A stretch of 64,000 nt of DNA. Source: Pedobacter sp. PACM 27299. GTDB taxonomy: Bacteria; Bacteroidota; Bacteroidia; Sphingobacteriales; Sphingobacteriaceae. Positions 1 through 64,000 of this stretch are shown piece after piece; the stretch's first letter is position 1; each line of letters starts with the position of its first letter. Where the stretch lies: the NCBI RefSeq assembly GCF_001412655.1, contig NZ_CP012996.1:3100001-3164000 (forward strand), in the 5' to 3' direction. The position numbers and the translations under genes were made by a program. Under the pieces are notes generated by a model. The model saw only the letters and a list, made by a program, of their open reading frames with translations. It was not told where the DNA came from and ran no database searches.

Positions 1-231
1 TAAAACCGCCATCGCAATGTGAAATTTGAAAACACTCTGCATCGGGTAATGTCGGTCGCCATTCACACTAAGCGTATCCTTGCTTTCAATGCCATAAACG
101 GAAACACCTACATCTGCTTTTTTATGGGCGATTACTTGCTTGATCTGGTTCCTTAACTGGTTCTTCTGCGCCACACTATGGAAGCAAACAGATAATAAGA
201 TCAGGCAGGACAGGTATATTCTTTTATTCAT
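1..231 (-). CDS. bla: Class A beta-lactamase, N-terminal part (cut by window edge)
   Basis: Periplasmic serine beta-lactamase; only the first 77 codons lie in the window. Seen: an ATG at 231, a signal peptide ending near VAQ (residues 1-22), and PMQSVFKFHIAMAVL at the window edge. S66 and K69 form the SxxK catalytic motif (Ambler S70/K73). The SVFKFHIA context resembles the Bacteroidota subclass A2 enzymes (CepA, CblA, PER types), which hydrolyse penicillins and often cephalosporins. The gene lies 56 bp downstream of the DoxX-like gene on the same strand, so they may be co-transcribed. The SDN, E166 and KTG motifs lie outside the window, so whether the enzyme is intact is unknown. The alternative is a non-hydrolysing serine-hydrolase relative, which is less likely given the full SxxK context. 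Confidence 0.85.
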   Translation of the reverse strand, partial: MNKRIYLSCLILLSVCFHSVAQKNQLRNQIKQVIAHKKADVGVSVYGIESKDTLSVNGDRHYPMQSVFKFHIAMAVL

Positions 232-287
232 ATGATGATTTTTTATTTAACGTCACAAAGATCAGAAAAGTTATACTCATCAGCAGG

Positions 288-653
288 TTATTTTACCTTT
301 GGAATGATGAACCAGGCCCAATAAATGAAAACAAATTGAATTGGTAGTCGGATGTAAGCTAATAAATGGGAACCTATTGCCGGATTTGCCTTAAAAACAT
401 CAGCGAGGTGGAAAGGAAGGAAGAAGATCATCAGCAGCAAATTGGCAATGGCCGCAATTCTTCTGAACTTTGGCAGGAGTAAACCCAGGCCAATAGCAGC
501 CTCAAAACATCCAACAAGGTAATTCACAGCCAGAGCAGGCATCCATTCTGGAATAAATGGGTTGTAAAATGCCGGTTTGATGAGATGATTGATGCCGGCA
601 CCCAGCATAAAAAGGCCAAACAACCAGGTCAATAATAGCTTCAGTTTACTCAT
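288..653 (-). CDS. DoxX-like small integral membrane protein
   Basis: A 121-residue protein with four hydrophobic segments, at about residues 7-25, 43-61, 66-86 and 98-115. The layout and the motif GAGINHLIKPAFYNPFIPEW after the first segment are typical of the DoxX/DoxD-like family, whose members have ill-defined roles in quinone- or thiosulfate-linked membrane redox chemistry. The ATG at 653 gives a plausible N-terminus directly before the first membrane segment. It is the first gene of a possible two-gene unit with the beta-lactamase. The family call rests on topology and the short motif. No active-site residue can be assigned, and substrate and partners are unknown. Confidence 0.7.
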   Translation of the reverse strand: MSKLKLLLTWLFGLFMLGAGINHLIKPAFYNPFIPEWMPALAVNYLVGCFEAAIGLGLLLPKFRRIAAIANLLLMIFFLPFHLADVFKANPAIGSHLLAYIRLPIQFVFIYWAWFIIPKVK

Positions 654-902
654 GATTTATACTCTTTTTACGATCAGCCTGCTTTCAAAAAGAAAACAGG
701 AATTGCCTATTCTTTACAAGATACAAGTAATGAGGGAGATTCATTGACCAGTATTTCTGAATTTCCAGGACAAAGGAAATTATATCGGTAATTTAAGTCC
801 ACAGGTTATGAGTAGGATAGCTTTTTATCCCATTTTTTAAGTAGATATGGCCTGGTCTTTGATCAGGATCAACAGATAATCTTTCTATTCCAATTGAACT
901 TC

Positions 903-1454
903 ATGAATATTTTTTCCCTAAAAGCACTTTCTAAGTTAGTAATGGTGACTGCAGCCACCGCTTTCTTTTTTGTTTCCTGTAACTTGAACACTTCACCTGA
1001 TAAGTTTTTTGGCGTAGCAGTACTGAACACCAATACCATTAATGATTTTGGAACCGATAGACTCGCAAATCATATCCAATTGCAGACTAAGGAGTATCCA
1101 GACAGGCCTTCGACAAAGAAAAAAGGGGATGAGGCGGTAACTTATGTAAATAACAATGTATTGTACATGGAAAAGGTATTGAAAGACATCAAAGAACTTC
1201 CAGAAAATGAGGATACCAAAGAAATTAAAGATTTGTCTTTGAGTATTTATGAATATGTAATTCCCGTTTATAAAAATGAATACACTGCTTATGCGAAACT
1301 TTGTGATACTAAAGGTCCAGAAGATCAAAAACAGCAAATTATTCAGAATATAGAAAAGAAATATGTTCCTGCCTTCGAAGAGAAATTTGCCTTATTACTG
1401 GAAAAAGGAAAAGCTTATGCTCAAAAACATGATTTAAATGTGAAATGGGACTAA
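903..1454 (+). CDS. Lipoprotein of unknown function
   Basis: A 183-residue secreted lipoprotein. The signal peptide ends in the lipobox FVSC, giving lipidated C26. The mature part is mostly charged helix, with conserved-looking phrases DEAVTYVNNNV and EYTAYAKLCD. I prefer the ATG at 903, since the TTG at 894 only adds three residues. It has some resemblance to small surface lipoproteins described in Leptospira (LIC11966-like), but this is a weak memory-based match, so I leave the function open. It is a single-gene unit: a strong factor-independent terminator follows 40 bp after the stop. The antisense reading frame inside it has no coding character. Confidence 0.75.
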   Translation: MNIFSLKALSKLVMVTAATAFFFVSCNLNTSPDKFFGVAVLNTNTINDFGTDRLANHIQLQTKEYPDRPSTKKKGDEAVTYVNNNVLYMEKVLKDIKELPENEDTKEIKDLSLSIYEYVIPVYKNEYTAYAKLCDTKGPEDQKQQIIQNIEKKYVPAFEEKFALLLEKGKAYAQKHDLNVKWD

Positions 1455-1493
1455 AGAAATAACAGTTGCTTTCTTGAAGGATGCTGTCTTATG

Positions 1494-1539
1494 CTGCAAA
1501 TGAACCTGCTTTTCCAGGCCATTCATTTGCAGTTTTTTT
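1494..1539 (+). terminator. Strong rho-independent terminator
   Basis: A perfect 11-bp stem CTGCAAATGAA (1494-1504) / TTCATTTGCAG (1522-1532) encloses a second small stem CCTG/CAGG (1505-1508 / 1515-1518) and is followed by seven T (1533-1539). It ends transcription of the upstream lipoprotein gene. Confidence 0.9.
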
Positions 1540-1709
1540 ATGCCCTGGATTTTCATTTACAAGTAATAGTTGTTGATCAGTTTTAGTGCTGCTGACGATT
1601 ATTGAAAAACTACGCTTCGTATATCTTGCGCTGGAAGCTTTTAGGACATTTGTCTGCTGGAAGCCTGGTCTTTTCAAACAACTTTGCGATATAAATTTAT
1701 CATTTAAAT

Positions 1710-2762
1710 ATGCAAAGCGTAAAGAATAATATCCTCGTAGTAGGTGGAAAAGGGCTGGTTGGAAGCAAAATTGTGGAACTGATCAAAGAAAGAAATCCAG
1801 CAGCACAGCTCTTCATAGGAAGCCGTAACCTCAGCGCTTCCTTGCCAAATGCCCTGCAATTAGATGTCAATAATCCTCAAACCTTTTCCTCCATTAAAGA
1901 AAAGAACATCCATTTTGTCGTATTGTGTGCTAACGACCAATCTAACCATATCTTACAATACTGCATGGACAATGGGATAGATTATATCGACATCACAAAG
2001 CCTACTCCCGACCTGGAAAAGGCCTTGTTGTCGACAAAAAACAAAGCAATGAATAGTCAGATTGTTTTCAGCTCCGGTTGGATGGGCGGCTTGGTGAGCA
2101 GCCTGGCTTTTCTCGCTGTGCCGGATAAAAAAAGTATCAAATCTATCAAACTGTTTGTTTATTATTCTGTGAATGACCTGGCTGGTGTCAGTTCAGCGCA
2201 TTTCATGGCAGAGCATGTAGCAACCCCCTTTAAAGGATATGTGCAAAATAAGCTGGTCTGGCTCAAGCACTTTCTGAATGCTGAAAAGTATCATTATTCA
2301 TTTGGAATAGGAAAGAGACAGGCATATAATTTTGATACACCCGACTTATACATCCTTCATAAAGTAGAAGGAGTGCCTACAGTGCAGGTAAAAATGACGT
2401 ACAATTCTAAATTTATTACCTGGTTGCTGGGTGCTTTTCAAAGAGTCAAATTGTTCGATGTACTTTCGTTATCCATGAGGAGGCTGATTTTTAGTGCCAA
2501 TGGAAAAGGAGATCAAACGTTATTTGAGGTAGTGGTAGACGATGGAAAGGTAATCCGGAAAATCGCCCTGCAGGATACACAGGGACAAGCACACCTCACC
2601 GCCTTCAGCACGGTGTTACACCTGGAAACGATGATGAAATCAACTCCAAAGAAAGGGGTTTTCTTTAGTCACCAGTTGCATGAACCCCTAAAATTTCTGG
2701 AACTGATCAGGTCGTCTGATACCATAAAACTGAAAATAGATGAGCTGAATCAGCTCAATTGA
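1710..2762 (+). CDS. Saccharopine dehydrogenase-like NAD(P)-binding oxidoreductase
   Basis: A 350-residue cytosolic protein. The N-terminus ILVVGGKGLVGSKIVELI (about residues 8-25) is a Rossmann dinucleotide-binding motif (GGxGxxG). It is followed by FIGSRN, as in saccharopine dehydrogenase-family proteins, and VVLCANDQ and DYIDITKPTPD, which fit the second half of that fold. The C-terminal half holds a large alpha/beta domain that includes a run of hydrophobic strands. Family members reduce or oxidise diverse carbonyl or imine substrates, and nothing here identifies the substrate. The ATG at 1710 is well placed, 15 residues before the glycine motif. It converges on the efflux operon and shares the terminator at 2791-2819 with it. 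Confidence 0.75.
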   Translation: MQSVKNNILVVGGKGLVGSKIVELIKERNPAAQLFIGSRNLSASLPNALQLDVNNPQTFSSIKEKNIHFVVLCANDQSNHILQYCMDNGIDYIDITKPTPDLEKALLSTKNKAMNSQIVFSSGWMGGLVSSLAFLAVPDKKSIKSIKLFVYYSVNDLAGVSSAHFMAEHVATPFKGYVQNKLVWLKHFLNAEKYHYSFGIGKRQAYNFDTPDLYILHKVEGVPTVQVKMTYNSKFITWLLGAFQRVKLFDVLSLSMRRLIFSANGKGDQTLFEVVVDDGKVIRKIALQDTQGQAHLTAFSTVLHLETMMKSTPKKGVFFSHQLHEPLKFLELIRSSDTIKLKIDELNQLN

Positions 2763-2790
2763 ACAAGTTGAGCAATCAGCAAAAAAGAAA

Positions 2791-2819
2791 CAAGCCCTGA
2801 TTTATAAGATCAGGGCTTG
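2791..2819. terminator. Bidirectional terminator between convergent genes
   Basis: A perfect 11-bp stem CAAGCCCTGAT (2791-2801) / ATCAGGGCTTG (2809-2819) with a 7-nt loop. An A-rich run (2781-2790) lies on the left, giving a U-rich tail for minus-strand transcripts. It separates the oxidoreductase gene (+) from the efflux operon (-). Confidence 0.85.
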
Positions 2820-2829
2820 TTGATCAGAT

Positions 2830-5800
2830 TTATTTCCAACCGCCACCCAGGGCTCTGTAAATAGAAATCCGGTTCAATACTTCTTGTTTCTTCGCAAGAA
2901 CTTCATTGATTTCTGCCTCCAAAACATTTCTTTGTGTGGTAATGATGTCCAGATAGGTCACCCTTCCTGCTAAAAACAACGCATTCGCTGCTTTTACGGA
3001 AGCATATAACGCTTTCACTTCTTCAGAGAGGTATTCTCTTTTTGCTTTAATGAAAGCCTGTGATTTCACTGCATCCTGCACTTCATTATAAGCCTTCAGG
3101 ACGATTTTCTCATAATTCTGGAATGCTATCCCATAAGTTGCTTTATAGCTCTCATATTCTGCTCTTATCCGGTGCTGATTGAAAATAGGTGCAGTTATTC
3201 CACCCATTAATCCATAGGCCAGTGCAGTTTGTGGTTGAAACAACTTACCCAGGTCAAAAGACTGCAATCCGATCTGAGGAGCGAGTACAATTGCAGGTAA
3301 GAATGCTGCGCTTGCGGCCTTGATTTCTTTCTGCGATGCAATCAATTCCAGTCCCGCTTGTCTGATGTCGGGCCTCAAAGCAATCATTTGTAAGGGTGTG
3401 CCTTCTGCTAAAGTGCTGCTGGAATTGAATTCTTCTAAACCATTCTTTTTTAGTATAATATTTGATTCAAATTTGCCCGTTAGGAAGTTTAAATGATTTT
3501 GCATCAGACGCTGCTGCTGCAAAACTTCCTGTTCCTTGGCTTTGGAATTGGCAAGCACCGCTTTGAATTGCTGTACGCCTAATTCGGTAGCTACACCCGC
3601 TTCTTTTTGAACCTGGATCAGTTTCAATCCGTTCTGCTGCAGCTGGATATTTCTGCTTAAAATCTCCAGCTCTTCTTCCAGGGCCAGCAATTCAAAATAG
3701 GCCGCGGATACATTGCTGATGAGTTCTGTCTGTACCAGTTTTTGCCCTTCGTAAGAAGCTAGGAACTTGTGAACAGCTGCCTGCTTTTTGTTTTTCAGTT
3801 TACCCCATAAATCCAACTCCCAGGAGGTTTTGAACCCTATGAAATAGTCGGGAAGCGGGTTGGGTACCTGCTCTCCAGGTTTCAGATTAGGGGAGAAATT
3901 GGTGTCGTAATTGCCAATCCCATCAGCAGTGTGGAAACCATATTTCCTTAATCCTCCTTCAATTGCAAGGTCTATATTAGGCAATGATGCACCTTTTCGC
4001 ATTCTTAAGTTTGCTTTCGCCAGTTCAATATGGTGCAAGGTCTGCTTCATATCTGTATTGTTGGCCAATGCAATTTCCAGGATTGCAATGAGCTGCTCAT
4101 CTTTAAAGAATTCCTTCCAGCCGGTATTGGCCACGGTAGTCGTGTCTTTACTGGTTTGAAAGCTTTCCGGCAATGTACGGTGTTCGTATACTGGGATGTC
4201 TTTTTTCATCGAGCAGCTGCTGATCAACATCACTGTCGCAATGGCGACTACCACTTTAGCACTCTTTCCAGCTTTCTTTTTCATCAAAGAGGAGAAGAGC
4301 ACATACAGTCCCGGGATCACGATCACACCAACCACAGTACCGATGATCATCCCGCCCACAGCGGCTGTTCCGATAGAGCGGTTGCCTAATGCACCGGCAC
4401 CAGTAGCAATCATTAAAGGAACCAACCCTGCTGCAAAAGCAAAAGAGGTCATCAAAATAGGGCGCAAACGGGCTACAGAGCCTTCTATTGCCGCATCTAA
4501 GAAAGTCATACCTTGTTCTTGTTTAATAATGGCGTACTCGACGATTAGGATCGCATTTTTTCCGAGTAAACCGATGAGCATCACCAGCGCAACCTGCGCA
4601 TAAATATTGTTTTCCAATCCGAACATCCATAAGAACAGGAAGGCACCAAAAATACCTGCCGGCAAAGAAAGCAATACTGGCAATGGCAGCAGGAAGCTTT
4701 CATATTGTGCAGCAAGGATCAGGTAAACAAACAATAAACACAGTGCGAAGATGTATAAAGCCTGATTTCCGGAAAGAATCTGTTCCCTTGTCATCCCTGA
4801 CCATTCAATCTCATAACCAGCAGGAAGCTTGTCTGCCACTGCCTCTACAGCATCAATCGCCTGCCCGCTGCTGAAACCAGCAGCTGCATCGCCATTCAGC
4901 ATTGCCGAAGAGAACATATTGTAACGCGTAATTTGCTCTGGGCCATAAACGCGTTCCATTGTAATAAAAGTAGAGAAAGGCATGGTTTCTCCCTGGTCAT
5001 TCTTGATGAAAAGGTTTAAGACATCTTCTGGTTTTTCCCGGTAATTAGGCCCGGCTTGCACCATCACCTTGTACATTTGTCCGTAGCGGATAAAGTTGGT
5101 GGCATAATAACTCCCCATTAAGGTTTGAAGGGTGTTCATGGCATTCTCCACACTAATGCCTTTTTTAGCGGCTAAATCATGGTCTACTTTAATCAGGTAC
5201 TGAGGGAAACTGACGTCGAAAGTGGTAAATACATTTCCGATTTCAGGGGTCGCCTTCAAGTCCTCAATGAACTTTTTCATCACTTCGGAAGTCCTGTTCA
5301 GGTCGTCCGCACCGGTTTTATCCAGCAGTCGCAGTTCAAAGCCTGAAGAGTTTCCAAAGCCAGGTACTGTAGGCGGAGGGAAGAACTCAATATCCGCATC
5401 CATGATGTGTGAAGTCGCCTTTTTAAGGTTTTCAATCATGTCAGTTACGGATTCTTTACGGTCTTTCCAGGCCACAAGGTTGATCATACCCATGCCATAA
5501 GAAGCACCGGAAACCTCATTCACCAGGCTATATCCTGCAAGGGTGGACACGGTTTCTACGGCCTGCATCTTTCTGCTGATGGCATCAATTTCATTCAGCA
5601 CCCTTTCCGTTCTGTCTACCGTTGCTCCCGGAGGGGTGGTTACATTCACGTAGATCATGCCCTGATCCTCTGTTGGGATAAATCCGGAAGGCAAAATGCT
5701 GCTCATGCCCCAAGTGGTGACAAAGAACGCAATCAGCAAGCCAAAAGTCAGGATTCTCCGACCTGCAATTTTGGTCAGTAAACCTTTGTAACACCCCGCC

Positions 5801-7377
5801 ATTCTGTTGTAAGCCCTGTTAAAGCCCGCAAAGAACCTCGCCATCCAGCCTTTAGCAGCTGGTTTATCATGGGGAGAACGCAAAATGATCGCACATAGTG
5901 CAGGGGTTAAGGTCAAGGCATTGATTCCGGAAATGATAATGGCAGAAGCCAGTGTTAAGGAGAATTGTCGGTAAAAAATACCTACCGGACCGGAAAGAAA
6001 AGCGACCGGGATAAATACCGCCGACATCACCAGAGTGATCGCGACTACCGGTTTACCCACTTCTTTCATCGCCGCAATAGTGGCTTCCATCGGCTGCAGG
6101 TGTTCTTCTTCCATTTTGGAATACACGGCTTCCACCACTACAATGGCGTTATCTACCACAATACCAATCGCCAGGACGAGTGCAAACAGGGTCAGTAAGT
6201 TGATGGAGAAGCCCAGCATTTGCATGAAAAACAAGGCTCCAATCAGACAAACAGGAACCGCCAGTGCCGGAATTAAAGTGGAACGGAAATCCTGTAAGAA
6301 GATAAATACCACAATGAATACCAGGATGAATGCTTCAAGTAAGGTGATCAATACGCTTGATATTGAGGCATCAAGGAATCTGGAGACGTCGTAACCCATG
6401 GTGTATTTCATCCCTGGAGGGAAAGAGTTTTCCTGTAAAGCAGCCATTCGCTCTTTTACATTTTTGATGACTTCCTGTGCGTTTGATCCCGGCAATTGTT
6501 TGAGCATGATAGAAGCAGAAGGCCTGCCATCCGTCTTAGAGACCATCTCATAGTCGAGTGAACCAAACTCAACATCTGCGACGTCTTTAATCCGGATGAT
6601 AGAACCATCTGCGTTTGCCCTGATTGGAATGTTTTTGTATTCTTCAGCTTCCGAAAACTTACCCGGATAACGCAATACATATTGCTGCATATTGATGGAT
6701 TTATCTGAACCAATTCCCGTTTGACCCGGAGCTGCTTCCACATTTTGCTTTCTTAAAGCGGCAATGACATCATCAGAAGAGATGTTGTAAGCCGCAAGAC
6801 GATCTGGTTTTAGCCATACACGCATGGCATAATCCCTTAAGCCCATGATCTGCGCAAAACCAACACCTTCTATTCGTTTCAATTCTTTTAAGATATTGAT
6901 ATCAGTAAAGTTGTAGATAAAGCGCTCATCTGCAGTTTTATCGTCGCTGTATATGTTTAAATACATCAGCATGCTGTTCACTTCCTTTTCAGTCGTTACT
7001 CCGGCTTTGATTACCTCTTCAGGCAATTCATCGAGCACAGTAGTCACCCTGTTCTGCACGTTAACCGCGGCAATGTCAGGGTCGGTGCCCACTTTAAAGA
7101 AAACCTGGATCAGGGTAGTTCCGTTATTGGTAGACACAGAACTCATGTAGGTCATTCCGGCTACACCATTGATGGCGCGCTCCAAAGGAATCGCAACAGC
7201 ATTGGTACTTACTTCGGCATTTGCACCGGTATAATTGGCCGTCACCACTACGGAGGGCGGAACGATGTCCGGGAATTGGGTAACCGGCAGGGTAAATAGC
7301 GCCAGTAAACCCAACAGGGTGATAAATAGAGAAATAACCAGCGATAATACCGGTCGTTTTATAAATTGTTCAAACAT
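2830..7377 (-). CDS. RND (HAE1/AcrB-type) efflux pump fused in frame to a TolC/OprM-type outer-membrane lipoprotein
   Basis: One uninterrupted 1515-codon frame. Residues 1 to about 1030 are a complete hydrophobe/amphiphile RND permease: FIKRPVLSLVISLF at TM1, porter and docking loops, TM4 GIVVDNAIVVVEAV (D409-N410), and a second half beginning RILTFGLLIAFF. Immediately after the last membrane helix (GLYVLFSSL) comes M1032-KKKAGKSAK, a hydrophobic stretch and the lipobox LISSC (C1055). This is a textbook SPII signal, followed by about 460 residues of outer-membrane efflux protein with two OEP repeats and long coiled-coil helices. The permease C-terminus is cytoplasmic, so the internal signal has the right orientation to be exported and cut by LspA. 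Alternatively the channel starts independently at M1032. The upstream adaptor gene is 26 bp away (same operon). The pump should export drugs, detergents or bile-like compounds. Fused pumps occur elsewhere in Bacteroidota, to my knowledge. The reading frame shows no frameshift. Confidence 0.92.
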   Translation of the reverse strand: MFEQFIKRPVLSLVISLFITLLGLLALFTLPVTQFPDIVPPSVVVTANYTGANAEVSTNAVAIPLERAINGVAGMTYMSSVSTNNGTTLIQVFFKVGTDPDIAAVNVQNRVTTVLDELPEEVIKAGVTTEKEVNSMLMYLNIYSDDKTADERFIYNFTDINILKELKRIEGVGFAQIMGLRDYAMRVWLKPDRLAAYNISSDDVIAALRKQNVEAAPGQTGIGSDKSINMQQYVLRYPGKFSEAEEYKNIPIRANADGSIIRIKDVADVEFGSLDYEMVSKTDGRPSASIMLKQLPGSNAQEVIKNVKERMAALQENSFPPGMKYTMGYDVSRFLDASISSVLITLLEAFILVFIVVFIFLQDFRSTLIPALAVPVCLIGALFFMQMLGFSINLLTLFALVLAIGIVVDNAIVVVEAVYSKMEEEHLQPMEATIAAMKEVGKPVVAITLVMSAVFIPVAFLSGPVGIFYRQFSLTLASAIIISGINALTLTPALCAIILRSPHDKPAAKGWMARFFAGFNRAYNRMAGCYKGLLTKIAGRRILTFGLLIAFFVTTWGMSSILPSGFIPTEDQGMIYVNVTTPPGATVDRTERVLNEIDAISRKMQAVETVSTLAGYSLVNEVSGASYGMGMINLVAWKDRKESVTDMIENLKKATSHIMDADIEFFPPPTVPGFGNSSGFELRLLDKTGADDLNRTSEVMKKFIEDLKATPEIGNVFTTFDVSFPQYLIKVDHDLAAKKGISVENAMNTLQTLMGSYYATNFIRYGQMYKVMVQAGPNYREKPEDVLNLFIKNDQGETMPFSTFITMERVYGPEQITRYNMFSSAMLNGDAAAGFSSGQAIDAVEAVADKLPAGYEIEWSGMTREQILSGNQALYIFALCLLFVYLILAAQYESFLLPLPVLLSLPAGIFGAFLFLWMFGLENNIYAQVALVMLIGLLGKNAILIVEYAIIKQEQGMTFLDAAIEGSVARLRPILMTSFAFAAGLVPLMIATGAGALGNRSIGTAAVGGMIIGTVVGVIVIPGLYVLFSSLMKKKAGKSAKVVVAIATVMLISSCSMKKDIPVYEHRTLPESFQTSKDTTTVANTGWKEFFKDEQLIAILEIALANNTDMKQTLHHIELAKANLRMRKGASLPNIDLAIEGGLRKYGFHTADGIGNYDTNFSPNLKPGEQVPNPLPDYFIGFKTSWELDLWGKLKNKKQAAVHKFLASYEGQKLVQTELISNVSAAYFELLALEEELEILSRNIQLQQNGLKLIQVQKEAGVATELGVQQFKAVLANSKAKEQEVLQQQRLMQNHLNFLTGKFESNIILKKNGLEEFNSSSTLAEGTPLQMIALRPDIRQAGLELIASQKEIKAASAAFLPAIVLAPQIGLQSFDLGKLFQPQTALAYGLMGGITAPIFNQHRIRAEYESYKATYGIAFQNYEKIVLKAYNEVQDAVKSQAFIKAKREYLSEEVKALYASVKAANALFLAGRVTYLDIITTQRNVLEAEINEVLAKKQEVLNRISIYRALGGGWK

Positions 7378-7403
7378 GATCTGTTATGATTTATGCGCAG
7401 GAT

Positions 7404-8537
7404 TTAGTTTTTAGCGATAGGGTTTGTTTTGATGTCCATTGGTTTAACCGTCAGACCATCGCGCAGGCTTTGAGTACCTTCATAGACTATCTTGTCTGAT
7501 TTTTTTAGCCCGGAGTTCACCATATAATAATGTCCAATACGCTGTCCAGCTTCAAATGGTGTCATTTTTATGGTGTTATTCGCATTCAGCACATAAACAT
7601 AAGTCCGGTCCTGAATCTCAAACACAGACTTTTGGTGAACCGCCAATATTTCTCCTGTTTCTACCGGGACACTGATTTTACCGGAAGCACCATGTTTTAA
7701 CAGTCCCTCTGCATTTGGAAAGCTCGCTTTCAGCGATAAAGAGCCAGTCTGACTCGCAAATTCACTTTCGGCAAATCTTGCCATCCCTTCAAAAGGATAA
7801 ACGACGCCATTCGCTAAGGTCAGCTTAACCTGCTTTTTGAAGTTGTTTTTTGAGTAAGCAATGTCGCTGGCAATATTCAGGTATTCCTTCTCTGTGATCG
7901 AAAAATACACGTTTACCGTGCTTAAATCAGATACAGAGGTCAGGAGGGAACCTTCCTCCAATAAACTTCCTGCTTTTAAAGGCATTCTGTCAATCCTTCC
8001 TGTGAAAGGAGATTTGATCAGGGTATGAGAAAGTCTTGATTTTGCGTAACGCAATACGGATCTGGCTTCGGCCACACGTGATTCTGCAGCTTTCAGCTTA
8101 GCAGCGCCTAAATCAAGTTCTGTTTTGGAAACAATATTACTCTGCACCAAAACCTTAGTTCTTTCTTGTTCTAAATCTACAGTTTTTGCATCTGCGATGG
8201 CATTGTTCAATACCGCTTCGGCTTTACTCAAATCCGCTTTGTATTCCTCATCATTGATTTTGAAGAGGATTTGTCCGGCTTTAACCGCTGAACCTTCTTC
8301 TACATAGATCTTTTCCAGGAATCCAGATAATCTGGACCTTACCTCTACGTTCTTTGCAGCCTGGATATCGGCAATGTATTCTTTAAAAATCAGGGTGTCT
8401 AATACGCTGACAGCAGCGACAGGGACGGTTTTGGCCTGGTCTGCAGCAAGAGGCTCCTGGCTCTTTGAAGTACAGCCGGAAATGGTAACGGCAGCTAAAA
8501 TTGGGAAATAAGCTAAATACTTAACTTTCATGGTCAT
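7404..8537 (-). CDS. RND efflux periplasmic adaptor (membrane fusion protein), lipoprotein
   Basis: A 377-residue AcrA/MexA-type adaptor that joins pump and channel. Seen: a lipobox ISGC giving C22; EVRSRLSGFLEKIYVEEGSAVKAGQILFKIND, whose halves match the first lipoyl half-motif (written here only as a phrase around residues 66-97), a coiled-coil hairpin at about residues 100-165, the second lipoyl half with SPFTGRIDRMPLKAGSLLEEG, and the beta-barrel and membrane-proximal domains to residue 370. It is the first gene of the efflux operon, and the pump-channel gene follows after 26 bp. The start may be M1 or M3; both leave the same lipobox. No regulator gene adjoins the operon, so its control is not visible here. 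Confidence 0.93.
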   Translation of the reverse strand: MTMKVKYLAYFPILAAVTISGCTSKSQEPLAADQAKTVPVAAVSVLDTLIFKEYIADIQAAKNVEVRSRLSGFLEKIYVEEGSAVKAGQILFKINDEEYKADLSKAEAVLNNAIADAKTVDLEQERTKVLVQSNIVSKTELDLGAAKLKAAESRVAEARSVLRYAKSRLSHTLIKSPFTGRIDRMPLKAGSLLEEGSLLTSVSDLSTVNVYFSITEKEYLNIASDIAYSKNNFKKQVKLTLANGVVYPFEGMARFAESEFASQTGSLSLKASFPNAEGLLKHGASGKISVPVETGEILAVHQKSVFEIQDRTYVYVLNANNTIKMTPFEAGQRIGHYYMVNSGLKKSDKIVYEGTQSLRDGLTVKPMDIKTNPIAKN

Positions 8538-8772
8538 AATGATTTTTAAGGACGCGTCAATGTGCCCCGTGATATGAGTGGTTAAAAAAAATAGAAATGC
8601 AGGTAAATAATTGATTTTAAGGCTGCATGGCGCTTAAAACCCTTGCCAGAAAGGCATTAGTATTTTTTAATGGATTGGACGCAGACAAAAAGAGGACAAG
8701 GCCCAGACTTTAGGTCGGACAATGGCATCAACGGTCTGATTTTCAATTAGAAATACTAAATGTGGATTTTGC

Positions 8773-9135
8773 TTAGAATGGCTTTAATCTAAAAAGATGG
8801 GTGTAATAACTTGGTAAACAGGTACTTTTCGTTTTGTAGAAAGGGTGGGTAATCTTGATGATTTTTCCAGTCTGCTTAAAGAGAAAGAAAGAAAAAAGGA
8901 TCAGGATGGCTGGAAGGATGTAAATCCCGGTTTGGAAAAGACGGTAGTTCTCATTTGGAATTTCAATGCCATCTTCATAATTGTGCATTGGAATGTCCAG
9001 GAGATCGTCAAGTACAATTTCAAGTAAAGAGTCGCCAGCAAAGGAATATTGCTTAACAGAAGCATCTCCTGCTTCATAAGCAATAATGTTCAGGTAGGCG
9101 AACAGCGATAAGAAATGAAACAGTTTGATGAACAT
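8773..9135 (-). CDS. Small two-helix membrane protein of unknown function
   Basis: A 120-residue reading frame starting with ATG. It has a hydrophobic N-terminal segment (FHFLSLFAYLNIIAY, a signal or TM), an acidic middle region (DDLLDIPMHNYEDGIEIPNE), a second membrane segment (GIYILPAILILFSFFLF) and a basic tail. The alternation of acidic loop and clean membrane segments suggests a real gene, but I recognise no family. It lies on the same strand as the efflux operon, 235 bp upstream of the adaptor gene, and that gap shows no clear promoter. The overlapping frames on either strand are short and lack such a pattern. Confidence is moderate because it rests on composition alone. Confidence 0.5.
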   Translation of the reverse strand: MFIKLFHFLSLFAYLNIIAYEAGDASVKQYSFAGDSLLEIVLDDLLDIPMHNYEDGIEIPNENYRLFQTGIYILPAILILFSFFLFKQTGKIIKITHPFYKTKSTCLPSYYTHLFRLKPF

Positions 9136-9247
9136 ACGGTGCCAAATATAGAATTTTAGCGTCCTGATTTCCTTACAGAATACCGTCTTTACAATTTTAT
9201 GATAAACTTCTTTGCCTATATCATAAATTCAGTTCCCTTTATGATAA

Positions 9248-9279
9248 GCCCATTTCCAGCTTTTTCAGTAGAAATGGGC
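9248..9279 (-). terminator. Terminator-like hairpin after the receptor gene
   Basis: A perfect 9-bp stem GCCCATTTC (9248-9256) / GAAATGGGC (9271-9279) sits 7 bp after the stop codon of the minus-strand receptor gene. The run after it (TTATCAT in transcript sense) is only weakly U-rich, so termination strength is uncertain. Confidence 0.6.
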
Positions 9280-9286
9280 GCTGTAT

Positions 9287-11722
9287 TTAGATTCTTCTTT
9301 TCACTTCATCAGATCCGGTATCTCTGTCTCTTTTATCTTTTACCGTCATTTTGCCGAAGTTGTAACTCAGTGATACCGCCAGGCTCTGTGTATCATAATA
9401 GTTTTCATCTATGATCTTCAATTCATTGACCTGTACTTTGTAACGGTCTTTGTTGCTCCTGAAAAAGTCCTGGCCGGATAAGGTAATATTCCATGCACCC
9501 ATAGATTTTCTTAACCTCAGCTCCGTTTCCAATCTGTTGCCTATTTCTGTGTTTACAATGGTGACAGGAAAAGTGTTATTTGCAATTACCGTACAAGAAA
9601 GGCCATTTTTCTTGGAAATATTAAAGGTCTGATTGGTGGAAAGACTAAGCAGGAATGTTTTGTTATCGATCAATATTTGATCTGCATAATTGCCTTTAGA
9701 AAGCACATAGCCGGTTAATCCGGTACCTGAAAATCTCCACCAGGGTAAAATCTGCTGATAATAGGTGACCGTACTGCTATAGCTGTATTTGTTGCCATAA
9801 TTGACTTTCTTATTGGCGATGATATTTGCACTAGGATTACTAGGAAGAGCATAGATCTCATCCAGCGACTGACTAGCAGCGAGTTGGAAAGTAAAGGTGC
9901 CCGATTTGCCAGTTACGGTATGGTTCAATTCCTCTCTATAGTACTTAGAAGGCATTAAGAATGGGTTTCCTTCATAATAAGTCTGGTCTGTGGTGTAGGT
10001 TCTGAATGGGTTTACATCCCAGAAACCTGGTCTGTTGATTCTACTGGAAACCGCCAGTACATAAGATTTTTCCTTACTACTCGTATATTTTAGAAAGGCA
10101 GTCGGGAATAGATTGGTATAATTTCTATTTACTACGCTAAGGCCCTCCAGCCATCCTTTTGCGATGGTGTTTTCTACACGTAGGCCCAATTGATAAGACC
10201 AGCTGGCATTAACTTTCCCATTCACAATGCCATAAAGGGAATTGATATGTTCTTTATATTGGAAGAAGTTACTTCTTTTTTCGTCTTTTATCCAGCTTTC
10301 GGCATCGCGTGTGTCCTCAAAAACCAGGTTGTTGTCGATCTTGGAAAGCGCAGTTTTAATGCCAAAATCTATGGACAGGTTTTTATCCACCGGCCATTCG
10401 AAATCAGCTTTGACAGATTGGTTACTGATCTTTTGCGGTGCTGAACTTCTAAACCAGTCATTTACAAATAACGTTTGCTGATTGCCTAGGTCTAAGACCT
10501 CTGTTTTGCTGATAGATTTGTTTTTTGAATGGTACTCCAGGGCATCCATATCTATGCTTAAAGTCTTGCCTTTACGGTCTAGTTTCCCCTGATAATTCAG
10601 GTTCAGAGCGTAGGTATTGGTACTTAAATCATCTCTGTTGCTGGTTAAACGCAGGGAGTCATTGATGGCAGTATAACGGTCTCTTGTAAAGGCATTGCGG
10701 TTTTCCCTATGTTTTTCTCCCGAATAATCAAACAGTAGGCCTACGATATGGTTGGCGTTGATTTCGCGGTCTATTCCGAAATTGCCTCCTGGTGATAAGA
10801 TCTGAAAATCATTGGCAGATTGTACGCTTCTATGCAGCAAATCATCAGGGCTGCCGGCGGGAAAGTAGATGTCCTTTTTGAACACTGGTTTCCGATTTCT
10901 GTTGCTCATGTTAAGATTCGCATAGGTATTCCATTTACCGGAACGATTATTTCCATAAATGCTTCCAGCCTGAGAGTTCACAGCGGTTTGTCTACCGCTT
11001 AATCCTGCATTCCCTACAAATCCTTCTTCTTTGTTCTTTCTGGTAATGATATTGATGATACCTGCGCCACCTTCTGCATCGTACTTGCTGGAAGGGGTAG
11101 TCATCACTTCAATGGCCTCCAGGTTTTCAGCAGGAATACTGCTCAGGTAGTTCTTCAAAGCATTTCCACTGAGTACTTTTCTTTTATTATTCAGGTAAAC
11201 CACGGCACCAGTAGTCCCGCTAATCTGAATTCCGCCATCCGCCGAAACACTAACCAATGGGGTTTTCTCCACCACTTCCCAGATATTGCTCCCAAAAACC
11301 AAGTCCGTTTCCCCAACATTAAAGCGAAGGCGATCTATTTGTCGCTGAAAAATGGGTTTTTTAGCGCTGATGGCCACTTCATTTAAAGCATGGGTATGCT
11401 GGTACTGCAGATGGACAAAATGATCACCATTAATCGCCCTTGTTAAAGTCGTGTCTTTATAGGCCACATATTTAAACAAGAGCTGGTAATCTCCTCTACT
11501 GATATTTTTAAATTGGTAATTTCCTTTAGGGTCGGTAATGGCATTGCCGATAAGTTTTGTACCCTGCTTCAGGCTCACGACCACAAGACTTAATGGGAGC
11601 TGTTTTTCATCGGTTACTTTACCCGAAAGCTGCTGTTTCTGAGCTGGATCTAAGGATTGTGAAAAGCTGTCGGTTGAGTTCAAGAGGTTGATCAGCAGTA
11701 GGTATAGCGCTATTTTTTTCAT
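9287..11722 (-). CDS. Outer-membrane beta-barrel receptor (CarboxypepD_reg-like + plug + OMP_b-brl_3)
   Basis: An 811-residue outer-membrane protein. The signal peptide ends near SFSQ (residue 22). A carboxypeptidase-regulatory-like domain (about 30-115, GKVTDEKQLPLSLVVVSLKQG) is followed by a plug domain with VVEKTPLVSVSADGGIQISG and VMTTPSSKYDAEGGAGIINI. A barrel of about 600 residues ends in aromatic-alternating strands (LAVSLSYNFGKM). This is the PF14905-type family, related to TonB-dependent receptors and frequent in Bacteroidota; ligands are mostly unknown. No TonB box can be placed with certainty. It is a stand-alone gene with no FecIR or SusD partner. It shares the plug motif with the receptors at 27.9-30.3 kb and 40.3-43.1 kb but is the most distant of the three. 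Confidence 0.88.
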   Translation of the reverse strand: MKKIALYLLLINLLNSTDSFSQSLDPAQKQQLSGKVTDEKQLPLSLVVVSLKQGTKLIGNAITDPKGNYQFKNISRGDYQLLFKYVAYKDTTLTRAINGDHFVHLQYQHTHALNEVAISAKKPIFQRQIDRLRFNVGETDLVFGSNIWEVVEKTPLVSVSADGGIQISGTTGAVVYLNNKRKVLSGNALKNYLSSIPAENLEAIEVMTTPSSKYDAEGGAGIINIITRKNKEEGFVGNAGLSGRQTAVNSQAGSIYGNNRSGKWNTYANLNMSNRNRKPVFKKDIYFPAGSPDDLLHRSVQSANDFQILSPGGNFGIDREINANHIVGLLFDYSGEKHRENRNAFTRDRYTAINDSLRLTSNRDDLSTNTYALNLNYQGKLDRKGKTLSIDMDALEYHSKNKSISKTEVLDLGNQQTLFVNDWFRSSAPQKISNQSVKADFEWPVDKNLSIDFGIKTALSKIDNNLVFEDTRDAESWIKDEKRSNFFQYKEHINSLYGIVNGKVNASWSYQLGLRVENTIAKGWLEGLSVVNRNYTNLFPTAFLKYTSSKEKSYVLAVSSRINRPGFWDVNPFRTYTTDQTYYEGNPFLMPSKYYREELNHTVTGKSGTFTFQLAASQSLDEIYALPSNPSANIIANKKVNYGNKYSYSSTVTYYQQILPWWRFSGTGLTGYVLSKGNYADQILIDNKTFLLSLSTNQTFNISKKNGLSCTVIANNTFPVTIVNTEIGNRLETELRLRKSMGAWNITLSGQDFFRSNKDRYKVQVNELKIIDENYYDTQSLAVSLSYNFGKMTVKDKRDRDTGSDEVKRRI

Positions 11723-11746
11723 AACCTAAGATGGTTATTATTCCTT

Positions 11747-11780
11747 AAAAAAAAGCGGCTACCTTTAAAAAGATAGCCGC
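11747..11780 (-). terminator. Rho-independent terminator of the monooxygenase operon
   Basis: A stem GCGGCTA (11755-11761) / TAGCCGC (11774-11780) is preceded on the + strand by eight A (11747-11754), giving a U8 tail for minus-strand transcripts. It ends the aminotransferase/monooxygenase-DsbA operon just before the receptor gene start. Confidence 0.85.
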
Positions 11781-11845
11781 ACAAAGTTTATGGAATCAAA
11801 AATGAGGTATTGAGCCTTGATTCCTCTTCAAACGGAGGTGTTTTT

Positions 11846-13783
11846 TTAGATCAGTTCGTAGTAATTACTTTTCCAGAGCGTTCCATTCTTACTTTCCATC
11901 TTTTTGATGAAACCCTGGTCATATAGATCTTCCAATTGTGTTGCCGCTGCCTCCATGGAGATATTGCTCAAATAAGCAAATTCTTTATCCGCCATAGTGG
12001 GGAAGTGGCTGAACAAAGTTTTCGGATCGGTATCTATTTCCGCTTTTTTAGCATGTGGAATACGTTTTAAAATGATGTCCACGAAATGGTCATAGGTTTG
12101 ATGGCCTTTGATAGTCACATGCTCATTGTGCTGATCTGAAAAGATAAGAGTAGGAAAACTCGTTACCCCATGGTTTTTTCCAGTGTTCAGGTCTTCTGTA
12201 AACAGTTCCTTCGCACGACCTTCGAAATCTCTTAATAATCTCGCGGAATCCAATCCTACTTCTAAAGCGGCTTTCTCCAGAAACTCCCATTTAATAATGT
12301 TCTTCTTCTCTACAAAAACCATCTCATTGATACGCCTTAAGAAAAGCGGTGCCAGGTCATTATCTTGCATCTGTGCGGCTTTAAATGCAATAGAAGGTGG
12401 ATAGGAAGAATTCATTGGATCTTCAATCCATAAATCACCATCTATAGGCATCTCATGAATGGCGCAAACTTCATCCCAGTGTTTAGCTACCTCTCCAGGG
12501 TTGTTTACTTTTCCTTTAGGATATTCTCCCCAGGAAGGAAGCATGCCACCCATACAATATTTAATGTTCAGGTAACTACCGTATTCCAGTTTAAGTTTTC
12601 TGAGTAATGGCTGTATGGTCCAGCAGGTAGAGCAAATTGGGTCTGTAAAATAAAGCACATCAATCTGCATACTCGCAGCGACTTCATCCTGTTCTTCCTT
12701 GCTCACGATTAGTGGCAGAGGCATATCATCATCATGTTGGTCTGTAGGATTTAGGAAGATGTGTTTAAGTTCTCTGCCCAGCAGAATGTGTTTTTCTATT
12801 TGCGGTGCTCGGGTGGCGTAATAGTGCTCAAAAGCTTTTTCCAGGTTTTCATGAAGCATCAGTTCATCAGCCAGTGTTCTCGCATCCACAATAGCATTGG
12901 TGGTCCCTGCACTGGTAAAAGGTAGGGAGAGGTGCGCTGCATCGCCGATTAGCACGACATTTTCGTGATGAAATTTAGGCAATAGGTCAAAATCACGTGT
13001 ATTCCAGATGTAACTGCTGGTAAAATCATTGGTCGACAATAATTCGTTGACTTCTGTAGGGAAATCCTTTAAAAGATGGCTGCAAAATGCTTTGATACCC
13101 TCCGGACTCTGATGCTTAACATCATTTGCATTGGCATCATACTGTATAAACCAAACAAATTCGTTCTGATCCGTAGGAATCATTCCGAAAGCTAAACCTT
13201 TGGTATTGTCCTGAAACTTGGTAAAGTTCTGTCCATGTGTTTTTCCTAGCTTTTCATTATAAGAAACGCCTACGACTTCCTTCACGGCCACAGGGCTAAA
13301 GGTCACTTCGCCCATGATTTGCTGTCTTACTTTTGAATTTCCACCATCAGCGCCCACAAAAACATCCCCGTATTCCAGTTCTCCATTGCTAAAAGCAGCG
13401 GCAGTAATCTTGCCGTTTTCATAGATGAAATGTGAAAATTCCCTTCCTTCCTTCACCAGATTGCAAGGATAGGAGTGTTTCAGAAAACGAATCAGGTCGC
13501 CGCGTTTGATACATTTCCAGGAATCGAGGTGCAAATGCTTGATTTCCTTTCCTGATGGTCTCTTTAAGATAAAATCATGGACCATTTTGCCGGGAACAGT
13601 CGTTTGGTCGTCCGGACTAAGCTCTTTTAATTTGCTGAGGCCATCGCTATGCATTAAAAAAGCATGTCCACGTTCTGGCATATTGACCAGTCTTTCGTTG
13701 ATGACAACCGCTATATTATTTTTTCGTAAAAATATACCAAGGGTGAGTCCGGCAATGCCCCCTCCAATTATGACAACTTTCAT
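11846..13783 (-). CDS. FAD-dependent monooxygenase fused to a DsbA/FrnE-like thiol oxidoreductase
   Basis: A 645-residue two-enzyme fusion. Residues 1 to about 365 form a class A flavin monooxygenase (PHBH/TetX-like fold): VVIIGGGIAGLTLGIFLR with G7-G12, VGADGGNSKVRQ, and LIGDAAHLSLPFTSAGTTNA with the FAD-contacting D281. After an acidic linker (DQHDDDMPLPL), residues from about 374 form a DsbA-family thioredoxin domain. It has VLYFTDPICSTCW, with active-site C384-S-T-C387, and the cis-Pro loop GVTSFPTLIF. This arrangement is like FrnE or the ClpXP adaptor SpxH. The last 60 residues resemble a small winged-helix tail. No export signal is seen, so it is probably cytosolic. Its ATG overlaps the stop of the preceding aminotransferase gene (ATGA), so the two are translationally coupled. 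The substrate is unknown. I see one continuous frame with motifs intact in both halves. Confidence 0.88.
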   Translation of the reverse strand: MKVVIIGGGIAGLTLGIFLRKNNIAVVINERLVNMPERGHAFLMHSDGLSKLKELSPDDQTTVPGKMVHDFILKRPSGKEIKHLHLDSWKCIKRGDLIRFLKHSYPCNLVKEGREFSHFIYENGKITAAAFSNGELEYGDVFVGADGGNSKVRQQIMGEVTFSPVAVKEVVGVSYNEKLGKTHGQNFTKFQDNTKGLAFGMIPTDQNEFVWFIQYDANANDVKHQSPEGIKAFCSHLLKDFPTEVNELLSTNDFTSSYIWNTRDFDLLPKFHHENVVLIGDAAHLSLPFTSAGTTNAIVDARTLADELMLHENLEKAFEHYYATRAPQIEKHILLGRELKHIFLNPTDQHDDDMPLPLIVSKEEQDEVAASMQIDVLYFTDPICSTCWTIQPLLRKLKLEYGSYLNIKYCMGGMLPSWGEYPKGKVNNPGEVAKHWDEVCAIHEMPIDGDLWIEDPMNSSYPPSIAFKAAQMQDNDLAPLFLRRINEMVFVEKKNIIKWEFLEKAALEVGLDSARLLRDFEGRAKELFTEDLNTGKNHGVTSFPTLIFSDQHNEHVTIKGHQTYDHFVDIILKRIPHAKKAEIDTDPKTLFSHFPTMADKEFAYLSNISMEAAATQLEDLYDQGFIKKMESKNGTLWKSNYYELI

Positions 13784-14949
13784 AGTAGTTTTATAGTGTG
13801 CTTGATACGAGAGAGCGCATCGGTAAGTATTTCTTCAGAAGTGGCAAAACTAAGGCGGATATAACCTTCTGCACCTTCGCCAAACCATTGTTTTAATCCA
13901 GGTACGACCGAAACTTTTGCCTCATTAAAAAGCAAATCCCGAATTTCTAAACTGCTTTTCTTCGTCCCTGTAATGTCTGTAAAGGCCACATAACAACCTT
14001 CCGGTGCGATGCAATGGAAGCCCTCGATGCTATTCAGTTCCGTTACAATTAATTCCCGCATCTGATGCAGGTGGTTCTTGAAAGCATCCAGATAATATCC
14101 ACACTCATCCAATGCAGCTGTTGCCGCAATTTGCGATAACACATTGGCCCCATGAATGGTAGATCCATGTAGCGAAGCTTCAAAGAGCTGACTATAATGG
14201 GTCGGATTTGAAGCCATTACTGTACCGATTCTTAGGCCGGCCAATCCATAAGATTTACTGAAACCTGTGATGGTGATGGTTCTGTTCCGAATTTCTTCAT
14301 CCAGGGAAGCCATACTGGTAAATACATGCGGCGCATAAATAATATCGCTCCAGATCTCGTCGGATAAAATGATCAGGTCGTATTTACAGGCAATTTCCCC
14401 AAAACGAATCAGTTCTTCTTTAGTAAAAACTTTTCCTGTTGGATTTAATGGATTGCAAAGGCAAAGCATTTTTGTTCGCTTGCTGATGAGCCTTTCCAAT
14501 CTGTCAAAATCTACAGGGATCTCTCCCGCAGGAATAGAAAAAGGAATGGCTGTAGCGCCTACTGCTTCTATAGAATACCTGAAAAGGAAGTCTACCGGGT
14601 CAAAAATAATTGCCTCATCGGCGGTCGTTAGGAATGCTTTACAGGTTAGCCAAATACCAAAAGCAGCACTATCTACCGGAAAAAGCAGCGCTGGATCTGC
14701 AGGAATATTTCGTTTTTCCTGAAAGAATCCGGCCATACTTTCTTTGAACTCTGATAAGCCTTCCGGCGGACCATAAGATAGGTACCTGTCTTTAGTAAAT
14801 CTGATAATTGCGTCGGCGATTTCCGGGGCACATGGGAAATCTGGATCTGCTGCCGTTAAAGGAATGACACCGTTAGGAACGGTCGCCCACCTTAAATTAA
14901 AAGCCCTTTTTTTTAGAACGTCAAGGTCAACTGTTGGAGAGGAAAACAT
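13780..14949 (-). CDS. PLP-dependent aminotransferase, class I/II fold
   Basis: A 389-residue fold-type I PLP enzyme. Seen: an N-terminal ADPDFPCAPEIADAI, LCNPLNPTGKVFTKEEL, the SDEIWSDIIY motif carrying the PLP-contacting Asp, and GFSKSYGLAGLRIG with Schiff-base lysine K232. The SDEIxSDI form is close to MalY/PatB-type C-S lyases as well as to aspartate-type aminotransferases, so either a transaminase or a cystathionine-beta-lyase-like activity is possible. It is the first gene of a two-gene operon; its last four bases overlap the start of the monooxygenase-DsbA fusion. The tight coupling suggests that both act on the same amino-acid-derived metabolite (inference). Confidence 0.85.
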   Translation of the reverse strand: MFSSPTVDLDVLKKRAFNLRWATVPNGVIPLTAADPDFPCAPEIADAIIRFTKDRYLSYGPPEGLSEFKESMAGFFQEKRNIPADPALLFPVDSAAFGIWLTCKAFLTTADEAIIFDPVDFLFRYSIEAVGATAIPFSIPAGEIPVDFDRLERLISKRTKMLCLCNPLNPTGKVFTKEELIRFGEIACKYDLIILSDEIWSDIIYAPHVFTSMASLDEEIRNRTITITGFSKSYGLAGLRIGTVMASNPTHYSQLFEASLHGSTIHGANVLSQIAATAALDECGYYLDAFKNHLHQMRELIVTELNSIEGFHCIAPEGCYVAFTDITGTKKSSLEIRDLLFNEAKVSVVPGLKQWFGEGAEGYIRLSFATSEEILTDALSRIKHTIKLL

Positions 14950-15009
14950 GTTTTGGGATTATTAGATCGCGTATATTGTTTTTAAATGCAATAAATAGAC
15001 ATAAATGCA

Positions 15010-15411
15010 CTAAGATAATTCGCCCATAATCTGGATAAATCTTTCTTTGTTTAATGGTTTAATAATGAAATCGGATACCACACTGAAATTTCTAGACCTT
15101 TCAATGTCATGAGGGGAAATGGAAGAGGATACGATGTACAAAATGATTCTCTTTCTTATCCTTGGTTCCACAACCGTATACTCCTCTAAAAACTCCCAGC
15201 CATCCATAATGGGCATACTGAGGTCCAGAAATATCACATCAGGCAATATTTCATGATTGTTTTGATTGGCTTTGAAGAATGTAAGGGCTTGAAGGCCATC
15301 ATTAAATTCATCAATGTGAGTGGCGATATTTGCAGCTTTAATCATGCGTTTTGTTAAAAAAACAAAGGTGCTATCGTCATCTATAAGGGCTATTTTTTTT
15401 AACGAATTCAT
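15010..15411 (-). CDS. Single-domain response regulator (CheY-like receiver)
   Basis: A 133-residue stand-alone receiver domain. Acidic pocket residues lie in LIDDDS near the N-terminus. The phospho-acceptor D63 sits in VIFLDLSMPIMDGWEF, and the conserved Lys is in FIIKPLN. There is no output domain, so it probably acts through protein contacts or as a phosphorelay intermediate. Its ATG overlaps the stop of the kinase gene (15408-15411), which strongly suggests that the upstream kinase is its phosphodonor. Receivers of this Rcp1-type form often follow PAS-rich or phytochrome-like kinases. Confidence 0.92.
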   Translation of the reverse strand: MNSLKKIALIDDDSTFVFLTKRMIKAANIATHIDEFNDGLQALTFFKANQNNHEILPDVIFLDLSMPIMDGWEFLEEYTVVEPRIRKRIILYIVSSSISPHDIERSRNFSVVSDFIIKPLNKERFIQIMGELS

Positions 15412-17384
15412 GCTCTTTGATTTATAAATTCAATAAAAAAGGTAGAACCAACATCAATTTGGCTTTCTACCCATATTTTACCTTTCATCGCTTCAACTTG
15501 AGTTTTGGTCATGTATAAGCCAAATCCTTTTGAATTAGGATGATGATGGAATACTTTTCCAATTTTAAAGCAGTTGTCTTTATGTTTCTCCATATCAATT
15601 CCTAATCCATTGTCTGTAAATGACAGCAATACTTTTCCATCCAATTTTTGACTTTTAAGCTGGATGACTAGTTTTCTTTTTGGACTCTGGTATTTTAGGC
15701 AGTTACTAAAGAGGTTATGAAAAATACTATATAGATATTTTGCTGGAAAATAAACGGAAGGGGCCTCTTCAAAATCAGTTTCTATAATGGCTTCTGATTT
15801 GTTAATCTCCGACTGTAATCCTTCAAAAGTCCGGCGGATACAGTCTGTCAATAAGATGTCCTCTGATTTAATTTCCAGATCCTGTTTAATTTGGATAGAT
15901 TCTACCAGTTCATTAAAAGTGGTGTGCAGGTTATCAATAACCGGCTTTAGTTTGGAAATTAGTGTTTTTTGTTCTTCAGGATTGTTCGTATCTTCTATAA
16001 ATTCGACCAACATAGACATATTGACCAGTGGTGCCCTCAGGTTATGGGAAACGATATTACAGAAATCAATCAACTGCGTGTTTTGGGAGGACAATTGCTG
16101 CACCAATGCGGCTTGTTTTTCTTCCATTATCTTCCGGTCTGTAATGTCTATGCCGAAGCCAATTACCATGGATAGTGCACCATTTTCATCATAAACGGGA
16201 TACATACGCCGTAAATGGGTAATGGTATTGCCCTCAGGGTCTTTCAGGCTATCTTCCCAGCGGATTTCCTTACCACGGTTCTTTACTTCCAGAAATTGAG
16301 CCCTTCTTAAATCTGCGGTAGCTGCATCTCTGTTGCGATAGGCCGCGTATTGATAGTCGTCTTTTCCCACAATAAAGTCACGGTATTCTTTAATACTAAT
16401 CGCTCCCGGGTTTACAAACAGGTATTTATGATCAGGATCAAAAACTGCAATATCTGTAGGGAGTTTATTTAAGATGTTCTCATAAAACTTTTGCTGTTTA
16501 TCCAGTTCCTGAGCAATTTGATTGCGATTAGTAATGTCCCTCACAAAACAGATGTAAAAATGCCTTCCCTGAATCGTTGCCGGAGAAATGCTCAGCGCAA
16601 TATCAAAAACACTCTGGTCCTTTCTAATGGCCGAAATTTCTACGGTAGAATTGGCATAGTTTTCTGCTGTATCATATTTAAAATGTGCCATGAGTTGGAT
16701 ATACTGCTCATGATAGGAGCTAGGAAGGATGACTTCCTGAAAAGATTGCCCAATAACTTCAGCTTTTGGCCATCCAAAGATAACCTCAGCCTTTGGATTC
16801 CATTGAGATATGGCACCATTATCATCCACAACAATCACTGCATCTATCGCATTGTGAAAAATAGTGTCTATTTCCTGAGTTGCAGTAATACTGTCATCTG
16901 CCAGTTTTTTAAGGTCCTGGTGATCCAGCTTAAGTCGGATACTTTCAGCAGCTTGATTTGCGAGGTGTCCAAGCCCTTTAATCTGCTTGCTATTCAGTTC
17001 ACGAGGGCATTTGTCCATCACACACAGATAAGCCAAAAGAACGTTTTTAGCGTCTAATATTGGGAAACTGGCATAAAAACAAATGCCTGATTTTAATAAA
17101 TGGTGGTTAGAAAAACGATCATCAAGTCTGATATCTGGGATAACTAAAAGGGAAGGAGCACTGAATGGAAGTGTCCATGACTGCGCTGTATCAAGGGATA
17201 TGGTACTGGTTTTTAGTAAGGTCTGGTCTTCATTCTCAATTGCAATAAAGGCAATCGGTACTTCGCACAGCAGTTCAGCTAATGAAATAATACTGTTAAA
17301 ACTACCTTTGTTTTCTTCATCGAATAGATGCTGCAACTGGATGAAGCCTACTTTTTCAATCCCCGGATAGGAGTCTAATCTCAT
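15408..17384 (-). CDS. GAF/PAS/PAS sensor histidine kinase
   Basis: A 658-residue cytosolic hybrid-less kinase without membrane segments. It has an N-terminal GAF-like domain (about 5-160), PAS 1 (about 170-285, DAVIVVDDNGAISQWNPKAE), PAS 2 with PAC (about 295-420, EIRWEDSLKDPEGNTITHLR), and a dimerisation/phosphoacceptor helix FCNIVSHNLRAPLVNMSML with H447. The ATPase domain has an N-box (IFHNLFSNCLKYQ), a G1 box (DNGLGIDM) and a G2 box (KGFGLYMT). It senses an intracellular signal, perhaps a small ligand or redox state. Coupled translation with the receiver at 15010-15411 makes a complete two-component pair. The SHNLRAP variant of the H-box is common in Bacteroidota and cyanobacterial kinases. 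Confidence 0.93.
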   Translation of the reverse strand: MRLDSYPGIEKVGFIQLQHLFDEENKGSFNSIISLAELLCEVPIAFIAIENEDQTLLKTSTISLDTAQSWTLPFSAPSLLVIPDIRLDDRFSNHHLLKSGICFYASFPILDAKNVLLAYLCVMDKCPRELNSKQIKGLGHLANQAAESIRLKLDHQDLKKLADDSITATQEIDTIFHNAIDAVIVVDDNGAISQWNPKAEVIFGWPKAEVIGQSFQEVILPSSYHEQYIQLMAHFKYDTAENYANSTVEISAIRKDQSVFDIALSISPATIQGRHFYICFVRDITNRNQIAQELDKQQKFYENILNKLPTDIAVFDPDHKYLFVNPGAISIKEYRDFIVGKDDYQYAAYRNRDAATADLRRAQFLEVKNRGKEIRWEDSLKDPEGNTITHLRRMYPVYDENGALSMVIGFGIDITDRKIMEEKQAALVQQLSSQNTQLIDFCNIVSHNLRAPLVNMSMLVEFIEDTNNPEEQKTLISKLKPVIDNLHTTFNELVESIQIKQDLEIKSEDILLTDCIRRTFEGLQSEINKSEAIIETDFEEAPSVYFPAKYLYSIFHNLFSNCLKYQSPKRKLVIQLKSQKLDGKVLLSFTDNGLGIDMEKHKDNCFKIGKVFHHHPNSKGFGLYMTKTQVEAMKGKIWVESQIDVGSTFFIEFINQRA

Positions 17385-17494
17385 ACTTTGTTTTAAAATT
17401 AGAATGGTATTAAGATTAAAGTTATAAATTATTACTTGAAATCTTTCGCTAGACTTCTAACACTGTAATATTAATTAAAATTATTGATTGGTTA

Positions 17495-18610
17495 CTAATG
17501 TGTACGAATATTTTTGGAGGCTAATTTTTTTGAGATCTGTTCCCGCATGTCCAGATAACTGCCTTTAGGAAAATCGGCTGAATCTGGTGCCAATGCTATT
17601 GCAATATTGATCTCGCTGAGTGCGTCTTCATCAGCACCGGTATACATTTTACATTCGGCAATATGGTAATGAAGTTCTGCAAGAAAGGTCTTTGCAATTT
17701 CGGTTTCAGTTTTTGAAACGGATGGCTTGGCGCCTGTAGAAAACCTTGGATTAGTTTTGATGGCTTGTACCAGACTTTGCTTGTTTTTTAAAGCAAGCTG
17801 ATAGGATGATAATGCTTTATGGTATTGTTTCAGTGCCAGATAGGTGTTCCCTCTGAAGTTTAGGGTCATGCCATCAGCAGGGAATTTTTTCAGCCCCTGC
17901 TCATAAATTCCTAGTGCAGACTGGTATTGCTTTAAGTTATAATAGGCGATGCCCCTTTGATAAAAATAACTAGGCTTTGCAGGATTACAAATATCCTGTA
18001 TTGCACTTTCAATCTGGCTAGCCAGCAAAGTATCTATAACCTTTTGCTGGTCGTTTAATTTTTTAACAGTTTGGTAATCCTGACAGGCGCCGTCCAGGTT
18101 TTCCATTTTATATTGAAGTGAGCCTCGCTGTAAATACGGGATTAAATCCTTAGGTAATAGGGCAATGGCCTTACTAAAGTCGGCCAAAGCACCAGCTTGA
18201 TCGCCCTGATGCTCTTTTAACCTGGCGCTCCATAAAACCAAATCGCCGTCTTTGGGATCACTGATTACCGCTAGGTTAAAGTATTCCAATGCTTTTTTGA
18301 AATCATCACGCATCGCATAAGTCCTCCCGATGTGCATATAGCATTTCGCACATCGCGGGTTAACCAGCAAGGCTTCGCGATAATATTGTTCTCCAACATC
18401 AAGGTTTTTATCCTCAATATGATAGGCGCCCAGCATCCTCAGTAAAATTTCTTCTTTCGGTTTTGCTTTTAACTCCTGCTCCAGATAAGGAATGATCTTT
18501 TCTCGTTGTCCGATGTTGTTCAGCGAATCAGCAGTCATTTCATACTTGCTGGATTGCCCAAATGAGATACCAGATAGAAAGAGGAGTGCAAAACCAAGGA
18601 ATATCTTCAT
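17495..18610 (-). CDS. Secreted TPR-repeat protein
   Basis: A 371-residue periplasmic protein with a signal peptide ending ISFGQ (about residue 19). At least seven tetratricopeptide repeats follow, for example GEQYYREALLVNPRCAKCYM, KALEYFNLAVISDPKDG and GALADFSKAIALLPKD. A short linker lies at about 275-305, and a last TPR near the C-terminus is TGADEDALSEINIAIALAP. TPR arrays make protein-protein contacts; the partner is unknown. It lies 110 bp downstream of the kinase start region on the same strand and could be read in front of the kinase gene. No enzymatic domain is seen. Confidence 0.82.
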   Translation of the reverse strand: MKIFLGFALLFLSGISFGQSSKYEMTADSLNNIGQREKIIPYLEQELKAKPKEEILLRMLGAYHIEDKNLDVGEQYYREALLVNPRCAKCYMHIGRTYAMRDDFKKALEYFNLAVISDPKDGDLVLWSARLKEHQGDQAGALADFSKAIALLPKDLIPYLQRGSLQYKMENLDGACQDYQTVKKLNDQQKVIDTLLASQIESAIQDICNPAKPSYFYQRGIAYYNLKQYQSALGIYEQGLKKFPADGMTLNFRGNTYLALKQYHKALSSYQLALKNKQSLVQAIKTNPRFSTGAKPSVSKTETEIAKTFLAELHYHIAECKMYTGADEDALSEINIAIALAPDSADFPKGSYLDMREQISKKLASKNIRTH

Positions 18611-18833
18611 GAATAACCAATGCTCATTTTTCAGGCCAACATTAAAAAATGATGGGAAATAGATATAAAAAGATGTTTCAGGTATTCAGTAGGATAGGTT
18701 CTAATTTGGTAATTTCCTTTTGTGTGGCTTGATTTTTGAAACTTTGGCCGAAAATTAAGATACATAAAAGCCTTTCTAAATACTAATCCTTAATCTTCTC
18801 AGTGTAAATATGGAAGGTTAATTAACAATTATC

Positions 18834-19355
18834 ATGGAATTCTACAGAAATCAAAAAAAATCAAACCAACTCGTTTTTATTTATGTCGGTATCATCGCTG
18901 TACTTTTAGTAATCTTATTCTATAGTACAGGCCTTATTTCAGATAGATATTTGCCTAAACCAGCAGTCATTTCCGGAATTGGGGTGTTAATTTTCACCTT
19001 CTGTCTGATTAAATCATTAATCGCTGCCAAAGACCCTTCGCCAATGATCTCTTTAAAACCAGAAGGCATTACCTCCAGGGTTACTCCTGCAAGTAAGGCT
19101 GCCGGGCTGATCAGCTGGAAAGATATTGAAGAACTTAGCCTGACAAAAATGGGTGCCGACGTATTAGTAACGCTTCATTTGAGTAATGTAGATCATTACA
19201 AAACAATGATCAGTAAGAAATTGTCAAAAATGGCCGTTAGCGATAACACGGACGAAAATGGACACTTTTTGGTCTACCTGACTGCCTCACATATTGATTT
19301 TAATGCAGAAGAGTTACTGGAAAAGATCAATGTTTACGGACCAAAAAATAAATAG
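18834..19355 (+). CDS. STM3941-family membrane protein
   Basis: A 173-residue protein with two N-terminal membrane helices (about 13-32 FIYVGIIAVLLVILFYSTGL and 43-62 AVISGIGVLIFTFCLIKSLI), then a cytosolic PH-like beta domain of about 110 residues. GLISWKDIEEL and HFLVYLTASHID are characteristic of the STM3941 family of unknown function. The ATG at 18834 lies 5 residues before the first helix. It is followed after 20 bp by a second small membrane protein gene on the same strand, so the two probably form an operon ending at the terminator at 19692. Confidence 0.7.
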   Translation: MEFYRNQKKSNQLVFIYVGIIAVLLVILFYSTGLISDRYLPKPAVISGIGVLIFTFCLIKSLIAAKDPSPMISLKPEGITSRVTPASKAAGLISWKDIEELSLTKMGADVLVTLHLSNVDHYKTMISKKLSKMAVSDNTDENGHFLVYLTASHIDFNAEELLEKINVYGPKNK

Positions 19356-19375
19356 AACCATTTATTCAAATCATT

Positions 19376-19648
19376 ATGCTTTTATACAGAGGATGGGGCT
19401 TCCTTGCCTTATTTATTCCAGCGATCACGATGCTGATCGGAATTTACTTTTTTGGTGTATCGGGAAATATATCTTATGATATCATGCTTTACAGTATTCT
19501 AGCTGCAGCACCCATCACATTTGCTCTAGGGCTTTGGCTCAACAAGAAAAAAGTACATAACCTTTATTTCATCAAATTACAATATTGGGGATTAATCTGG
19601 GGAGTGGTGGCGATAGGGATGATCGTTTTTAAATATTTAAAGCCTTAA
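19376..19648 (+). CDS. Small three-helix membrane protein, unknown function
   Basis: A 90-residue protein with three clear hydrophobic segments (about 5-27, 33-52, 68-87) separated by short loops, the second with a Lys-rich exit (NKKKVHN). The ATG at 19376 lies 20 bp after the STM3941-type gene, consistent with co-transcription. I recognise no family beyond this topology. Confidence 0.65.
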   Translation: MLLYRGWGFLALFIPAITMLIGIYFFGVSGNISYDIMLYSILAAAPITFALGLWLNKKKVHNLYFIKLQYWGLIWGVVAIGMIVFKYLKP

Positions 19649-19691
19649 TCATTTTTAAATGAGCATTGCTCTTGGTATAAATGCAGATAAA

Positions 19692-19723
19692 GCCGAATTC
19701 TCTTTAGGGAATTCGGCCTTTTT
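19692..19723 (+). terminator. Rho-independent terminator
   Basis: A perfect 9-bp stem GCCGAATTC (19692-19700) / GAATTCGGC (19709-19717), then CTTTTT. It ends the two-gene membrane-protein operon and also lies just beyond the stop of the convergent aminotransferase gene. Confidence 0.88.
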
Positions 19724-19749
19724 ACTGAAATATCATGAGCCTACAACTG

Positions 19750-20826
19750 TTAATTCTTATCCAGGACGCTTAATAGTTTTTCAAGATCCTCTTCAGTATT
19801 GTAGAAATGAAAGCAGAGTCTTAATCCTTCGCCACGCGGAGTAACAATAATATTGGCCTCTTGTAGTCGCTGCGTCAACTCAGGATGAGTAGAAATATTA
19901 AAGATGGTACTATGCAATTCCCTTGCTGCAACTGTGTTAGACAGCAGCCCGCGATCCGTTAATGCCTTTTTTGCCAGTCTGCCTATAGATTGTAGTCTTT
20001 GCTGAATGACATCCATACCAATAGATTCAAAGTTTAAAATCGCCTGTTTCAGCGTGCCAAAATTAAAGGTATCCAGATGGCCTGGTTCAAAACAAAGCGA
20101 TAACATGCTTCTGTCTTTTAAAAAGATCTCTGTTGGGAGTGAATAATTAATTCTTTTCTGATACAACAGGCGGCAAGCCTGATCTTTGAGGAGCACAAAG
20201 CCATTCCCATATCCGGAAAGCATCCATTTATAGCCACTGCTGATGAGTACATCTAATCCCGAGGTTTCGAAATTAAAACTACCTATACCACAAAATTGGG
20301 TCCCATCACCTACAATCAGCAAATCTGGGTAGTCCTCCTTCAATGTTTTGATAAAATTGAGGTCAACCTGAATACCATTGGCATATTGAACCAAACTGAT
20401 GGCTAATATTGTGGGCTTAAATGTTTTGACTTTATCCAGAATGTGCTGTTCAAGAGATTCATCTGCAAGGGCATACTCACAATTAAACCCTCTGCTTTCT
20501 ACCGGATAGTTTACTGAAGGATAATCACTGGTAACCAGCAAAAATTTATGATCAGTAGCCAATCCATCCAGAAAGGTGTTAAAACCGAGAGACATGTTCT
20601 GTACAAGAAATGTATTTTCTACCTTGCTATGGAAGAATCCGGCAACATGTTCCCTCACATCCTGCAAAAAACTACGTTGCTCCAGACGGAAGTCACTACC
20701 GTGATGGAAAAAATCTTCATCATGTGACTTTCTCCATTCCAGAATAGAGGTAGATAGTATACCCGAACTGGCAGTGTTTAGATAGGTACAATTTGAGAGT
20801 AGAGGAAATTGTGCGTTGAAACTCAT
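19750..20826 (-). CDS. Class V aminotransferase-fold PLP enzyme
   Basis: A 358-residue PLP enzyme. YLNTASSGILSTSIL at the start and SSGYKWMLSGYGNGF with Schiff-base lysine K200 mark the cysteine desulfurase/isopenicillin epimerase-like class V family. VGDGTQFCGIGSFNF carries the PLP-ring Asp. DTFNFGTL replaces the usual GTPN/GTLN stretch near the active site. The catalytic cysteine loop of true cysteine desulfurases is not recognisable, so a selenocysteine lyase/desulfurase role is doubtful; a kynureninase- or epimerase-like reaction is possible. It is a single gene with no neighbour that hints at a pathway. Confidence 0.8.
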   Translation of the reverse strand: MSFNAQFPLLSNCTYLNTASSGILSTSILEWRKSHDEDFFHHGSDFRLEQRSFLQDVREHVAGFFHSKVENTFLVQNMSLGFNTFLDGLATDHKFLLVTSDYPSVNYPVESRGFNCEYALADESLEQHILDKVKTFKPTILAISLVQYANGIQVDLNFIKTLKEDYPDLLIVGDGTQFCGIGSFNFETSGLDVLISSGYKWMLSGYGNGFVLLKDQACRLLYQKRINYSLPTEIFLKDRSMLSLCFEPGHLDTFNFGTLKQAILNFESIGMDVIQQRLQSIGRLAKKALTDRGLLSNTVAARELHSTIFNISTHPELTQRLQEANIIVTPRGEGLRLCFHFYNTEEDLEKLLSVLDKN

Positions 20827-20924
20827 GGCACAAATATACAGATTACCTAAAAAACTGGCATGGCTTCATCAGATAATCCATTAAAATAGTTACTTAATCT
20901 ATTCGCCAGCTAAGTTGTGGCATT

Positions 20925-20932
20925 TATCTTTG
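20925..20932 (+). promoter_or_regulatory. Bacteroidota-type -7 box (TATCTTTG)
   Basis: TATCTTTG fits TAnnTTTG and lies 42 bp upstream of the GH95-like gene ATG. No clear TTTG at -33 is seen, so this is a partial match. Confidence 0.45.
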
Positions 20933-20974
20933 CTAGTAACCACAAATGTAAAACAACCAAAAATCTAAACCCTC

Positions 20975-23302
20975 ATGTTTAAACCTAAACTCTTTAAAAC
21001 CAGTTTCCTGATCTTAAATGTCTGCATAGGCCTGTCGGCGAATGCCCAGCAGGCGGCCTTGCCTGAGCCGGCTTACAATCTCGTGCTAAAAGCACCTGTC
21101 AGAACCTGGGATGAAGCATTGCCACTTGGCAATGGGTTGATGGGCGGTTTGTTATGGGGAGAAAAGAACAACATCAAACTGTCTTTGGATAGAGGTGATT
21201 TATGGGATGAGCGTACCCATGGAGAAAAGGAATGGTGGAAAAAGTATACGTATCATAAAGGAGCAGCCCTCATCGCTCAGCAGGAATATGATACTGTAAA
21301 TTCCTGGTGGGACGAAGCTTACAATGGGGTGAGTCCAACTAAATTACCTGCTGGAAGGATTGAATTTAAATTCCCTGAAGGAGAAGTCCTGAAGAATTTT
21401 GAACTACTGGAAGCGACAGCAGAAGGCCTGGTAAGGTTCAATTCCAGAGTAGAAATGCATGCTTTTTACAGTGCCAAAGATCCGGTAGCGATGCTGTCTA
21501 TTAAAGGAGTCGTACCGGATGCGATCCAGTTGTTTAGTCCGATGGAGGTCTATCGCAAAACCGTAAAGGGCGACGGCGGGCCAAGCAGCGGCGGATCTGT
21601 GAGTAAACTGGGCTATCCTGAGGCCATAAAAGGGAAGTCAGCCAATGCCGAATGGTACATCCAGGAAGCTGCCGAGGGCCTGAAATATTGCGTATACATT
21701 GAGAGAAAGAAAAGTAATAAAGAAACGCTGATCGCTTTGAGCATCACTTCTACAGCCGATAGCAAGGATCCTTTGGCATTGGCCCGTCAGCGATGTGCCC
21801 TTGCTTTAAATAAAGGATATCAGGCGATGCGGAAGCCTCATGTAAAGTGGTGGACAGACTTTTGGAAGAAATCAAGTGTGCAGGTTCCGGATACAGCGGT
21901 TCAAAAACAATACAACCTGGTGCAATATTTTTACGGCGCAGCATCCCGTTTAAATGCACCGCCTATGCCGCTTCAAGGAGTCTGGACCGCAGATAACGGT
22001 ACTTTACCACCATGGAAAGGCGATTACCATAATGACCTCAATACGCAGATGACTTATATGGCTTACCAGCAATCCGGAAGGTATGACGAGGGCGCATCGT
22101 ACCTGAATTTTCTTTGGGATCGCCGTGATTTCTTCAGGGATTTTGCGAGAGATTTTTATGGGACAAAAGGGCTGGCTTGTCCAGGTGTCATGTCGTATTC
22201 CGGTCAGCCATTGGGCGGATGGGGACAATATAGTATGTCGCCAACCATGAGCGCATGGAGCGCACACCTGTTTTATTTGCATTGGCTCTATACTGCTGAC
22301 GATAATTTCCTGAAGGAAAAAGCTTATCCATGGAGTTCCGAAGTTGGAGAATGTATGCTGGGTTTATTGCAAAAAGACAGCAATTGCCTGTTGAAACTTC
22401 CGCTTTCTTCTTCTCCGGAAATTTTCGATAACAGTCCGAAAGCATGGTTGGAACCCAATAGTAATTATGACCTGATGAGCTTAAAAATGCTCTTCCTCTC
22501 TTTAAAAGAAATGGCTGCACAAATGGGAAAAACAGCAGAAGCGAAGAAATGGGGAGCCGCAGCAATCGCTTTAGGTGATTTTCATACGAAAGGTGATGGT
22601 ACATTGCTTTTAGATGCAAAACATGAATTGACTCAAAGTCATAGACATTTATCTAATATTATCGGAATCTATCCTTTTAATCTGATCAACAATGAAAGGG
22701 GCAAAGCAGATGAAAAAGTAATTGAAGCTAGCTTGAAAAACTGGGATAAATTAGGCAGCCGATCTTGGGTAGGTTATACTTTCTCTTGGATGAGCTGTCT
22801 GAAAGCAAGAGTTGGTGATGGAGAAGGAGCCGTTAAAAACCTGGATATTTTTGTTAAAGCTTTTATCCTGCGCAATGGTTTTCATGTAAATGGCGATCAA
22901 ACTAAGAGCGGTTATTCCGGTTTTACATATCGCCCCTTTACGCTGGAAGGTAATTTCCTGGCTGCCCAGGCACTGCATGAAATGTTAATGCAAAGCTGGA
23001 GCGCTACGCCTGGAGATCCTCATACAGGCCTGATCCGTATTTTTGCTGCGATGCCTAAAAAATGGGCAGATGCTTCTTTTACAGATCTCAGGGCAGAAGG
23101 TGGTCACCTGGTTTCAGCGATTCGTAAAAATAACAAAACAATAAGTTTCCGCATTACTGCAGGCAGGACAGGTCAGCTTCGGATTAAGGATAATTTTAAT
23201 GGGATTGAACCGGTATGGAATGTTAAATCGGTAGCTAAAGTAGGGGAAGCTTATGAGGTGACTTTGAATAAGGGCCAGACCTTGAAAGCGACGCTCAACT
23301 AA
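20975..23302 (+). CDS. GH95-like secreted glycoside hydrolase (alpha-L-fucosidase-related)
   Basis: A 775-residue secreted enzyme with a signal peptide ending LSANAQQ (residue 24). The N-terminal beta domain contains WDEALPLGNGLMGGLLWG, the signature of GH95 alpha-L-fucosidase/galactosidase N-terminal domains, followed by DRGDLWDE. An (alpha/alpha)6 barrel lies from about residue 300 to 640 with PLQGVWTADNGTLPPWKGDYH and HRHLSNIIGIYP, and a C-terminal beta domain follows. The usual Asn-rich NxNxxMNYW stretch reads NDLNTQMTYMA here, so it is a divergent member and its sugar specificity is uncertain. No SusCD pair adjoins it; the nearest carbohydrate gene is the GH20 enzyme 1.9 kb downstream. 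The two may act on the same fucosylated, GlcNAc-bearing glycans (inference). Confidence 0.8.
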   Translation: MFKPKLFKTSFLILNVCIGLSANAQQAALPEPAYNLVLKAPVRTWDEALPLGNGLMGGLLWGEKNNIKLSLDRGDLWDERTHGEKEWWKKYTYHKGAALIAQQEYDTVNSWWDEAYNGVSPTKLPAGRIEFKFPEGEVLKNFELLEATAEGLVRFNSRVEMHAFYSAKDPVAMLSIKGVVPDAIQLFSPMEVYRKTVKGDGGPSSGGSVSKLGYPEAIKGKSANAEWYIQEAAEGLKYCVYIERKKSNKETLIALSITSTADSKDPLALARQRCALALNKGYQAMRKPHVKWWTDFWKKSSVQVPDTAVQKQYNLVQYFYGAASRLNAPPMPLQGVWTADNGTLPPWKGDYHNDLNTQMTYMAYQQSGRYDEGASYLNFLWDRRDFFRDFARDFYGTKGLACPGVMSYSGQPLGGWGQYSMSPTMSAWSAHLFYLHWLYTADDNFLKEKAYPWSSEVGECMLGLLQKDSNCLLKLPLSSSPEIFDNSPKAWLEPNSNYDLMSLKMLFLSLKEMAAQMGKTAEAKKWGAAAIALGDFHTKGDGTLLLDAKHELTQSHRHLSNIIGIYPFNLINNERGKADEKVIEASLKNWDKLGSRSWVGYTFSWMSCLKARVGDGEGAVKNLDIFVKAFILRNGFHVNGDQTKSGYSGFTYRPFTLEGNFLAAQALHEMLMQSWSATPGDPHTGLIRIFAAMPKKWADASFTDLRAEGGHLVSAIRKNNKTISFRITAGRTGQLRIKDNFNGIEPVWNVKSVAKVGEAYEVTLNKGQTLKATLN

Positions 23303-23401
23303 TCCATAGGTATTTTAGCTGATATTCCAAGATGGTTACGTTATTTTAGGGCCAGCGTTCTCCCGGATTTTTAGTTTGAAGCGCTTAATAATAGTTGATT
23401 T

Positions 23402-24157
23402 ATGAAAAAACACCTGATAATATTATTGCTCTGTACTGTTTCTTGCATCGAGGTTAGGGCTGCTGCTCATGAGCTAGATAGCCTGTTGATTAGTCAGGTG
23501 CTTAAGGGTTTGAGAATTCCGCTTGCCAAAACTAAAGAAGAGTTTATCCGCACGAAACCAATGCCAAATGACCCTGGTAAAACGATCGTCAGTATTCCTG
23601 TATTGGTCAGCGAAGAAGATGGGGGAAGTTCCTATACAATGGATGCTTATTTTCTAGTAGTGGAGTCGGGAACAGGTAAGATCTTACAGCAGTATTATGA
23701 GGAAGGATATTGGGAATCCGATGCGATTCGTATGGAGGATACAGGAATAGATACAGCGCCTTATCGGTTAAATCCACAGACCAGGGCTTTTGGGATCACC
23801 ACACAATTTGTAGGAAGCTCCAGCCCCAATCCTTATAGCCAGACGACGATCTCTTTGTTTGTTCCACAGGGAAACACCTTAGTTAAAGTAGTCGATAAAC
23901 TGGTTTTAGAGCAGTACAATGGAGAATGGGATATGCATTGTGCTGGAGTTTTCGAAAACAAAATGACTAAGATTGAAGTATCCAGCAGCAAAACCAATGG
24001 TTACGCCGATCTGCTCATCAATAGTAAAATTACCAATACCGAATCGTTTAAGAAAGGGGAAGAATGCGAAGCAAAAGTTGTGAAAAACAAGCTGAATAAA
24101 AGCGTATTGAAATTTAATAAAGGTAGTTATCATATCAGCCCGGCTAAAAATAAATAA
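23402..24157 (+). CDS. Conserved secreted protein of unknown function
   Basis: A 251-residue protein with an N-terminal signal peptide (about residues 1-20, ending near VRA; a Cys at 15 is not in a good lipobox). The body is beta-rich with distinctive phrases: YYEEGYWESDAIRMED, IDTAPYRLN, RAFGITTQFVGSSSPNPYSQ and YNGEWDMHC. Proteins with these phrases recur in Bacteroidota and Acinetobacter as far as I recall, but without a named function. It follows the GH95-like gene by 99 bp on the same strand and ends 8 bp from the convergent DUF1801 gene. It could be co-transcribed with the glycosidase. Confidence 0.7.
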   Translation: MKKHLIILLLCTVSCIEVRAAAHELDSLLISQVLKGLRIPLAKTKEEFIRTKPMPNDPGKTIVSIPVLVSEEDGGSSYTMDAYFLVVESGTGKILQQYYEEGYWESDAIRMEDTGIDTAPYRLNPQTRAFGITTQFVGSSSPNPYSQTTISLFVPQGNTLVKVVDKLVLEQYNGEWDMHCAGVFENKMTKIEVSSSKTNGYADLLINSKITNTESFKKGEECEAKVVKNKLNKSVLKFNKGSYHISPAKNK

Positions 24158-24165
24158 GCAATAAG

Positions 24166-24561
24166 CTATCGTTTAACTGGTTTTCGTTTTTTTTCTTTGC
24201 TCAAATTTTCCTGTCTTCTGAAAGCAACAATCCTGCTAATCAGCTCAAGGGGAAGGGGCTGGTCAATTGGGAATTGCACAGAACCTTTTGCCATTTGATA
24301 GCCCGATAATTCTAACTGAAAAGCCTGAATTCCAGAAGGCGCCGGATAAAAGCCGATGTGTTTTTTATAGGCTGCAAAATGAATCAGATTGCCGTTTAAA
24401 GTAAAAGTAGGGATGCCATAATTAATGGTTTCCTCCGCTTCAAGTGCGGTTTCCCTAATGGTTTTCCTAAAATTCTCCAGCATCACCTGTATCTGAGCTG
24501 GAAAATTAGAGATATAATCTGAAATGTTTTCTGGATTAGGGGTACTTGACGTGTTTTTCAT
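24166..24561 (-). CDS. DUF1801 (YdhG-like) protein
   Basis: A 131-residue cytosolic protein of the DUF1801 fold. ETINYGIPTFTLNGNLIHFAAYKKHIGFYPAPSG is the family core (about 42-75), and KGSVQFPIDQPLP with a basic C-terminal tail follows. Bacillus YdhG-type members have been proposed as iron chaperones or frataxin-like proteins, but most are uncharacterised. The ATG at 24561 begins MKNTSSTPNPE; an upstream TTG would add 28 residues that belong to the neighbouring gene's reading region and are rejected. It overlaps the end of the preceding small membrane gene by 26 bp. Confidence 0.82.
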   Translation of the reverse strand: MKNTSSTPNPENISDYISNFPAQIQVMLENFRKTIRETALEAEETINYGIPTFTLNGNLIHFAAYKKHIGFYPAPSGIQAFQLELSGYQMAKGSVQFPIDQPLPLELISRIVAFRRQENLSKEKKRKPVKR

Positions 24562-24862
24562 TTGAATGAGTTTTAATGGAGGTACAAACCCGCTTTTCCT
24601 CAGTATTATTCGGGATTGAAGGATCTGTATTGAGGAACCCAGCAATGATTAGCCCGATGGAACTGATGAATAATAAAGTTAAACTGATATTGCGTTTAAC
24701 TTTTCTTATCTGGATACGCAGACCGGCTAATAAATAGATATAACTTAATGCCCATATTATAAATACGACGATCCTCACCCATTCATTCCATCCGATTGAA
24801 TCGCCGTTCAGCCCAAACCAGGAAGGGTCAAATACAGATTTTGTAAATTGTAATAAGGTCAT
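24536..24862 (-). CDS. Small membrane protein, possibly a C-terminally truncated DUF998-like protein
   Basis: A 108-residue frame from the ATG at 24862. It holds two hydrophobic helices (VVFIIWALSYIYLLAGL and ISLTLLFISSIGLIIAGFLN), the second ending in TDP. The order helix, basic loop, helix, TDP resembles the middle of DUF998 membrane proteins, where the TDP is followed by a histidine and further helices. Here a charged 23-residue tail follows and the frame stops inside the DUF1801 gene. It is either a short distinct protein or a truncated remnant. No family match is certain. Confidence 0.45.
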   Translation of the reverse strand: MTLLQFTKSVFDPSWFGLNGDSIGWNEWVRIVVFIIWALSYIYLLAGLRIQIRKVKRNISLTLLFISSIGLIIAGFLNTDPSIPNNTEEKRVCTSIKTHSNEKHVKYP

Positions 24863-25001
24863 CCTGATACAAATATATTCTATAAGAGATAGGAAGGTAC
24901 TGTGATAACATGACATATTAAGGGGGGAAATGCGACAATTTGAATGATCATAATCTTAATTAAGCAAGGCAATTCTTCATTTAAAAATAGGGATAATACC
25001 A

Positions 25002-25020
25002 CAGCGCAAACGTTTGTGCG
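25002..25020. promoter_or_regulatory. Palindromic operator candidate upstream of the GH20 gene
   Basis: CAAACGTTTG (25007-25016) is a perfect 10-bp palindrome, flanked by GCG on the left and TGCG on the right. The core resembles LacI-family operators (CGCAAACGTTTGCG-like). It lies 158 bp upstream of the GH20 start, in an intergenic stretch of about 310 bp that otherwise shows nothing recognisable. No LacI-type gene is in the window. Confidence 0.4.
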
Positions 25021-25173
25021 ATTTCAGTGGCTTCATTTGTCGTTCTATTGCTCGATCTTTTATTAGCATTGTGTAAGCGACACGATACTGAACCCTTAAG
25101 AAGCTCGATACTTCTATAAAGTATAATCGCTGGAAAGGCCTAGAGATACGCTGTTTTCAATAAAACCTAAAAT

Positions 25174-27600
25174 ATGAATATGAAAAAACTATACGCGATG
25201 ATATCCTGCGCTTTTTTATTTGGCGGACAGGTATTTGCCCAGCAGACAGATAGTGTCTTGTTTGGAGAAATTGGAAAACAGGTGGCTTTTTCCACCGCTC
25301 TGAAATCTGGAGATACTGCAATCCCTAAACTTAATGTGCCTAAGGGATTTTCTGCCATTTTAAAAGGAACCGATCGCTTAACAGTCATTAATGCTGATGG
25401 AAAGATTTTTATACCACTCGAAAATGTGGACGTTTCTTTGTTCTATCAGCTGAAAAGAGAAAGTGATCAGCTGATTATGGATATGCAAACGATCACTTTA
25501 AAAGTGCCAGGTCAGTTCAATGACCAAGGAAAAGCAATCAATGCTAAACCTTTTGTGATTCCAGCCTTAAGAGAATGGCATGGGGCAACAGGTAGTTTTC
25601 AATTGAAAAAGAAAAGCCGCATTGTCCTGGCAAAACATGATCCTGTTTTACAAGGAATTGCTGATTTATTGCAAAAGGACCTGAAGGCCATGAATCTTCC
25701 TTTGGAAATCATAATTGGAAAACCTGCCGGCGGCGATATCGTACTGTCGCTGAATACTCCCGATAAAGGATTAGGTGAGGAGGGTTATGAATTGATCATT
25801 GGAGATTACCTTCAGATCAATGCTTTGCATAAAAAAGGGGCAATCTGGGGTACAAGAACATTGCTGCAATTGCTGGAACAGGATCCTTTAAATCACTATA
25901 TCGTAAAAGGACAAAGTAGAGATTATCCTAAATATGCGGTCAGAGGATTAGTACTGGATGTAGGCAGAAAGTTCTTTACCATAGATTTCCTGAGAGACTA
26001 TGTGAAAATGATGTCGTACTATAAAATGAGCGAATTCCATATTCACTTAAATGATAACGGTTTTCCCATCTATTTTAAGAATAAATGGGAAGATGTGTAT
26101 GCCGCATTCCGTCTGGAAAGTACAACTTATCCAGTGCTAACGGCTAAAGATGGACATTATACAAAGAAAGAATTTATTGCACTTCAGGAAATGGCCGATG
26201 ATTATGGCGTAGTGATTATTCCTGAAATTGATGTGCCCGCGCACTCCTTAGCCATCACCCGAATTCTCCCTGAAATTGGCAGTAAGAAATATGGTATGGA
26301 TCACCTGGATTTGTATCATCCTAAAACTTACGAGATTGTAAGCAATATATTTAAGGAATACCTGGAGGGCCCAAATCCGGTTTTTAAAGGAAAGGTAGTG
26401 CACATTGGTACTGATGAATACGCAAAAGAAGAAGCGGAAAAATTCAGGTATTTCACGGATTATTTTATCAAATATGCACAGGGATTTGGAAAAGATGTGC
26501 GTGTTTGGGGGGCCTTAACTCATGCCAAAGGGAAAACTCCTGTGACCGTTAAAGGAGTGGCCATGAATGCCTGGTACAATGGTTACGGTGAGCCCAGAGC
26601 GATGAAAAAACTAGGTTATCCGCAAATCAGTACTCCTGACGGCTGGTTATATATCGTTCCGGCAGCAGGCTATTACTATGATTACCTGAACTTAAAGAAT
26701 TTGTACAGAAAATGGGAGCCCGTAAATATTGGCGATGTGACTTTCCAGGCCGGGGATCCTGCCGTTATCGGAGGGATGTTTGCCGTGTGGAATGATAAAT
26801 CACCTGGAGGAAACGGAATTACAGAGAAAGATGTTCATGATCGCGTTTTCCCGGCATTACAAGTTTTATCTCAAAAGATGTGGGCCGGAACAGACAGCAT
26901 TCCTTTTAAAGATTTCCTGGTTAAAGGAAAAGGAGTTAAAGAAGGACCTGGCGTTAATGTAGCTGGTTATGTTTTAGGGAAGGACTCATTGGTGCTGAAT
27001 TATACTTTTGAGGATTCAAAACTTAAAGATCAATCCAGCTATAAACGTGGAGCGGCGGCAAAAAATAAGGTAAACTTTGCCAAAGGGATCAACGGTAATG
27101 CCCTGGTTTTATCAGGCGAGAATAGCTTCCTGCAATTGCCGCTTAAAGAAATTGGCTATGGTTATACCGTTTCTATGTGGTTAAAACCGGATCAAAAGTC
27201 GGTAGGAGAGCGGATCTTATTTAGCTCAGCGAATGGGGTAGTTAAATCCTCTACTAAATCTCAAAAACTGGGTTTCTCCAGAGAAGGAATGGATTATGAA
27301 TTTAATTACCAATTGCCATCAAATGAATGGACACAGGTAGTGATCACTGGTGACCATAAAGGAACTTCATTGTTCATCAATGGAAAACTTCAGGAGAAGA
27401 TGATGGGTAAGGAAATCTTATTCCCGGATACCAAAGCAAAAATGTTAAAAGTAGAAACTTTGGTGTTTCCATTGCAGACTTTGGGCAGTGCGAAAAATGG
27501 TTTCTTGGGTGCGGTAGATGATTTGAAAGTGTTTAATAAAATGCTTTCTGATGAAGAGATTAGTAAAGCTTATTTAAATAAAGGGCTGGTTTCAAAATAA
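25174..27600 (+). CDS. GH20 beta-N-acetylhexosaminidase with C-terminal LamG-like domain
   Basis: An 808-residue secreted enzyme with a signal peptide ending QVFAQ (about residue 24). A GH20 N-terminal zincin-like domain (about 130-240, REWHGATGSFQLKK) is followed by the TIM-barrel catalytic domain (about 250-590): YAVRGLVLDVGRKFF, the substrate-binding FHIHLNDNGFP, and VVHIGTDEYAKEE with the catalytic pair D414-E415. Residues from about 610 form a concanavalin/LamG-type beta-sandwich (SVGERILFSSANG, LGAVDDLKVFNKMLSDEEI), likely a carbohydrate-binding module. It releases terminal GlcNAc/GalNAc or, as in lacto-N-biosidases with HIGTDEY, a disaccharide by substrate-assisted catalysis. ATG 25174 is followed by a second ATG at 25180; either is acceptable. 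Confidence 0.9.
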   Translation: MNMKKLYAMISCAFLFGGQVFAQQTDSVLFGEIGKQVAFSTALKSGDTAIPKLNVPKGFSAILKGTDRLTVINADGKIFIPLENVDVSLFYQLKRESDQLIMDMQTITLKVPGQFNDQGKAINAKPFVIPALREWHGATGSFQLKKKSRIVLAKHDPVLQGIADLLQKDLKAMNLPLEIIIGKPAGGDIVLSLNTPDKGLGEEGYELIIGDYLQINALHKKGAIWGTRTLLQLLEQDPLNHYIVKGQSRDYPKYAVRGLVLDVGRKFFTIDFLRDYVKMMSYYKMSEFHIHLNDNGFPIYFKNKWEDVYAAFRLESTTYPVLTAKDGHYTKKEFIALQEMADDYGVVIIPEIDVPAHSLAITRILPEIGSKKYGMDHLDLYHPKTYEIVSNIFKEYLEGPNPVFKGKVVHIGTDEYAKEEAEKFRYFTDYFIKYAQGFGKDVRVWGALTHAKGKTPVTVKGVAMNAWYNGYGEPRAMKKLGYPQISTPDGWLYIVPAAGYYYDYLNLKNLYRKWEPVNIGDVTFQAGDPAVIGGMFAVWNDKSPGGNGITEKDVHDRVFPALQVLSQKMWAGTDSIPFKDFLVKGKGVKEGPGVNVAGYVLGKDSLVLNYTFEDSKLKDQSSYKRGAAAKNKVNFAKGINGNALVLSGENSFLQLPLKEIGYGYTVSMWLKPDQKSVGERILFSSANGVVKSSTKSQKLGFSREGMDYEFNYQLPSNEWTQVVITGDHKGTSLFINGKLQEKMMGKEILFPDTKAKMLKVETLVFPLQTLGSAKNGFLGAVDDLKVFNKMLSDEEISKAYLNKGLVSK

Positions 27601-27630
27601 AGAAACGTACCAGGATTATAATATTGGGGG

Positions 27631-27663
27631 AGCGTCCGGGTCATTATGACTTGGGCGCTTTAT
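27631..27663 (+). terminator. Probable terminator after the GH20 gene
   Basis: A stem AGCGTCC (27631-27637) / GGGCGCT (27653-27659) with one G-U pair, then TTATTATTT. It lies 30 bp after the GH20 stop. The T-run is interrupted, so strength is moderate. Confidence 0.55.
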
Positions 27664-27864
27664 TATTTAAGGAAATTTGGATTTGAGTTTGATCTCTGAT
27701 TAAAGGATAAGCAACATCCGCCTGTATTTTCAGATCAGGCGATTGACTGCCTTAAAGTATGCAGCTAAGTATTGGAAAGCAGGCAGCTAAGCTTCAGATG
27801 GCGTTTATGGACACCAGAATTTGGAAAATGAAACTCCTAAGTAGCGCTGCGACAATCCAATAGG

Positions 27865-27892
27865 ATCACTGCGGAGGCATCCCAGCAGTGAT
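27865..27892 (-). terminator. Hairpin at the 3' end of the second receptor gene
   Basis: A perfect 8-bp stem ATCACTGC (27865-27872) / GCAGTGAT (27885-27892) ends one base from the stop codon of the minus-strand receptor. It has no U-tail, so it may protect the mRNA end rather than terminate. The rest of the gap 27601-27893 shows nothing else. Confidence 0.45.
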
Positions 27893-27893
27893 A

Positions 27894-30329
27894 TTAGTTC
27901 GACAAATCATCATTTCTGATTTCGTTTTTACTCTTTTTCAATCCGTTCTTTAGACCACCAAAATTATAATTCAGACTGATCCGGAAGCTGCGGAAATACT
28001 CCTGACTACTGCTGAATTGCTGGAAATTATAGCCAAACCATTCATTACTGGAATTACGGTATTTTGTAAATGGATTCTTGAGACCTATCGCAAAACCCAG
28101 TTTGTCTTTAAGGATTTCCTTGTTTAGTCCGATCTCAGTACTGATTAGCCCATTTGAACTGCCTTGTAAACCATTGGGATTGCGGCTGATGATATTTAAG
28201 TTTGCATTTACGCGCCATCCACTGATCATATTCAACGCATTAGATAAGGATAGGAAATAGGTGTAGCGATCGTTATTCACGATAACCCCATCACTTGGTC
28301 CTGATAACCACAGGTACATCACCTGACCGTTTATACCCAAATGATACCACTTGGTAATAGGGTATGCAAAGTTGAAATTCATACCCAAACTTTTAGCTTT
28401 ACCCACATTGGCGAAAGTCGTACTGGTGACCTGATTTTCGGGATCATAACTGCTGATTTTAAGGTCCAGGTTGTTCATGAACGAATAGTCCAGCGCAAGA
28501 TTTACTGATAATTTTTTGTTGCTGCTAAAACCAGTCTGTAAACTATTCATCAATACCGGTCGAAGATTCGGATTGCCTGTGGATTCTATATTTGGATTTG
28601 ATCTGTCGGTGTAAGGATTAAGCCTGTTTATTCCTGGTCGCCTGATCCTTTGAGACCATCCGAAATTGAGGCTGCTGCCATTCTTAAAGTTTTTACCAAT
28701 GGCTATAGCAGGGAGTAGCTGGTTGTAGCTCTGATTTGCAATGGCTCCTGAAGATAGGAAGCTGGCCCGCATTATGGTATGCTCCAATCGAAGGCCCAGG
28801 CTAAAATTCCATTGGTCTAAGGCCAGTTGATAGGCATTGTATACACTAAAAACGTTTTGTGTATGCTGATACTGATCCGAAAGGGAGGGAACTGGTTCAA
28901 ACTGCCCTGATCGTTCGGCTAATGAATCGTATTCAAAATCACTTCCGCTTTTTCTAAAAATGGCTTTTAAACCCGTTTCAATATTGATTCTTTTCATCCG
29001 GCTTGTAAAATCTAGTTGAGCGGTCTGCTCTTTAAATTGCTGCTGTCCATTTTGCTGGTAGTCGGCCGTGTTGTGGTTCAGCTGATTCGAAAAGTCAACT
29101 TTCGTATACTGATCTCCTGGATTGTCGATATATCTGTAAGAAAGGGTAAGGAATTGGTTTTTGGTGGATTTGAAACCTAACTGATAATTAATTGCGGCAT
29201 CCGTCCCATAGGAATGATCAATATGCTGATTTGCAAAATTATAGCGCTGTACGGCCATGTTTTCCCTTGCTAAAAAAGCAGTGGTGTATTGATTTCCTTT
29301 TGTACGGTTGCCATTGCTGTTAAATTGACCTGAAATTAATTGCAGAGAATCAATTTCATAGCTGAGCTCCGTTCCAAAATAGCCGTTACGCTGATCTGAG
29401 GTACTGAATCCATGTTGCTGAAGACTGGATAAACTTTGATCTGAACTTGTTCTGTTGTTTTGGAAACTGGTTGCTGGACTGTGAGAAATACCTGCTCCTG
29501 CAAAGGCGGAGATTCCAAATCGCCCCAATTTAGCCGTAAATGAGCCACCGGCGCCTGGCCCGCCAACTGGTCCGCTGCCATTCAAATTCAAACTGCCTTT
29601 GTAGCCATCACTTAGTTTTTTATTGGTGATGATGTTGATGATGCCTGCAAGACCTTCTGCATCATATTTTGAAGGAGGAGTAGTGATCACTTCGATTTTT
29701 TGAATGGTAGCGGCAGGCATACTACTGAGTATGGCGCTGAGGTTGCCATTTACGATACTGGAAGGTTTGCCATTGATCAGTACCTGATAGCTCGAGTTTC
29801 CCTTCAATAAGACCCGGTCGCTGCCATCTAAGGAGAGGAAAGGGATTTTATGGATCATGCCAAGGACGCTGCTGCCTTTGCTTTCCGGATCAGCCTGCAA
29901 ATCATAAATAATGCGGTCTGGCTGATGCTGTATGATCGGCCTCTCCGAAATAATAGCCACATCTTTTAAAGAATTGACCTGCGGTTGCAACAAGATGGTA
30001 CCCAGTTGACTTCCCTTGTTTAAAACGGCGATATGAAGGATTTTTTGCTGATAACCAATTGCGGTAATGCTGATCCAGTAAGACTTTTCTTGTAATGCTG
30101 GAAAGGTAAATGTCCCGCTATCTTTTGTAACCAATGCCTTTAGTTGTTCATTTTTATCATTCTTCAACCTGATGGTGATCAACGACAGTGGCTGCCGACT
30201 AATCGAATCTACTATTTTGCCAGAAAGCGGGTAAGTATTGGGGCTGTTTTGAGCAACTGCAGTTTTATGCACCATTAAAAGTATGCCGATGAGGAGAATT
30301 GTAAAGACTGGCTGGAGTTTGGTTTTCAT
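27894..30329 (-). CDS. Outer-membrane beta-barrel receptor (OMP_b-brl_3 family), no STN domain
   Basis: An 811-residue outer-membrane protein from the ATG at 30329; the longer frame adds 25 residues without a signal. The signal peptide ends TAVAQ (residue 27). A CarboxypepD_reg-like domain (about 33-115), a plug domain with KIPFLSLDGSDRVLLKG and the VITTPPSKYDAEGLAG motif, then a barrel ending NYNFGGLKNG and the tail NDDLSN follow. It is a close paralogue of the FecIR-linked receptor at 40299-43061: the plug motifs, the GPVGGPGxxGSF segment and the C-terminal NDDLSN are shared. This copy lacks the STN domain and has no FecI/FecR, so it should not signal. Its ligand is unknown. It lies upstream of, and on the opposite strand to, the ECF sigma module. 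Confidence 0.88.
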   Translation of the reverse strand: MKTKLQPVFTILLIGILLMVHKTAVAQNSPNTYPLSGKIVDSISRQPLSLITIRLKNDKNEQLKALVTKDSGTFTFPALQEKSYWISITAIGYQQKILHIAVLNKGSQLGTILLQPQVNSLKDVAIISERPIIQHQPDRIIYDLQADPESKGSSVLGMIHKIPFLSLDGSDRVLLKGNSSYQVLINGKPSSIVNGNLSAILSSMPAATIQKIEVITTPPSKYDAEGLAGIINIITNKKLSDGYKGSLNLNGSGPVGGPGAGGSFTAKLGRFGISAFAGAGISHSPATSFQNNRTSSDQSLSSLQQHGFSTSDQRNGYFGTELSYEIDSLQLISGQFNSNGNRTKGNQYTTAFLARENMAVQRYNFANQHIDHSYGTDAAINYQLGFKSTKNQFLTLSYRYIDNPGDQYTKVDFSNQLNHNTADYQQNGQQQFKEQTAQLDFTSRMKRINIETGLKAIFRKSGSDFEYDSLAERSGQFEPVPSLSDQYQHTQNVFSVYNAYQLALDQWNFSLGLRLEHTIMRASFLSSGAIANQSYNQLLPAIAIGKNFKNGSSLNFGWSQRIRRPGINRLNPYTDRSNPNIESTGNPNLRPVLMNSLQTGFSSNKKLSVNLALDYSFMNNLDLKISSYDPENQVTSTTFANVGKAKSLGMNFNFAYPITKWYHLGINGQVMYLWLSGPSDGVIVNNDRYTYFLSLSNALNMISGWRVNANLNIISRNPNGLQGSSNGLISTEIGLNKEILKDKLGFAIGLKNPFTKYRNSSNEWFGYNFQQFSSSQEYFRSFRISLNYNFGGLKNGLKKSKNEIRNDDLSN

Positions 30330-30446
30330 GGTGGTAGGTAGATTTGTATGGTTTCTAAAGGTGAAAATTAGGGCATGCCAATCCCTTATCGTGCTGATAC
30401 ACAATTCAGGAGGTAGTTGAAAAAATTTGAATGGTTGGGCTAGGCC

Positions 30447-30791
30447 TTAAGGCTGCTTTCTGTTTTTTGCCTGTATGATTAAATAATAGGTCAAAAAGCC
30501 AATCGCAATAAAGATGCTGAGCACCCCATAAGGCAATGGAGAATCTACCGCACTAAAAGGTAAATATTCCAGAACAATAAGGCCAAACCCAGTAAAAAAC
30601 AGAATCAATCCCCATTTTAAAGCTGCTGTACTATAATTGCCCAGTGCTGATAAGATTTTGACAGTAGATTCATTGATCGGCCCTGCTTCAAGGATTCTCT
30701 TTTTTAGCCTGTAATTCAGCACGGCAATGATTAGAACTGCAATAATGATAAAAAACAGAATGACGATTATAAATGGAAGTAGCTGTTTCAT
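30447..30791 (-). CDS. Three-helix membrane protein divergent from, and co-controlled with, an ECF sigma gene
   Basis: A 114-residue protein from the ATG at 30791 (MKQLLPF). It has three membrane segments: about 3-24 (very hydrophobic, FIIVILFFIIIAVLIIAVL), 56-75 (ALKWGLILFFTGFGLIVLEY) and 84-106 (YGVLSIFIAIGFLTYYLII). A short loop with RLKKRILEAGPINESTVKIL separates the first two. I recognise no characterised family; similar small proteins often sit beside ECF sigma genes in Bacteroidota (recollection). Its promoter region carries the same -35/-10 elements as the divergent sigma gene, so it is probably a target of that sigma factor. A role in membrane sensing is an inference. Confidence 0.7.
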   Translation of the reverse strand: MKQLLPFIIVILFFIIIAVLIIAVLNYRLKKRILEAGPINESTVKILSALGNYSTAALKWGLILFFTGFGLIVLEYLPFSAVDSPLPYGVLSIFIAIGFLTYYLIIQAKNRKQP

Positions 30792-30816
30792 GATAATGTT
30801 TTGATAGTGATTTGAT

Positions 30817-30850
30817 ACAGTAGTCAATAAAAGAGATGATGTGGTTGCAA
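30817..30850 (-). promoter_or_regulatory. ECF-type promoter, leftward copy
   Basis: Read on the minus strand: TTGCAACC (30850-30843), 16 nt, then TGACTACTGT (30826-30817). The AAC core fits ECF -35 elements. Its start point would fall about 20 nt before the ATG at 30791. It is an exact mirror copy of the rightward promoter, centred on 30859. Confidence 0.7.
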
Positions 30851-30867
30851 GTATTTTTTATTAATTT

Positions 30868-30901
30868 TTGCAACCGTATACTACAAACGGCTGACTACTG
30901 T
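30868..30901 (+). promoter_or_regulatory. ECF-type promoter, rightward copy (likely autoregulatory)
   Basis: TTGCAACC (30868-30875), 16 nt, then TGACTACTGT (30892-30901), identical in sequence and spacing to the leftward copy. Transcription would start about at 30907, almost on the ATG at 30905, which implies a leaderless mRNA or a slightly later start codon. Confidence 0.7.
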
Positions 30902-30904
30902 CAT

Positions 30905-31462
30905 ATGCTCGACGATAAGGAAATTGTATCCAGGATAATGAAGGAAGATTTCCATGCTTTTGAGCAACTGGTCAAAGCGCATAAAAAACTGGTATTCTTT
31001 GTGATTAATCGCCTTGTATATGGCCTACAGGACAAAGAAGATATTTGTCAGGAAGTTTTTATTAAGGTATATAAAAGTCTGCCGCATTTTAAATTTGAAT
31101 CTAAACTATCTACCTGGATTGCTCGTATCGCCTATTTAACCGCCGTCAACTATATTAAGAAGTATAAAAAAGGGTTCGAATCGGAATATCCTGATCATAT
31201 TGACCAGTACCATTTTACAGAAGAAACTCCGGAACTGGTCTTCAGTAAAAAGAATATCTCGGAGTACATCAACCAGCTGATTGCTCAAATGCCTTTACCA
31301 TACCGAACTGCTATCACTTTATATCATCTGAATGAATTCAGCTGTAAGGAGATTGAACAGATTACCGGTACGCCTGAAGGAACCGTAAAAAGCAATTTGT
31401 TCCGGGCAAGAAAACTGCTGAAAGAAAAAATAGAGAAAGATTTTAAAAACGAACCATTATGA
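30905..31462 (+). CDS. ECF RNA polymerase sigma factor
   Basis: A 185-residue sigma-70 family ECF factor. Region 2 is at about 12-75 (HAFEQLVKAHKKLVFFVINRLVY, DKEDICQEVFIKVYKSLPHFKFESKLSTWIARIAY); region 4 with its helix-turn-helix is at about 125-180 (MPLPYRTAITLYHLNEFSCKEIEQITGTPEGTVKSNLFRARKLL). I choose ATG 30905 (MLDDKEIV), since the longer frame from 30836 runs through the promoter elements. The downstream gene overlaps by four bases (ATGA) and encodes a two-helix membrane protein, the usual place of an anti-sigma factor. The mirrored promoters upstream suggest autoregulation plus control of the divergent membrane gene. It is not FecI-like in context: no FecR or receptor is coupled to it. 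Confidence 0.92.
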   Translation: MLDDKEIVSRIMKEDFHAFEQLVKAHKKLVFFVINRLVYGLQDKEDICQEVFIKVYKSLPHFKFESKLSTWIARIAYLTAVNYIKKYKKGFESEYPDHIDQYHFTEETPELVFSKKNISEYINQLIAQMPLPYRTAITLYHLNEFSCKEIEQITGTPEGTVKSNLFRARKLLKEKIEKDFKNEPL

Positions 31463-31875
31463 AAGAACTGAATGAGGAGGAGATACAACGCTTACTAGAA
31501 GAAAATCTCCATTTTCCTGTGGAATTATCCGGCGATGAAGAAAATAAAAATCTGGAAAAATATCGTTTTCTGTTTGAGCAATTGAAAGAGGAACCGAAAG
31601 AGGGCTTACCTTTTGGTTTCGCTGTAAGCGTCAAAAAACGCTTACAGGCACAACTGAATCGTAAAAAAGACGCTAAGTTTTACCTGGCTACTTTTGTGGC
31701 GCTCAGCCTCAGCTTTGCTTTGTTTTACACTTTACTGCAAATTATTAATGGAAATGCTGCCGATCAATTCATTGCAGTGCTACTGAAATTTAAGTGGGCA
31801 ATTGTAATGGGCACGCTGGTGTTTTTAAGCATTCTATATTTAGACCAGAAATTAGTCAAAGAACGCATGGAGTAG
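31459..31875 (+). CDS. Putative anti-sigma factor (two-helix membrane protein)
   Basis: A 138-residue protein with a cytosolic, strongly acidic N-terminal half (about 1-70, ELNEEEIQRLLEENLHFPVEL) and two membrane helices (about 75-95 FYLATFVALSLSFALFYTLLQ and 112-130 AIVMGTLVFLSILYL). No periplasmic domain of note is present. Start overlap ATGA with the sigma gene points to coupled translation and, by position, to a membrane-bound sigma antagonist. There is no recognisable zinc HxxxCxxC anti-sigma motif, so the assignment is from context. Confidence 0.65.
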   Translation: MKELNEEEIQRLLEENLHFPVELSGDEENKNLEKYRFLFEQLKEEPKEGLPFGFAVSVKKRLQAQLNRKKDAKFYLATFVALSLSFALFYTLLQIINGNAADQFIAVLLKFKWAIVMGTLVFLSILYLDQKLVKERME

Positions 31876-31937
31876 TTGTTTTGGACGCTGTTTTGGCCGC
31901 ATAAAGATTCAGCTGCTAGATTATTCAGTTAGATTTA

Positions 31938-31945
31938 TATCTTTG
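31938..31945 (+). promoter_or_regulatory. -7 box of the riboswitch transcript (TATCTTTG)
   Basis: TATCTTTG fits the Bacteroidota TAnnTTTG element and lies just before the cobalamin riboswitch, so transcription would begin about at 31952. A -33 TTTG is not evident. Confidence 0.5.
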
Positions 31946-31952
31946 CGGCGCT

Positions 31953-32120
31953 TTTGGTTTCCGGAATACACCCGGAATTAAAAGGGAATCTGGTGTAAAT
32001 CCAGAACTGTCCCGCAGCTGTAAGCTCCTTAACCGAGGTACGATTTAAAGTCACTGTTATTCACGTAATGGGAAGACCATACTTAGGGGAGCAAGTCAGA
32101 AGACCTGCCTTTAGCATTTA
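31953..32120 (+). ncRNA. Cobalamin (B12) riboswitch
   Basis: A leader of about 170 nt with the conserved core elements in order: AAAAGGGAATCTGGTG (31980-31995), AATCCAGAACTGTCCCGC, CAGCTGTAAGC, and the B12-box-like AGTCAGAAGACCTGCC near 32094-32109. It should bind adenosyl- or methylcobalamin and repress the downstream gene when B12 is plentiful. About 100 nt separate it from the ATG at 32220, enough for an expression platform; a small hairpin with AGCTT/AAGCT lies at about 32129-32147. The gap 31876-32219 holds only this element and its promoter. Confidence 0.92.
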
Positions 32121-32219
32121 TGATTCATAGCTTTCGGGGATTGAAGCTGGAATGAGGATACTCTATTTTTAGGGTACCCATGTTCTTTTTATTCCGTTTG
32201 CTGTGGTTTAAAGCAGAAG

Positions 32220-33527
32220 ATGAATATAAAACAAACCATAGTAGCAATGTTTTGCCTGGGAATACTTGCCGTATCCTGCAAAAAAGAAGAAACAGAAATC
32301 GCCAGATTAACCTATCAGGCGGAGAGCGACAGTCTGATGACCGTTAAGGCAGGGAAGGAGTTGATCCTTGCACCTCAAATCATAGGTAAAACCAGCCGAT
32401 ATCAATGGGTAGAGAATGGAAAGGATGTCGCGAGTACCGCAACTTATACCTTTAAAAAAGCTGAACCAGGAATTTACAATATCGAGTTTACGGTAGAGAA
32501 TGATAAAGGTAAAACTTCCCTTAATTATCGTGTAAAAGTGCTTGGTCCTTACGGCGATGGAGTTTTACTGTTAAGTTATACCGATGAAACTGGCTTTGGG
32601 AATTCTAGTTTATCACACATCGATGAAGATGGAACCATTCAGCTGAACATTTTTTCAAAGGCTAACCCTGGTGCTGCTTTATCCCCGGAAGCAAACAGCT
32701 TATATTACTTCAATAATCAATACTACATCACCTCTTCTTCAGGACCAAATTTCCTGAGCGTTGTAGATGCACAAACTATGAAGTTAAACTATGTAGTTAA
32801 TAAATCTGCTGCGAGCGAAGTGACTTATTTTGCCACAACAGACGGAAAAACAGGTTATGTAAATGTAACCAATCGTAGGAAATCAGGTCTGTACACAGTT
32901 GATCTCACCAATAAAAGTATTAGCTCAACGATTCTGGAAGGAAGCAAGGAAGTATCGCTGGTACCCATCAATACAGTGAATCAGACCATTGTTACTGGAG
33001 CCGGTAAACAGCTGATAAAAGTAGAAGGCGGCAAAGTTGTGGTATTGAATAGCTATAAAGAAAATGTGGCTGGAGTAGTCAGAAGTGGCGATAACAGCTA
33101 TTGGGTAGGCGTTCAGGGAAGTACGGCTAACAAAGCCAAATTCGTCAAGCTAGACAAAAGCAATAAAGGAGTAGACTCCGTGGAACTGTCCGCTAATTTC
33201 AAAGTTCCTGCAAATGGCATCCTGACCTCAGGTGGAAAAGACGAATATTTGTACTGGCAGGAAACCTCCAGAGGTGTAATCTGCAGATTTAATACGCGTA
33301 CTAAAACAGCAGAGGAATTTGTAGATCATGCAAATGCTGGGATCATATTTGCCACGAGCTGGAAAGTCAACCCTAAAAATGGAGAACTTTATGTCGCTGA
33401 TAGCCCGGAGATATTCTCTGGAGGTGAACCATTCAGTAATCTTTTCATTTTTGATAAAACCGGAAAGCTTAGGAAAGAAGTGAAGAAAGCAGGGTATCAG
33501 ATTACCGATATTGTTTTCCCACAATAG
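32220..33527 (+). CDS. DUF5074 surface lipoprotein, BtuG-like B12-binding candidate
   Basis: A 435-residue lipoprotein with the lipobox AVSC giving C20. The N-terminal PKD/Ig-like domain (about 28-110) has YQWVENGKDVASTATYTFKKA. Residues from about 112 form a repetitive beta-propeller with phrases such as GDGVLLLSYTDE, SLYYFNNQYYITSSSG, GKTGYVNVTNR and NGELYVADSPE, the DUF5074 pattern. BtuG of Bacteroides thetaiotaomicron, a DUF5074 propeller, binds cobalamin very tightly at the cell surface and hands it to BtuB. The upstream B12 riboswitch supports the same role here. No btuB or btuCDF lies next to it, so the partner must be elsewhere. It is a single gene, ended by the terminator at 33552. 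Confidence 0.82.
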   Translation: MNIKQTIVAMFCLGILAVSCKKEETEIARLTYQAESDSLMTVKAGKELILAPQIIGKTSRYQWVENGKDVASTATYTFKKAEPGIYNIEFTVENDKGKTSLNYRVKVLGPYGDGVLLLSYTDETGFGNSSLSHIDEDGTIQLNIFSKANPGAALSPEANSLYYFNNQYYITSSSGPNFLSVVDAQTMKLNYVVNKSAASEVTYFATTDGKTGYVNVTNRRKSGLYTVDLTNKSISSTILEGSKEVSLVPINTVNQTIVTGAGKQLIKVEGGKVVVLNSYKENVAGVVRSGDNSYWVGVQGSTANKAKFVKLDKSNKGVDSVELSANFKVPANGILTSGGKDEYLYWQETSRGVICRFNTRTKTAEEFVDHANAGIIFATSWKVNPKNGELYVADSPEIFSGGEPFSNLFIFDKTGKLRKEVKKAGYQITDIVFPQ

Positions 33528-33551
33528 CTATAGATAATAATTAAATAGAAT

Positions 33552-33583
33552 AGCCCTAGCTTATACGCTGGGGCTTTTTTTTT
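33552..33583 (+). terminator. Strong rho-independent terminator
   Basis: A 9-bp stem AGCCCTAGC (33552-33560) / GCTGGGGCT (33567-33575, one G-U pair) followed by a run of nine T. It ends the B12-controlled transcript. Confidence 0.92.
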
Positions 33584-33674
33584 ATAAATAATTACAGGAA
33601 GAGATCAGCATTAGGAAATACTGATTATATAAAAAAAGAGCCGAATTATATAAATTTAAATGACGTGTTTGGGC

Positions 33675-33682
33675 TAGGTTTG
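33675..33682 (+). promoter_or_regulatory. Possible -7 box for copA (TAGGTTTG)
   Basis: TAGGTTTG fits TAnnTTTG and lies 96 bp before the ATG. No -33 element or metal-responsive palindrome is obvious, so the call is tentative. Confidence 0.35.
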
Positions 33683-33778
33683 TCTCTTCATGAAATCTAA
33701 ACTGCTTCTGTTTTAGTGCTGAAAAACATATTAACAAGCATTTTGTTGATCTTCTAATATTAATCTTATGATCCTATA

Positions 33779-36310
33779 ATGATGAAGCATACTTACCAAA
33801 TCACTGGAATGACCTGCGATGGTTGTCGAACGAAAGTTGAAAACGCCTTAAATGGAATTGATGGGGTATCAGCAACAGTAACTCTGGAGCCCGCAGCAGC
33901 AGTCATAACGATGGATACGCATATTCCAACTGAAAAGTTGCAGGATGCATTATCGGCTACAGGAAATTATAAGATTGAAATGGCAGTGCATCATTGGCCT
34001 GCTCGTAAGGAACATGTACATCAGGAGCATGAACATCAGGCAGCTCATGTATCCTTGGCGCATAAAGTTAATCAGGCAGGTGGCGTATATTATTGCCCGA
34101 TGCATTGTGAAGGAGAGAAGACTTATGACCAACCTGGCAGTTGTCCGGTCTGTGGAATGGATCTTTTAAAACAGCCAATCGTACAAAAGGCCTCGCAATT
34201 TACCTGTCCAATGCATCCGGAAATCATTCGGGATCAACCTGGGGCATGCCCAATATGCGGGATGGACCTGGTGCCAACTGGATTGGATGTTGAAGCAGAA
34301 GACCATACTTACGAAGACTTATTACGTAAATTTAAGATAGCTGCGATATTCACCGTTCCCATTTTCATCATCGCCATGACTGAAATGGTGCCTAATAACC
34401 CATTATTTAAACTAATGGACCTTAAATATTGGAACTGGGTTCAATTCGCGTTTTCTTTACCAGTGGTATTCTATACCGCCTGGATGTTCTTTGAACGCGC
34501 CTGGAGATCAATTGTGAGCTGGAAGCTAAATATGTTTACCCTGATTGGAATTGGGGCAGGAGTGGCATGGGGCTTTAGTATCGTCGCCATGCTTTTCCCG
34601 GATATCTTTCCAGACCAGTTTAAAACCCATCATGGAACAGTTTACGTCTATTTTGAAGCGGCCACAGTAATCCTGACTTTAGTATTGCTAGGGCAGCTTC
34701 TGGAAGCTAGAGCACACGGAAAAACGAATACAGCCATCAAAGAACTTTTAAAATTGGCGCCCAACACGGCGACAAAAATTGTGGATGGAAAAGAGCTGAT
34801 GGTATCCATTGATGACATTCAAAAAGGAGATCTGCTGCGTGTGAAACCTGGAGAAAAGATTCCTGTTGATGGCAGTATCAAAACCGGCGAAGTGACTATT
34901 GATGAATCCATGATCACCGGTGAACCTGTACCGGTAGAGAAAAGTCCTGGCGACAAAGTGAGTTCAGGAACGATCAATGGCAATAAGACCTTTGTGATGC
35001 TGGCCGAAAAAGTAGGCTCTGAAACATTGCTTTCTCAAATCATAGAAATGGTCAATTCTGCGAGTCGCTCGAAAGCACCCATCCAAAAGTTAGCCGATGA
35101 AATCTCTGGTTATTTTGTGCCGGTTGTAGTATTGATTGCGATCGCAACATTCGTGGTCTGGGCTATTTATGGGCCTGATCCCGCCTATGTATACGCTTTC
35201 GTAAATGCGATTGCCGTGCTGATTATCGCTTGTCCATGTGCCCTCGGCTTGGCTACGCCGATGTCTGTAATGGTGGGAGTAGGAAAGGGTGCCCAGTCTG
35301 GTATCCTCATTAAGAATGCAGAGTCTTTGGAGAAAATGAATAAGATTGATGTAGTCATCATTGATAAAACAGGAACAGTAACGGAAGGAAAACCATCTGT
35401 TGAAAAAGTAAGCAGCGTCCAGCCCGATTTCAGCGAAAAAGATATTTTAGAAAGAATAGTTGCATTGAATAGCAGCAGTGAGCATCCACTGGCGGCAGCA
35501 ACACTTCGTTATGGCGAAGAAAAGAAAGTCGCCGTACAGTCTATATCAGATTTTGAAGCCGTAACAGGTAAAGGAGTTATTGGGAAACTCGGAACTGAGG
35601 ATCTTGCCTTAGGCAATCAGAAGTTAATGGAGCATGTAGGTGCTGAAATCTCTGCAGAGATTAATGAACACGTGAAGTCTGCCCAAAAACTGGGCAAAAC
35701 AGTTTCCTACTTATCGGTAGGGAAGTTTGCGGTAGGTTTCGTTGTCATTTCTGATAAGATCAAAGAAACCAGTGCAGCCGCAATCCGTAAATTACAGGAG
35801 GAGGGATTGCAGGTTTTAATGTTTACCGGAGATAACGAAGATACTGCAAAAGCAGTAAGTCAGACCTTAAATCTGGATGGTTTTAAAGCGCAGATGCTGC
35901 CAGAAGACAAGTTAAATGAAATCAAGAAACTACAAGCTGCGGGTAAAATGGTAGCCATGGCTGGCGACGGGATTAATGATGCGCCTGCATTATCGCAGGC
36001 TGATATCGGGATTGCAATGGGTACAGGAACAGATGTAGCGATTCAGAGCGCCGCAATTACCTTAGTAAAGGGCGATTTGAATGGAATTGCCAAAGCCAGA
36101 TTACTGAGTCATAAAGTAATGGGAAATATTAAAGGAAATCTATTCTTTGCCTTGGGCTACAATGTACTGGGAATTCCGGTAGCAGCAGGCCTTCTATACC
36201 CGTTTTTTGGAATCTTACTTTCTCCAATGATCGCAGCATTGGCCATGAGCTTTAGCTCTGTTTCCGTGATTCTAAACTCATTAAGGCTCAGGAATGCTAA
36301 AATTGATTAG
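33779..36310 (+). CDS. copA: Copper-translocating P1B-type ATPase with HMA and two heavy-metal-binding (HMBD) domains
   Basis: An 843-residue inner-membrane ATPase that exports Cu(I). Seen: an HMA domain with GMTCDGC (C13/C16), a His-rich linker (about 71-95, [17 protein letters not shown]), two Cys-rich HMBD modules ([11 protein letters not shown]...CPVCGMDL and FTCPMHPEI...CPICGMDL, about 104-170), and membrane helices from about 187. TGEPVPVEK marks the actuator region, followed by the CPC motif (C485-P-C487) of Cu+ ATPases, D529-KTGT phosphorylation site, and [10 protein letters not shown] hinge. The CPC motif and the YN/MxxSS signature at the C-terminal helices ([23 protein letters not shown]) support Cu(I) rather than Zn/Cd. 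It is a single gene, 4 bp from the convergent MocR gene. Start is ATG 33779 or 33782. Confidence 0.95.
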
Positions 36311-36314
36311 TTAA

Positions 36315-37730
36315 TTATAGTAAAGCGCCTATCGTCTTAATGGCCTGATGGGCGCTTTCATTCCAGGGTAATCCATAGCTTAATCTCATGCAATTGTTGA
36401 ACTGATTTTGTAAGGTAAACATCCTTCCTGGTGCAATGCTGATGTTCAGTTTAATCGCTTTATCATATAAATCAGCGGTATTGATCTGCTTTGCAAGTTC
36501 GATCCATAGCATAAATCCACCGTCTGGTCTGCTGACTTTTACATCATCTGGAAAGTACTTTTCAATAGCCTCTACATAACGCAGACTATTAAAATGCAAA
36601 GTTCTTCTCAATGTTTTTAAATGCTGTTCATAACGCCCTTTCTCTAAGAATGAAGCTACAACTTCCTGCGTCAGTCTGCTGGAAGATATGGTATTTGAAA
36701 ACTTAACCCTACTGATTTTTTCTGCAAACTTCCCTGGTGTCAGCCAGCCCACGCGATAACCTGGCGCCAGGGTTTTAGAGACAGAACTGCAGAGCAGCAC
36801 CAAGCCACTCTCATCAAAAACTTTGCAGTTAACCGGTCTCTCCTGACCGAAATACAGGTCGCTATACATGTCATTTTCTACCAGAGGAATATCATAATGT
36901 TCCATCAACCGGACCACCTCCTTTTTATGTTCAACAGGCATAGTTCCTCCCATTGGATTGCTGAAATTAGGAACCAATAAACACAGTTTTACTTTATTGG
37001 TCTGCAGGGATTTTGTTAAAGCTTCCAGGTCTATTCCTGTTTGCGGATGACTGGGCAATTCCAATATGTTTAAACCCAGTGATTTTGCCAATTGAAGAAT
37101 GCCAAAATAGATGGGGCTTTCTACCACTATGGTGTCACCTTTTTCCGTTAAAGCCATAAAACAATGAGCCATAGCAGCGGTGCAGCCGGCTGTTGGTAAG
37201 ATTTCATCTTCCCTGAGCTGTCCTCCCCATTGATAAGATATCCTGGCGATCTGTCTGCGTAGATTTGTACTGCCATTCAGATTTTCATAACCTGAGGCAT
37301 GATCTTCCAATTGCCAGACGGTCTTACAGACTAGCTTGTTTAGTTTAGCAAGTGGTAGATAGGCTTTGGAGGGGACACCTAAAGAAAACATCACCTTACC
37401 TGAATTGACTGCCTTGTATACCTTACTCACCAGCGCAGATGGATCTTCGTTTCCCATATTGGGAGATGGAACACTTACATTTGGTAATGCCGGCAGTTTC
37501 CGGACAGGGTTTACAAAATATCCAGACTGAGGTTTGCTATGTATCAAACCCTGACTTTCCAAGATATGATATGCTTTCAAAGCAGTGCTCATACTCACCT
37601 GATAACTGCTGCAAATACTTCTGATAGAAGGCAGCTGATCATTAGCCAAAAGCAATCCATTGATCATCTGCCGACTAAAGTCTGCCGCAATTTTCTCATA
37701 CAAAAAGGTCACTGTCTTCATTTGAGCCAT
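36315..37730 (-). CDS. MocR-family (GntR-aminotransferase) transcriptional regulator
   Basis: A 471-residue regulator. The N-terminal GntR winged helix (about 1-75) has LPSIRSICSSYQVSMSTALKAYHILESQGLIHS. A fold-type I aminotransferase-like domain (about 110-471) has LPTAGCTAAMAHCFMAL, LVPNFSNPMGGTMP, a PLP-Asp stretch VENDMYSDLYF, and the Schiff-base region SSVSKTLAPGYRVGW with its Lys. MocR proteins (GabR, PdxR) sense PLP or amino-acid adducts and usually control a divergent gene. Here the divergent gene encodes a GNAT acetyltransferase, and the 92-bp gap has two direct CTGTTATG repeats 30 bp apart. The ATG at 37730 fits the start of the winged helix. Confidence 0.92.
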   Translation of the reverse strand: MAQMKTVTFLYEKIAADFSRQMINGLLLANDQLPSIRSICSSYQVSMSTALKAYHILESQGLIHSKPQSGYFVNPVRKLPALPNVSVPSPNMGNEDPSALVSKVYKAVNSGKVMFSLGVPSKAYLPLAKLNKLVCKTVWQLEDHASGYENLNGSTNLRRQIARISYQWGGQLREDEILPTAGCTAAMAHCFMALTEKGDTIVVESPIYFGILQLAKSLGLNILELPSHPQTGIDLEALTKSLQTNKVKLCLLVPNFSNPMGGTMPVEHKKEVVRLMEHYDIPLVENDMYSDLYFGQERPVNCKVFDESGLVLLCSSVSKTLAPGYRVGWLTPGKFAEKISRVKFSNTISSSRLTQEVVASFLEKGRYEQHLKTLRRTLHFNSLRYVEAIEKYFPDDVKVSRPDGGFMLWIELAKQINTADLYDKAIKLNISIAPGRMFTLQNQFNNCMRLSYGLPWNESAHQAIKTIGALL

Positions 37731-37742
37731 TATTTTACCAAA

Positions 37743-37780
37743 CTGTTATGGTCGTTTTTATTAAAATTGTATCTGTTATG
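37743..37780. promoter_or_regulatory. Direct repeats CTGTTATG x2, probable MocR operator
   Basis: CTGTTATG occurs at 37743-37750 and 37773-37780, start-to-start 30 bp (about three helical turns), within the 92-bp divergent gap. Direct repeats with such spacing are used by MocR/GabR-type dimers. Confidence 0.6.
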
Positions 37781-37822
37781 CTATTCGTAAAGCTAATAAA
37801 TTTGATCAGACAATGAGTAATT

Positions 37823-38386
37823 ATGGAATTTACATTTAAGACCGCTTCAACGAAGCAGGATTTCGAACAGATATTAGCACTTCAACGAGAAAATTTATAT
37901 ACGCTGATCAGTAAAGAAGATCAGGAAAAGCAAGGATTTGTATTCGCAGAGCATACCTTGGAACTATTGGAAACGCTGGCAGTGGAGTTACCACAGATTG
38001 TTGCAGTTCACCAAGGCAAAGTGGTCGGCTATAATTTAGCGATGACCGCTTCGATGAAAACTGTGCTGCCATCAATCACACCCATGTTTAATGCTTTCGA
38101 AACCTGCATTTTTAATCAAAAACCATTGACAGATTATCAGTATTTAGTAGGCGGACAGGTTTGTGTAGCTAAAGATTTTAGAGGTCATGGTTTATTAAAA
38201 AGGCTTTACTGTGAAACAAAAAATCAGGTCTCCAATGATTATGAGGCCTGCGTTACTGAAATTTCTATTAGAAATCCAAGGTCACTAAAGGTGCATCAAA
38301 AGATGGGCTTTGAGGTCATCGGCACTTACCATGATGGCGTAGAACACTGGAATATTGTAGCCTGGGATTTTAAGCGTAGTTCTTGA
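37823..38386 (+). CDS. GNAT-family N-acetyltransferase
   Basis: A 187-residue cytosolic acetyltransferase. The acetyl-CoA-binding motif appears as VCVAKDFRGHGLLKRLYCETK (written as a phrase; key residues R-G-H-G at about 117-120), preceded by the beta-4 strand (YLVGGQ) and followed by EISIRNPRSLKVHQKMGFEVIG, typical of GNAT C-terminal strands. The acceptor is unknown. It is divergent from the MocR regulator over a gap with tandem operator repeats, so it is the most likely target gene. Known MocR targets concern amino acids, GABA or PLP, so a small amine acceptor is plausible (inference). Confidence 0.88.
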   Translation: MEFTFKTASTKQDFEQILALQRENLYTLISKEDQEKQGFVFAEHTLELLETLAVELPQIVAVHQGKVVGYNLAMTASMKTVLPSITPMFNAFETCIFNQKPLTDYQYLVGGQVCVAKDFRGHGLLKRLYCETKNQVSNDYEACVTEISIRNPRSLKVHQKMGFEVIGTYHDGVEHWNIVAWDFKRSS

Positions 38387-38471
38387 TTTTAAGCGGGATG
38401 AAGGTAGGTTCTTTACAGGGGGAAACGGCTATTTACTGTAACTTAGCCCTAAGTATCTACTCTAAACTCAA

Positions 38472-39053
38472 ATGGCCTTAAATCAAACCATAAGCGATCT
38501 TCAATTGATCCATCTTTTAAAAGAAGATGATCAAGGCGCTTTTACAGAGATTTATAGTCGTTATGCAGAAAAATTAACCGGTTTTGCCAGCGCTAAACTT
38601 TATAGCTTAGAAGATTCCCGTGATGTGATCCATGATGTTTTTGTGAAATTATGGGAGGAGCGGAAGCAATTACAAATAGATCGAAACCTTGAAGCTTATT
38701 TGTTTACCCTAATTCGTTACCGGATTGTTGATAAAATCAGGAAGAACATCACACGTGAAGATTATGCTGGAATCGTACAGGCTTTACGCGTTAATTATGA
38801 ATCAGAAACAGAAAAATTAATCGCTGCAAAGGAGATTAAAAAAGGAATTGAGCAGGCACTTCATAAATTATCTCCCAGAGTGAAGGAAATTTATCTGTTA
38901 AGTCGCGAGGAACAGCTCAGTATCCCAGAAATAGCAGTAAAATTGCAGCTTTCTGAACAGACCGTAAAAAATCAGCTGACTTTTGCGCTGAAGCATTTAC
39001 GGGAATCTCTTGCTTATTTATCTGTCACTGCATTGATCCTTTGGTGTCATTAA
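38472..39053 (+). CDS. FecI-like ECF sigma factor
   Basis: A 193-residue ECF sigma factor. Region 2: GAFTEIYSRYAEKLTGFASAKL and DSRDVIHDVFVKLWEERKQL. Region 4: LSPRVKEIYLLSREEQLSIPEIAVKLQLSEQTVKNQLTFALKHLRE, with the helix-turn-helix at about 150-172. The C-terminal hydrophobic tail SVTALILW is common in this Bacteroidota subgroup. It is followed by a FecR-type gene after 89 bp and a receptor with an STN domain. Together they form a surface-signalling module in which ligand binding at the receptor releases this sigma factor from FecR. Confidence 0.93.
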   Translation: MALNQTISDLQLIHLLKEDDQGAFTEIYSRYAEKLTGFASAKLYSLEDSRDVIHDVFVKLWEERKQLQIDRNLEAYLFTLIRYRIVDKIRKNITREDYAGIVQALRVNYESETEKLIAAKEIKKGIEQALHKLSPRVKEIYLLSREEQLSIPEIAVKLQLSEQTVKNQLTFALKHLRESLAYLSVTALILWCH

Positions 39054-39142
39054 TTCAAGAAATACGCCAGCTTTAAAAATATATTTCATTTTCTTATAGT
39101 ACCAAACTCTGATTCAAACGGCTATTGTCAAATTCCGCGAAA

Positions 39143-40123
39143 ATGAATCAAGATCATATTGAAGATTTACTGGACCGTTACCTAAAAAAGGAAACTTCCA
39201 CCGAAGAAAATCAACTCGTTGAAAAATGGCTGACAGAGCAGGGAAATCCAGGTGCTGAATGGCAGGCATTGGATGGTTCTGGTAAAGATCAGTGGCTTAC
39301 CAGTGTGTTTAAAGATATTAAAGATAGCATTCATGTGAATGAACCTATCGTAGTTAAGATGAAGCCACAAAAGAAGCTAGGTTATAAAATTGCTGCTGCT
39401 GCGGCTATACTGTTTATTTCTCTTGGTATTTACTTTGCCTGGCCGCTTCTGGAAAAAGGAAGGTTGTTCTCCGACTTAAATGCCGTTACGGTTCCTGATC
39501 ATCAAAAGAAACAGATCACATTGCCTGATGGGAGCAAAGTCTGGTTAAATGAAGGCTCCAAACTATCGTATCCCAAAGCCTTTAATGGCAAATCAAGGGC
39601 CGTTTATCTCTCCGGCGAAGCTTATTTTGATATTCAGCATGACAGTAGTAAACCATTTCTGATCCATACCGGCAAGTTGCTGACGACCGTTCTTGGGACT
39701 GCTTTTAATATCAAAGCTGATGCGCAAACGCTTGTCGTAACAGTCACACGTGGGAAGGTGAAAGTAGAGGACGATGGGAAACTGTTAAGTATTCTTACAC
39801 CAAATAAGCAGGTCAGCGTCAATTTATCAAATAGCACTTTTACTGAAAAAACGGTGGATGCTAAAGCGGTCATCACCTGGCAAGATGCTGACCTGCTGTT
39901 TGATGACATCACTTTTGCCGATGCAGCCTTACAACTTCAACAACATTTCCAGGTCAGGATTGCCTTTAATAATGACCAGCTAAAGAATTGTCGATTTAGT
40001 GGCAGCGCGCTGAATGGAGATCACCTGGAAAAGATCTTGAAAGTGATTTGTGCTTTTAATCATGCAACATGGGAGACTAAGCCAGATGGAAGCATCATCA
40101 TTGATGGTCCAGGCTGCAATTAA
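39143..40123 (+). CDS. FecR-family anti-sigma factor
   Basis: A 326-residue inner-membrane protein from the ATG at 39143; the upstream TTG adds six residues and is less likely. It has a cytosolic N-terminal part (about 1-75, HIEDLLDRYLKKETSTEEN), one membrane helix (about 81-104, KIAAAAAILFISLGIYFAWPL) and a periplasmic FecR domain with ITLPDGSKVWLNEGSKLSYP, VYLSGEAYFDIQ and TVLGTAFNIKA. The C-terminal DUF4974-type region (about 245-326) has LLFDDITFADAALQLQQHF and contacts the receptor's STN domain. It holds the upstream FecI-like sigma factor inactive until signalled. Confidence 0.95.
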   Translation: MNQDHIEDLLDRYLKKETSTEENQLVEKWLTEQGNPGAEWQALDGSGKDQWLTSVFKDIKDSIHVNEPIVVKMKPQKKLGYKIAAAAAILFISLGIYFAWPLLEKGRLFSDLNAVTVPDHQKKQITLPDGSKVWLNEGSKLSYPKAFNGKSRAVYLSGEAYFDIQHDSSKPFLIHTGKLLTTVLGTAFNIKADAQTLVVTVTRGKVKVEDDGKLLSILTPNKQVSVNLSNSTFTEKTVDAKAVITWQDADLLFDDITFADAALQLQQHFQVRIAFNNDQLKNCRFSGSALNGDHLEKILKVICAFNHATWETKPDGSIIIDGPGCN

Positions 40124-40213
40124 CTTTAATCAAAATAATATAAACAATGGATATCAGCTAAGCTTCTTCAAGCTGCTACAATATGCTCCAGGAAGCATTT
40201 GCAGCTATAATAA

Positions 40214-40260
40214 CCTGTAAGCCGACGGCTATCGGCCTACAGGGATCCCGGAATTCCGGG
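40214..40260 (+). promoter_or_regulatory. Tandem hairpins between FecR and receptor genes
   Basis: Hairpin 1: CCTGTA-A-GCCGA (40214-40225) pairs with TCGGC-C-TACAGG (40232-40243), 11 pairs with one mismatch and a CGGCTA loop. Hairpin 2: a perfect palindrome CCCGGAATTCCGGG (40247-40260) followed by GTTTT. Both lie 40-85 nt before the receptor ATG and could attenuate or stabilise the receptor mRNA. Confidence 0.6.
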
Positions 40261-40298
40261 GTTTTAAACAATTGGACTCATTTAAAACATTTAAAACT

Positions 40299-43061
40299 AT
40301 GAAAAATTCTGCACTTGTGTGGAGGAAAGGGAGGCTTTATGTACCTTTTACTATAGCAATATCATTAAATAAACAATTTATCATCTGGCTGATGCGTGTA
40401 AGCTTTATCATTTCCTTATTTCTTTTATGTTCTTTTCAATTGCTGCTCGCTACACCAGCAAATGGACAGGGGATGAGTGATGCTAAAGTCACGCTGAAAC
40501 TTGATAATGAAGGGCTATTATCGGGCATCAAAAAGATAGAGGCCCAAACTACCTTCCGTTTTTACTATCGCAAAGCAGATGTGAAAGAAGTCAAAGGACT
40601 CCAGCTCAGCTTGAATACCAGAACCCTGGAAAAAACCTTAATAGAACTGCTAAAAAACACTGACTTCTCATTTCGTCAGATGGACAACAATATCTTATTG
40701 GAAAAGCGACAGCAGCAAATTTCTTATACGATAAAGGGCAGGGTAATTGGTAGCAACCAAAAAGCCATTGAATTTGCAACGATCCGAATCTTCAAATCAT
40801 CCAATCAAAAGATCGTCGCTACAGCACTCGCAGATATGATCGGCAAGTTTAATCTGACCGTTTATGAGAAAGGAGATTATCTGATAAAAATATCTTCGAT
40901 AGGCGCAGATAGCCTGACTCAAAAGGTGACAGTAGATGATATGACATCAATTCAATTACCGGATATCATACTCAATTCTTCGAGTAAACAACTAAGTAAT
41001 GTCACGATTACCAGTCTTAGGCCACTCATCAGTCAGGAAGCAGATCGCATCATCTATAACCTGCAGGAAGATCCACAAAGCAAGGTCAGCAGTTTACTGG
41101 ACATGATGCGAAAAGTCCCTTTTTTGTCGGTAGATGGACAAGAAAATGTGTTGCTGAAAGGTAGTTCCGGATATCGTATTTTTATCAATGGAAAGCCATC
41201 GGCGATGATCGAAAGAAACCCAAAAGATGTACTGCGTAGTATTCCTGCCTCCACCATTAAGAGTATTGAGGTGATTACCACACCACCTTCTAAATATGAT
41301 GCAGAAGGCTTAGCTGGGATTATCAATATCATTACCCGCAAAGAGCTGGCTAATGGTTATCAGGGAACGGTTAATGTGAGCGAAAAGGGGCCCGTAGGTG
41401 GGCCTGGAGGTGCTGGATCCTTCGCCTTTAAAGAAGGAAAGTTTGGTTTGTCTTCATTTGCAGGAATCAGCAGAAATAATGCTCCTGAGACCATAGGAGA
41501 AATGATTCGGACAACCAGAGGCAGCGCGCCCACGCATTTAGTGCAGCAGAATACGAATCAGACCAATAGTCAGACCAGTTATGCTGGTCTGGAAGCCAGT
41601 TGCGAGCTGGATTCCCTGCAGCTGCTTTCCAGCCAATTCAATTGGAGTAAGACCAATACTACAGGCTGGGCTACACAAAATTCTGTATTGACCGGAGCAA
41701 ATCAGCAGCAATACCGTTTGTCAAATGATCAGCGTAATAAGGGAGATGGACTGGATGCGGCCATTAATTATCAGTTAGGTTTTAAAGCAAATAAAGACCA
41801 GCTACTGACGATTTCTTACCGCTATATGAAAAATAACAGTTCGCTGTTTAATGTGATAGATCTATTCGATCAGGTCAATTATGATCAGTCTGATTATCGT
41901 CAATCTAATGCTGCAAGCATGGATGAACATACCGTACAGGCAGATTATGTCCAGCCAATCGGAAAAGTAAGGATGGAGACTGGCATAAAAGGGATTTTCA
42001 GAACAAATAAGAGTGATTTTCAATATCAGAACCTGAATCTGCTGACTGGACAATATGAGATAGATGGTACCCGTTCCAATGTTTTCAATAACAATCAGGA
42101 TGTGCTCGCCCTTTACAACAGCTATGCTTACCAGACATTAAACTGGCAGTTCAAGGGAGGATTGAGAGCGGAAGAGACCATCATTAATGGTGATTATATA
42201 GTGGGCAGTACTAAACTGCAGCAGAAATACTTGAATGTGGTGCCAGCTATTGTTGCCAATAGAGAGTTTAAAGACCAGAGTAGTGTGAGTGCCTCTTTTT
42301 CCAAGAGGATACAGCGACCGGCTATTGCGCAGTTAAATCCATTTGTAGACCGCTCCAATCCAAATTTTGAGACCAGCGGAAACCCGGATCTGAAGCCGAT
42401 TACCTCTAATGCTTTTCAACTCAGTTACCTGAAGGCCACAAAAGGTGTGGTCAGTATTTCTTTGGGCTATCTTTACTTTAATAGTGTCATTAATGCATTT
42501 TCTTCCTATAACCCTTCAACCAATGTAACCCTTACACGCTATGAAAATTATGGTAAAGGCCGCGTTTTTAAAACCAATATCTACCTTAGTTATCCCTTCA
42601 CGAACCGTTGGGATGCCAGCTTTAATAGTGACTTAAGACATGTTGCGTTCTATGGCAAGGTAGATCAGGTGGAAGTTAAGAATTCAAGTTTTGAAGCATA
42701 CGTGTATATTTCTACTGGATACCGTTTTGAAAAAGGATGGCGAGCCAATGCAGATTTCACTTTAAAGTCTGGCGGAGTATTATTGCCACTAGGGAAAACC
42801 AATGGATTTAAATCTTCCACTTTTAGTGTAAACAAAGATTTTATTCAAAATAAACTAACGCTTTCAGGAGCAGTGAGTAATCCATTTACGAAATACAGAC
42901 TTGTGAATGAAGAGACCATGGGTCCTGATTTTCTGCAAACCAGTAATTACCAGGCTTATTTCCGACGGTTTACAGTCAGTCTGAACTACCGCTTTGGTAA
43001 GCTGAAAGACGAGATTAAAAAGAATAAGCGTGGCATCAAGAACGACGATTTGTCGAATTAA
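40299..43061 (+). CDS. TonB-dependent-type receptor with STN signalling domain (OMP_b-brl_3 barrel)
   Basis: A 920-residue outer-membrane receptor from the ATG at 40299. A long N-region with a hydrophobic segment (FIISLFLLCSFQLLL) acts as signal. The STN domain is at about 55-125 (VTLKLDNEGLLSGIKKIEAQ, FRFYYRKADVKEVKG), a CarboxypepD_reg-like domain at about 130-215, the plug with KVPFLSVDGQENVLLKG and the VITTPPSKYDAEGLAG motif, then a barrel ending NYRFGKLKDEIK and NDDLSN. The STN domain links ligand binding to FecR and the FecI-like sigma factor encoded directly upstream. No SusD partner is present, so it probably imports a small ligand, peptide or siderophore rather than a polysaccharide. 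It is a close paralogue of the receptor at 27894-30329. Confidence 0.92.
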   Translation: MKNSALVWRKGRLYVPFTIAISLNKQFIIWLMRVSFIISLFLLCSFQLLLATPANGQGMSDAKVTLKLDNEGLLSGIKKIEAQTTFRFYYRKADVKEVKGLQLSLNTRTLEKTLIELLKNTDFSFRQMDNNILLEKRQQQISYTIKGRVIGSNQKAIEFATIRIFKSSNQKIVATALADMIGKFNLTVYEKGDYLIKISSIGADSLTQKVTVDDMTSIQLPDIILNSSSKQLSNVTITSLRPLISQEADRIIYNLQEDPQSKVSSLLDMMRKVPFLSVDGQENVLLKGSSGYRIFINGKPSAMIERNPKDVLRSIPASTIKSIEVITTPPSKYDAEGLAGIINIITRKELANGYQGTVNVSEKGPVGGPGGAGSFAFKEGKFGLSSFAGISRNNAPETIGEMIRTTRGSAPTHLVQQNTNQTNSQTSYAGLEASCELDSLQLLSSQFNWSKTNTTGWATQNSVLTGANQQQYRLSNDQRNKGDGLDAAINYQLGFKANKDQLLTISYRYMKNNSSLFNVIDLFDQVNYDQSDYRQSNAASMDEHTVQADYVQPIGKVRMETGIKGIFRTNKSDFQYQNLNLLTGQYEIDGTRSNVFNNNQDVLALYNSYAYQTLNWQFKGGLRAEETIINGDYIVGSTKLQQKYLNVVPAIVANREFKDQSSVSASFSKRIQRPAIAQLNPFVDRSNPNFETSGNPDLKPITSNAFQLSYLKATKGVVSISLGYLYFNSVINAFSSYNPSTNVTLTRYENYGKGRVFKTNIYLSYPFTNRWDASFNSDLRHVAFYGKVDQVEVKNSSFEAYVYISTGYRFEKGWRANADFTLKSGGVLLPLGKTNGFKSSTFSVNKDFIQNKLTLSGAVSNPFTKYRLVNEETMGPDFLQTSNYQAYFRRFTVSLNYRFGKLKDEIKKNKRGIKNDDLSN

Positions 43062-43086
43062 ATTCATCATTACCTATTGACCATCA

Positions 43087-43127
43087 AAATGCTGGAATAT
43101 TGGAACTGCCTACTTATTCCAGCATTT
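43087..43127 (+). terminator. Hairpin after the FecIR-linked receptor gene
   Basis: A perfect 13-bp stem AAATGCTGGAATA (43087-43099) / TATTCCAGCATTT (43115-43127) lies 25 bp after the stop. It is followed by AAAAAA rather than T, so the U-tail is only the TTT inside the stem. The call as a terminator is tentative. Confidence 0.55.
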
Positions 43128-43263
43128 AAAAAACAAGGGCTGAAACCCCTGATGACACTTGCGCTTTAGCCTGAATTTTCATCTTGTCAATAATATCCTG
43201 CATCTTGTCAATCTGATTTCTTTTGAATCAAAAACAGGAATAGTTTTAGGGAAAATTAAGACA

Positions 43264-43617
43264 ATGAAAGACTTTAATTCCCGTGTAATTTACCTCGATT
43301 GGCTCCGGATATTTGCCATTATAGGCGTGCTCTTATTCCATTCCGCAAGGCCATTTCAACCAGAAGATCCCTGGCAGGTCAAGAATGCCGTTAAATCTGA
43401 AATACTAGGGGAATTCAGCTATTGGCTGAGTCGTTTCAGAATGCCTTTATTGCTTTTCATTTCAGGAGCAGTCTCCTGGTTTATGATCAAAGGAAAAACA
43501 ATTGGCGGATTTATCATTTTAAGGCTTTGCAGATTGTTTATTCCATTGCTCTTTGGTATGCTCATCATTGTTTCTTCTAAGGTTTATCTGGAGCGTGTAA
43601 ATCAGGGCTACAGCGGA
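43264..43617 (+). pseudogene. Truncated acyltransferase-3/OpgC-like membrane protein (5' part only)
   Basis: From the ATG at 43264 the frame starts MKDFNSRVIYLDWLRIFAIIGVLLFHSARPF, the N-terminus of acyltransferase-3 family proteins (DWLR...LLFHS, with the catalytic-type His). It continues through FRMPLLLFISGAVSWFMIKGK to SSKVYLERVNQGYSG, then stops matching near 43617, where the family normally continues for another 250 residues. The frame runs on in an unrelated phase to a stop at 43668. An internal deletion has joined this 5' part to a serine-hydrolase remnant. It is not expected to be functional. Confidence 0.8.
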
Positions 43618-44101
43618 ACGACCTTTACAAATGAAACATACGAGTATGGTTTGGGAGCCGGAGTTTGAAAAGAACTTTTCCTACGCCTATTACAAAGATG
43701 GTAAGAAATATGGCTCTGAATGAAAGGAAGTTCGCGTGCAGCAGGGTCAATGACGACTACAGCAGCTGATTATGCGAAGTTTGTAGCCAACCTGATGAAT
43801 CAGAAAGGTTTATCGAAAAAGGGATATGAACAGCTGTTGTCGCCTCAGATTCTTGTAAAAAGTAAACGTGGTTTTGGCCCTTTAAAAGATATATTGACGA
43901 CAGATAATGACCACATTCAATTGGCCTGGGGATTGGGAATTGGCCTGTTCAAAAGCACCGATAGCCCGGCATTCTTTCATAATTGCAGTGGTGTTACTCA
44001 GTAACAGTGAAAATTATGAAAAGATATATGGCGCTGTCCTGGAGGCCTGTATTGGCGATAAAAACTCTCCTTTAGCCTGGTTGGGCCATCCAAAACCATG
44101 A
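43613..44101 (+). pseudogene. Serine hydrolase (beta-lactamase-related) remnant with two further lesions
   Basis: In the phase of 43619, the DNA reads RPLQMKHTSMVWEPEFEKNFSYAYYKDGKKYGSE, typical of the middle of beta-lactamase-fold serine hydrolases, then a stop (TGA at 43720). The frame from ATG 43720 resumes the family with KGSSRAAGSMTTTAADYAKF, GFGPLKD and LAWGLGIGLFKS...AFFHN; the expected GHxxGWxN segment is then missing. After a second shift (about 43980) the end reads VVLLSNSENYEKIYGAVLEACIGD...WLGHPKP to the stop at 44101. So there is an N-terminal loss, a frameshift near 43720 and an internal deletion plus frameshift near 43980. The SxxK part is gone. (Phrases are shown in pieces of at most a family motif.). 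Confidence 0.82.
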
Positions 44102-44124
44102 TTTATGATCCATATTATCTAGCC

Positions 44125-44163
44125 AAAAATGCCACACAATCACCTGAATTATGTGGCATTTTT
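44125..44163. terminator. Bidirectional terminator
   Basis: A perfect 12-bp stem AAAAATGCCACA (44125-44136) / TGTGGCATTTTT (44152-44163). The A/T flanks give U-runs in both directions. It lies between the decayed hydrolase and the convergent cupin gene. Confidence 0.88.
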
Positions 44164-44213
44164 CTAAAGCAGAAGTTTAGTACTTCGGTGTGTTTCCGCT
44201 ATAATGACTCTTT

Positions 44214-44603
44214 TTATTGGTCGTATTCTTCTTCGGTTACGGCCTCCATCCAGTTCACGATGCCTTTGTCTGTATTGATATTAATGGCAATGTGAAACAT
44301 CGGCTCAGATGGGGATGCGCCATGCCAATGTTTTACGCCAGGAAGAATATTGATCACAGCACCTGGATTTACTTTTTGCAGGTCTTTACCTTCTTCCTGA
44401 TAGTAACAGATGCCTTCCTTGACCATCAATATTTGGTTTGACGGATGTGTATGCCAATTATTGCGGCTACCTGCATCAAAGGCAACCTCACTAATGTTAC
44501 AGTTGGTCACTGCATCTGCGGCAACTAAAATTTTCACAAATGCCTTGCCAGTAAAGTACTCCGAAGGTGCAGGTTTGAAGCTTCCATTTTCTAGACGATT
44601 CAT
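44214..44603 (-). CDS. Cupin-domain protein
   Basis: A 129-residue single-domain cupin. The metal-binding motif appears as NNWHTHPSNQILMVKEGICYY (two His, then a Glu-rich strand) and the second motif as NILPGVKHWHGASPSEPMFHIAI. Small cupins of this type bind a metal and serve as isomerases, dioxygenases or quercetinase-like proteins; the substrate is unknown. It is on the same strand as the aldo/keto reductase gene, whose stop is 137 bp upstream, so the two may share a transcript. The pairing of this cupin type with an aldo/keto reductase and an AraC regulator is common in Bacteroidota stress clusters (recollection). Confidence 0.87.
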   Translation of the reverse strand: MNRLENGSFKPAPSEYFTGKAFVKILVAADAVTNCNISEVAFDAGSRNNWHTHPSNQILMVKEGICYYQEEGKDLQKVNPGAVINILPGVKHWHGASPSEPMFHIAININTDKGIVNWMEAVTEEEYDQ

Positions 44604-44739
44604 GTTTTGTACTGTTTTGAATTTAATTGTTTTAATTCTTAGGGTTTAAATATGGACGGAGAGGAGGATGTAGCAGGCCATTACTATATTTTTTAGGTGT
44701 GGATTTGTTTGATCTTCCACTGGAAATACTGAACTTTTG

Positions 44740-45837
<1,098 letters not shown>

Positions 45838-45860
45838 TTAGCCTCAGCGCTATTCCTCCC

Positions 45861-45868
45861 TATTTTTG
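45861..45868 (+). promoter_or_regulatory. -7 box of the AraC-type gene (TATTTTTG)
   Basis: TATTTTTG fits TAnnTTTG and lies 36 bp before the ATG at 45905. No -33 TTTG is seen. Confidence 0.45.
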
Positions 45869-45904
45869 GAATGTGTAAATTCGTATCAGCAAAACGATTG
45901 GGTT

Positions 45905-46803
45905 ATGGAAGAAATAGTAAAACTGGAAAGCGTAAATACGTATAATAAAATGCTTGGTGTAGAAACGCTGCATCCTTTGGTAACGGTGATCGACTTATCA
46001 AAAGCGAAGCCGATGACTGCACAAACTTTGAATTTTGGACTGTACGCGATTTATCTTAAGGAATTAAAATGTGGTGAATTGAGGTATGGGCGTAATAATT
46101 ACGATTATCAGGAAGGAACCCTTGTATTTATTGCTCCAGGTCAGGTCGTTGGTGTTCAACCTAGTGTAGAAACAATCGAACCCAAAGGCTGGGGACTGGT
46201 TTTTGATCCGGAGCTGATTAAAGGGACGCATTTAGGAAAACACATTGCCGATTATTCCTTCTTTTCTTATGATGTGAATGAAGCCCTGCACCTTTCTGAA
46301 AAAGAGAGACAACTAGTGATGGATTGCCTGGGGAAAATTGAATACGAATTACAGCAATCTATTGATACAAACATAGTAAAACCCTGATCACTTCTAATAT
46401 AGAGCTGTTTTTAAATTACTGCATCCGCTTTTACGACCGCCAGTTCATTACCAGAGACAATACCCACAAAGGGGTTTTACAACGATTTGAGGAATTGTTG
46501 AACAATTACTTCTCTGCTGAGCGATCAAAAACACTCGGATTGCCTTCCGTTGCTTATTGTGCTTCGGAATTGAACCTTTCTCCTAATTATTTCGGAGATT
46601 TGATGAAGAAAGAAACCGGGAAGTCAGCACAGGAATACATCCAGGCGAAAGTGATCGATGTGGCCAAAGACAAGATTTTTGATAGAGAGAAATCCATTAG
46701 CGAAGTTGCTTATGAACTCGGCTTCAAATACCCGCAGCACTTTACCCGGGTATTTAAACAAAGAACAGGTATGTCGCCAAATGACTACCGCAATTTAAAT
46801 TAA
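45905..46803 (+). pseudogene. AraC-family regulator split by a single frameshift
   Basis: The 5' frame from ATG 45905 encodes an AraC-type cupin sensor domain (about 160 residues, ending ELQQSIDTNIVK) and stops at 46387. In the phase of 46381 the coding sequence continues directly with TLITSNIELFLNYCIRFYDR and runs to 46803. It includes a full two-helix-turn-helix DNA-binding domain (LPSVAYCASELNLSPNYFGDLMKKETG and ISEVAYELGFKYPQHFTRVFKQRTGMSP). One missing base in the A-run at 46378-46381 explains the split. Everything else is intact, so the event is recent, a sequencing error, or a slippage switch. The neighbours suggest it controlled the divergent aldo/keto reductase. Confidence 0.85.
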
Positions 46804-46805
46804 AG

Positions 46806-47807
46806 ATGATTGACGAAAGTCCAAAACGTTTTGATAGAATCGTAGCCATCCTGATCCAGCTGCAGTCCAGCCGTGTAGTAAAAGCACAGGAATTGGCGGA
46901 TCGTTTTCAGGTCAGCCTGCGCACCATATACAGGGATATTCGCAGCCTGGAAAGCTCTGGAGTGCCCATCCTGTCGGAAACTGGAACGGGTTATTCGATC
47001 ATGGAAGGTTACCGTCTGCCTCCAGTGATGTTTACAAGGGAAGAAGCAGGGAGTTTTGTAGCAGCCGAAAAACTCATGCAGCAAATGACCGACAAAACCC
47101 TGGGTGCCTATTTCTGCTCGGCCATGTTCAAAGTGAAATCTGTGCTGCGAAACAAGGATAAAGATTGGATTACTGCTTTAGAATCGCAAATTCTTGTTAA
47201 ACCTTATCAGGAACTTTTCAATAAGAACATACCGGATGCGCTGGAAATCATTATGGAAGGGATTGCCTCGCAAAAACAGGTATCTTTGTTGTACCAGGCA
47301 TTCACAGCTGATGAGCCGGGGCAAAGGACGATCGAACCTGTAGGGTTGTTCCATGAGCATAACTACTGGTACGTCTTAGGATTTTGTCACCTACGACAAG
47401 ATTATAGGCAATTCCGTACCGACCGTATTGTTCAGATTCGACGTACAGAACTACCTTACCTTAAAGAACACGATTCCCTGGAGCAGCTGCGGAGCAAAGA
47501 ATATGTTCCGGAGGGGAAAATTCTGGTTAGAATACTAGTAGATAAAAAGATAGGAAAATATATAAAAAGCAGCAAAAGCTATTATGGTTTCCTGGGAGAA
47601 GAGGATAGGGGCAGTCAGATGGAGATGTCTTTTATGACTTCATGTACTGATGAAGGTTTTGCTCGCTGGTATATGATGTTTGGTGATTATGCTGAAATCC
47701 TGGAACCAGAATCACTGAAAGTACAGGTACAGCAGCTGGCGATGAAAGTAATTGCGAGCTTAGGGATTCTTGAGCCGGTATTGGAATCGGAAACGTTGAC
47801 TGGCTAA
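46806..47807 (+). CDS. YafY-type HTH/WYL-domain transcriptional regulator
   Basis: A 333-residue regulator. The N-terminal helix-turn-helix (about 8-65) has RFDRIVAILIQLQ and AQELADRFQVSLRTIYRDIRSLESSGVPI. A WYL domain (about 135-215) has QVSLLYQAFTADEPGQRTIEPVGLFHEHNYWYVLGFC, and a WCX C-terminal extension follows. WYL proteins sense ligands or nucleic acids and often regulate stress or defence genes. It starts 3 bp after the broken AraC gene and converges on a DinB gene, a frequent pairing that suggests they are functionally linked. Confidence 0.9.
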   Translation: MIDESPKRFDRIVAILIQLQSSRVVKAQELADRFQVSLRTIYRDIRSLESSGVPILSETGTGYSIMEGYRLPPVMFTREEAGSFVAAEKLMQQMTDKTLGAYFCSAMFKVKSVLRNKDKDWITALESQILVKPYQELFNKNIPDALEIIMEGIASQKQVSLLYQAFTADEPGQRTIEPVGLFHEHNYWYVLGFCHLRQDYRQFRTDRIVQIRRTELPYLKEHDSLEQLRSKEYVPEGKILVRILVDKKIGKYIKSSKSYYGFLGEEDRGSQMEMSFMTSCTDEGFARWYMMFGDYAEILEPESLKVQVQQLAMKVIASLGILEPVLESETLTG

Positions 47808-47865
47808 GAAAAGCGATCAGTTGAGGAGTATTGCCGAATAAAGCAATCCAGTCATTTATAGAAAT

Positions 47866-47904
47866 GGGTTTGTCTTGCCGGCTTAACCGAAACAAGACAA
47901 ACCC
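47866..47904. terminator. Terminator-like hairpin between convergent genes
   Basis: A perfect 12-bp stem GGGTTTGTCTTG (47866-47877) / CAAGACAAACCC (47893-47904) lies 58 bp after the WYL gene and 6 bp from the DinB stop. Flanks are A/T-mixed, with no long T-run on either side. Confidence 0.65.
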
Positions 47905-47910
47905 AAATGG

Positions 47911-48390
47911 CTATCTTTCATAAAAGAAAGGCGGTTGAATGCCCAAACTGCGCAGATAAACATAACCTTCTCCACGGTGGTGGATTTCATTGTCAATAAA
48001 GTAAAAAATAGAAGACCATACCGTTCCCTGGTATCTGCCGAAGATGGTAATCTGTTCTCCGAATCTTTCTTCAGGAATCTGTGCCCAATAGGTATTGATT
48101 TTTTCCGTTGCCTCATCCCATAATTTTAGCAATTGTTCTTTTTGGTTGATGCCTTCGAAATGCTCATTCAGTTCGCCGATCTGCTCCGTGGCAATTTCCT
48201 CTATTCCTGATGCCCCAATGCCTAAAAGTTCCATGATCATTCCGGAGAAAGTACGCATACCTCCAATAGAATGTTCGAAAAGATCCTTTTCCGGAAAGGC
48301 CTCAATAGTTCTTCGGGTTAAATTTCGGTGTCCTTGCCAATGTGCTAATAATTCTGTTGGGCTGATGACTTGTGTGGTGCTTGTATTCAT
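47911..48390 (-). CDS. DinB-family protein
   Basis: A 159-residue four-helix DinB/YfiT-like protein. The metal-ligand histidines are placed as in the family: LLAHWQGHRNLTRR near the N-terminus and NEIHHRGEGYVYLRSLG in the last helix. A middle helix with GGMRTFSGMIMELL is present. These proteins bind a divalent metal and act in thiol transfer or stress responses. The start is ATG 48390. It is convergent with the WYL regulator, which may control it. Confidence 0.88.
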   Translation of the reverse strand: MNTSTTQVISPTELLAHWQGHRNLTRRTIEAFPEKDLFEHSIGGMRTFSGMIMELLGIGASGIEEIATEQIGELNEHFEGINQKEQLLKLWDEATEKINTYWAQIPEERFGEQITIFGRYQGTVWSSIFYFIDNEIHHRGEGYVYLRSLGIQPPFFYER

Positions 48391-48490
48391 GGTTTATTTT
48401 TTTAGATGGTGATCAATTAATAAGTCAAATCTAAAATGGTGGGATGACAACAGTATGTCAGGAGCTTTTACACGCCATAAAATAAAAGCA

Positions 48491-48525
48491 AAAACCCCGC
48501 TTATTTCTAGGATAAGTGGGGTTTT
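48491..48525 (-). terminator. Rho-independent terminator after the S41 peptidase gene
   Basis: A 14-bp stem AAAACCCCGCTTAT (48491-48504) / ATAAGTGGGGTTTT (48512-48525) with one G-U pair and a 7-nt loop; the A-run gives a U-tail for minus-strand transcripts. It lies 18 bp after the stop at 48543. Confidence 0.85.
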
Positions 48526-48542
48526 GTAAGTTTTGAGGCGAA

Positions 48543-49934
48543 CTATTTCGTTTTGGAGATGCGGTCTATTGCGGCATCGCTAAACTGGTCGCCATTGTAA
48601 AAAGTATGGTAGAAATCAAACCGGTTTCTAGGGTAATTAAGTTCTATATGGACTGGAACACCTGTTCCTTCATAAGTTTTTCCACTCCTATCCATATAAA
48701 TCTCATTTGATAAGCTAAACTCCCATCCAATAGGTAATTCTTTCCATAAGATCTCAGAGAAAATACCGTTTGTTCTCGTGCCTATACTCGTAATATTCGG
48801 ATAACTGCGTGCTGATAAGGCGAAAATTTCTGCCGCACTTGCTGTATTTGGACCTGTCAGCAGGAATACTTTACCCTTATAATTGGCTTTCGAGGATTGC
48901 TGAACATAAGTTTGCTTTTTGGTGTTCCCTTGAGCGGTTTTAGCAGTGACTGTAATTACAGGCTTACTTTCTCCAACAAAATAACTCAGCAGTCTTAATG
49001 CTACTGTTTCCAGTCCACCACCATTGAAACGAAGGTCGATCGCCATGGAATCCGTCTTTGCAAGGTCAGCAAAAACCTTTTTCATAATGGTGTCAACTCC
49101 TTTAATTTCGTCATCAAACTGCTCCATTGCCGGCTTCAAATCTTTGATCTCCTCGTATTTTTTCAAGAATGTCGGCAAAGCTTGTTCTTCCGGAGACAAA
49201 TAATTCGCAAAGTTATTCATGTCATTGATGATGATATATCCGGTATTCGAACCTTTTATTTTCCCCCAACTGATCACCCCGTGGTTATAAACATGCACGT
49301 TTTCCAAGTATTTATTCTTGATACCCTGAATGACATCATTTGTTTTTCGCTTGACTCCAGTACTTGTTGCCGGAGTTTTTGTCTGTAGAGAATCTGGAAT
49401 TTCCAACCTGATATGACCGTCGCCTAACTGCTTCACTAATGCTGTTAGGATCTCCGATAGTTCTTTTGGAGAATGGGCTTGCTTTGCCTTTGGCAGGTAT
49501 TCTTTATAAACTTGTTGCCAATCTACATTTCGCTCCTTAAAAAACGCGTAATTGTCGTTGAAGGTTTCCCAAAAAATCTTGAAATTATCCTCATAAGAGG
49601 CAGTAGAGGGAGGAGTACTGCCGCAATTGCCTGGCAAAGCAGGTACCTTTTTGAAAACATAGTTCACTATTCCACCTGGGTTAAGTACCAGTTCATTCTT
49701 ACTTAAAGAAATAATTTTGAACCTACCATTCAATTTGCCTTCTGCCAGCGACTTACAATTTAGACGGTCTAGGTTATAATAGGTAAATGTGGAATCTACA
49801 ATTTTTAAACCTCTTCCGTAACCTTCCTGAATCCAGTTGGTATTTTTTAATAGTTTTTCTTGTTTTTGCTGAGCTTGAGCAGCAAAGCTGATCAAAAGAA
49901 TAAAAATGAATAGAGCGGGTTTAAGGTTCTTCAT
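48543..49934 (-). CDS. Secreted S41-family peptidase
   Basis: A 463-residue periplasmic protease with a signal peptide ending QAQQ (about 22). A lipocalin-like beta domain (about 30-100, TNWIQEGYGRGLKI) is followed by a helical N-terminal S41 region (about 110-170) and no clear PDZ. The catalytic core has MAIDLRFNGGG and GKVFLLTGPNTASAAEIFAL with nucleophile S366 and the nearby Glu, plus GTGVPVHIELNYP near the end. It resembles the tricorn/C-terminal-processing protease group that trims peptides in the envelope. It is head to head with a second S41 gene at 50124 over a 190-bp gap. Confidence 0.88.
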   Translation of the reverse strand: MKNLKPALFIFILLISFAAQAQQKQEKLLKNTNWIQEGYGRGLKIVDSTFTYYNLDRLNCKSLAEGKLNGRFKIISLSKNELVLNPGGIVNYVFKKVPALPGNCGSTPPSTASYEDNFKIFWETFNDNYAFFKERNVDWQQVYKEYLPKAKQAHSPKELSEILTALVKQLGDGHIRLEIPDSLQTKTPATSTGVKRKTNDVIQGIKNKYLENVHVYNHGVISWGKIKGSNTGYIIINDMNNFANYLSPEEQALPTFLKKYEEIKDLKPAMEQFDDEIKGVDTIMKKVFADLAKTDSMAIDLRFNGGGLETVALRLLSYFVGESKPVITVTAKTAQGNTKKQTYVQQSSKANYKGKVFLLTGPNTASAAEIFALSARSYPNITSIGTRTNGIFSEILWKELPIGWEFSLSNEIYMDRSGKTYEGTGVPVHIELNYPRNRFDFYHTFYNGDQFSDAAIDRISKTK

Positions 49935-50123
49935 GTTTGTTTGGGCTGCTTAAAAATTTTAGCGTTTAAGTATAGGACACCATATAAAATGTTTTGTTGC
50001 AGTTAGCGGGGTAATAATTGAAACTATTGCTAAAACAATAAGTGCCAATAGGTTTTTTAACATAAGTTAACATTATTTTAGTGCTGAGCTTGCTATATTT
50101 ATCAAAAACTAAATCTCTCCTCT

Positions 50124-51866
50124 ATGTTGAAAGGAAAATATCTGTTCATCTTTCTATTTGCTCTATCCTTAAATGTACAAGCTCAATTGACGGATTCCAC
50201 GGATCGGTATAAAAAAGCGAATCTGGACAAAGAATTTCTAACAGGCTCCAAAATCGTTTTCGATCAACCAAGCAATTTTCAAATCAGCAGTCTGGAATTA
50301 CTGGCTAAAGTATGGGGCTTTTTAAAGTACCACCATCCGGCAATTGCAAAAGGGGATTACAACTGGGATTTTGAACTTTTTAGAATGACACCTAAACTGT
50401 TAGTCGTTAAAACCCTTAAAGAGAGAAATGAATTACTTTCTAAGTGGATTTATGCTTTAGGTCCATTTGAAAATGGGAAAACCATCAGACCAGCTAAAGC
50501 GCAGATAAAATACGAATTGAATTTCGACTGGTTTAAGTCCAGCAAGTTCAGCCCCGAACTGATCAGCCAGCTAAATGCAGTTAAAAATGCAGATCGTACA
50601 GCAGGAAGTTATTATGTGAAAATGTATGATGCAGAAACACCGGTCGCTATTTTTAAAAACGAAGGTGATTACAGCAGTTTTAAATATCCGGATGCCGGTT
50701 ACCGTTTACTGGGCCTATTCAAATTCTGGAACAGTTACGAATACTTTTCTCCTTATCGAAACCTACTGGATAAACCATGGTCGGGGATACTCAAGGAGTA
50801 TATTCCTAAGTTGATTGCCGCCAAGAACGAGCTGGATTATAAACTCACCATGGCTGCGCTGATCGCTGAAACACAAGATTCACATTCCGACATTTCTCCT
50901 TACGATATAGCTTTCAGAGGTTTTTACGGTACATTTACACCGAAAATGACCATTGCTTTTGTAGACGACCAAGCTGTCGTGACAAACAGTACGGAGGATG
51001 GGAGTTTGAATGCCTTAAAAAAAGGAGATGTGATTCAAAGCATCAACAATGTTCCAATCTCGAAACTAATGAAAGAAAAGCTGCCGTATGTCAGCGCTTC
51101 TAACTACGCTACCCAATTGAGAAAGCTAACGACCATTTTGTTGAGGACCAATGATACATTGATGCAGGTCAGCTTTATCCGTGACGACAAATCTGAACAG
51201 CTCAGCTTGAAATGTTATCCATTCAACCGTCGGGAAAAGCGTGCAGCACCTGTAGATTCCGGCTTTAAAATGATCAATAAAGACATCGCTTATATTCATG
51301 CCAGCAGGATAGAAACAAGACTGAAATCGGTGATGCCAATGGCGATGCAGGCAAAAGCCATGATTCTAGACCTGAGAACCTATCCTAAGCCCACCAGTTT
51401 TGCCTGGGATCTGGCGAAATACATTTTCGATGCACCGAAAGAAGTAGCCAGATATACTGCTGGAAGTACAGAAATACCTGGACTGTTCAGCTATATGCCT
51501 GATGATTATATGGCCCAGGTGAGGATCGGAGTAGCGAATGTAAATCCTTATCTGGGGAAAATCATTGTTTTGGTCAATGAAGAAACGCAGAGTCTGGGGG
51601 AGTTGTCTGCCATGGCTTTGCGCGCCGGTCCAAATACGATCATTGTTGGCAGTCAAACTGCCGGAGCAGATGGTTCAGTAGGGATGCCGGTGACTTTCCC
51701 TGGGGGAATTGTTACAGGATTTACCCAGATCGGCGTTTATTATCCAGATGGAAAAGAGACACAAAGGATAGGTATTATACCCGATGTGAAGGTTAAACCT
51801 AGCGTCAAAGGCATTAAAGAAGGTCGTGATGAAATGTTGGAGAAAGCCATTTCTTTACTGAATTAG
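50124..51866 (+). CDS. Secreted S41-family peptidase with PDZ domain
   Basis: A 580-residue periplasmic protease with a signal peptide ending NVQAQ. A helical N-terminal region (about 50-280, LLAKVWGFLKYHHPAIAKGDYNWDFELF) is followed by a PDZ-like domain (about 285-375, LKKGDVIQSINNVPISKLM) and an S41 core with AMILDLRTYP, VLVNEETQSLGELSAMAL and nucleophile S490 (SLGE), followed by GSQTAGADGSVGMPVTFPGG. It probably cleaves exposed C-termini or peptides in the periplasm. It differs in architecture from the divergent S41 gene, so they are not a recent duplicate. Confidence 0.88.
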   Translation: MLKGKYLFIFLFALSLNVQAQLTDSTDRYKKANLDKEFLTGSKIVFDQPSNFQISSLELLAKVWGFLKYHHPAIAKGDYNWDFELFRMTPKLLVVKTLKERNELLSKWIYALGPFENGKTIRPAKAQIKYELNFDWFKSSKFSPELISQLNAVKNADRTAGSYYVKMYDAETPVAIFKNEGDYSSFKYPDAGYRLLGLFKFWNSYEYFSPYRNLLDKPWSGILKEYIPKLIAAKNELDYKLTMAALIAETQDSHSDISPYDIAFRGFYGTFTPKMTIAFVDDQAVVTNSTEDGSLNALKKGDVIQSINNVPISKLMKEKLPYVSASNYATQLRKLTTILLRTNDTLMQVSFIRDDKSEQLSLKCYPFNRREKRAAPVDSGFKMINKDIAYIHASRIETRLKSVMPMAMQAKAMILDLRTYPKPTSFAWDLAKYIFDAPKEVARYTAGSTEIPGLFSYMPDDYMAQVRIGVANVNPYLGKIIVLVNEETQSLGELSAMALRAGPNTIIVGSQTAGADGSVGMPVTFPGGIVTGFTQIGVYYPDGKETQRIGIIPDVKVKPSVKGIKEGRDEMLEKAISLLN

Positions 51867-51909
51867 CTGAGCACTGAGATTGATATGGAAACAATAAAAT
51901 ACTGTTGTG

Positions 51910-52443
51910 ATGAGGAAATACATTTTGATTCTTTTGGCGTTCATTCTGATGAGCAGTTGCTTTTCAAGCAGAAATCAATATAAAGCGCTCAGAATACCAC
52001 TCTGGCGCTTTTCTGTAAAGCCAAGTGTATCTTCCGAGATCTATTCATTAATTGATACCACTGCGCTGTATTTTAATGTAAGGGTAAATGGAGAAGATAG
52101 TCTAGATCATGGCAGAGGGAAGCTTGTAGCAGTAACTGAAAGCCAGAACTCCTTAAAATTTTACGCCAATGGTAGGGTAGCGCAGTTTTGGGCGGTAGAT
52201 TTTCAAAAACCACAATCTTTAAATCCTGCACGCGGGAAAATGGGAATGTATGGAACCTCGGGGAAAAAAGAAGGTTTTTATGTCGAGGATGTTTCTCAAT
52301 CCCCACAAGCCGGAGTCTTCCTGCTGAAAGATAAGATCACTTCAAAAGGGGATACCTTGTATCTAGACAATGGTCAATATAATTATATGTACATCAAACG
52401 TAAAATACCAGTAGAGTTACTGATTTTTAAACCAGACTGGTAG
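51910..52443 (+). CDS. Small lipoprotein, unknown function
   Basis: A 177-residue lipoprotein from the ATG at 51910 with the lipobox MSSC (C17). The mature part is beta-rich with GRGKLVAVTESQNSLKFYANGRVAQFW and KGDTLYLDNGQYNYMYIKRK, which suggests a compact beta-barrel. No family is recognised. It starts 44 bp after the S41 gene on the same strand and may be co-transcribed with it. The upstream GTG at 51907 is a possible but less likely start. Confidence 0.7.
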   Translation: MRKYILILLAFILMSSCFSSRNQYKALRIPLWRFSVKPSVSSEIYSLIDTTALYFNVRVNGEDSLDHGRGKLVAVTESQNSLKFYANGRVAQFWAVDFQKPQSLNPARGKMGMYGTSGKKEGFYVEDVSQSPQAGVFLLKDKITSKGDTLYLDNGQYNYMYIKRKIPVELLIFKPDW

Positions 52444-52456
52444 ATCACACGACAGG

Positions 52457-53326
52457 TTATTCTTGAAGCTGACTGGTGACGTATCCTGAGGTATCATACC
52501 GCCAAACCAGCTGCTGCTGTTCCAGTGATATTTTGTGGATCAACCGTCCTGGTGTTTCACCAGACAAGCTATTAAATTCTTTGATGAAATGTGCTTGGTC
52601 GTAAAACTGATGCTGATAGGCTATGGCCGTTAAATCTACCTTTTTTGAGTATTTCATCGCATCTAAGGCTTTGCGGAACCGAAGCGTTTGCAAATATTTT
52701 TTCGGGCTTTGCCCGACCTCAGCCATGAATATCCGGTACAGGGTGGAAACATTGATGTTCATCTCTTTAGCGAGTTGTTCCACATGTAGTTCTTGGGCTA
52801 ATGGACTGTGGATATGCTGCAGTAATTTACCCAATCTCATCTCATTTCTTTGCCAGATGATGCTTTTAACCAGGAGTTCTTCCAGGATAACCACTCTTTT
52901 GGCCTGATCGTCGGCTGCAAATAATTCTGCTAAAACCGATGAATCTTCTTTGAAAATCCTTTCAAAAGGATGATCATCATCCAGTAATGCGGCATAACGT
53001 TCTTTTGTAAATGCAGTTAAGGCCCCAGGATGAAAAATGATACATATTTGATCTACCTCCGCATGAATGTCTACCTGGAAAGGTTGCTGATGGAAGGCGT
53101 AAATGCGGCTGCTAAATTTTCCAACTCCTTTATTCAGGATACACCTGTTTTCTGTGGCGTTTTTGAGGTAACTGATTTGGTTATTCTGATATAGCGCAAG
53201 GCATAAGTTGGTATTGGGGAAAGTAGTATAATGGATGGGGTAACCATGAGTATGGTTAAAAAAGATGTAGCACTGAATTAATTCTTTTAAGATAGGATTA
53301 TAACTATTGCGGATGACAGTTTGCAT
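52457..53326 (-). CDS. AraC-family transcriptional regulator
   Basis: A 289-residue regulator. The N-terminal DUF6597-type sensor domain (about 5-150) contains FPNTNLCLALYQNN and the His-rich stretch YAFHQQPFQVDIHAEVDQICI. The C-terminal AraC DNA-binding domain (about 170-265) has LAQELHVEQLAKEMNINVSTLYRIFMAEVGQSP and LTAIAYQHQFYDQAHFIKEFNSLSGETPG. It ends 14 bp from the convergent lipoprotein gene. The target is unknown; the 360-bp region upstream of it holds no other gene. Confidence 0.88.
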   Translation of the reverse strand: MQTVIRNSYNPILKELIQCYIFFNHTHGYPIHYTTFPNTNLCLALYQNNQISYLKNATENRCILNKGVGKFSSRIYAFHQQPFQVDIHAEVDQICIIFHPGALTAFTKERYAALLDDDHPFERIFKEDSSVLAELFAADDQAKRVVILEELLVKSIIWQRNEMRLGKLLQHIHSPLAQELHVEQLAKEMNINVSTLYRIFMAEVGQSPKKYLQTLRFRKALDAMKYSKKVDLTAIAYQHQFYDQAHFIKEFNSLSGETPGRLIHKISLEQQQLVWRYDTSGYVTSQLQE

Positions 53327-53686
53327 CTTATTTAATTTAGAAAGGGCTAATTTATGTTTTTTTGGAAATTAAACAACATTAACTGTAAATGAGATAGAGA
53401 TGCCCTCAATTACTATTTTAGTATCCATGAGGAATCTTATGGTGACTATCAGAACCCATGGGTACGTTTCGTATGCGGCTGTAGGTTTGTGAGTTTTTCA
53501 GTGTATTAACGGTAGGTTGCTAGGGCCTCTTCAGGTTAAATTACCCTTCCAACTTCTTTTGATCTTTCTTTTAACGCATTGAAAGTATATTATTTATTCT
53601 AGTTTTAATACTGGTGATGTGTTGATTATCTATTTGTTTAATAGTATATTGGTATGAATTAATTACAGCCTATTAACCGCTCCACT
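53327..53686. other. Intergenic region without genes
   Basis: A 360-bp AT-rich gap between the divergent AraC and DUF6266 genes. I see no gene, riboswitch or RNA. It carries a perfect 10-bp palindrome ACCCATGGGT at 53454-53463, which could be a binding site for the adjacent AraC protein (weak). Confidence 0.5.
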
Positions 53687-54427
53687 ATGGCAATATGTTA
53701 TGCAGGCCCGCATGGGCACCCTTCCGGCAAAATAGGAAAGCTGTTTTTTTACACTTTAAATGGGCAGCCAGTTTGCCGTTTGATCGGCAGACCTGGAAAA
53801 CCGAGTATAAATCAACTGGGTAACCGCCAAGCCATGTCGGTGACGATGAGCCTATTTAAGCCGATGGCCGATTTTATCAATGTCAGCTTTAAGCTGGAAG
53901 CGGAAGGGACGGTTAAAAACCCACACAATCTGGCGACTTCCTATAATAAGAAATATGCTTTAACAGGCCAGTATCCCAATATTAAAGTGGATTACAGCAA
54001 AGTAATCCTCAGTAAAGGAAGCCTGGAAATGGCCGAAGATTTAAAGCTCAGTAAGGGAGAGGAAGGCATTAATTTAAGCTGGAATACTGCTGGCTTTGAA
54101 AATGGTCGTTACGACGATATCCTGATGGTGATGGTGAGTCACCCGGATCGGGAACATGCAAGCAGTTTTCTAAATGCAGCAAAAAGAGAGGATGGAAGCT
54201 GTTTTATCCCAGTTCATTCGGAATGGATGAGGAATGGACAAATGGAAGTTTATGTCTGTTTTAAATCTGCGAGTGGGCAGTTGATTTCCGACAGTGCTTA
54301 TGCGGGCAACTTGAATGGCTTGGCAGAAAGTCAGAAAGAACAGGAAGAAAAAAACATTATAGTCTATTTAAAGTCCGTTTTCATTAGTTTGAAGCCAGTT
54401 AGTAGGATTAAAATCATTGGCTGTTGA
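53687..54427 (+). CDS. DUF6266-family protein
   Basis: A 246-residue protein without signal or membrane segments in its first 200 residues. The start MAICYAGPHGHPSGKIGKLFF and LNGQPVCRLIG, then NRQAMSVTMSLFKPMADFINVSFK, are the DUF6266 pattern, a family common in Pedobacter and relatives. These proteins occur in multi-copy loci and their function is unknown. The middle (KVILSKGSLEMAEDLKLS) and the fibronectin-like strands (INLSWNTAG) suggest a two-domain beta protein. The C-terminal 25 residues (IVYLKSVFISLKPV) are hydrophobic and atypical. It is a single gene. Confidence 0.78.
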   Translation: MAICYAGPHGHPSGKIGKLFFYTLNGQPVCRLIGRPGKPSINQLGNRQAMSVTMSLFKPMADFINVSFKLEAEGTVKNPHNLATSYNKKYALTGQYPNIKVDYSKVILSKGSLEMAEDLKLSKGEEGINLSWNTAGFENGRYDDILMVMVSHPDREHASSFLNAAKREDGSCFIPVHSEWMRNGQMEVYVCFKSASGQLISDSAYAGNLNGLAESQKEQEEKNIIVYLKSVFISLKPVSRIKIIGC

Positions 54428-54595
54428 AGTATTGTTTTCCTTTTTAAGATTTTGATTTTGGGAAACCGGTATAAAATGTAACAATAATGTTCAAAACTTT
54501 TACGACCATACTGTGCGATGAAACATACTGAGCGATGAAAAAGCAGCACCTAACCAATTGCAGCTTATTAATATTTGTAAATCATTAATCACAAA

Positions 54596-55795
54596 ATGAA
54601 TCAATCCCTAAACTATGCGACTTCCGCCGAAGAACCAACGGCAGTAAGTGCTAAAACTTTTAAAATCACAGCACATAAAGTGGAGTACCTTTCTTCATTA
54701 ACTGCTTTACGTGGTATTGCAGCATTACTTGTGGCCGTATTCCATTTTGAAATGGCAGTTGCCCGCTTTGTTCCTGCTGCTCAATCTATGTTTTTTGAAA
54801 AGTGCTACCTGATGGTGGATCTGTTTTTTATCATGAGTGGTTTTATTATGATGCATGTATACAGCAATGACTTTAAGCAAAAAATACAGGCAGATACCCT
54901 AAAAAAGTTCCTTGTTGCGCGTTTCGCGAGGGTTTATCCACTGCATATATTTTCACTCCTGCTGCTGGTCGTAATTGTACGCTGGCTTACAAATTGGGGC
55001 AATCCACCAATCATCCTTGAACAGCCAGCAGATATTTTACCGAATATCTTTCTACTGCATTCCTTTGGCCTTACCCATATCTATTCCTGGAATATTCCAT
55101 CCTGGAGCATCAGTGCTGAATTTGCAGCTTACCTTTTGTTTCCAGTAATTGCACTATTCATCAATAAAAAAAAAGCAGTTGCGGTACTGATATTTACAGT
55201 GTTGATCGTAACAGCCTATTATGCGATTATGTACCTACTTCCGCGGGTAAATCCAATTAATCCGGCGATACCCGTTCCTCATAACCTAAATACGACATTC
55301 GACTATGGTTACATCCGGGGAATAGCTGGTTTCACCACGGGTGTGCTCGTATACCTGCTCTACGAATCACGAGCAATTAGAAAAGCATTTTCCTCTGATA
55401 CTGCATCCTTGCTGATCATTGCTGGGATAATCCTGTCATTGCATTTTGCACTGAATGATGGCATTACAGTTTTTCTATTCGCTATCCTTGTGCTTAGTTT
55501 TACGGCAAACACGGGTAAGATCGCAGATTTCTGCAACCGGAAATTCATGCAGTTTCTAGGGAATATTTCTTATTCCGTTTACCTCATGCAAATCTTTCTG
55601 CAAGAGCCATTTTCACATGGTGCATATTTGCCGGGGACTACAGGAATAGGGAGAGGCAAACAGAATATTGATTTTTTTCTTGGCCTGGGCTATTGTGTGG
55701 TTTACCTGATCTTACTCATTCTGATCTCTTATGTCACTTATCGGTGGGTAGAAGGGCCTAGTCGGAGGTTTATAAATCGGATTTTGGGGAAATAA
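54596..55795 (+). CDS. Acyltransferase-3 (OafA/YrhL-type) membrane protein
   Basis: A 399-residue integral membrane acyltransferase. The first helix region reads SLTALRGIAALLVAVFHFEMAV with the catalytic His; about ten membrane segments follow. YLMVDLFFIMSGFIMMHVY and FLVARFARVYPLHIFSLLL are family motifs, and WSISAEFAAYLLFP lies in the middle. It transfers acetyl or other acyl groups to carbohydrates such as peptidoglycan, LPS or exopolysaccharide. No glycan cluster adjoins it, so its acceptor is unknown. It is intact, unlike the truncated relative at 43264. Confidence 0.9.
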   Translation: MNQSLNYATSAEEPTAVSAKTFKITAHKVEYLSSLTALRGIAALLVAVFHFEMAVARFVPAAQSMFFEKCYLMVDLFFIMSGFIMMHVYSNDFKQKIQADTLKKFLVARFARVYPLHIFSLLLLVVIVRWLTNWGNPPIILEQPADILPNIFLLHSFGLTHIYSWNIPSWSISAEFAAYLLFPVIALFINKKKAVAVLIFTVLIVTAYYAIMYLLPRVNPINPAIPVPHNLNTTFDYGYIRGIAGFTTGVLVYLLYESRAIRKAFSSDTASLLIIAGIILSLHFALNDGITVFLFAILVLSFTANTGKIADFCNRKFMQFLGNISYSVYLMQIFLQEPFSHGAYLPGTTGIGRGKQNIDFFLGLGYCVVYLILLILISYVTYRWVEGPSRRFINRILGK

Positions 55796-55813
55796 TTATT
55801 TAATAATTTTTAT

Positions 55814-56009
55814 ATGAATGAAAAAGCGGTGGATTATAAATTTTCTGTAGATGCTAATGGATTTGTAACTGGATTTACCGATGTGAATGGTAGAAATTTG
55901 AAAAGGTCATTTAGGATTTGATTTTTATCTATTTAATATTACTTTTGGTCTCCACAGAACTTTATTTGGAATAACACCAGAAGCGATTGTCTTACAGGGC
56001 AATGAATAG
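55814..56009 (+). pseudogene. Coding-like remnants between acyltransferase and sigma gene
   Basis: A 35-residue frame (ATG 55814, stop 55919-55921) reads DYKFSVDANGFVTGFTDVNG, resembling the C-terminal beta domain of serine hydrolases. It is followed in another phase by LHRTLFGITPEAIVLQGNE to a stop at 56007-56009. Neither piece is a whole protein. They look like debris of lost genes; the parent families are guesses. Confidence 0.35.
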
Positions 56010-56072
56010 TTTGTTTCTGTGCTATGGTGATATTTGTTTTATAGTTCTAATTATAGCTGGGGGGCGATAGTG

Positions 56073-56636
56073 TTGACTCAAACTTTACTTTCTGATTTAG
56101 AATTAATCGCTCTCTTAAAAGAAGGAAATGCTGCCGCGTATACGATGATTTACAACCGCTATTTTGATGAGTTGTACATTCATGCTTATCAACGATTGAA
56201 GGATAGGGAAGAAGCTCAGGATGTAGTCCATGAGCTATTTGCGGGCATTTGGAACAAAAGAGATGAACTGCTGGTTAAAAGCAGTCTCGCTGCTTACCTG
56301 TATACCGCCGTTCGAAACCGCATTCTCGATGTCATTGCACATCAGCAGGTGGAAAATAGGTATGTAAACTCCTTACAAAATTTCATGGAACAAGGCTATT
56401 GTGTGACCGACCATCAGGTTCGGGAACGACAAATGGCTGAATTGATTGAAAGGGGCATTTCTGAGTTGCCTCCCAAGATGCGTGAGGTATTTGAGCTCAG
56501 CAGAAAACAGGGAATGACACATAAGGAGATTGCTGCACAATTGAATCTTTCAGATCAGACGGTCAGAAAGCAAATCAATAATGCGCTGAGAATCTTGCGT
56601 ATGAAGCTTGGAATGATGCTTTTCCTAAGTTTGTAA
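56073..56636 (+). CDS. FecI-like ECF sigma factor of the SusCD locus
   Basis: A 187-residue ECF factor. Region 2: AAYTMIYNRYFDELYIHAYQRL and DREEAQDVVHELFAGIWNKRDEL. Region 4: ELPPKMREVFELSRKQGMTHKEIAAQLNLSDQTVRKQINNALRIL. No ATG lies at the N-terminus; TTG 56073 (TQTLLSDLELIALLKEG) fits the family start, with GTG 56070 as the alternative, and the TTG at 56034 would add 13 untypical residues. It activates the FecR/SusC/SusD genes that follow when the outer-membrane receptor is loaded. Confidence 0.9.
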   Translation: MTQTLLSDLELIALLKEGNAAAYTMIYNRYFDELYIHAYQRLKDREEAQDVVHELFAGIWNKRDELLVKSSLAAYLYTAVRNRILDVIAHQQVENRYVNSLQNFMEQGYCVTDHQVRERQMAELIERGISELPPKMREVFELSRKQGMTHKEIAAQLNLSDQTVRKQINNALRILRMKLGMMLFLSL

Positions 56637-56793
56637 AATTATTATAAAATAAATATTAATTCTTTCTACCCCATCACCCCATGTCTTCCCGTCTATTCTT
56701 AAAAGGACCATAATTCTTTTTGCAGGACTGTTTTTTAACAGCAGTCATAAATGAGGAGAAATACCTGAATAAAGAAGATTTTAAGCTGATTAA

Positions 56794-57933
56794 ATGTCAA
56801 TAGAGAACAAGGACGCCATCGCGCTGCTAAAAAAATATAAAGAAGGGAATTGTAGCCCGGAGGAACTCGCCATGCTGGAAACCTGGTACCTTAATTATGA
56901 AGAAGAAACTTCTGATTTAGATCTAGCAGGACTGAAGGCGGCAAAATCTGCGGTATGGGCGAGATTGCCAATTCATACCCCACAACCAAAAAAACTGAAG
57001 GTATGGCCAGCGATAGCCGCAGCAGCTTCTATTGTACTGGTGCTCGGCTTAGGCGTACTGTTTATTAAAAATCAGCGCGCATCGAATGCTATTGCCAGAT
57101 TAAAGCAGGAAGAAGCGAGTATTCGGCCAGGTGGCCCAAAAGCAATGTTAACGCTGGCTGACGGCTCAAAAATCAGCCTGGATGAAGCGGCAAATGGAAA
57201 ACTAGCCAGTCAGGCTGGCATCACCATCACCAAAACCAAAGACGGACAACTGGTTTATACGATGAGTCCTTCAAATGCAGCGACATCTACCGTTCGGACT
57301 TACAACACGATCAGCACCCCAAAAGGCGGACAGTACCAGATCAACCTTCCTGATGGAACTAAGGTATGGCTGAACGCCGCCTCCAGTTTAAAATATCCTA
57401 TTGCTTTTGGGGATCAGGAACGTAAAGTGGAGCTGACAGGAGAAGGTTATTTTGAAGTCAGCCCGGATAAGGAACGACCTTTTAAAGTGAACACTGCCCG
57501 ACAAATGGTGTCGGTATTGGGAACACATTTTAACATCAGCTCTTATGAGGAGGATGGCTTTGTGAAAACAACCCTGCTGGAAGGTAAGGTGAAAGTGCAG
57601 CTGAATGATCTGGACGTTTCAGCGGTGCTGAGTCCCGGAGAGCAATCGGTATTAAAAGAAAGAACTTTTAACGTTCAAAAAGTAGATGTGGAGGAAGCCA
57701 TTGCCTGGAAGAACAACACTTTTGTATTCCACAATGAAGAACTCGGGGACATTATGAGGGAAATTTCCCGCTGGTATGATGTCGAAGTAATTTGTCCGGA
57801 CGAGATGGCAAAGGTCACTTTCTCTGGAACCATATCCAGAAGTAAAAATATTAAGCAGACGCTCCGCACCATGGTATTAACAGGAACAGTTCACTTTAAG
57901 TTTGAGGGAAGGAGGATCACCGTTATGCCTTAA
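56794..57933 (+). CDS. FecR-family anti-sigma factor of the SusCD locus
   Basis: A 379-residue inner-membrane protein. It has a cytosolic part of about 70 residues, a membrane helix (about 70-90, WPAIAAAASIVLVLGLGVLF), and a periplasmic FecR domain with STPKGGQYQINLPDGTKVWL, VELTGEGYFEVSP and SVLGTHFNISSY. The C-terminal DUF4974 region (about 290-379) has FVFHNEELGDIMREISRWYDV. An extended linker (about 100-170) before the FecR core is typical of the longer Bacteroidota members. It lies 157 bp after the sigma gene. Confidence 0.95.
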   Translation: MSIENKDAIALLKKYKEGNCSPEELAMLETWYLNYEEETSDLDLAGLKAAKSAVWARLPIHTPQPKKLKVWPAIAAAASIVLVLGLGVLFIKNQRASNAIARLKQEEASIRPGGPKAMLTLADGSKISLDEAANGKLASQAGITITKTKDGQLVYTMSPSNAATSTVRTYNTISTPKGGQYQINLPDGTKVWLNAASSLKYPIAFGDQERKVELTGEGYFEVSPDKERPFKVNTARQMVSVLGTHFNISSYEEDGFVKTTLLEGKVKVQLNDLDVSAVLSPGEQSVLKERTFNVQKVDVEEAIAWKNNTFVFHNEELGDIMREISRWYDVEVICPDEMAKVTFSGTISRSKNIKQTLRTMVLTGTVHFKFEGRRITVMP

Positions 57934-57968
57934 ACTTCTACTTTCCATGCTACATCCCGATCAATAAT

Positions 57969-58020
57969 TAGAGCCAGAGGCGGTTGCAACGCCCCTGGTC
58001 TATGTACTCTTTATGGAGTA
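57969..58020 (+). promoter_or_regulatory. Tandem hairpins between FecR and SusC genes
   Basis: Hairpin 1: CCAGAGGCG (57974-57982) / CGCCCCTGG (57990-57998) with one A-C mismatch, extendable outward by TAGA/TCTA with a bulged G. Hairpin 2: TACTC (58005-58009) / GAGTA (58016-58020). They lie 70-120 nt before the SusC start, the same position as the hairpins at 40214-40260. Confidence 0.6.
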
Positions 58021-58089
58021 ATTGTTCGGGCCGGCTGTCAATAAATCGAATTACAAACATTGGAACCTAAACCCAAACTAAACAAATGT

Positions 58090-61000
58090 ATGAAATTTCA
58101 CAGGAGATTTAAACATGGTGAATTCTGCCATGTTTATGCCAGGATATTATTAAAATTGAAACTGACATTAGTATTTTTAACTGCTGTAGTTCTGCAGGTT
58201 AGCGCAACCGGCTATGCCCAGATTACACTAAAGGAAAATGCTGCTCCGCTAGAGCAGATCATTCAGAAAATCAGAAAACAAAGTGGCTATGACTTCTTTT
58301 ACAATGCCGGGATGATGGCTAAGGCCAAACCCGTTACGGTAAATGTAAAGAATGCTTCTGTAGAAGAAGTATTAGGATTATGTTTTGAAGATCAACCCTT
58401 AACCTTTAAAATAGAAGAGAAGACTATCGTATTGCAATATGTGAGCCCTCAGGTGCTGGCAAAAAGAGCCATCTGGGTGATTGGAAAGGTGCTGGATGAA
58501 ACTGGAAAACCTATTCCAAGTGCTTCGATTCGCATCAAAGGCATCTCTGATCAGCGTGCAGGAGCCATGACCAACACAAATGGAGAATTCCGGATTTCTG
58601 TGCCTTCTGAGAATGCCATCTTATTGGTCTCTTACGTGGGCTATGAAAGTCAGGAACTGAAAGTGAAAGGCAGTCAGAATCCGCTGATCGTCAATATGCA
58701 GGTTGCCGAAAACAACATGAAAGATGTGGTGATCACTGGTATGGGGATTACCAGGAATAAAAATAGCTTTACCGGTGCTACAGCCACCTTTAGCGGGGAG
58801 CAACTGAAAGCCATTGGAAATCAGAATGTGATCCAGAGCTTACGTGCCCTCGATCCGTCCTTTATTCAATTGGAAAACAATAAATTTGGATCCAATCCCA
58901 ATGTACTGCCCAATATTGAGATCCGTGGTAAAACCAGTATCTCTTCCACTTTACAGGATCAGTTCGCCTCAGATCCCAACCAGCCTTTGTTTATTTTGGA
59001 TGGTTTTGAAACCTCTCTTCGTACCATTGTTGATTTGAACATGAACAGGATTGCATCGGTGACCATCCTAAAGGATGCAGCTTCCACAGCGATGTATGGT
59101 TCTAAAGCCTCAAACGGGGTCGTGGTTATTGAAACCCTTAAGCCAAGACCAGGAGAGATGCGCCTGAATTTCAGCAGCGACTTTTCTGTGGAGATTCCTG
59201 ATTTGTCTGGCTATAACATGATGAATTCAGAAGAAAAGCTGCGCTTCGAAAAGTTGTCTGGTGCTTATACAGTAGACCAGAACAGATTAGGGCCAAATCC
59301 GACCCAGCAAATATTCCTGGACTCTCTTTATGCAATCAGATTGGGAAATGCCAAACGCGGTGTAGATACGTACTGGTTAAATGAACCGGTACAAACCGGC
59401 TTCTCACAAAGGTATTCTATTTATGCGGATGGAGGAGATCAATCGCTTCGTTATGGTGTTGGATTAACTTATAAAAAGAATGCTGGTGCCATGAAAGGAT
59501 CTGGAAGAGAAGATTGGGCCGGAAATGTGGACTTAAACTATCGCAAAGGTAAATTTAACCTTTCCAATCAGATTTACATCAATGGTTATACCGGTAAAGA
59601 ATCCCCTTATGGTTCCTTTGCCAATTTTGTAAATGCCAATCCTTATTATAGGAAAGATTTAACCAGTCGTTACCTGGAAAATTCCAAGGACAATGTCGGT
59701 TCATTTTACAAGGTGACAAACCCTATGTACAATGCCAGGCTAAACAGCTTGAGCAGCACGAAGAACTTCGCCATTCAGAACAACCTTCAAATGAATGTAG
59801 ACCTGACTGATGGACTGCGTTTACAAAGTGCAATTCAGGTTCAAAAAGGAATCACCACAGGGATTGATTTTCTTTCTCCGCTGCATACTTCATTTGATGA
59901 TACCAGTATTTTTGAGAAGGGCTCTTATAAAAATAGCCGCACCGATAACTTTAGCTATAATGGCTACCTGATGATGACTTACGGTAAGGTGATTGCTGAA
60001 AAACATTCCTTAAATGCAAATATCCGCGCAGACATCAGAGAAAATAATAATGAAAATGTGCTGTTTCGAGCAGTGGGTTTTCCGGCTTCCAGCAATGGAA
60101 ACCCAAGTTTTGCCTATAGCTATAAACCGGATTCCAGACCTGAAGCACAAATTGGAAAAACACGTACGAATTCAATACTGTTTTCGGCCAACTATGCTTA
60201 CGAAGGTCGCTACCTGGCCGATGTGTCCTTTAGATACGATGGCTCTACTGCTTTCGGTGCAAACAAGAAATATGCGCCATATTACAGTGGAGGTTTAGGC
60301 TGGAATATCCATCAGGAAGAATTTATGAAATCAGTGAGCTGGATCAATACGTTCAGATTGATTGCCAATGTCGGGATCACTGGAAATCAGAACTTTGCTT
60401 CCGTTTCTTCCATCTCCACCTATGGATACGATTCATATATTAATTTGTACGGGCAAGGGGTTTCGCTGAACTCGCTGGGTAATCCTAACCTGAAATGGCA
60501 AAATTCAGTGCAAACGAATCTGGGAACAGACATCGTTATGTTTCGCAATAAACTGAGTCTGAATGTAAATGCTTATAGAAAGAAAACGGATCCATTGGTC
60601 GTAGCCATAGACCTTCCTTCTTCTACAGGGATCAAATCTTTTCCGATTAATGCCGGCTTGCTGGACACTAAAGGCTTTGAAGCCAACCTGAAATTTTCTC
60701 CGATTTACAGACCTGAAGACCGCGTGTTGTGGACCATAGGTCTTACCGGTTCCATTTACAAAAGTAAATATGCAGGGTTCAATAACCAGCTGGCTTCTTT
60801 AAACACCAAGGCACAGAGCTCAAATTCATTGACCCGTTACAAAGATGGCTTCAGCCCTGACGACATCTGGGCAGTTCCATCGATGGGCATTGATCCAGCC
60901 ACAGGAAGGGAGATCTTCCTGAAGAAAAATGGTCAGTATACTTTTATTTATGATCCAGGAGATATTGTGAGCGTAGGAAATGGCCAGCCGACTGTAGAAG

Positions 61001-61449
61001 GTGTATTCAGCCATGTAGTAACCTATAAAGGTTTTAGTTTTGGCGCCAGCATCCGCTACATCCTGGGTCGGGAAATTTTCAATACGGCACTTTACAATAA
61101 GGTGGAAAACATCTCATCTCAGGAGTTAATGAACAACCAGGACAAAAGAGCTTTATACGATCGCTGGCAAAATCCAGGCGACCTGGCCACCTTCAAGTCT
61201 ATCAGCTTAACCGATAAGACAGAGATGAGTTCCCGCTTTGTACAGAAAGAAGATATGATCAGTGGAGAGTCGATCAGTTTTGGTTATAATTTCCTGCAAA
61301 ATAAATGGTTGAAACAAATGGGGCTTTCTTCTCTGCGTCTGAATGGATATATGAACGACATCTTTCGTATTTCTACCATTCAAAGAGAAAGAGGAATCGA
61401 TTATCCATTTGCCAAATCATTGTCCTTTAGTTTAAACGCAAGCTTTTAG
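58090..61449 (+). CDS. SusC/RagA-type TonB-linked outer-membrane receptor with STN domain
   Basis: A 1119-residue receptor from the ATG at 58090 (MKFHRRF). The signal region ends ATGYAQ. STN domain (about 45-115, IIQKIRKQSGYDFFYNAGMM), CarboxypepD_reg-like domain (about 130-215, IGKVLDETGKPIPSASIRIKG), plug with ATATFSGEQLK, the SusC-type LFILDGFE and SVTILKDAASTAMYGSKASNGVVVIETL, and a barrel of more than 700 residues. With SusD it imports an oligomeric nutrient in a TonB-dependent way. The STN domain couples it to the FecR/FecI pair upstream. The start TTG 58060 is rejected because it adds ten residues with no signal role. Confidence 0.95.
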   Translation: MKFHRRFKHGEFCHVYARILLKLKLTLVFLTAVVLQVSATGYAQITLKENAAPLEQIIQKIRKQSGYDFFYNAGMMAKAKPVTVNVKNASVEEVLGLCFEDQPLTFKIEEKTIVLQYVSPQVLAKRAIWVIGKVLDETGKPIPSASIRIKGISDQRAGAMTNTNGEFRISVPSENAILLVSYVGYESQELKVKGSQNPLIVNMQVAENNMKDVVITGMGITRNKNSFTGATATFSGEQLKAIGNQNVIQSLRALDPSFIQLENNKFGSNPNVLPNIEIRGKTSISSTLQDQFASDPNQPLFILDGFETSLRTIVDLNMNRIASVTILKDAASTAMYGSKASNGVVVIETLKPRPGEMRLNFSSDFSVEIPDLSGYNMMNSEEKLRFEKLSGAYTVDQNRLGPNPTQQIFLDSLYAIRLGNAKRGVDTYWLNEPVQTGFSQRYSIYADGGDQSLRYGVGLTYKKNAGAMKGSGREDWAGNVDLNYRKGKFNLSNQIYINGYTGKESPYGSFANFVNANPYYRKDLTSRYLENSKDNVGSFYKVTNPMYNARLNSLSSTKNFAIQNNLQMNVDLTDGLRLQSAIQVQKGITTGIDFLSPLHTSFDDTSIFEKGSYKNSRTDNFSYNGYLMMTYGKVIAEKHSLNANIRADIRENNNENVLFRAVGFPASSNGNPSFAYSYKPDSRPEAQIGKTRTNSILFSANYAYEGRYLADVSFRYDGSTAFGANKKYAPYYSGGLGWNIHQEEFMKSVSWINTFRLIANVGITGNQNFASVSSISTYGYDSYINLYGQGVSLNSLGNPNLKWQNSVQTNLGTDIVMFRNKLSLNVNAYRKKTDPLVVAIDLPSSTGIKSFPINAGLLDTKGFEANLKFSPIYRPEDRVLWTIGLTGSIYKSKYAGFNNQLASLNTKAQSSNSLTRYKDGFSPDDIWAVPSMGIDPATGREIFLKKNGQYTFIYDPGDIVSVGNGQPTVEGVFSHVVTYKGFSFGASIRYILGREIFNTALYNKVENISSQELMNNQDKRALYDRWQNPGDLATFKSISLTDKTEMSSRFVQKEDMISGESISFGYNFLQNKWLKQMGLSSLRLNGYMNDIFRISTIQRERGIDYPFAKSLSFSLNASF

Positions 61450-61458
61450 CCTATACTC

Positions 61459-62880
61459 ATGAACAGAATAACTAAAAACCTATATTCAATACTGGCCATC
61501 TGCCTGCTGATGGCCATGATGTCCTGTAAAAAATGGCTGGACATTCAGCCCGAAGATAAATTTACAGAGAAACAGATTTTTTCAAGTGTGGAAGGGATTT
61601 CCGATGCCATCAATAGCGTATACATTGACATGGGAAAAACGAAACTCTATGGGGCAAATTTAACCAGTACAACCCTGGAAATACTGGCGCAGCGATACAA
61701 TGTGAGTGGTGTGCACAGCCTTACAAAATACCAGTCCTATGATTATGAGAATAAAGACGTGAAGGCAGAGCTGGATGTGATCTGGACTAAAAGTTACATC
61801 AATGTAGTGAACCTGAACAAATTCATTGCCAACCTAGATGTGTATTCAGGGGTGCTGGATGGTAAAACCGATTCTCTTTTCAGAGGTGAGGCTTATGGCT
61901 TAAGGGCCTTCCTCCAGTTTGATTTGCTCAGGATGTATGGACCAAATTATAACACTGCGGATTCTACCAAAACTTCAATTCCTTACTATACCAAGGCTGG
62001 TACTGAGATCGGCGACCTGCTTCCTGCCAATGTGGTAATACAGAAAATTATTGCAGATCTGCAGACCGCTGAGGCAATGCTGGGTAATGATCCGGTAAGG
62101 AGATCAGGAATTACCAATGTTTCAGAGCAGGGTTTTCTGAACCTGCGCAATTATAGAATGAATTATTTCGCTATAAAAGGCCTGCAGGCAAGGGTGAATA
62201 TGTACCGTGGTGATCGCGTAACCGCATCCGCCGCCGCTAAGGTGGTGATCAATAATGCCTCAAAATTCCCATGGATTACGCCTGAGAAAATATTGACCGA
62301 TAAGCTGGATCCTGACCGTGTGTTTTCTACGGAGATCCTGTTTGGTTTACAAAGTCTGGATCTTTATGACAATTACAGGGCTTATTTTGCCCCTGATGTG
62401 GAAGATAGAAATGTGCTGGCTCCTTTAGATGCGCGATTGAAAACCGTTTTTGAAAACAATGAAAACGATTATCGTTACAACCCGAACTGGATTCTGACAG
62501 GCATCGCCGGAAAGTCATATAAGACCTTTTTTAAATATGCGGATATCTCCAACAAAAAGCTGATCTATCGCTTTACAGTGCCATTGCTCAGGTTGAGTGA
62601 AATGTACCTGATTGCGGCAGAGGCTGACCAGAATGTCAGTTATCTGAATACAGTCAGAAACAAAAGAGGGCTACTGGATTTACCAGGAACTGCGGTATTG
62701 CTGACCGAATTACAGAAGGAATACCAGAAAGAGTTTTTTGGAGAAGGGCAATTGTGGTTTTACTATAAAAGACGCAACATCACTTCAGTACCAAATCCAT
62801 TGGTGGCGAGTGGAAATCTGACCGTCAATCTTTCCAGGTATGTTTTTCCATTGCCTTTGTCTGAATTAAATCCACGATGA
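61459..62880 (+). CDS. SusD/RagB-type nutrient-binding lipoprotein
   Basis: A 473-residue surface lipoprotein with the lipobox MMSC (C23), followed by KKWLDIQPEDKFTEKQIFSS, the usual SusD start. Helical TPR-like repeats include GEAYGLRAFLQFDLLRMYG and NYRMNYFAIKGLQARVNMYRGD, and the C-terminal RLSEMYLIAAEAD ...YQKEFFGEGQLWFYYKRR is family-typical. It forms the lid of the SusC channel and captures the substrate. It begins 9 bp after SusC and overlaps the next gene by four bases. Confidence 0.95.
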   Translation: MNRITKNLYSILAICLLMAMMSCKKWLDIQPEDKFTEKQIFSSVEGISDAINSVYIDMGKTKLYGANLTSTTLEILAQRYNVSGVHSLTKYQSYDYENKDVKAELDVIWTKSYINVVNLNKFIANLDVYSGVLDGKTDSLFRGEAYGLRAFLQFDLLRMYGPNYNTADSTKTSIPYYTKAGTEIGDLLPANVVIQKIIADLQTAEAMLGNDPVRRSGITNVSEQGFLNLRNYRMNYFAIKGLQARVNMYRGDRVTASAAAKVVINNASKFPWITPEKILTDKLDPDRVFSTEILFGLQSLDLYDNYRAYFAPDVEDRNVLAPLDARLKTVFENNENDYRYNPNWILTGIAGKSYKTFFKYADISNKKLIYRFTVPLLRLSEMYLIAAEADQNVSYLNTVRNKRGLLDLPGTAVLLTELQKEYQKEFFGEGQLWFYYKRRNITSVPNPLVASGNLTVNLSRYVFPLPLSELNPR

Positions 62881-63671
62881 TCAATATAAAAGATTACAAA
62901 ATGAAAAAAAATCATATCATCATCGCTGTTTTGCTGCTTTCTGTCGCATTTACAGCCTGTAAAAAAGGATTGAATACCTATGCCGGCACAGCGGGGATTT
63001 ACTTCCGCCTGGCCACACTTCAATTTTCCAATAACCCGGGAAGGGACAGTACCGCGATTTCTTTTTCCTATGTAAAAGCTTCGGTAAAAGATTCGCTGAT
63101 TGCCATTCCAGTCCAGATTTCAGGTGCACCGAGCCCTGTAGAAAGGGAGTTTAAATTGACCCTCGATCCAAAAACCACGGCCATTTCAGGAACTCATTAT
63201 CAGATCTTAAATCAAAAGTTTGTGATCCCCGCCAATGGCACAGAGCAATATATTTTTATCAACCTGCATAGAACTGCCGATATGCTCAGCAATAATTTTC
63301 TACTGGTGCTCAACCTGGAGGAGAACGAGCATTTTGGAATACCAATGAAGGATCGCCTGGTCAATGCTACGACGGGGAAAAGACTCAGCTTTATCAAACA
63401 TACCATCTGGATGAATGATATTCTGAAAAAACCTGCGGCCTGGTTAGATGCCTATCTGGGAGCTTTCAGCAGGAAGAAGCTGTTCCTGCTGGCAGAAGTA
63501 GCAGAGATCCCAAATATAGGGGATCTGGATAATACTAGCTTGACGTCTATCGGTAAAGTGCAGTACTACGGTACGTTTTTGCAGCGCTACCTGAACGATA
63601 TGAAGGCTTCAGGTAAAACAGTGTATGAGGATGATGGTAGAGAAATGGTGATGGGTCCAAGCGTTCAATAG
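62877..63671 (+). CDS. DUF4843 surface lipoprotein
   Basis: A 264-residue lipoprotein. The ATG at 62877 overlaps the SusD stop (ATGA); a second ATG at 62901 gives a cleaner signal, MKKNHIIIAVLLLSVAFTAC, with the lipid Cys at its end. The mature part is an Ig-like beta protein with TYAGTAGIYFRL, DSLIAIPVQISGAPSPVEREFKLTL and HYQILNQKFVIPANG, characteristic of DUF4843. Such proteins accompany SusCD pairs and may help bind the substrate at the surface; their exact role is unknown. Confidence 0.88.
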   Translation: MINIKDYKMKKNHIIIAVLLLSVAFTACKKGLNTYAGTAGIYFRLATLQFSNNPGRDSTAISFSYVKASVKDSLIAIPVQISGAPSPVEREFKLTLDPKTTAISGTHYQILNQKFVIPANGTEQYIFINLHRTADMLSNNFLLVLNLEENEHFGIPMKDRLVNATTGKRLSFIKHTIWMNDILKKPAAWLDAYLGAFSRKKLFLLAEVAEIPNIGDLDNTSLTSIGKVQYYGTFLQRYLNDMKASGKTVYEDDGREMVMGPSVQ

Positions 63672-63699
63672 TCTCTTTAGAAAATTAATAAGATATTTT

Positions 63700-64000
63700 A
63701 TGACTTATAAATATATTAAAACAGCATTATCAATAGGTTTGCTGTTCCTAGTCTGCTCTTGTGGCAAAGACATCGGGAACTACGACTACCAGGAAATCAA
63801 TAAAGTCAAGTTTGCAGGAATTGATTCTGCCTACTTTGGTTTATTGGGAGAGCGTTTTCAAATTAACCCAAAACTGGATTTCACCCTGGATCCAGCTGGA
63901 AATGAAGCGGATTACAGCTATGAATGGATTGCCCTGAATATGGGCTCAAGTGTATTGCCGAAGGATCAGAAAAATGATCTTGCCAAAACAAGAAACCTGG
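63700..64000 (+). CDS. PKD-like family lipoprotein, N-terminal part (cut by window edge)
   Basis: The first 100 codons of a lipoprotein. Signal and lipobox LVCSC (C21), then GKDIGNYDYQEINKVKFAGID and NEADYSYEWIAL, as in the PKD_2-type (PF16407) proteins that follow DUF4843 genes in many Pedobacter SusCD loci. The remaining domain lies outside the window. It starts 28 bp after the DUF4843 gene and belongs to the same operon. Confidence 0.8.
   Translation, partial: MTYKYIKTALSIGLLFLVCSCGKDIGNYDYQEINKVKFAGIDSAYFGLLGERFQINPKLDFTLDPAGNEADYSYEWIALNMGSSVLPKDQKNDLAKTRNL

Follow-up and report, generated by a model that had tools for sequence, protein, structure and literature searches.

A permease and a channel in one reading frame

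The window analysed here, a stretch of 64,000 nucleotides from Pedobacter sp. PACM 27299, contains a single open reading frame in which an RND permease is followed by an outer-membrane channel, and comparison with homologues makes it very probable that the product is a two-part polyprotein cut by signal peptidase II. The initial annotation had described an unbroken frame through a complete permease and a complete channel at positions 2830 to 7377, and both the listing of open reading frames and the Pfam and NCBIfam profiles bear this out; the coordinates hold as well, although the annotation was silent on the strand, which is the minus strand. The frame runs uninterrupted from ATG to stop over 1515 codons (1515 aa).

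Residues 1-1028 (positions 4294 to 7377, minus strand) form a full-length HAE-1 type RND permease, as they are matched by Pfam ACR_tran over exactly this range (1027 bits against a cut-off of 28) and by NCBIfam TIGR00915 over residues 2-1041 (1060 bits, cut-off 940), while a narrower permease model, NF000282, stays below its cut-off (1187 against 1250). Residues 1055-1515 (positions 2833 to 4215, minus strand) form a NodT/OprM-type outer-membrane channel that is likewise full-length according to TIGR01845 (outer_NodT), which matches residues 1050-1513 with positions 5-460 of its 460 (241 bits, cut-off 210). The best stretch for Pfam OEP on the fused frame covers residues 1100-1301, and the OprM chains of PDB match the channel half with a best E of 5.7e-45. 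The coverage by TIGR00915 and TIGR01845 thus indicates that both halves are complete. The calculated masses are 166.5 kDa for the whole chain, 115.0 kDa for residues 1-1054 and 51.6 kDa for residues 1055-1515.

The best named homologues of the fused protein are found in P. gandavensis (91%) and P. polysacchareus (94%). Among the best 120 of 7999 homologues most source names label the whole chain as permease or exporter, and the channel half is therefore easily missed in channel inventories of these species.

A periplasmic adaptor (membrane fusion protein) is encoded by a separate gene upstream on the same strand (positions 7404 to 8537; TIGR01730, 238 bits against a cut-off of 95). Only 26 bases lie between this gene and the fused frame, and the two probably constitute one operon. 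With an adaptor encoded beside the permease, the locus has the composition of a tripartite RND pump. By eye, the N-terminus of the adaptor also resembles a lipoprotein signal (SGC).

A lipoprotein-like signal at the junction

Between the two halves the initial annotation had reported M1032, a basic stretch, a hydrophobic core and the lipobox LISSC with C1055, and all of these are present. The basic linker (residues 1029-1041, positions 4255 to 4293, minus strand) has a net charge of +5 and is expected on the cytoplasmic side, as the topology of AcrB suggests. It is followed by the hydrophobic core of the putative internal signal peptide, 13 residues long (residues 1042-1054, positions 4216 to 4254, minus strand), and then by C1055 (positions 4213 to 4215, minus strand), which is the predicted lipidated Cys and the new N-terminus after cutting by signal peptidase II.

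The junction thus has the anatomy of a signal peptidase II substrate, i.e. a basic n-region, a short hydrophobic core and a lipobox Cys. Signal peptidase II normally acts on N-terminal signals, and in this respect the fused protein departs from its substrates, as the signal occupies residues 1029-1054 instead of the protein's own N-terminus; the segment resembles a substrate, yet is unusual by location.

Conservation of the junction was examined in the best 120 of 7999 matches to query residues 900-1250, a search that favours fusions because the query covers both halves (at least 1400 aa in 112 of the 120). A Cys is aligned with C1055 in 120/120 of these homologues, and the residue at position -1 is S, A or G in all 120 as well. 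In an alignment of 37 fusions from the two larger fused groups described below (clades A and B), no column from 1036 to 1086 other than C1055 has zero entropy.

The initial annotation had suggested looking for homologous fusions and for conservation of the lipobox in them. Such fusions were found: we collected 56 distinct HAE-1 fusions (46 of clade A, 6 of clade B, and L101, L121, L156 and L157), and every one of them retains the lipoprotein-signal site. Our first motif rule located the Cys in 55 of the 56, with a lipobox in all 55, and missed L087 (LLYSC) because of a proline in the core. A second rule, requiring a Cys, a lipobox, ten uncharged residues and a basic stretch upstream, is passed by L087 too, so that the lipobox is present in 56/56; this rule matched all 56 junctions and nothing else in the remaining 65,487 residues.

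The linker itself is variable in some fusions. A long acidic, Gly-rich insert is seen in the cytoplasmic linker of L071/L203, P0011, P0014, P0015 and P0018, whose listed lengths exceed that of the window protein by up to 43 residues.

Distribution and origin of the fusion

The fusion is present in at least 46 of 201 family genomes and under six genus codes (g1, g4, g15, g16, g18 and g20). The junction is one open frame in all 46, of which 30 loci contain only part of the gene, and it is also open in 35 named loci. Named carriers include Pedobacter, Arcticibacter, Parapedobacter, Olivibacter, Sphingobacterium and Rhinopithecimicrobium. The spread is patchy: just 2 of the 36 genomes with the window's own genus code (g1) are fused, and a single code (g16) accounts for 31 of the 46 clade A fusions.

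Several relatives possess the same two genes in split form. In L073, L082, L083 and L089-L096 (permease identity 65-72%) the channel is the next gene, starts near the permease stop and carries a lipoprotein-like signal at its N-terminus. In L073, which belongs to the window's own genus and is placed outside clade A on the permease tree, the permease and channel frames are in register with a single stop between them. Many other split pairs also lie in the same frame with one stop between (L074-L080, L082, L083, L097-L100, L103, L109 and L116), as seen with a search that itself favours this arrangement. The split channel genes pass the first motif rule in 63 of 75 cases, 56 of these with a strict lipobox. 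Among the 12 that fail are some with Gln, Asn or Pro near the Cys, as well as L137 and L143, which were scanned inside the channel; the split set is thus less than perfect as a control, and the rule is a strict one.

The permease tree was built by a quick method from 104 rows, in which 19 of the 46 clade A fusions stand alongside every other fusion and all 75 split rows. The fused or split state requires six changes on this tree, a count that cannot separate gain from loss: one for clade A, to which the window belongs (99*), one for clade B (99*) and one each for the single genomes L101, L121, L156 and L157. The forks near L101, L156 and L157 are weakly supported, and on our reading of the tree the number of changes would fall to five if the fork with support 90 that parts L101 from clade A is wrong. 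Clade B represents a different HAE-1 paralogue, with a permease about 48% identical to that of the window; its members (L081 and L084-L088) come from six family genomes and have the lipoboxes AYSC, AYAC, LYSC and LSAC. The nesting of small fused groups in split groups suggests that these are gains, and some of the single-genome fusions may be young. Two metagenome-assembled Bacteroidia, L222 and L225, have permeases 67% and 66% identical to that of the window, one being fused and the other split, which is possibly a recent change of state.

Parallel fusions of the CusA/CzcA type

Three further RND-TolC fusions, of the CusA/CzcA type, were identified on contig C1 of the same genome (L011 at 1863832, L013 at 3663039 and L015 at 1735213; 1452-1470 aa). 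Each scores over the TIGR00914 cut-off and shows ACR_tran and then OEP, which is also above its cut-off. From a sample of 149 genomes of the class we took 30 more loci, the best of the 64 matches listed, giving 33 together with the genome's own three. As L166 and L167 stop at the permease and L165 repeats L011, there are 30 distinct frames that extend at least 250 residues past the permease, and 29 of them match the channel part of L011, L013 or L015 by BLAST (the shorter L188 does not).

All 30 frames possess a basic linker, a hydrophobic core and an A, G or S followed by Gln at the junction. A strict signal peptidase I-type rule is likewise matched at 30/30 junctions, where the remainder of the same proteins would predict 0.015 matches per sequence window; in L168, L180 and L183 the script marked an earlier A/G/S-Gln pair than the site chosen by eye. 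In Bacteroidetes, according to PMC5837995, cleaved N-termini characteristically begin with Gln, which follows the signal peptidase I site and is cyclised to pyroglutamate after cleavage; neither RND nor TolC occurs in the main text of this paper. A residue tied to a new N-terminus is here kept at an internal site, which argues for cleavage there, and we infer that the Czc-type fusions are cut internally by signal peptidase I.

Possible benefit of the fusion

In known tripartite pumps the permease and the channel are trimers and the adaptor is present in six copies, so it is precisely the pair with equal copy numbers that has been fused. We scanned 120 loci from -50 to 400 bases upstream, some named loci duplicating the genes of unnamed ones, and found the adaptor as a separate frame just upstream in 56/56 fused loci with upstream DNA (57 of the 120 loci being fused). 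This fits a putative role of the fusion in 1:1 supply. On balance we lean towards the view that Bacteroidota have repeatedly co-opted general signal peptidases for efflux-pump polyproteins, with signal peptidase II serving HAE-1 pumps whose channels are lipoproteins and signal peptidase I serving Czc-type pumps whose channels are TolC-like, and that joining the equal-copy subunits fixes their ratio and frees each channel beside its own pump.

It is quite possible, if short of probable, that the chain is cut as proposed and the fusion is nevertheless a neutral compaction of the operon, brought about by a lost stop codon and giving no 1:1 benefit. Split relatives with short gaps between the genes, often in register, would be in line with such an origin, and an operon of separate genes is generally known to provide a near-equal supply already. 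However, neutral compaction does not readily account for six changes of state among HAE-1 pumps in addition to the Czc-type fusions, with the pump joined to the channel every time and the adaptor a separate frame in all 56 fused loci with upstream DNA, although gains and losses behind these changes are indistinguishable on the tree.

Alternatives to a processed chain

The initial annotation had also considered that ribosomes re-initiate at M1032 (ATG at 4284-4282, minus strand), in which case the channel half would be translated separately and the fused chain would be a minor or dead-end product. This is very unlikely. The ATG with its basic codons does resemble the start of a lipoprotein gene, both in the window and in 8 of the 10 nearest named loci (L195-L204), and the window species shares an ATG at this place with most of its close relatives in Pedobacter; however, it is absent from Pedobacter sp. 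B4-66 (L202) and Arcticibacter (L201), and further away the codon is not conserved. Met occupies column 1032, in a gappy part of the alignment, in only 15 of the 120 best homologues; of 88 distinct junction peptides, only 24 have a Met at a good distance before the Cys. Similarly, just 12 of 55 scored fusions have an ATG in the region where a start would be plausible, and 9 of the 30 Czc-type frames have a Met there. Some ATG, GTG or TTG is nevertheless present in this region in 45/55 fusions, so codon counts alone cannot dismiss unusual starts.

In a comparison of eight close relatives, codons 1019-1040 taken together do not change slowly at silent sites: their synonymous change is 0.49, at the 85th percentile for windows of 22 codons, and the gene as a whole averages 0.42. 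The last ten of these codons (1031-1040) fall below that average, with a value of 0.26 based on 6 scored codons. To us, this pattern gives no clear indication that a start signal overlaps the coding sequence. The contrast between C1055 (120/120) and M1032 (15/120) disfavours re-initiation, which these homologues, fusions and silent sites do not support as a conserved feature.

A chain that is never cut, with the core acting as a thirteenth membrane helix and the channel staying tethered to the pump, is equally improbable. The continuous frame retained across many genera would agree with a tether, but the uncharged run before the Cys is short, 13-17 residues with a median of 14 in the 55 scored fusions; the last permease helix has a median length of 29 by a crude measure over all 131 fused and split rows, which failed for at least one of them (minimum -1). 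A tether also gives no reason for an invariant Cys preceded by S, A or G. Moreover, only 31 residues separate C1055 from the conserved W1087 and OprM-like channels are located in the outer membrane, a geometry that would speak against a tether. With its conserved lipobox and short core, the segment looks less like a thirteenth helix than like a signal peptide maintained by selection.

Finally, an artefact, be it a missed stop codon, which the initial annotation had named as its possible undoing, or a misassembly, has nothing in its favour and can be ruled out, since the Pedobacter sp. PACM 27299 genome is one contig of 6.1 Mb and the junction is open in the 46 family genomes and 35 named loci.

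Proposed processing by signal peptidase II

The proposal of the initial annotation that one chain is made and then cut by signal peptidase II is supported by the Cys and the preceding S, A or G in 120/120 homologues, by the lipobox in 56/56 HAE-1 fusions, by the six changes between the fused and split states with the site kept, and by the presence of Lgt and LspA. The invariant Cys, the kept lipobox and the repeated changes of state together favour this reading over the others.

On the reading of a chain that is processed, the adaptor gene and the fused frame would be transcribed as a probable operon and the latter translated into one 166-kDa chain, whose permease would insert with its C-terminal end in the cytoplasm, where the C-terminus of AcrB-type RND permeases lies. 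Beyond the last permease helix, the basic linker and the short core would then act as an internal lipoprotein signal peptide and, as the conserved anatomy suggests, send the channel half to the periplasm. Lgt would lipidate C1055 and signal peptidase II would cut before it, yielding a 115-kDa pump and a 52-kDa lipoprotein. By analogy with known pumps, the channel would finally move to the outer membrane, and the trimers of both would join the separately made adaptor. The topology, the cutting, the outer-membrane sorting and the benefit are the parts of this path that we infer.

The genome contains an Lgt gene and two genes of the LspA family (Peptidase_A8; C1:5755590-5756096 and C1:4279617-4280048). 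We considered the second LspA as a dedicated enzyme and rejected this, as the copy number does not go along with the fusion across 201 family genomes. These have one or two copies, and three in one genome; as read from the tables, the fusion-rich g16 has mostly one copy and g1 mostly two.

Comparison with known systems and implications

Like AcrAB-TolC and MexAB-OprM, the window locus combines an HAE-1 permease, a NodT/OprM channel and an adaptor whose gene is adjacent. In those pumps, however, the permease and the channel are separate proteins, whereas here they share one frame with an internal signal peptide. The CusA/CzcA-type RND-TolC fusions of Bacteroidota are similar in having the permease and the channel in one frame with a signal peptide at the junction, but they belong to the heavy-metal RND branch and have no junction lipobox; there, Gln is instead the +1 residue of a signal peptidase I-type site.

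Another comparison is provided by FbcH of Bradyrhizobium, a polyprotein of cytochrome b and cytochrome c1 that is split at an internal signal peptide by signal peptidase I. None of the open-licence papers among the matches listed dealt with it. Like the window protein, FbcH joins a membrane protein of many helices to a periplasmic partner through an internal signal peptide; it differs in its enzyme, in being part of a respiratory complex and in its inner-membrane product, whereas the window protein would depend on signal peptidase II and give an outer-membrane lipoprotein. For a polyprotein of the FbcH type, the one frame is observed in the window and the two mature proteins are predicted.

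Each part of the locus is ordinary. In titles, abstracts and passages of open-licence PMC papers, including passages of PMC8277102 and PMC5837995, we found no description of a natural RND-channel fusion with an internal signal, and the same open-licence material yielded no signal peptidase II counterpart of FbcH-type cleavage.

If the cut occurs, signal peptidases would be the processing enzymes of a true bacterial polyprotein, the parts of which end in two different membranes. It would also mean that a signal attached to a protein of 12 helices is acceptable to signal peptidase II, and these fusions would offer a natural test of stoichiometry versus local release in the assembly of efflux pumps.
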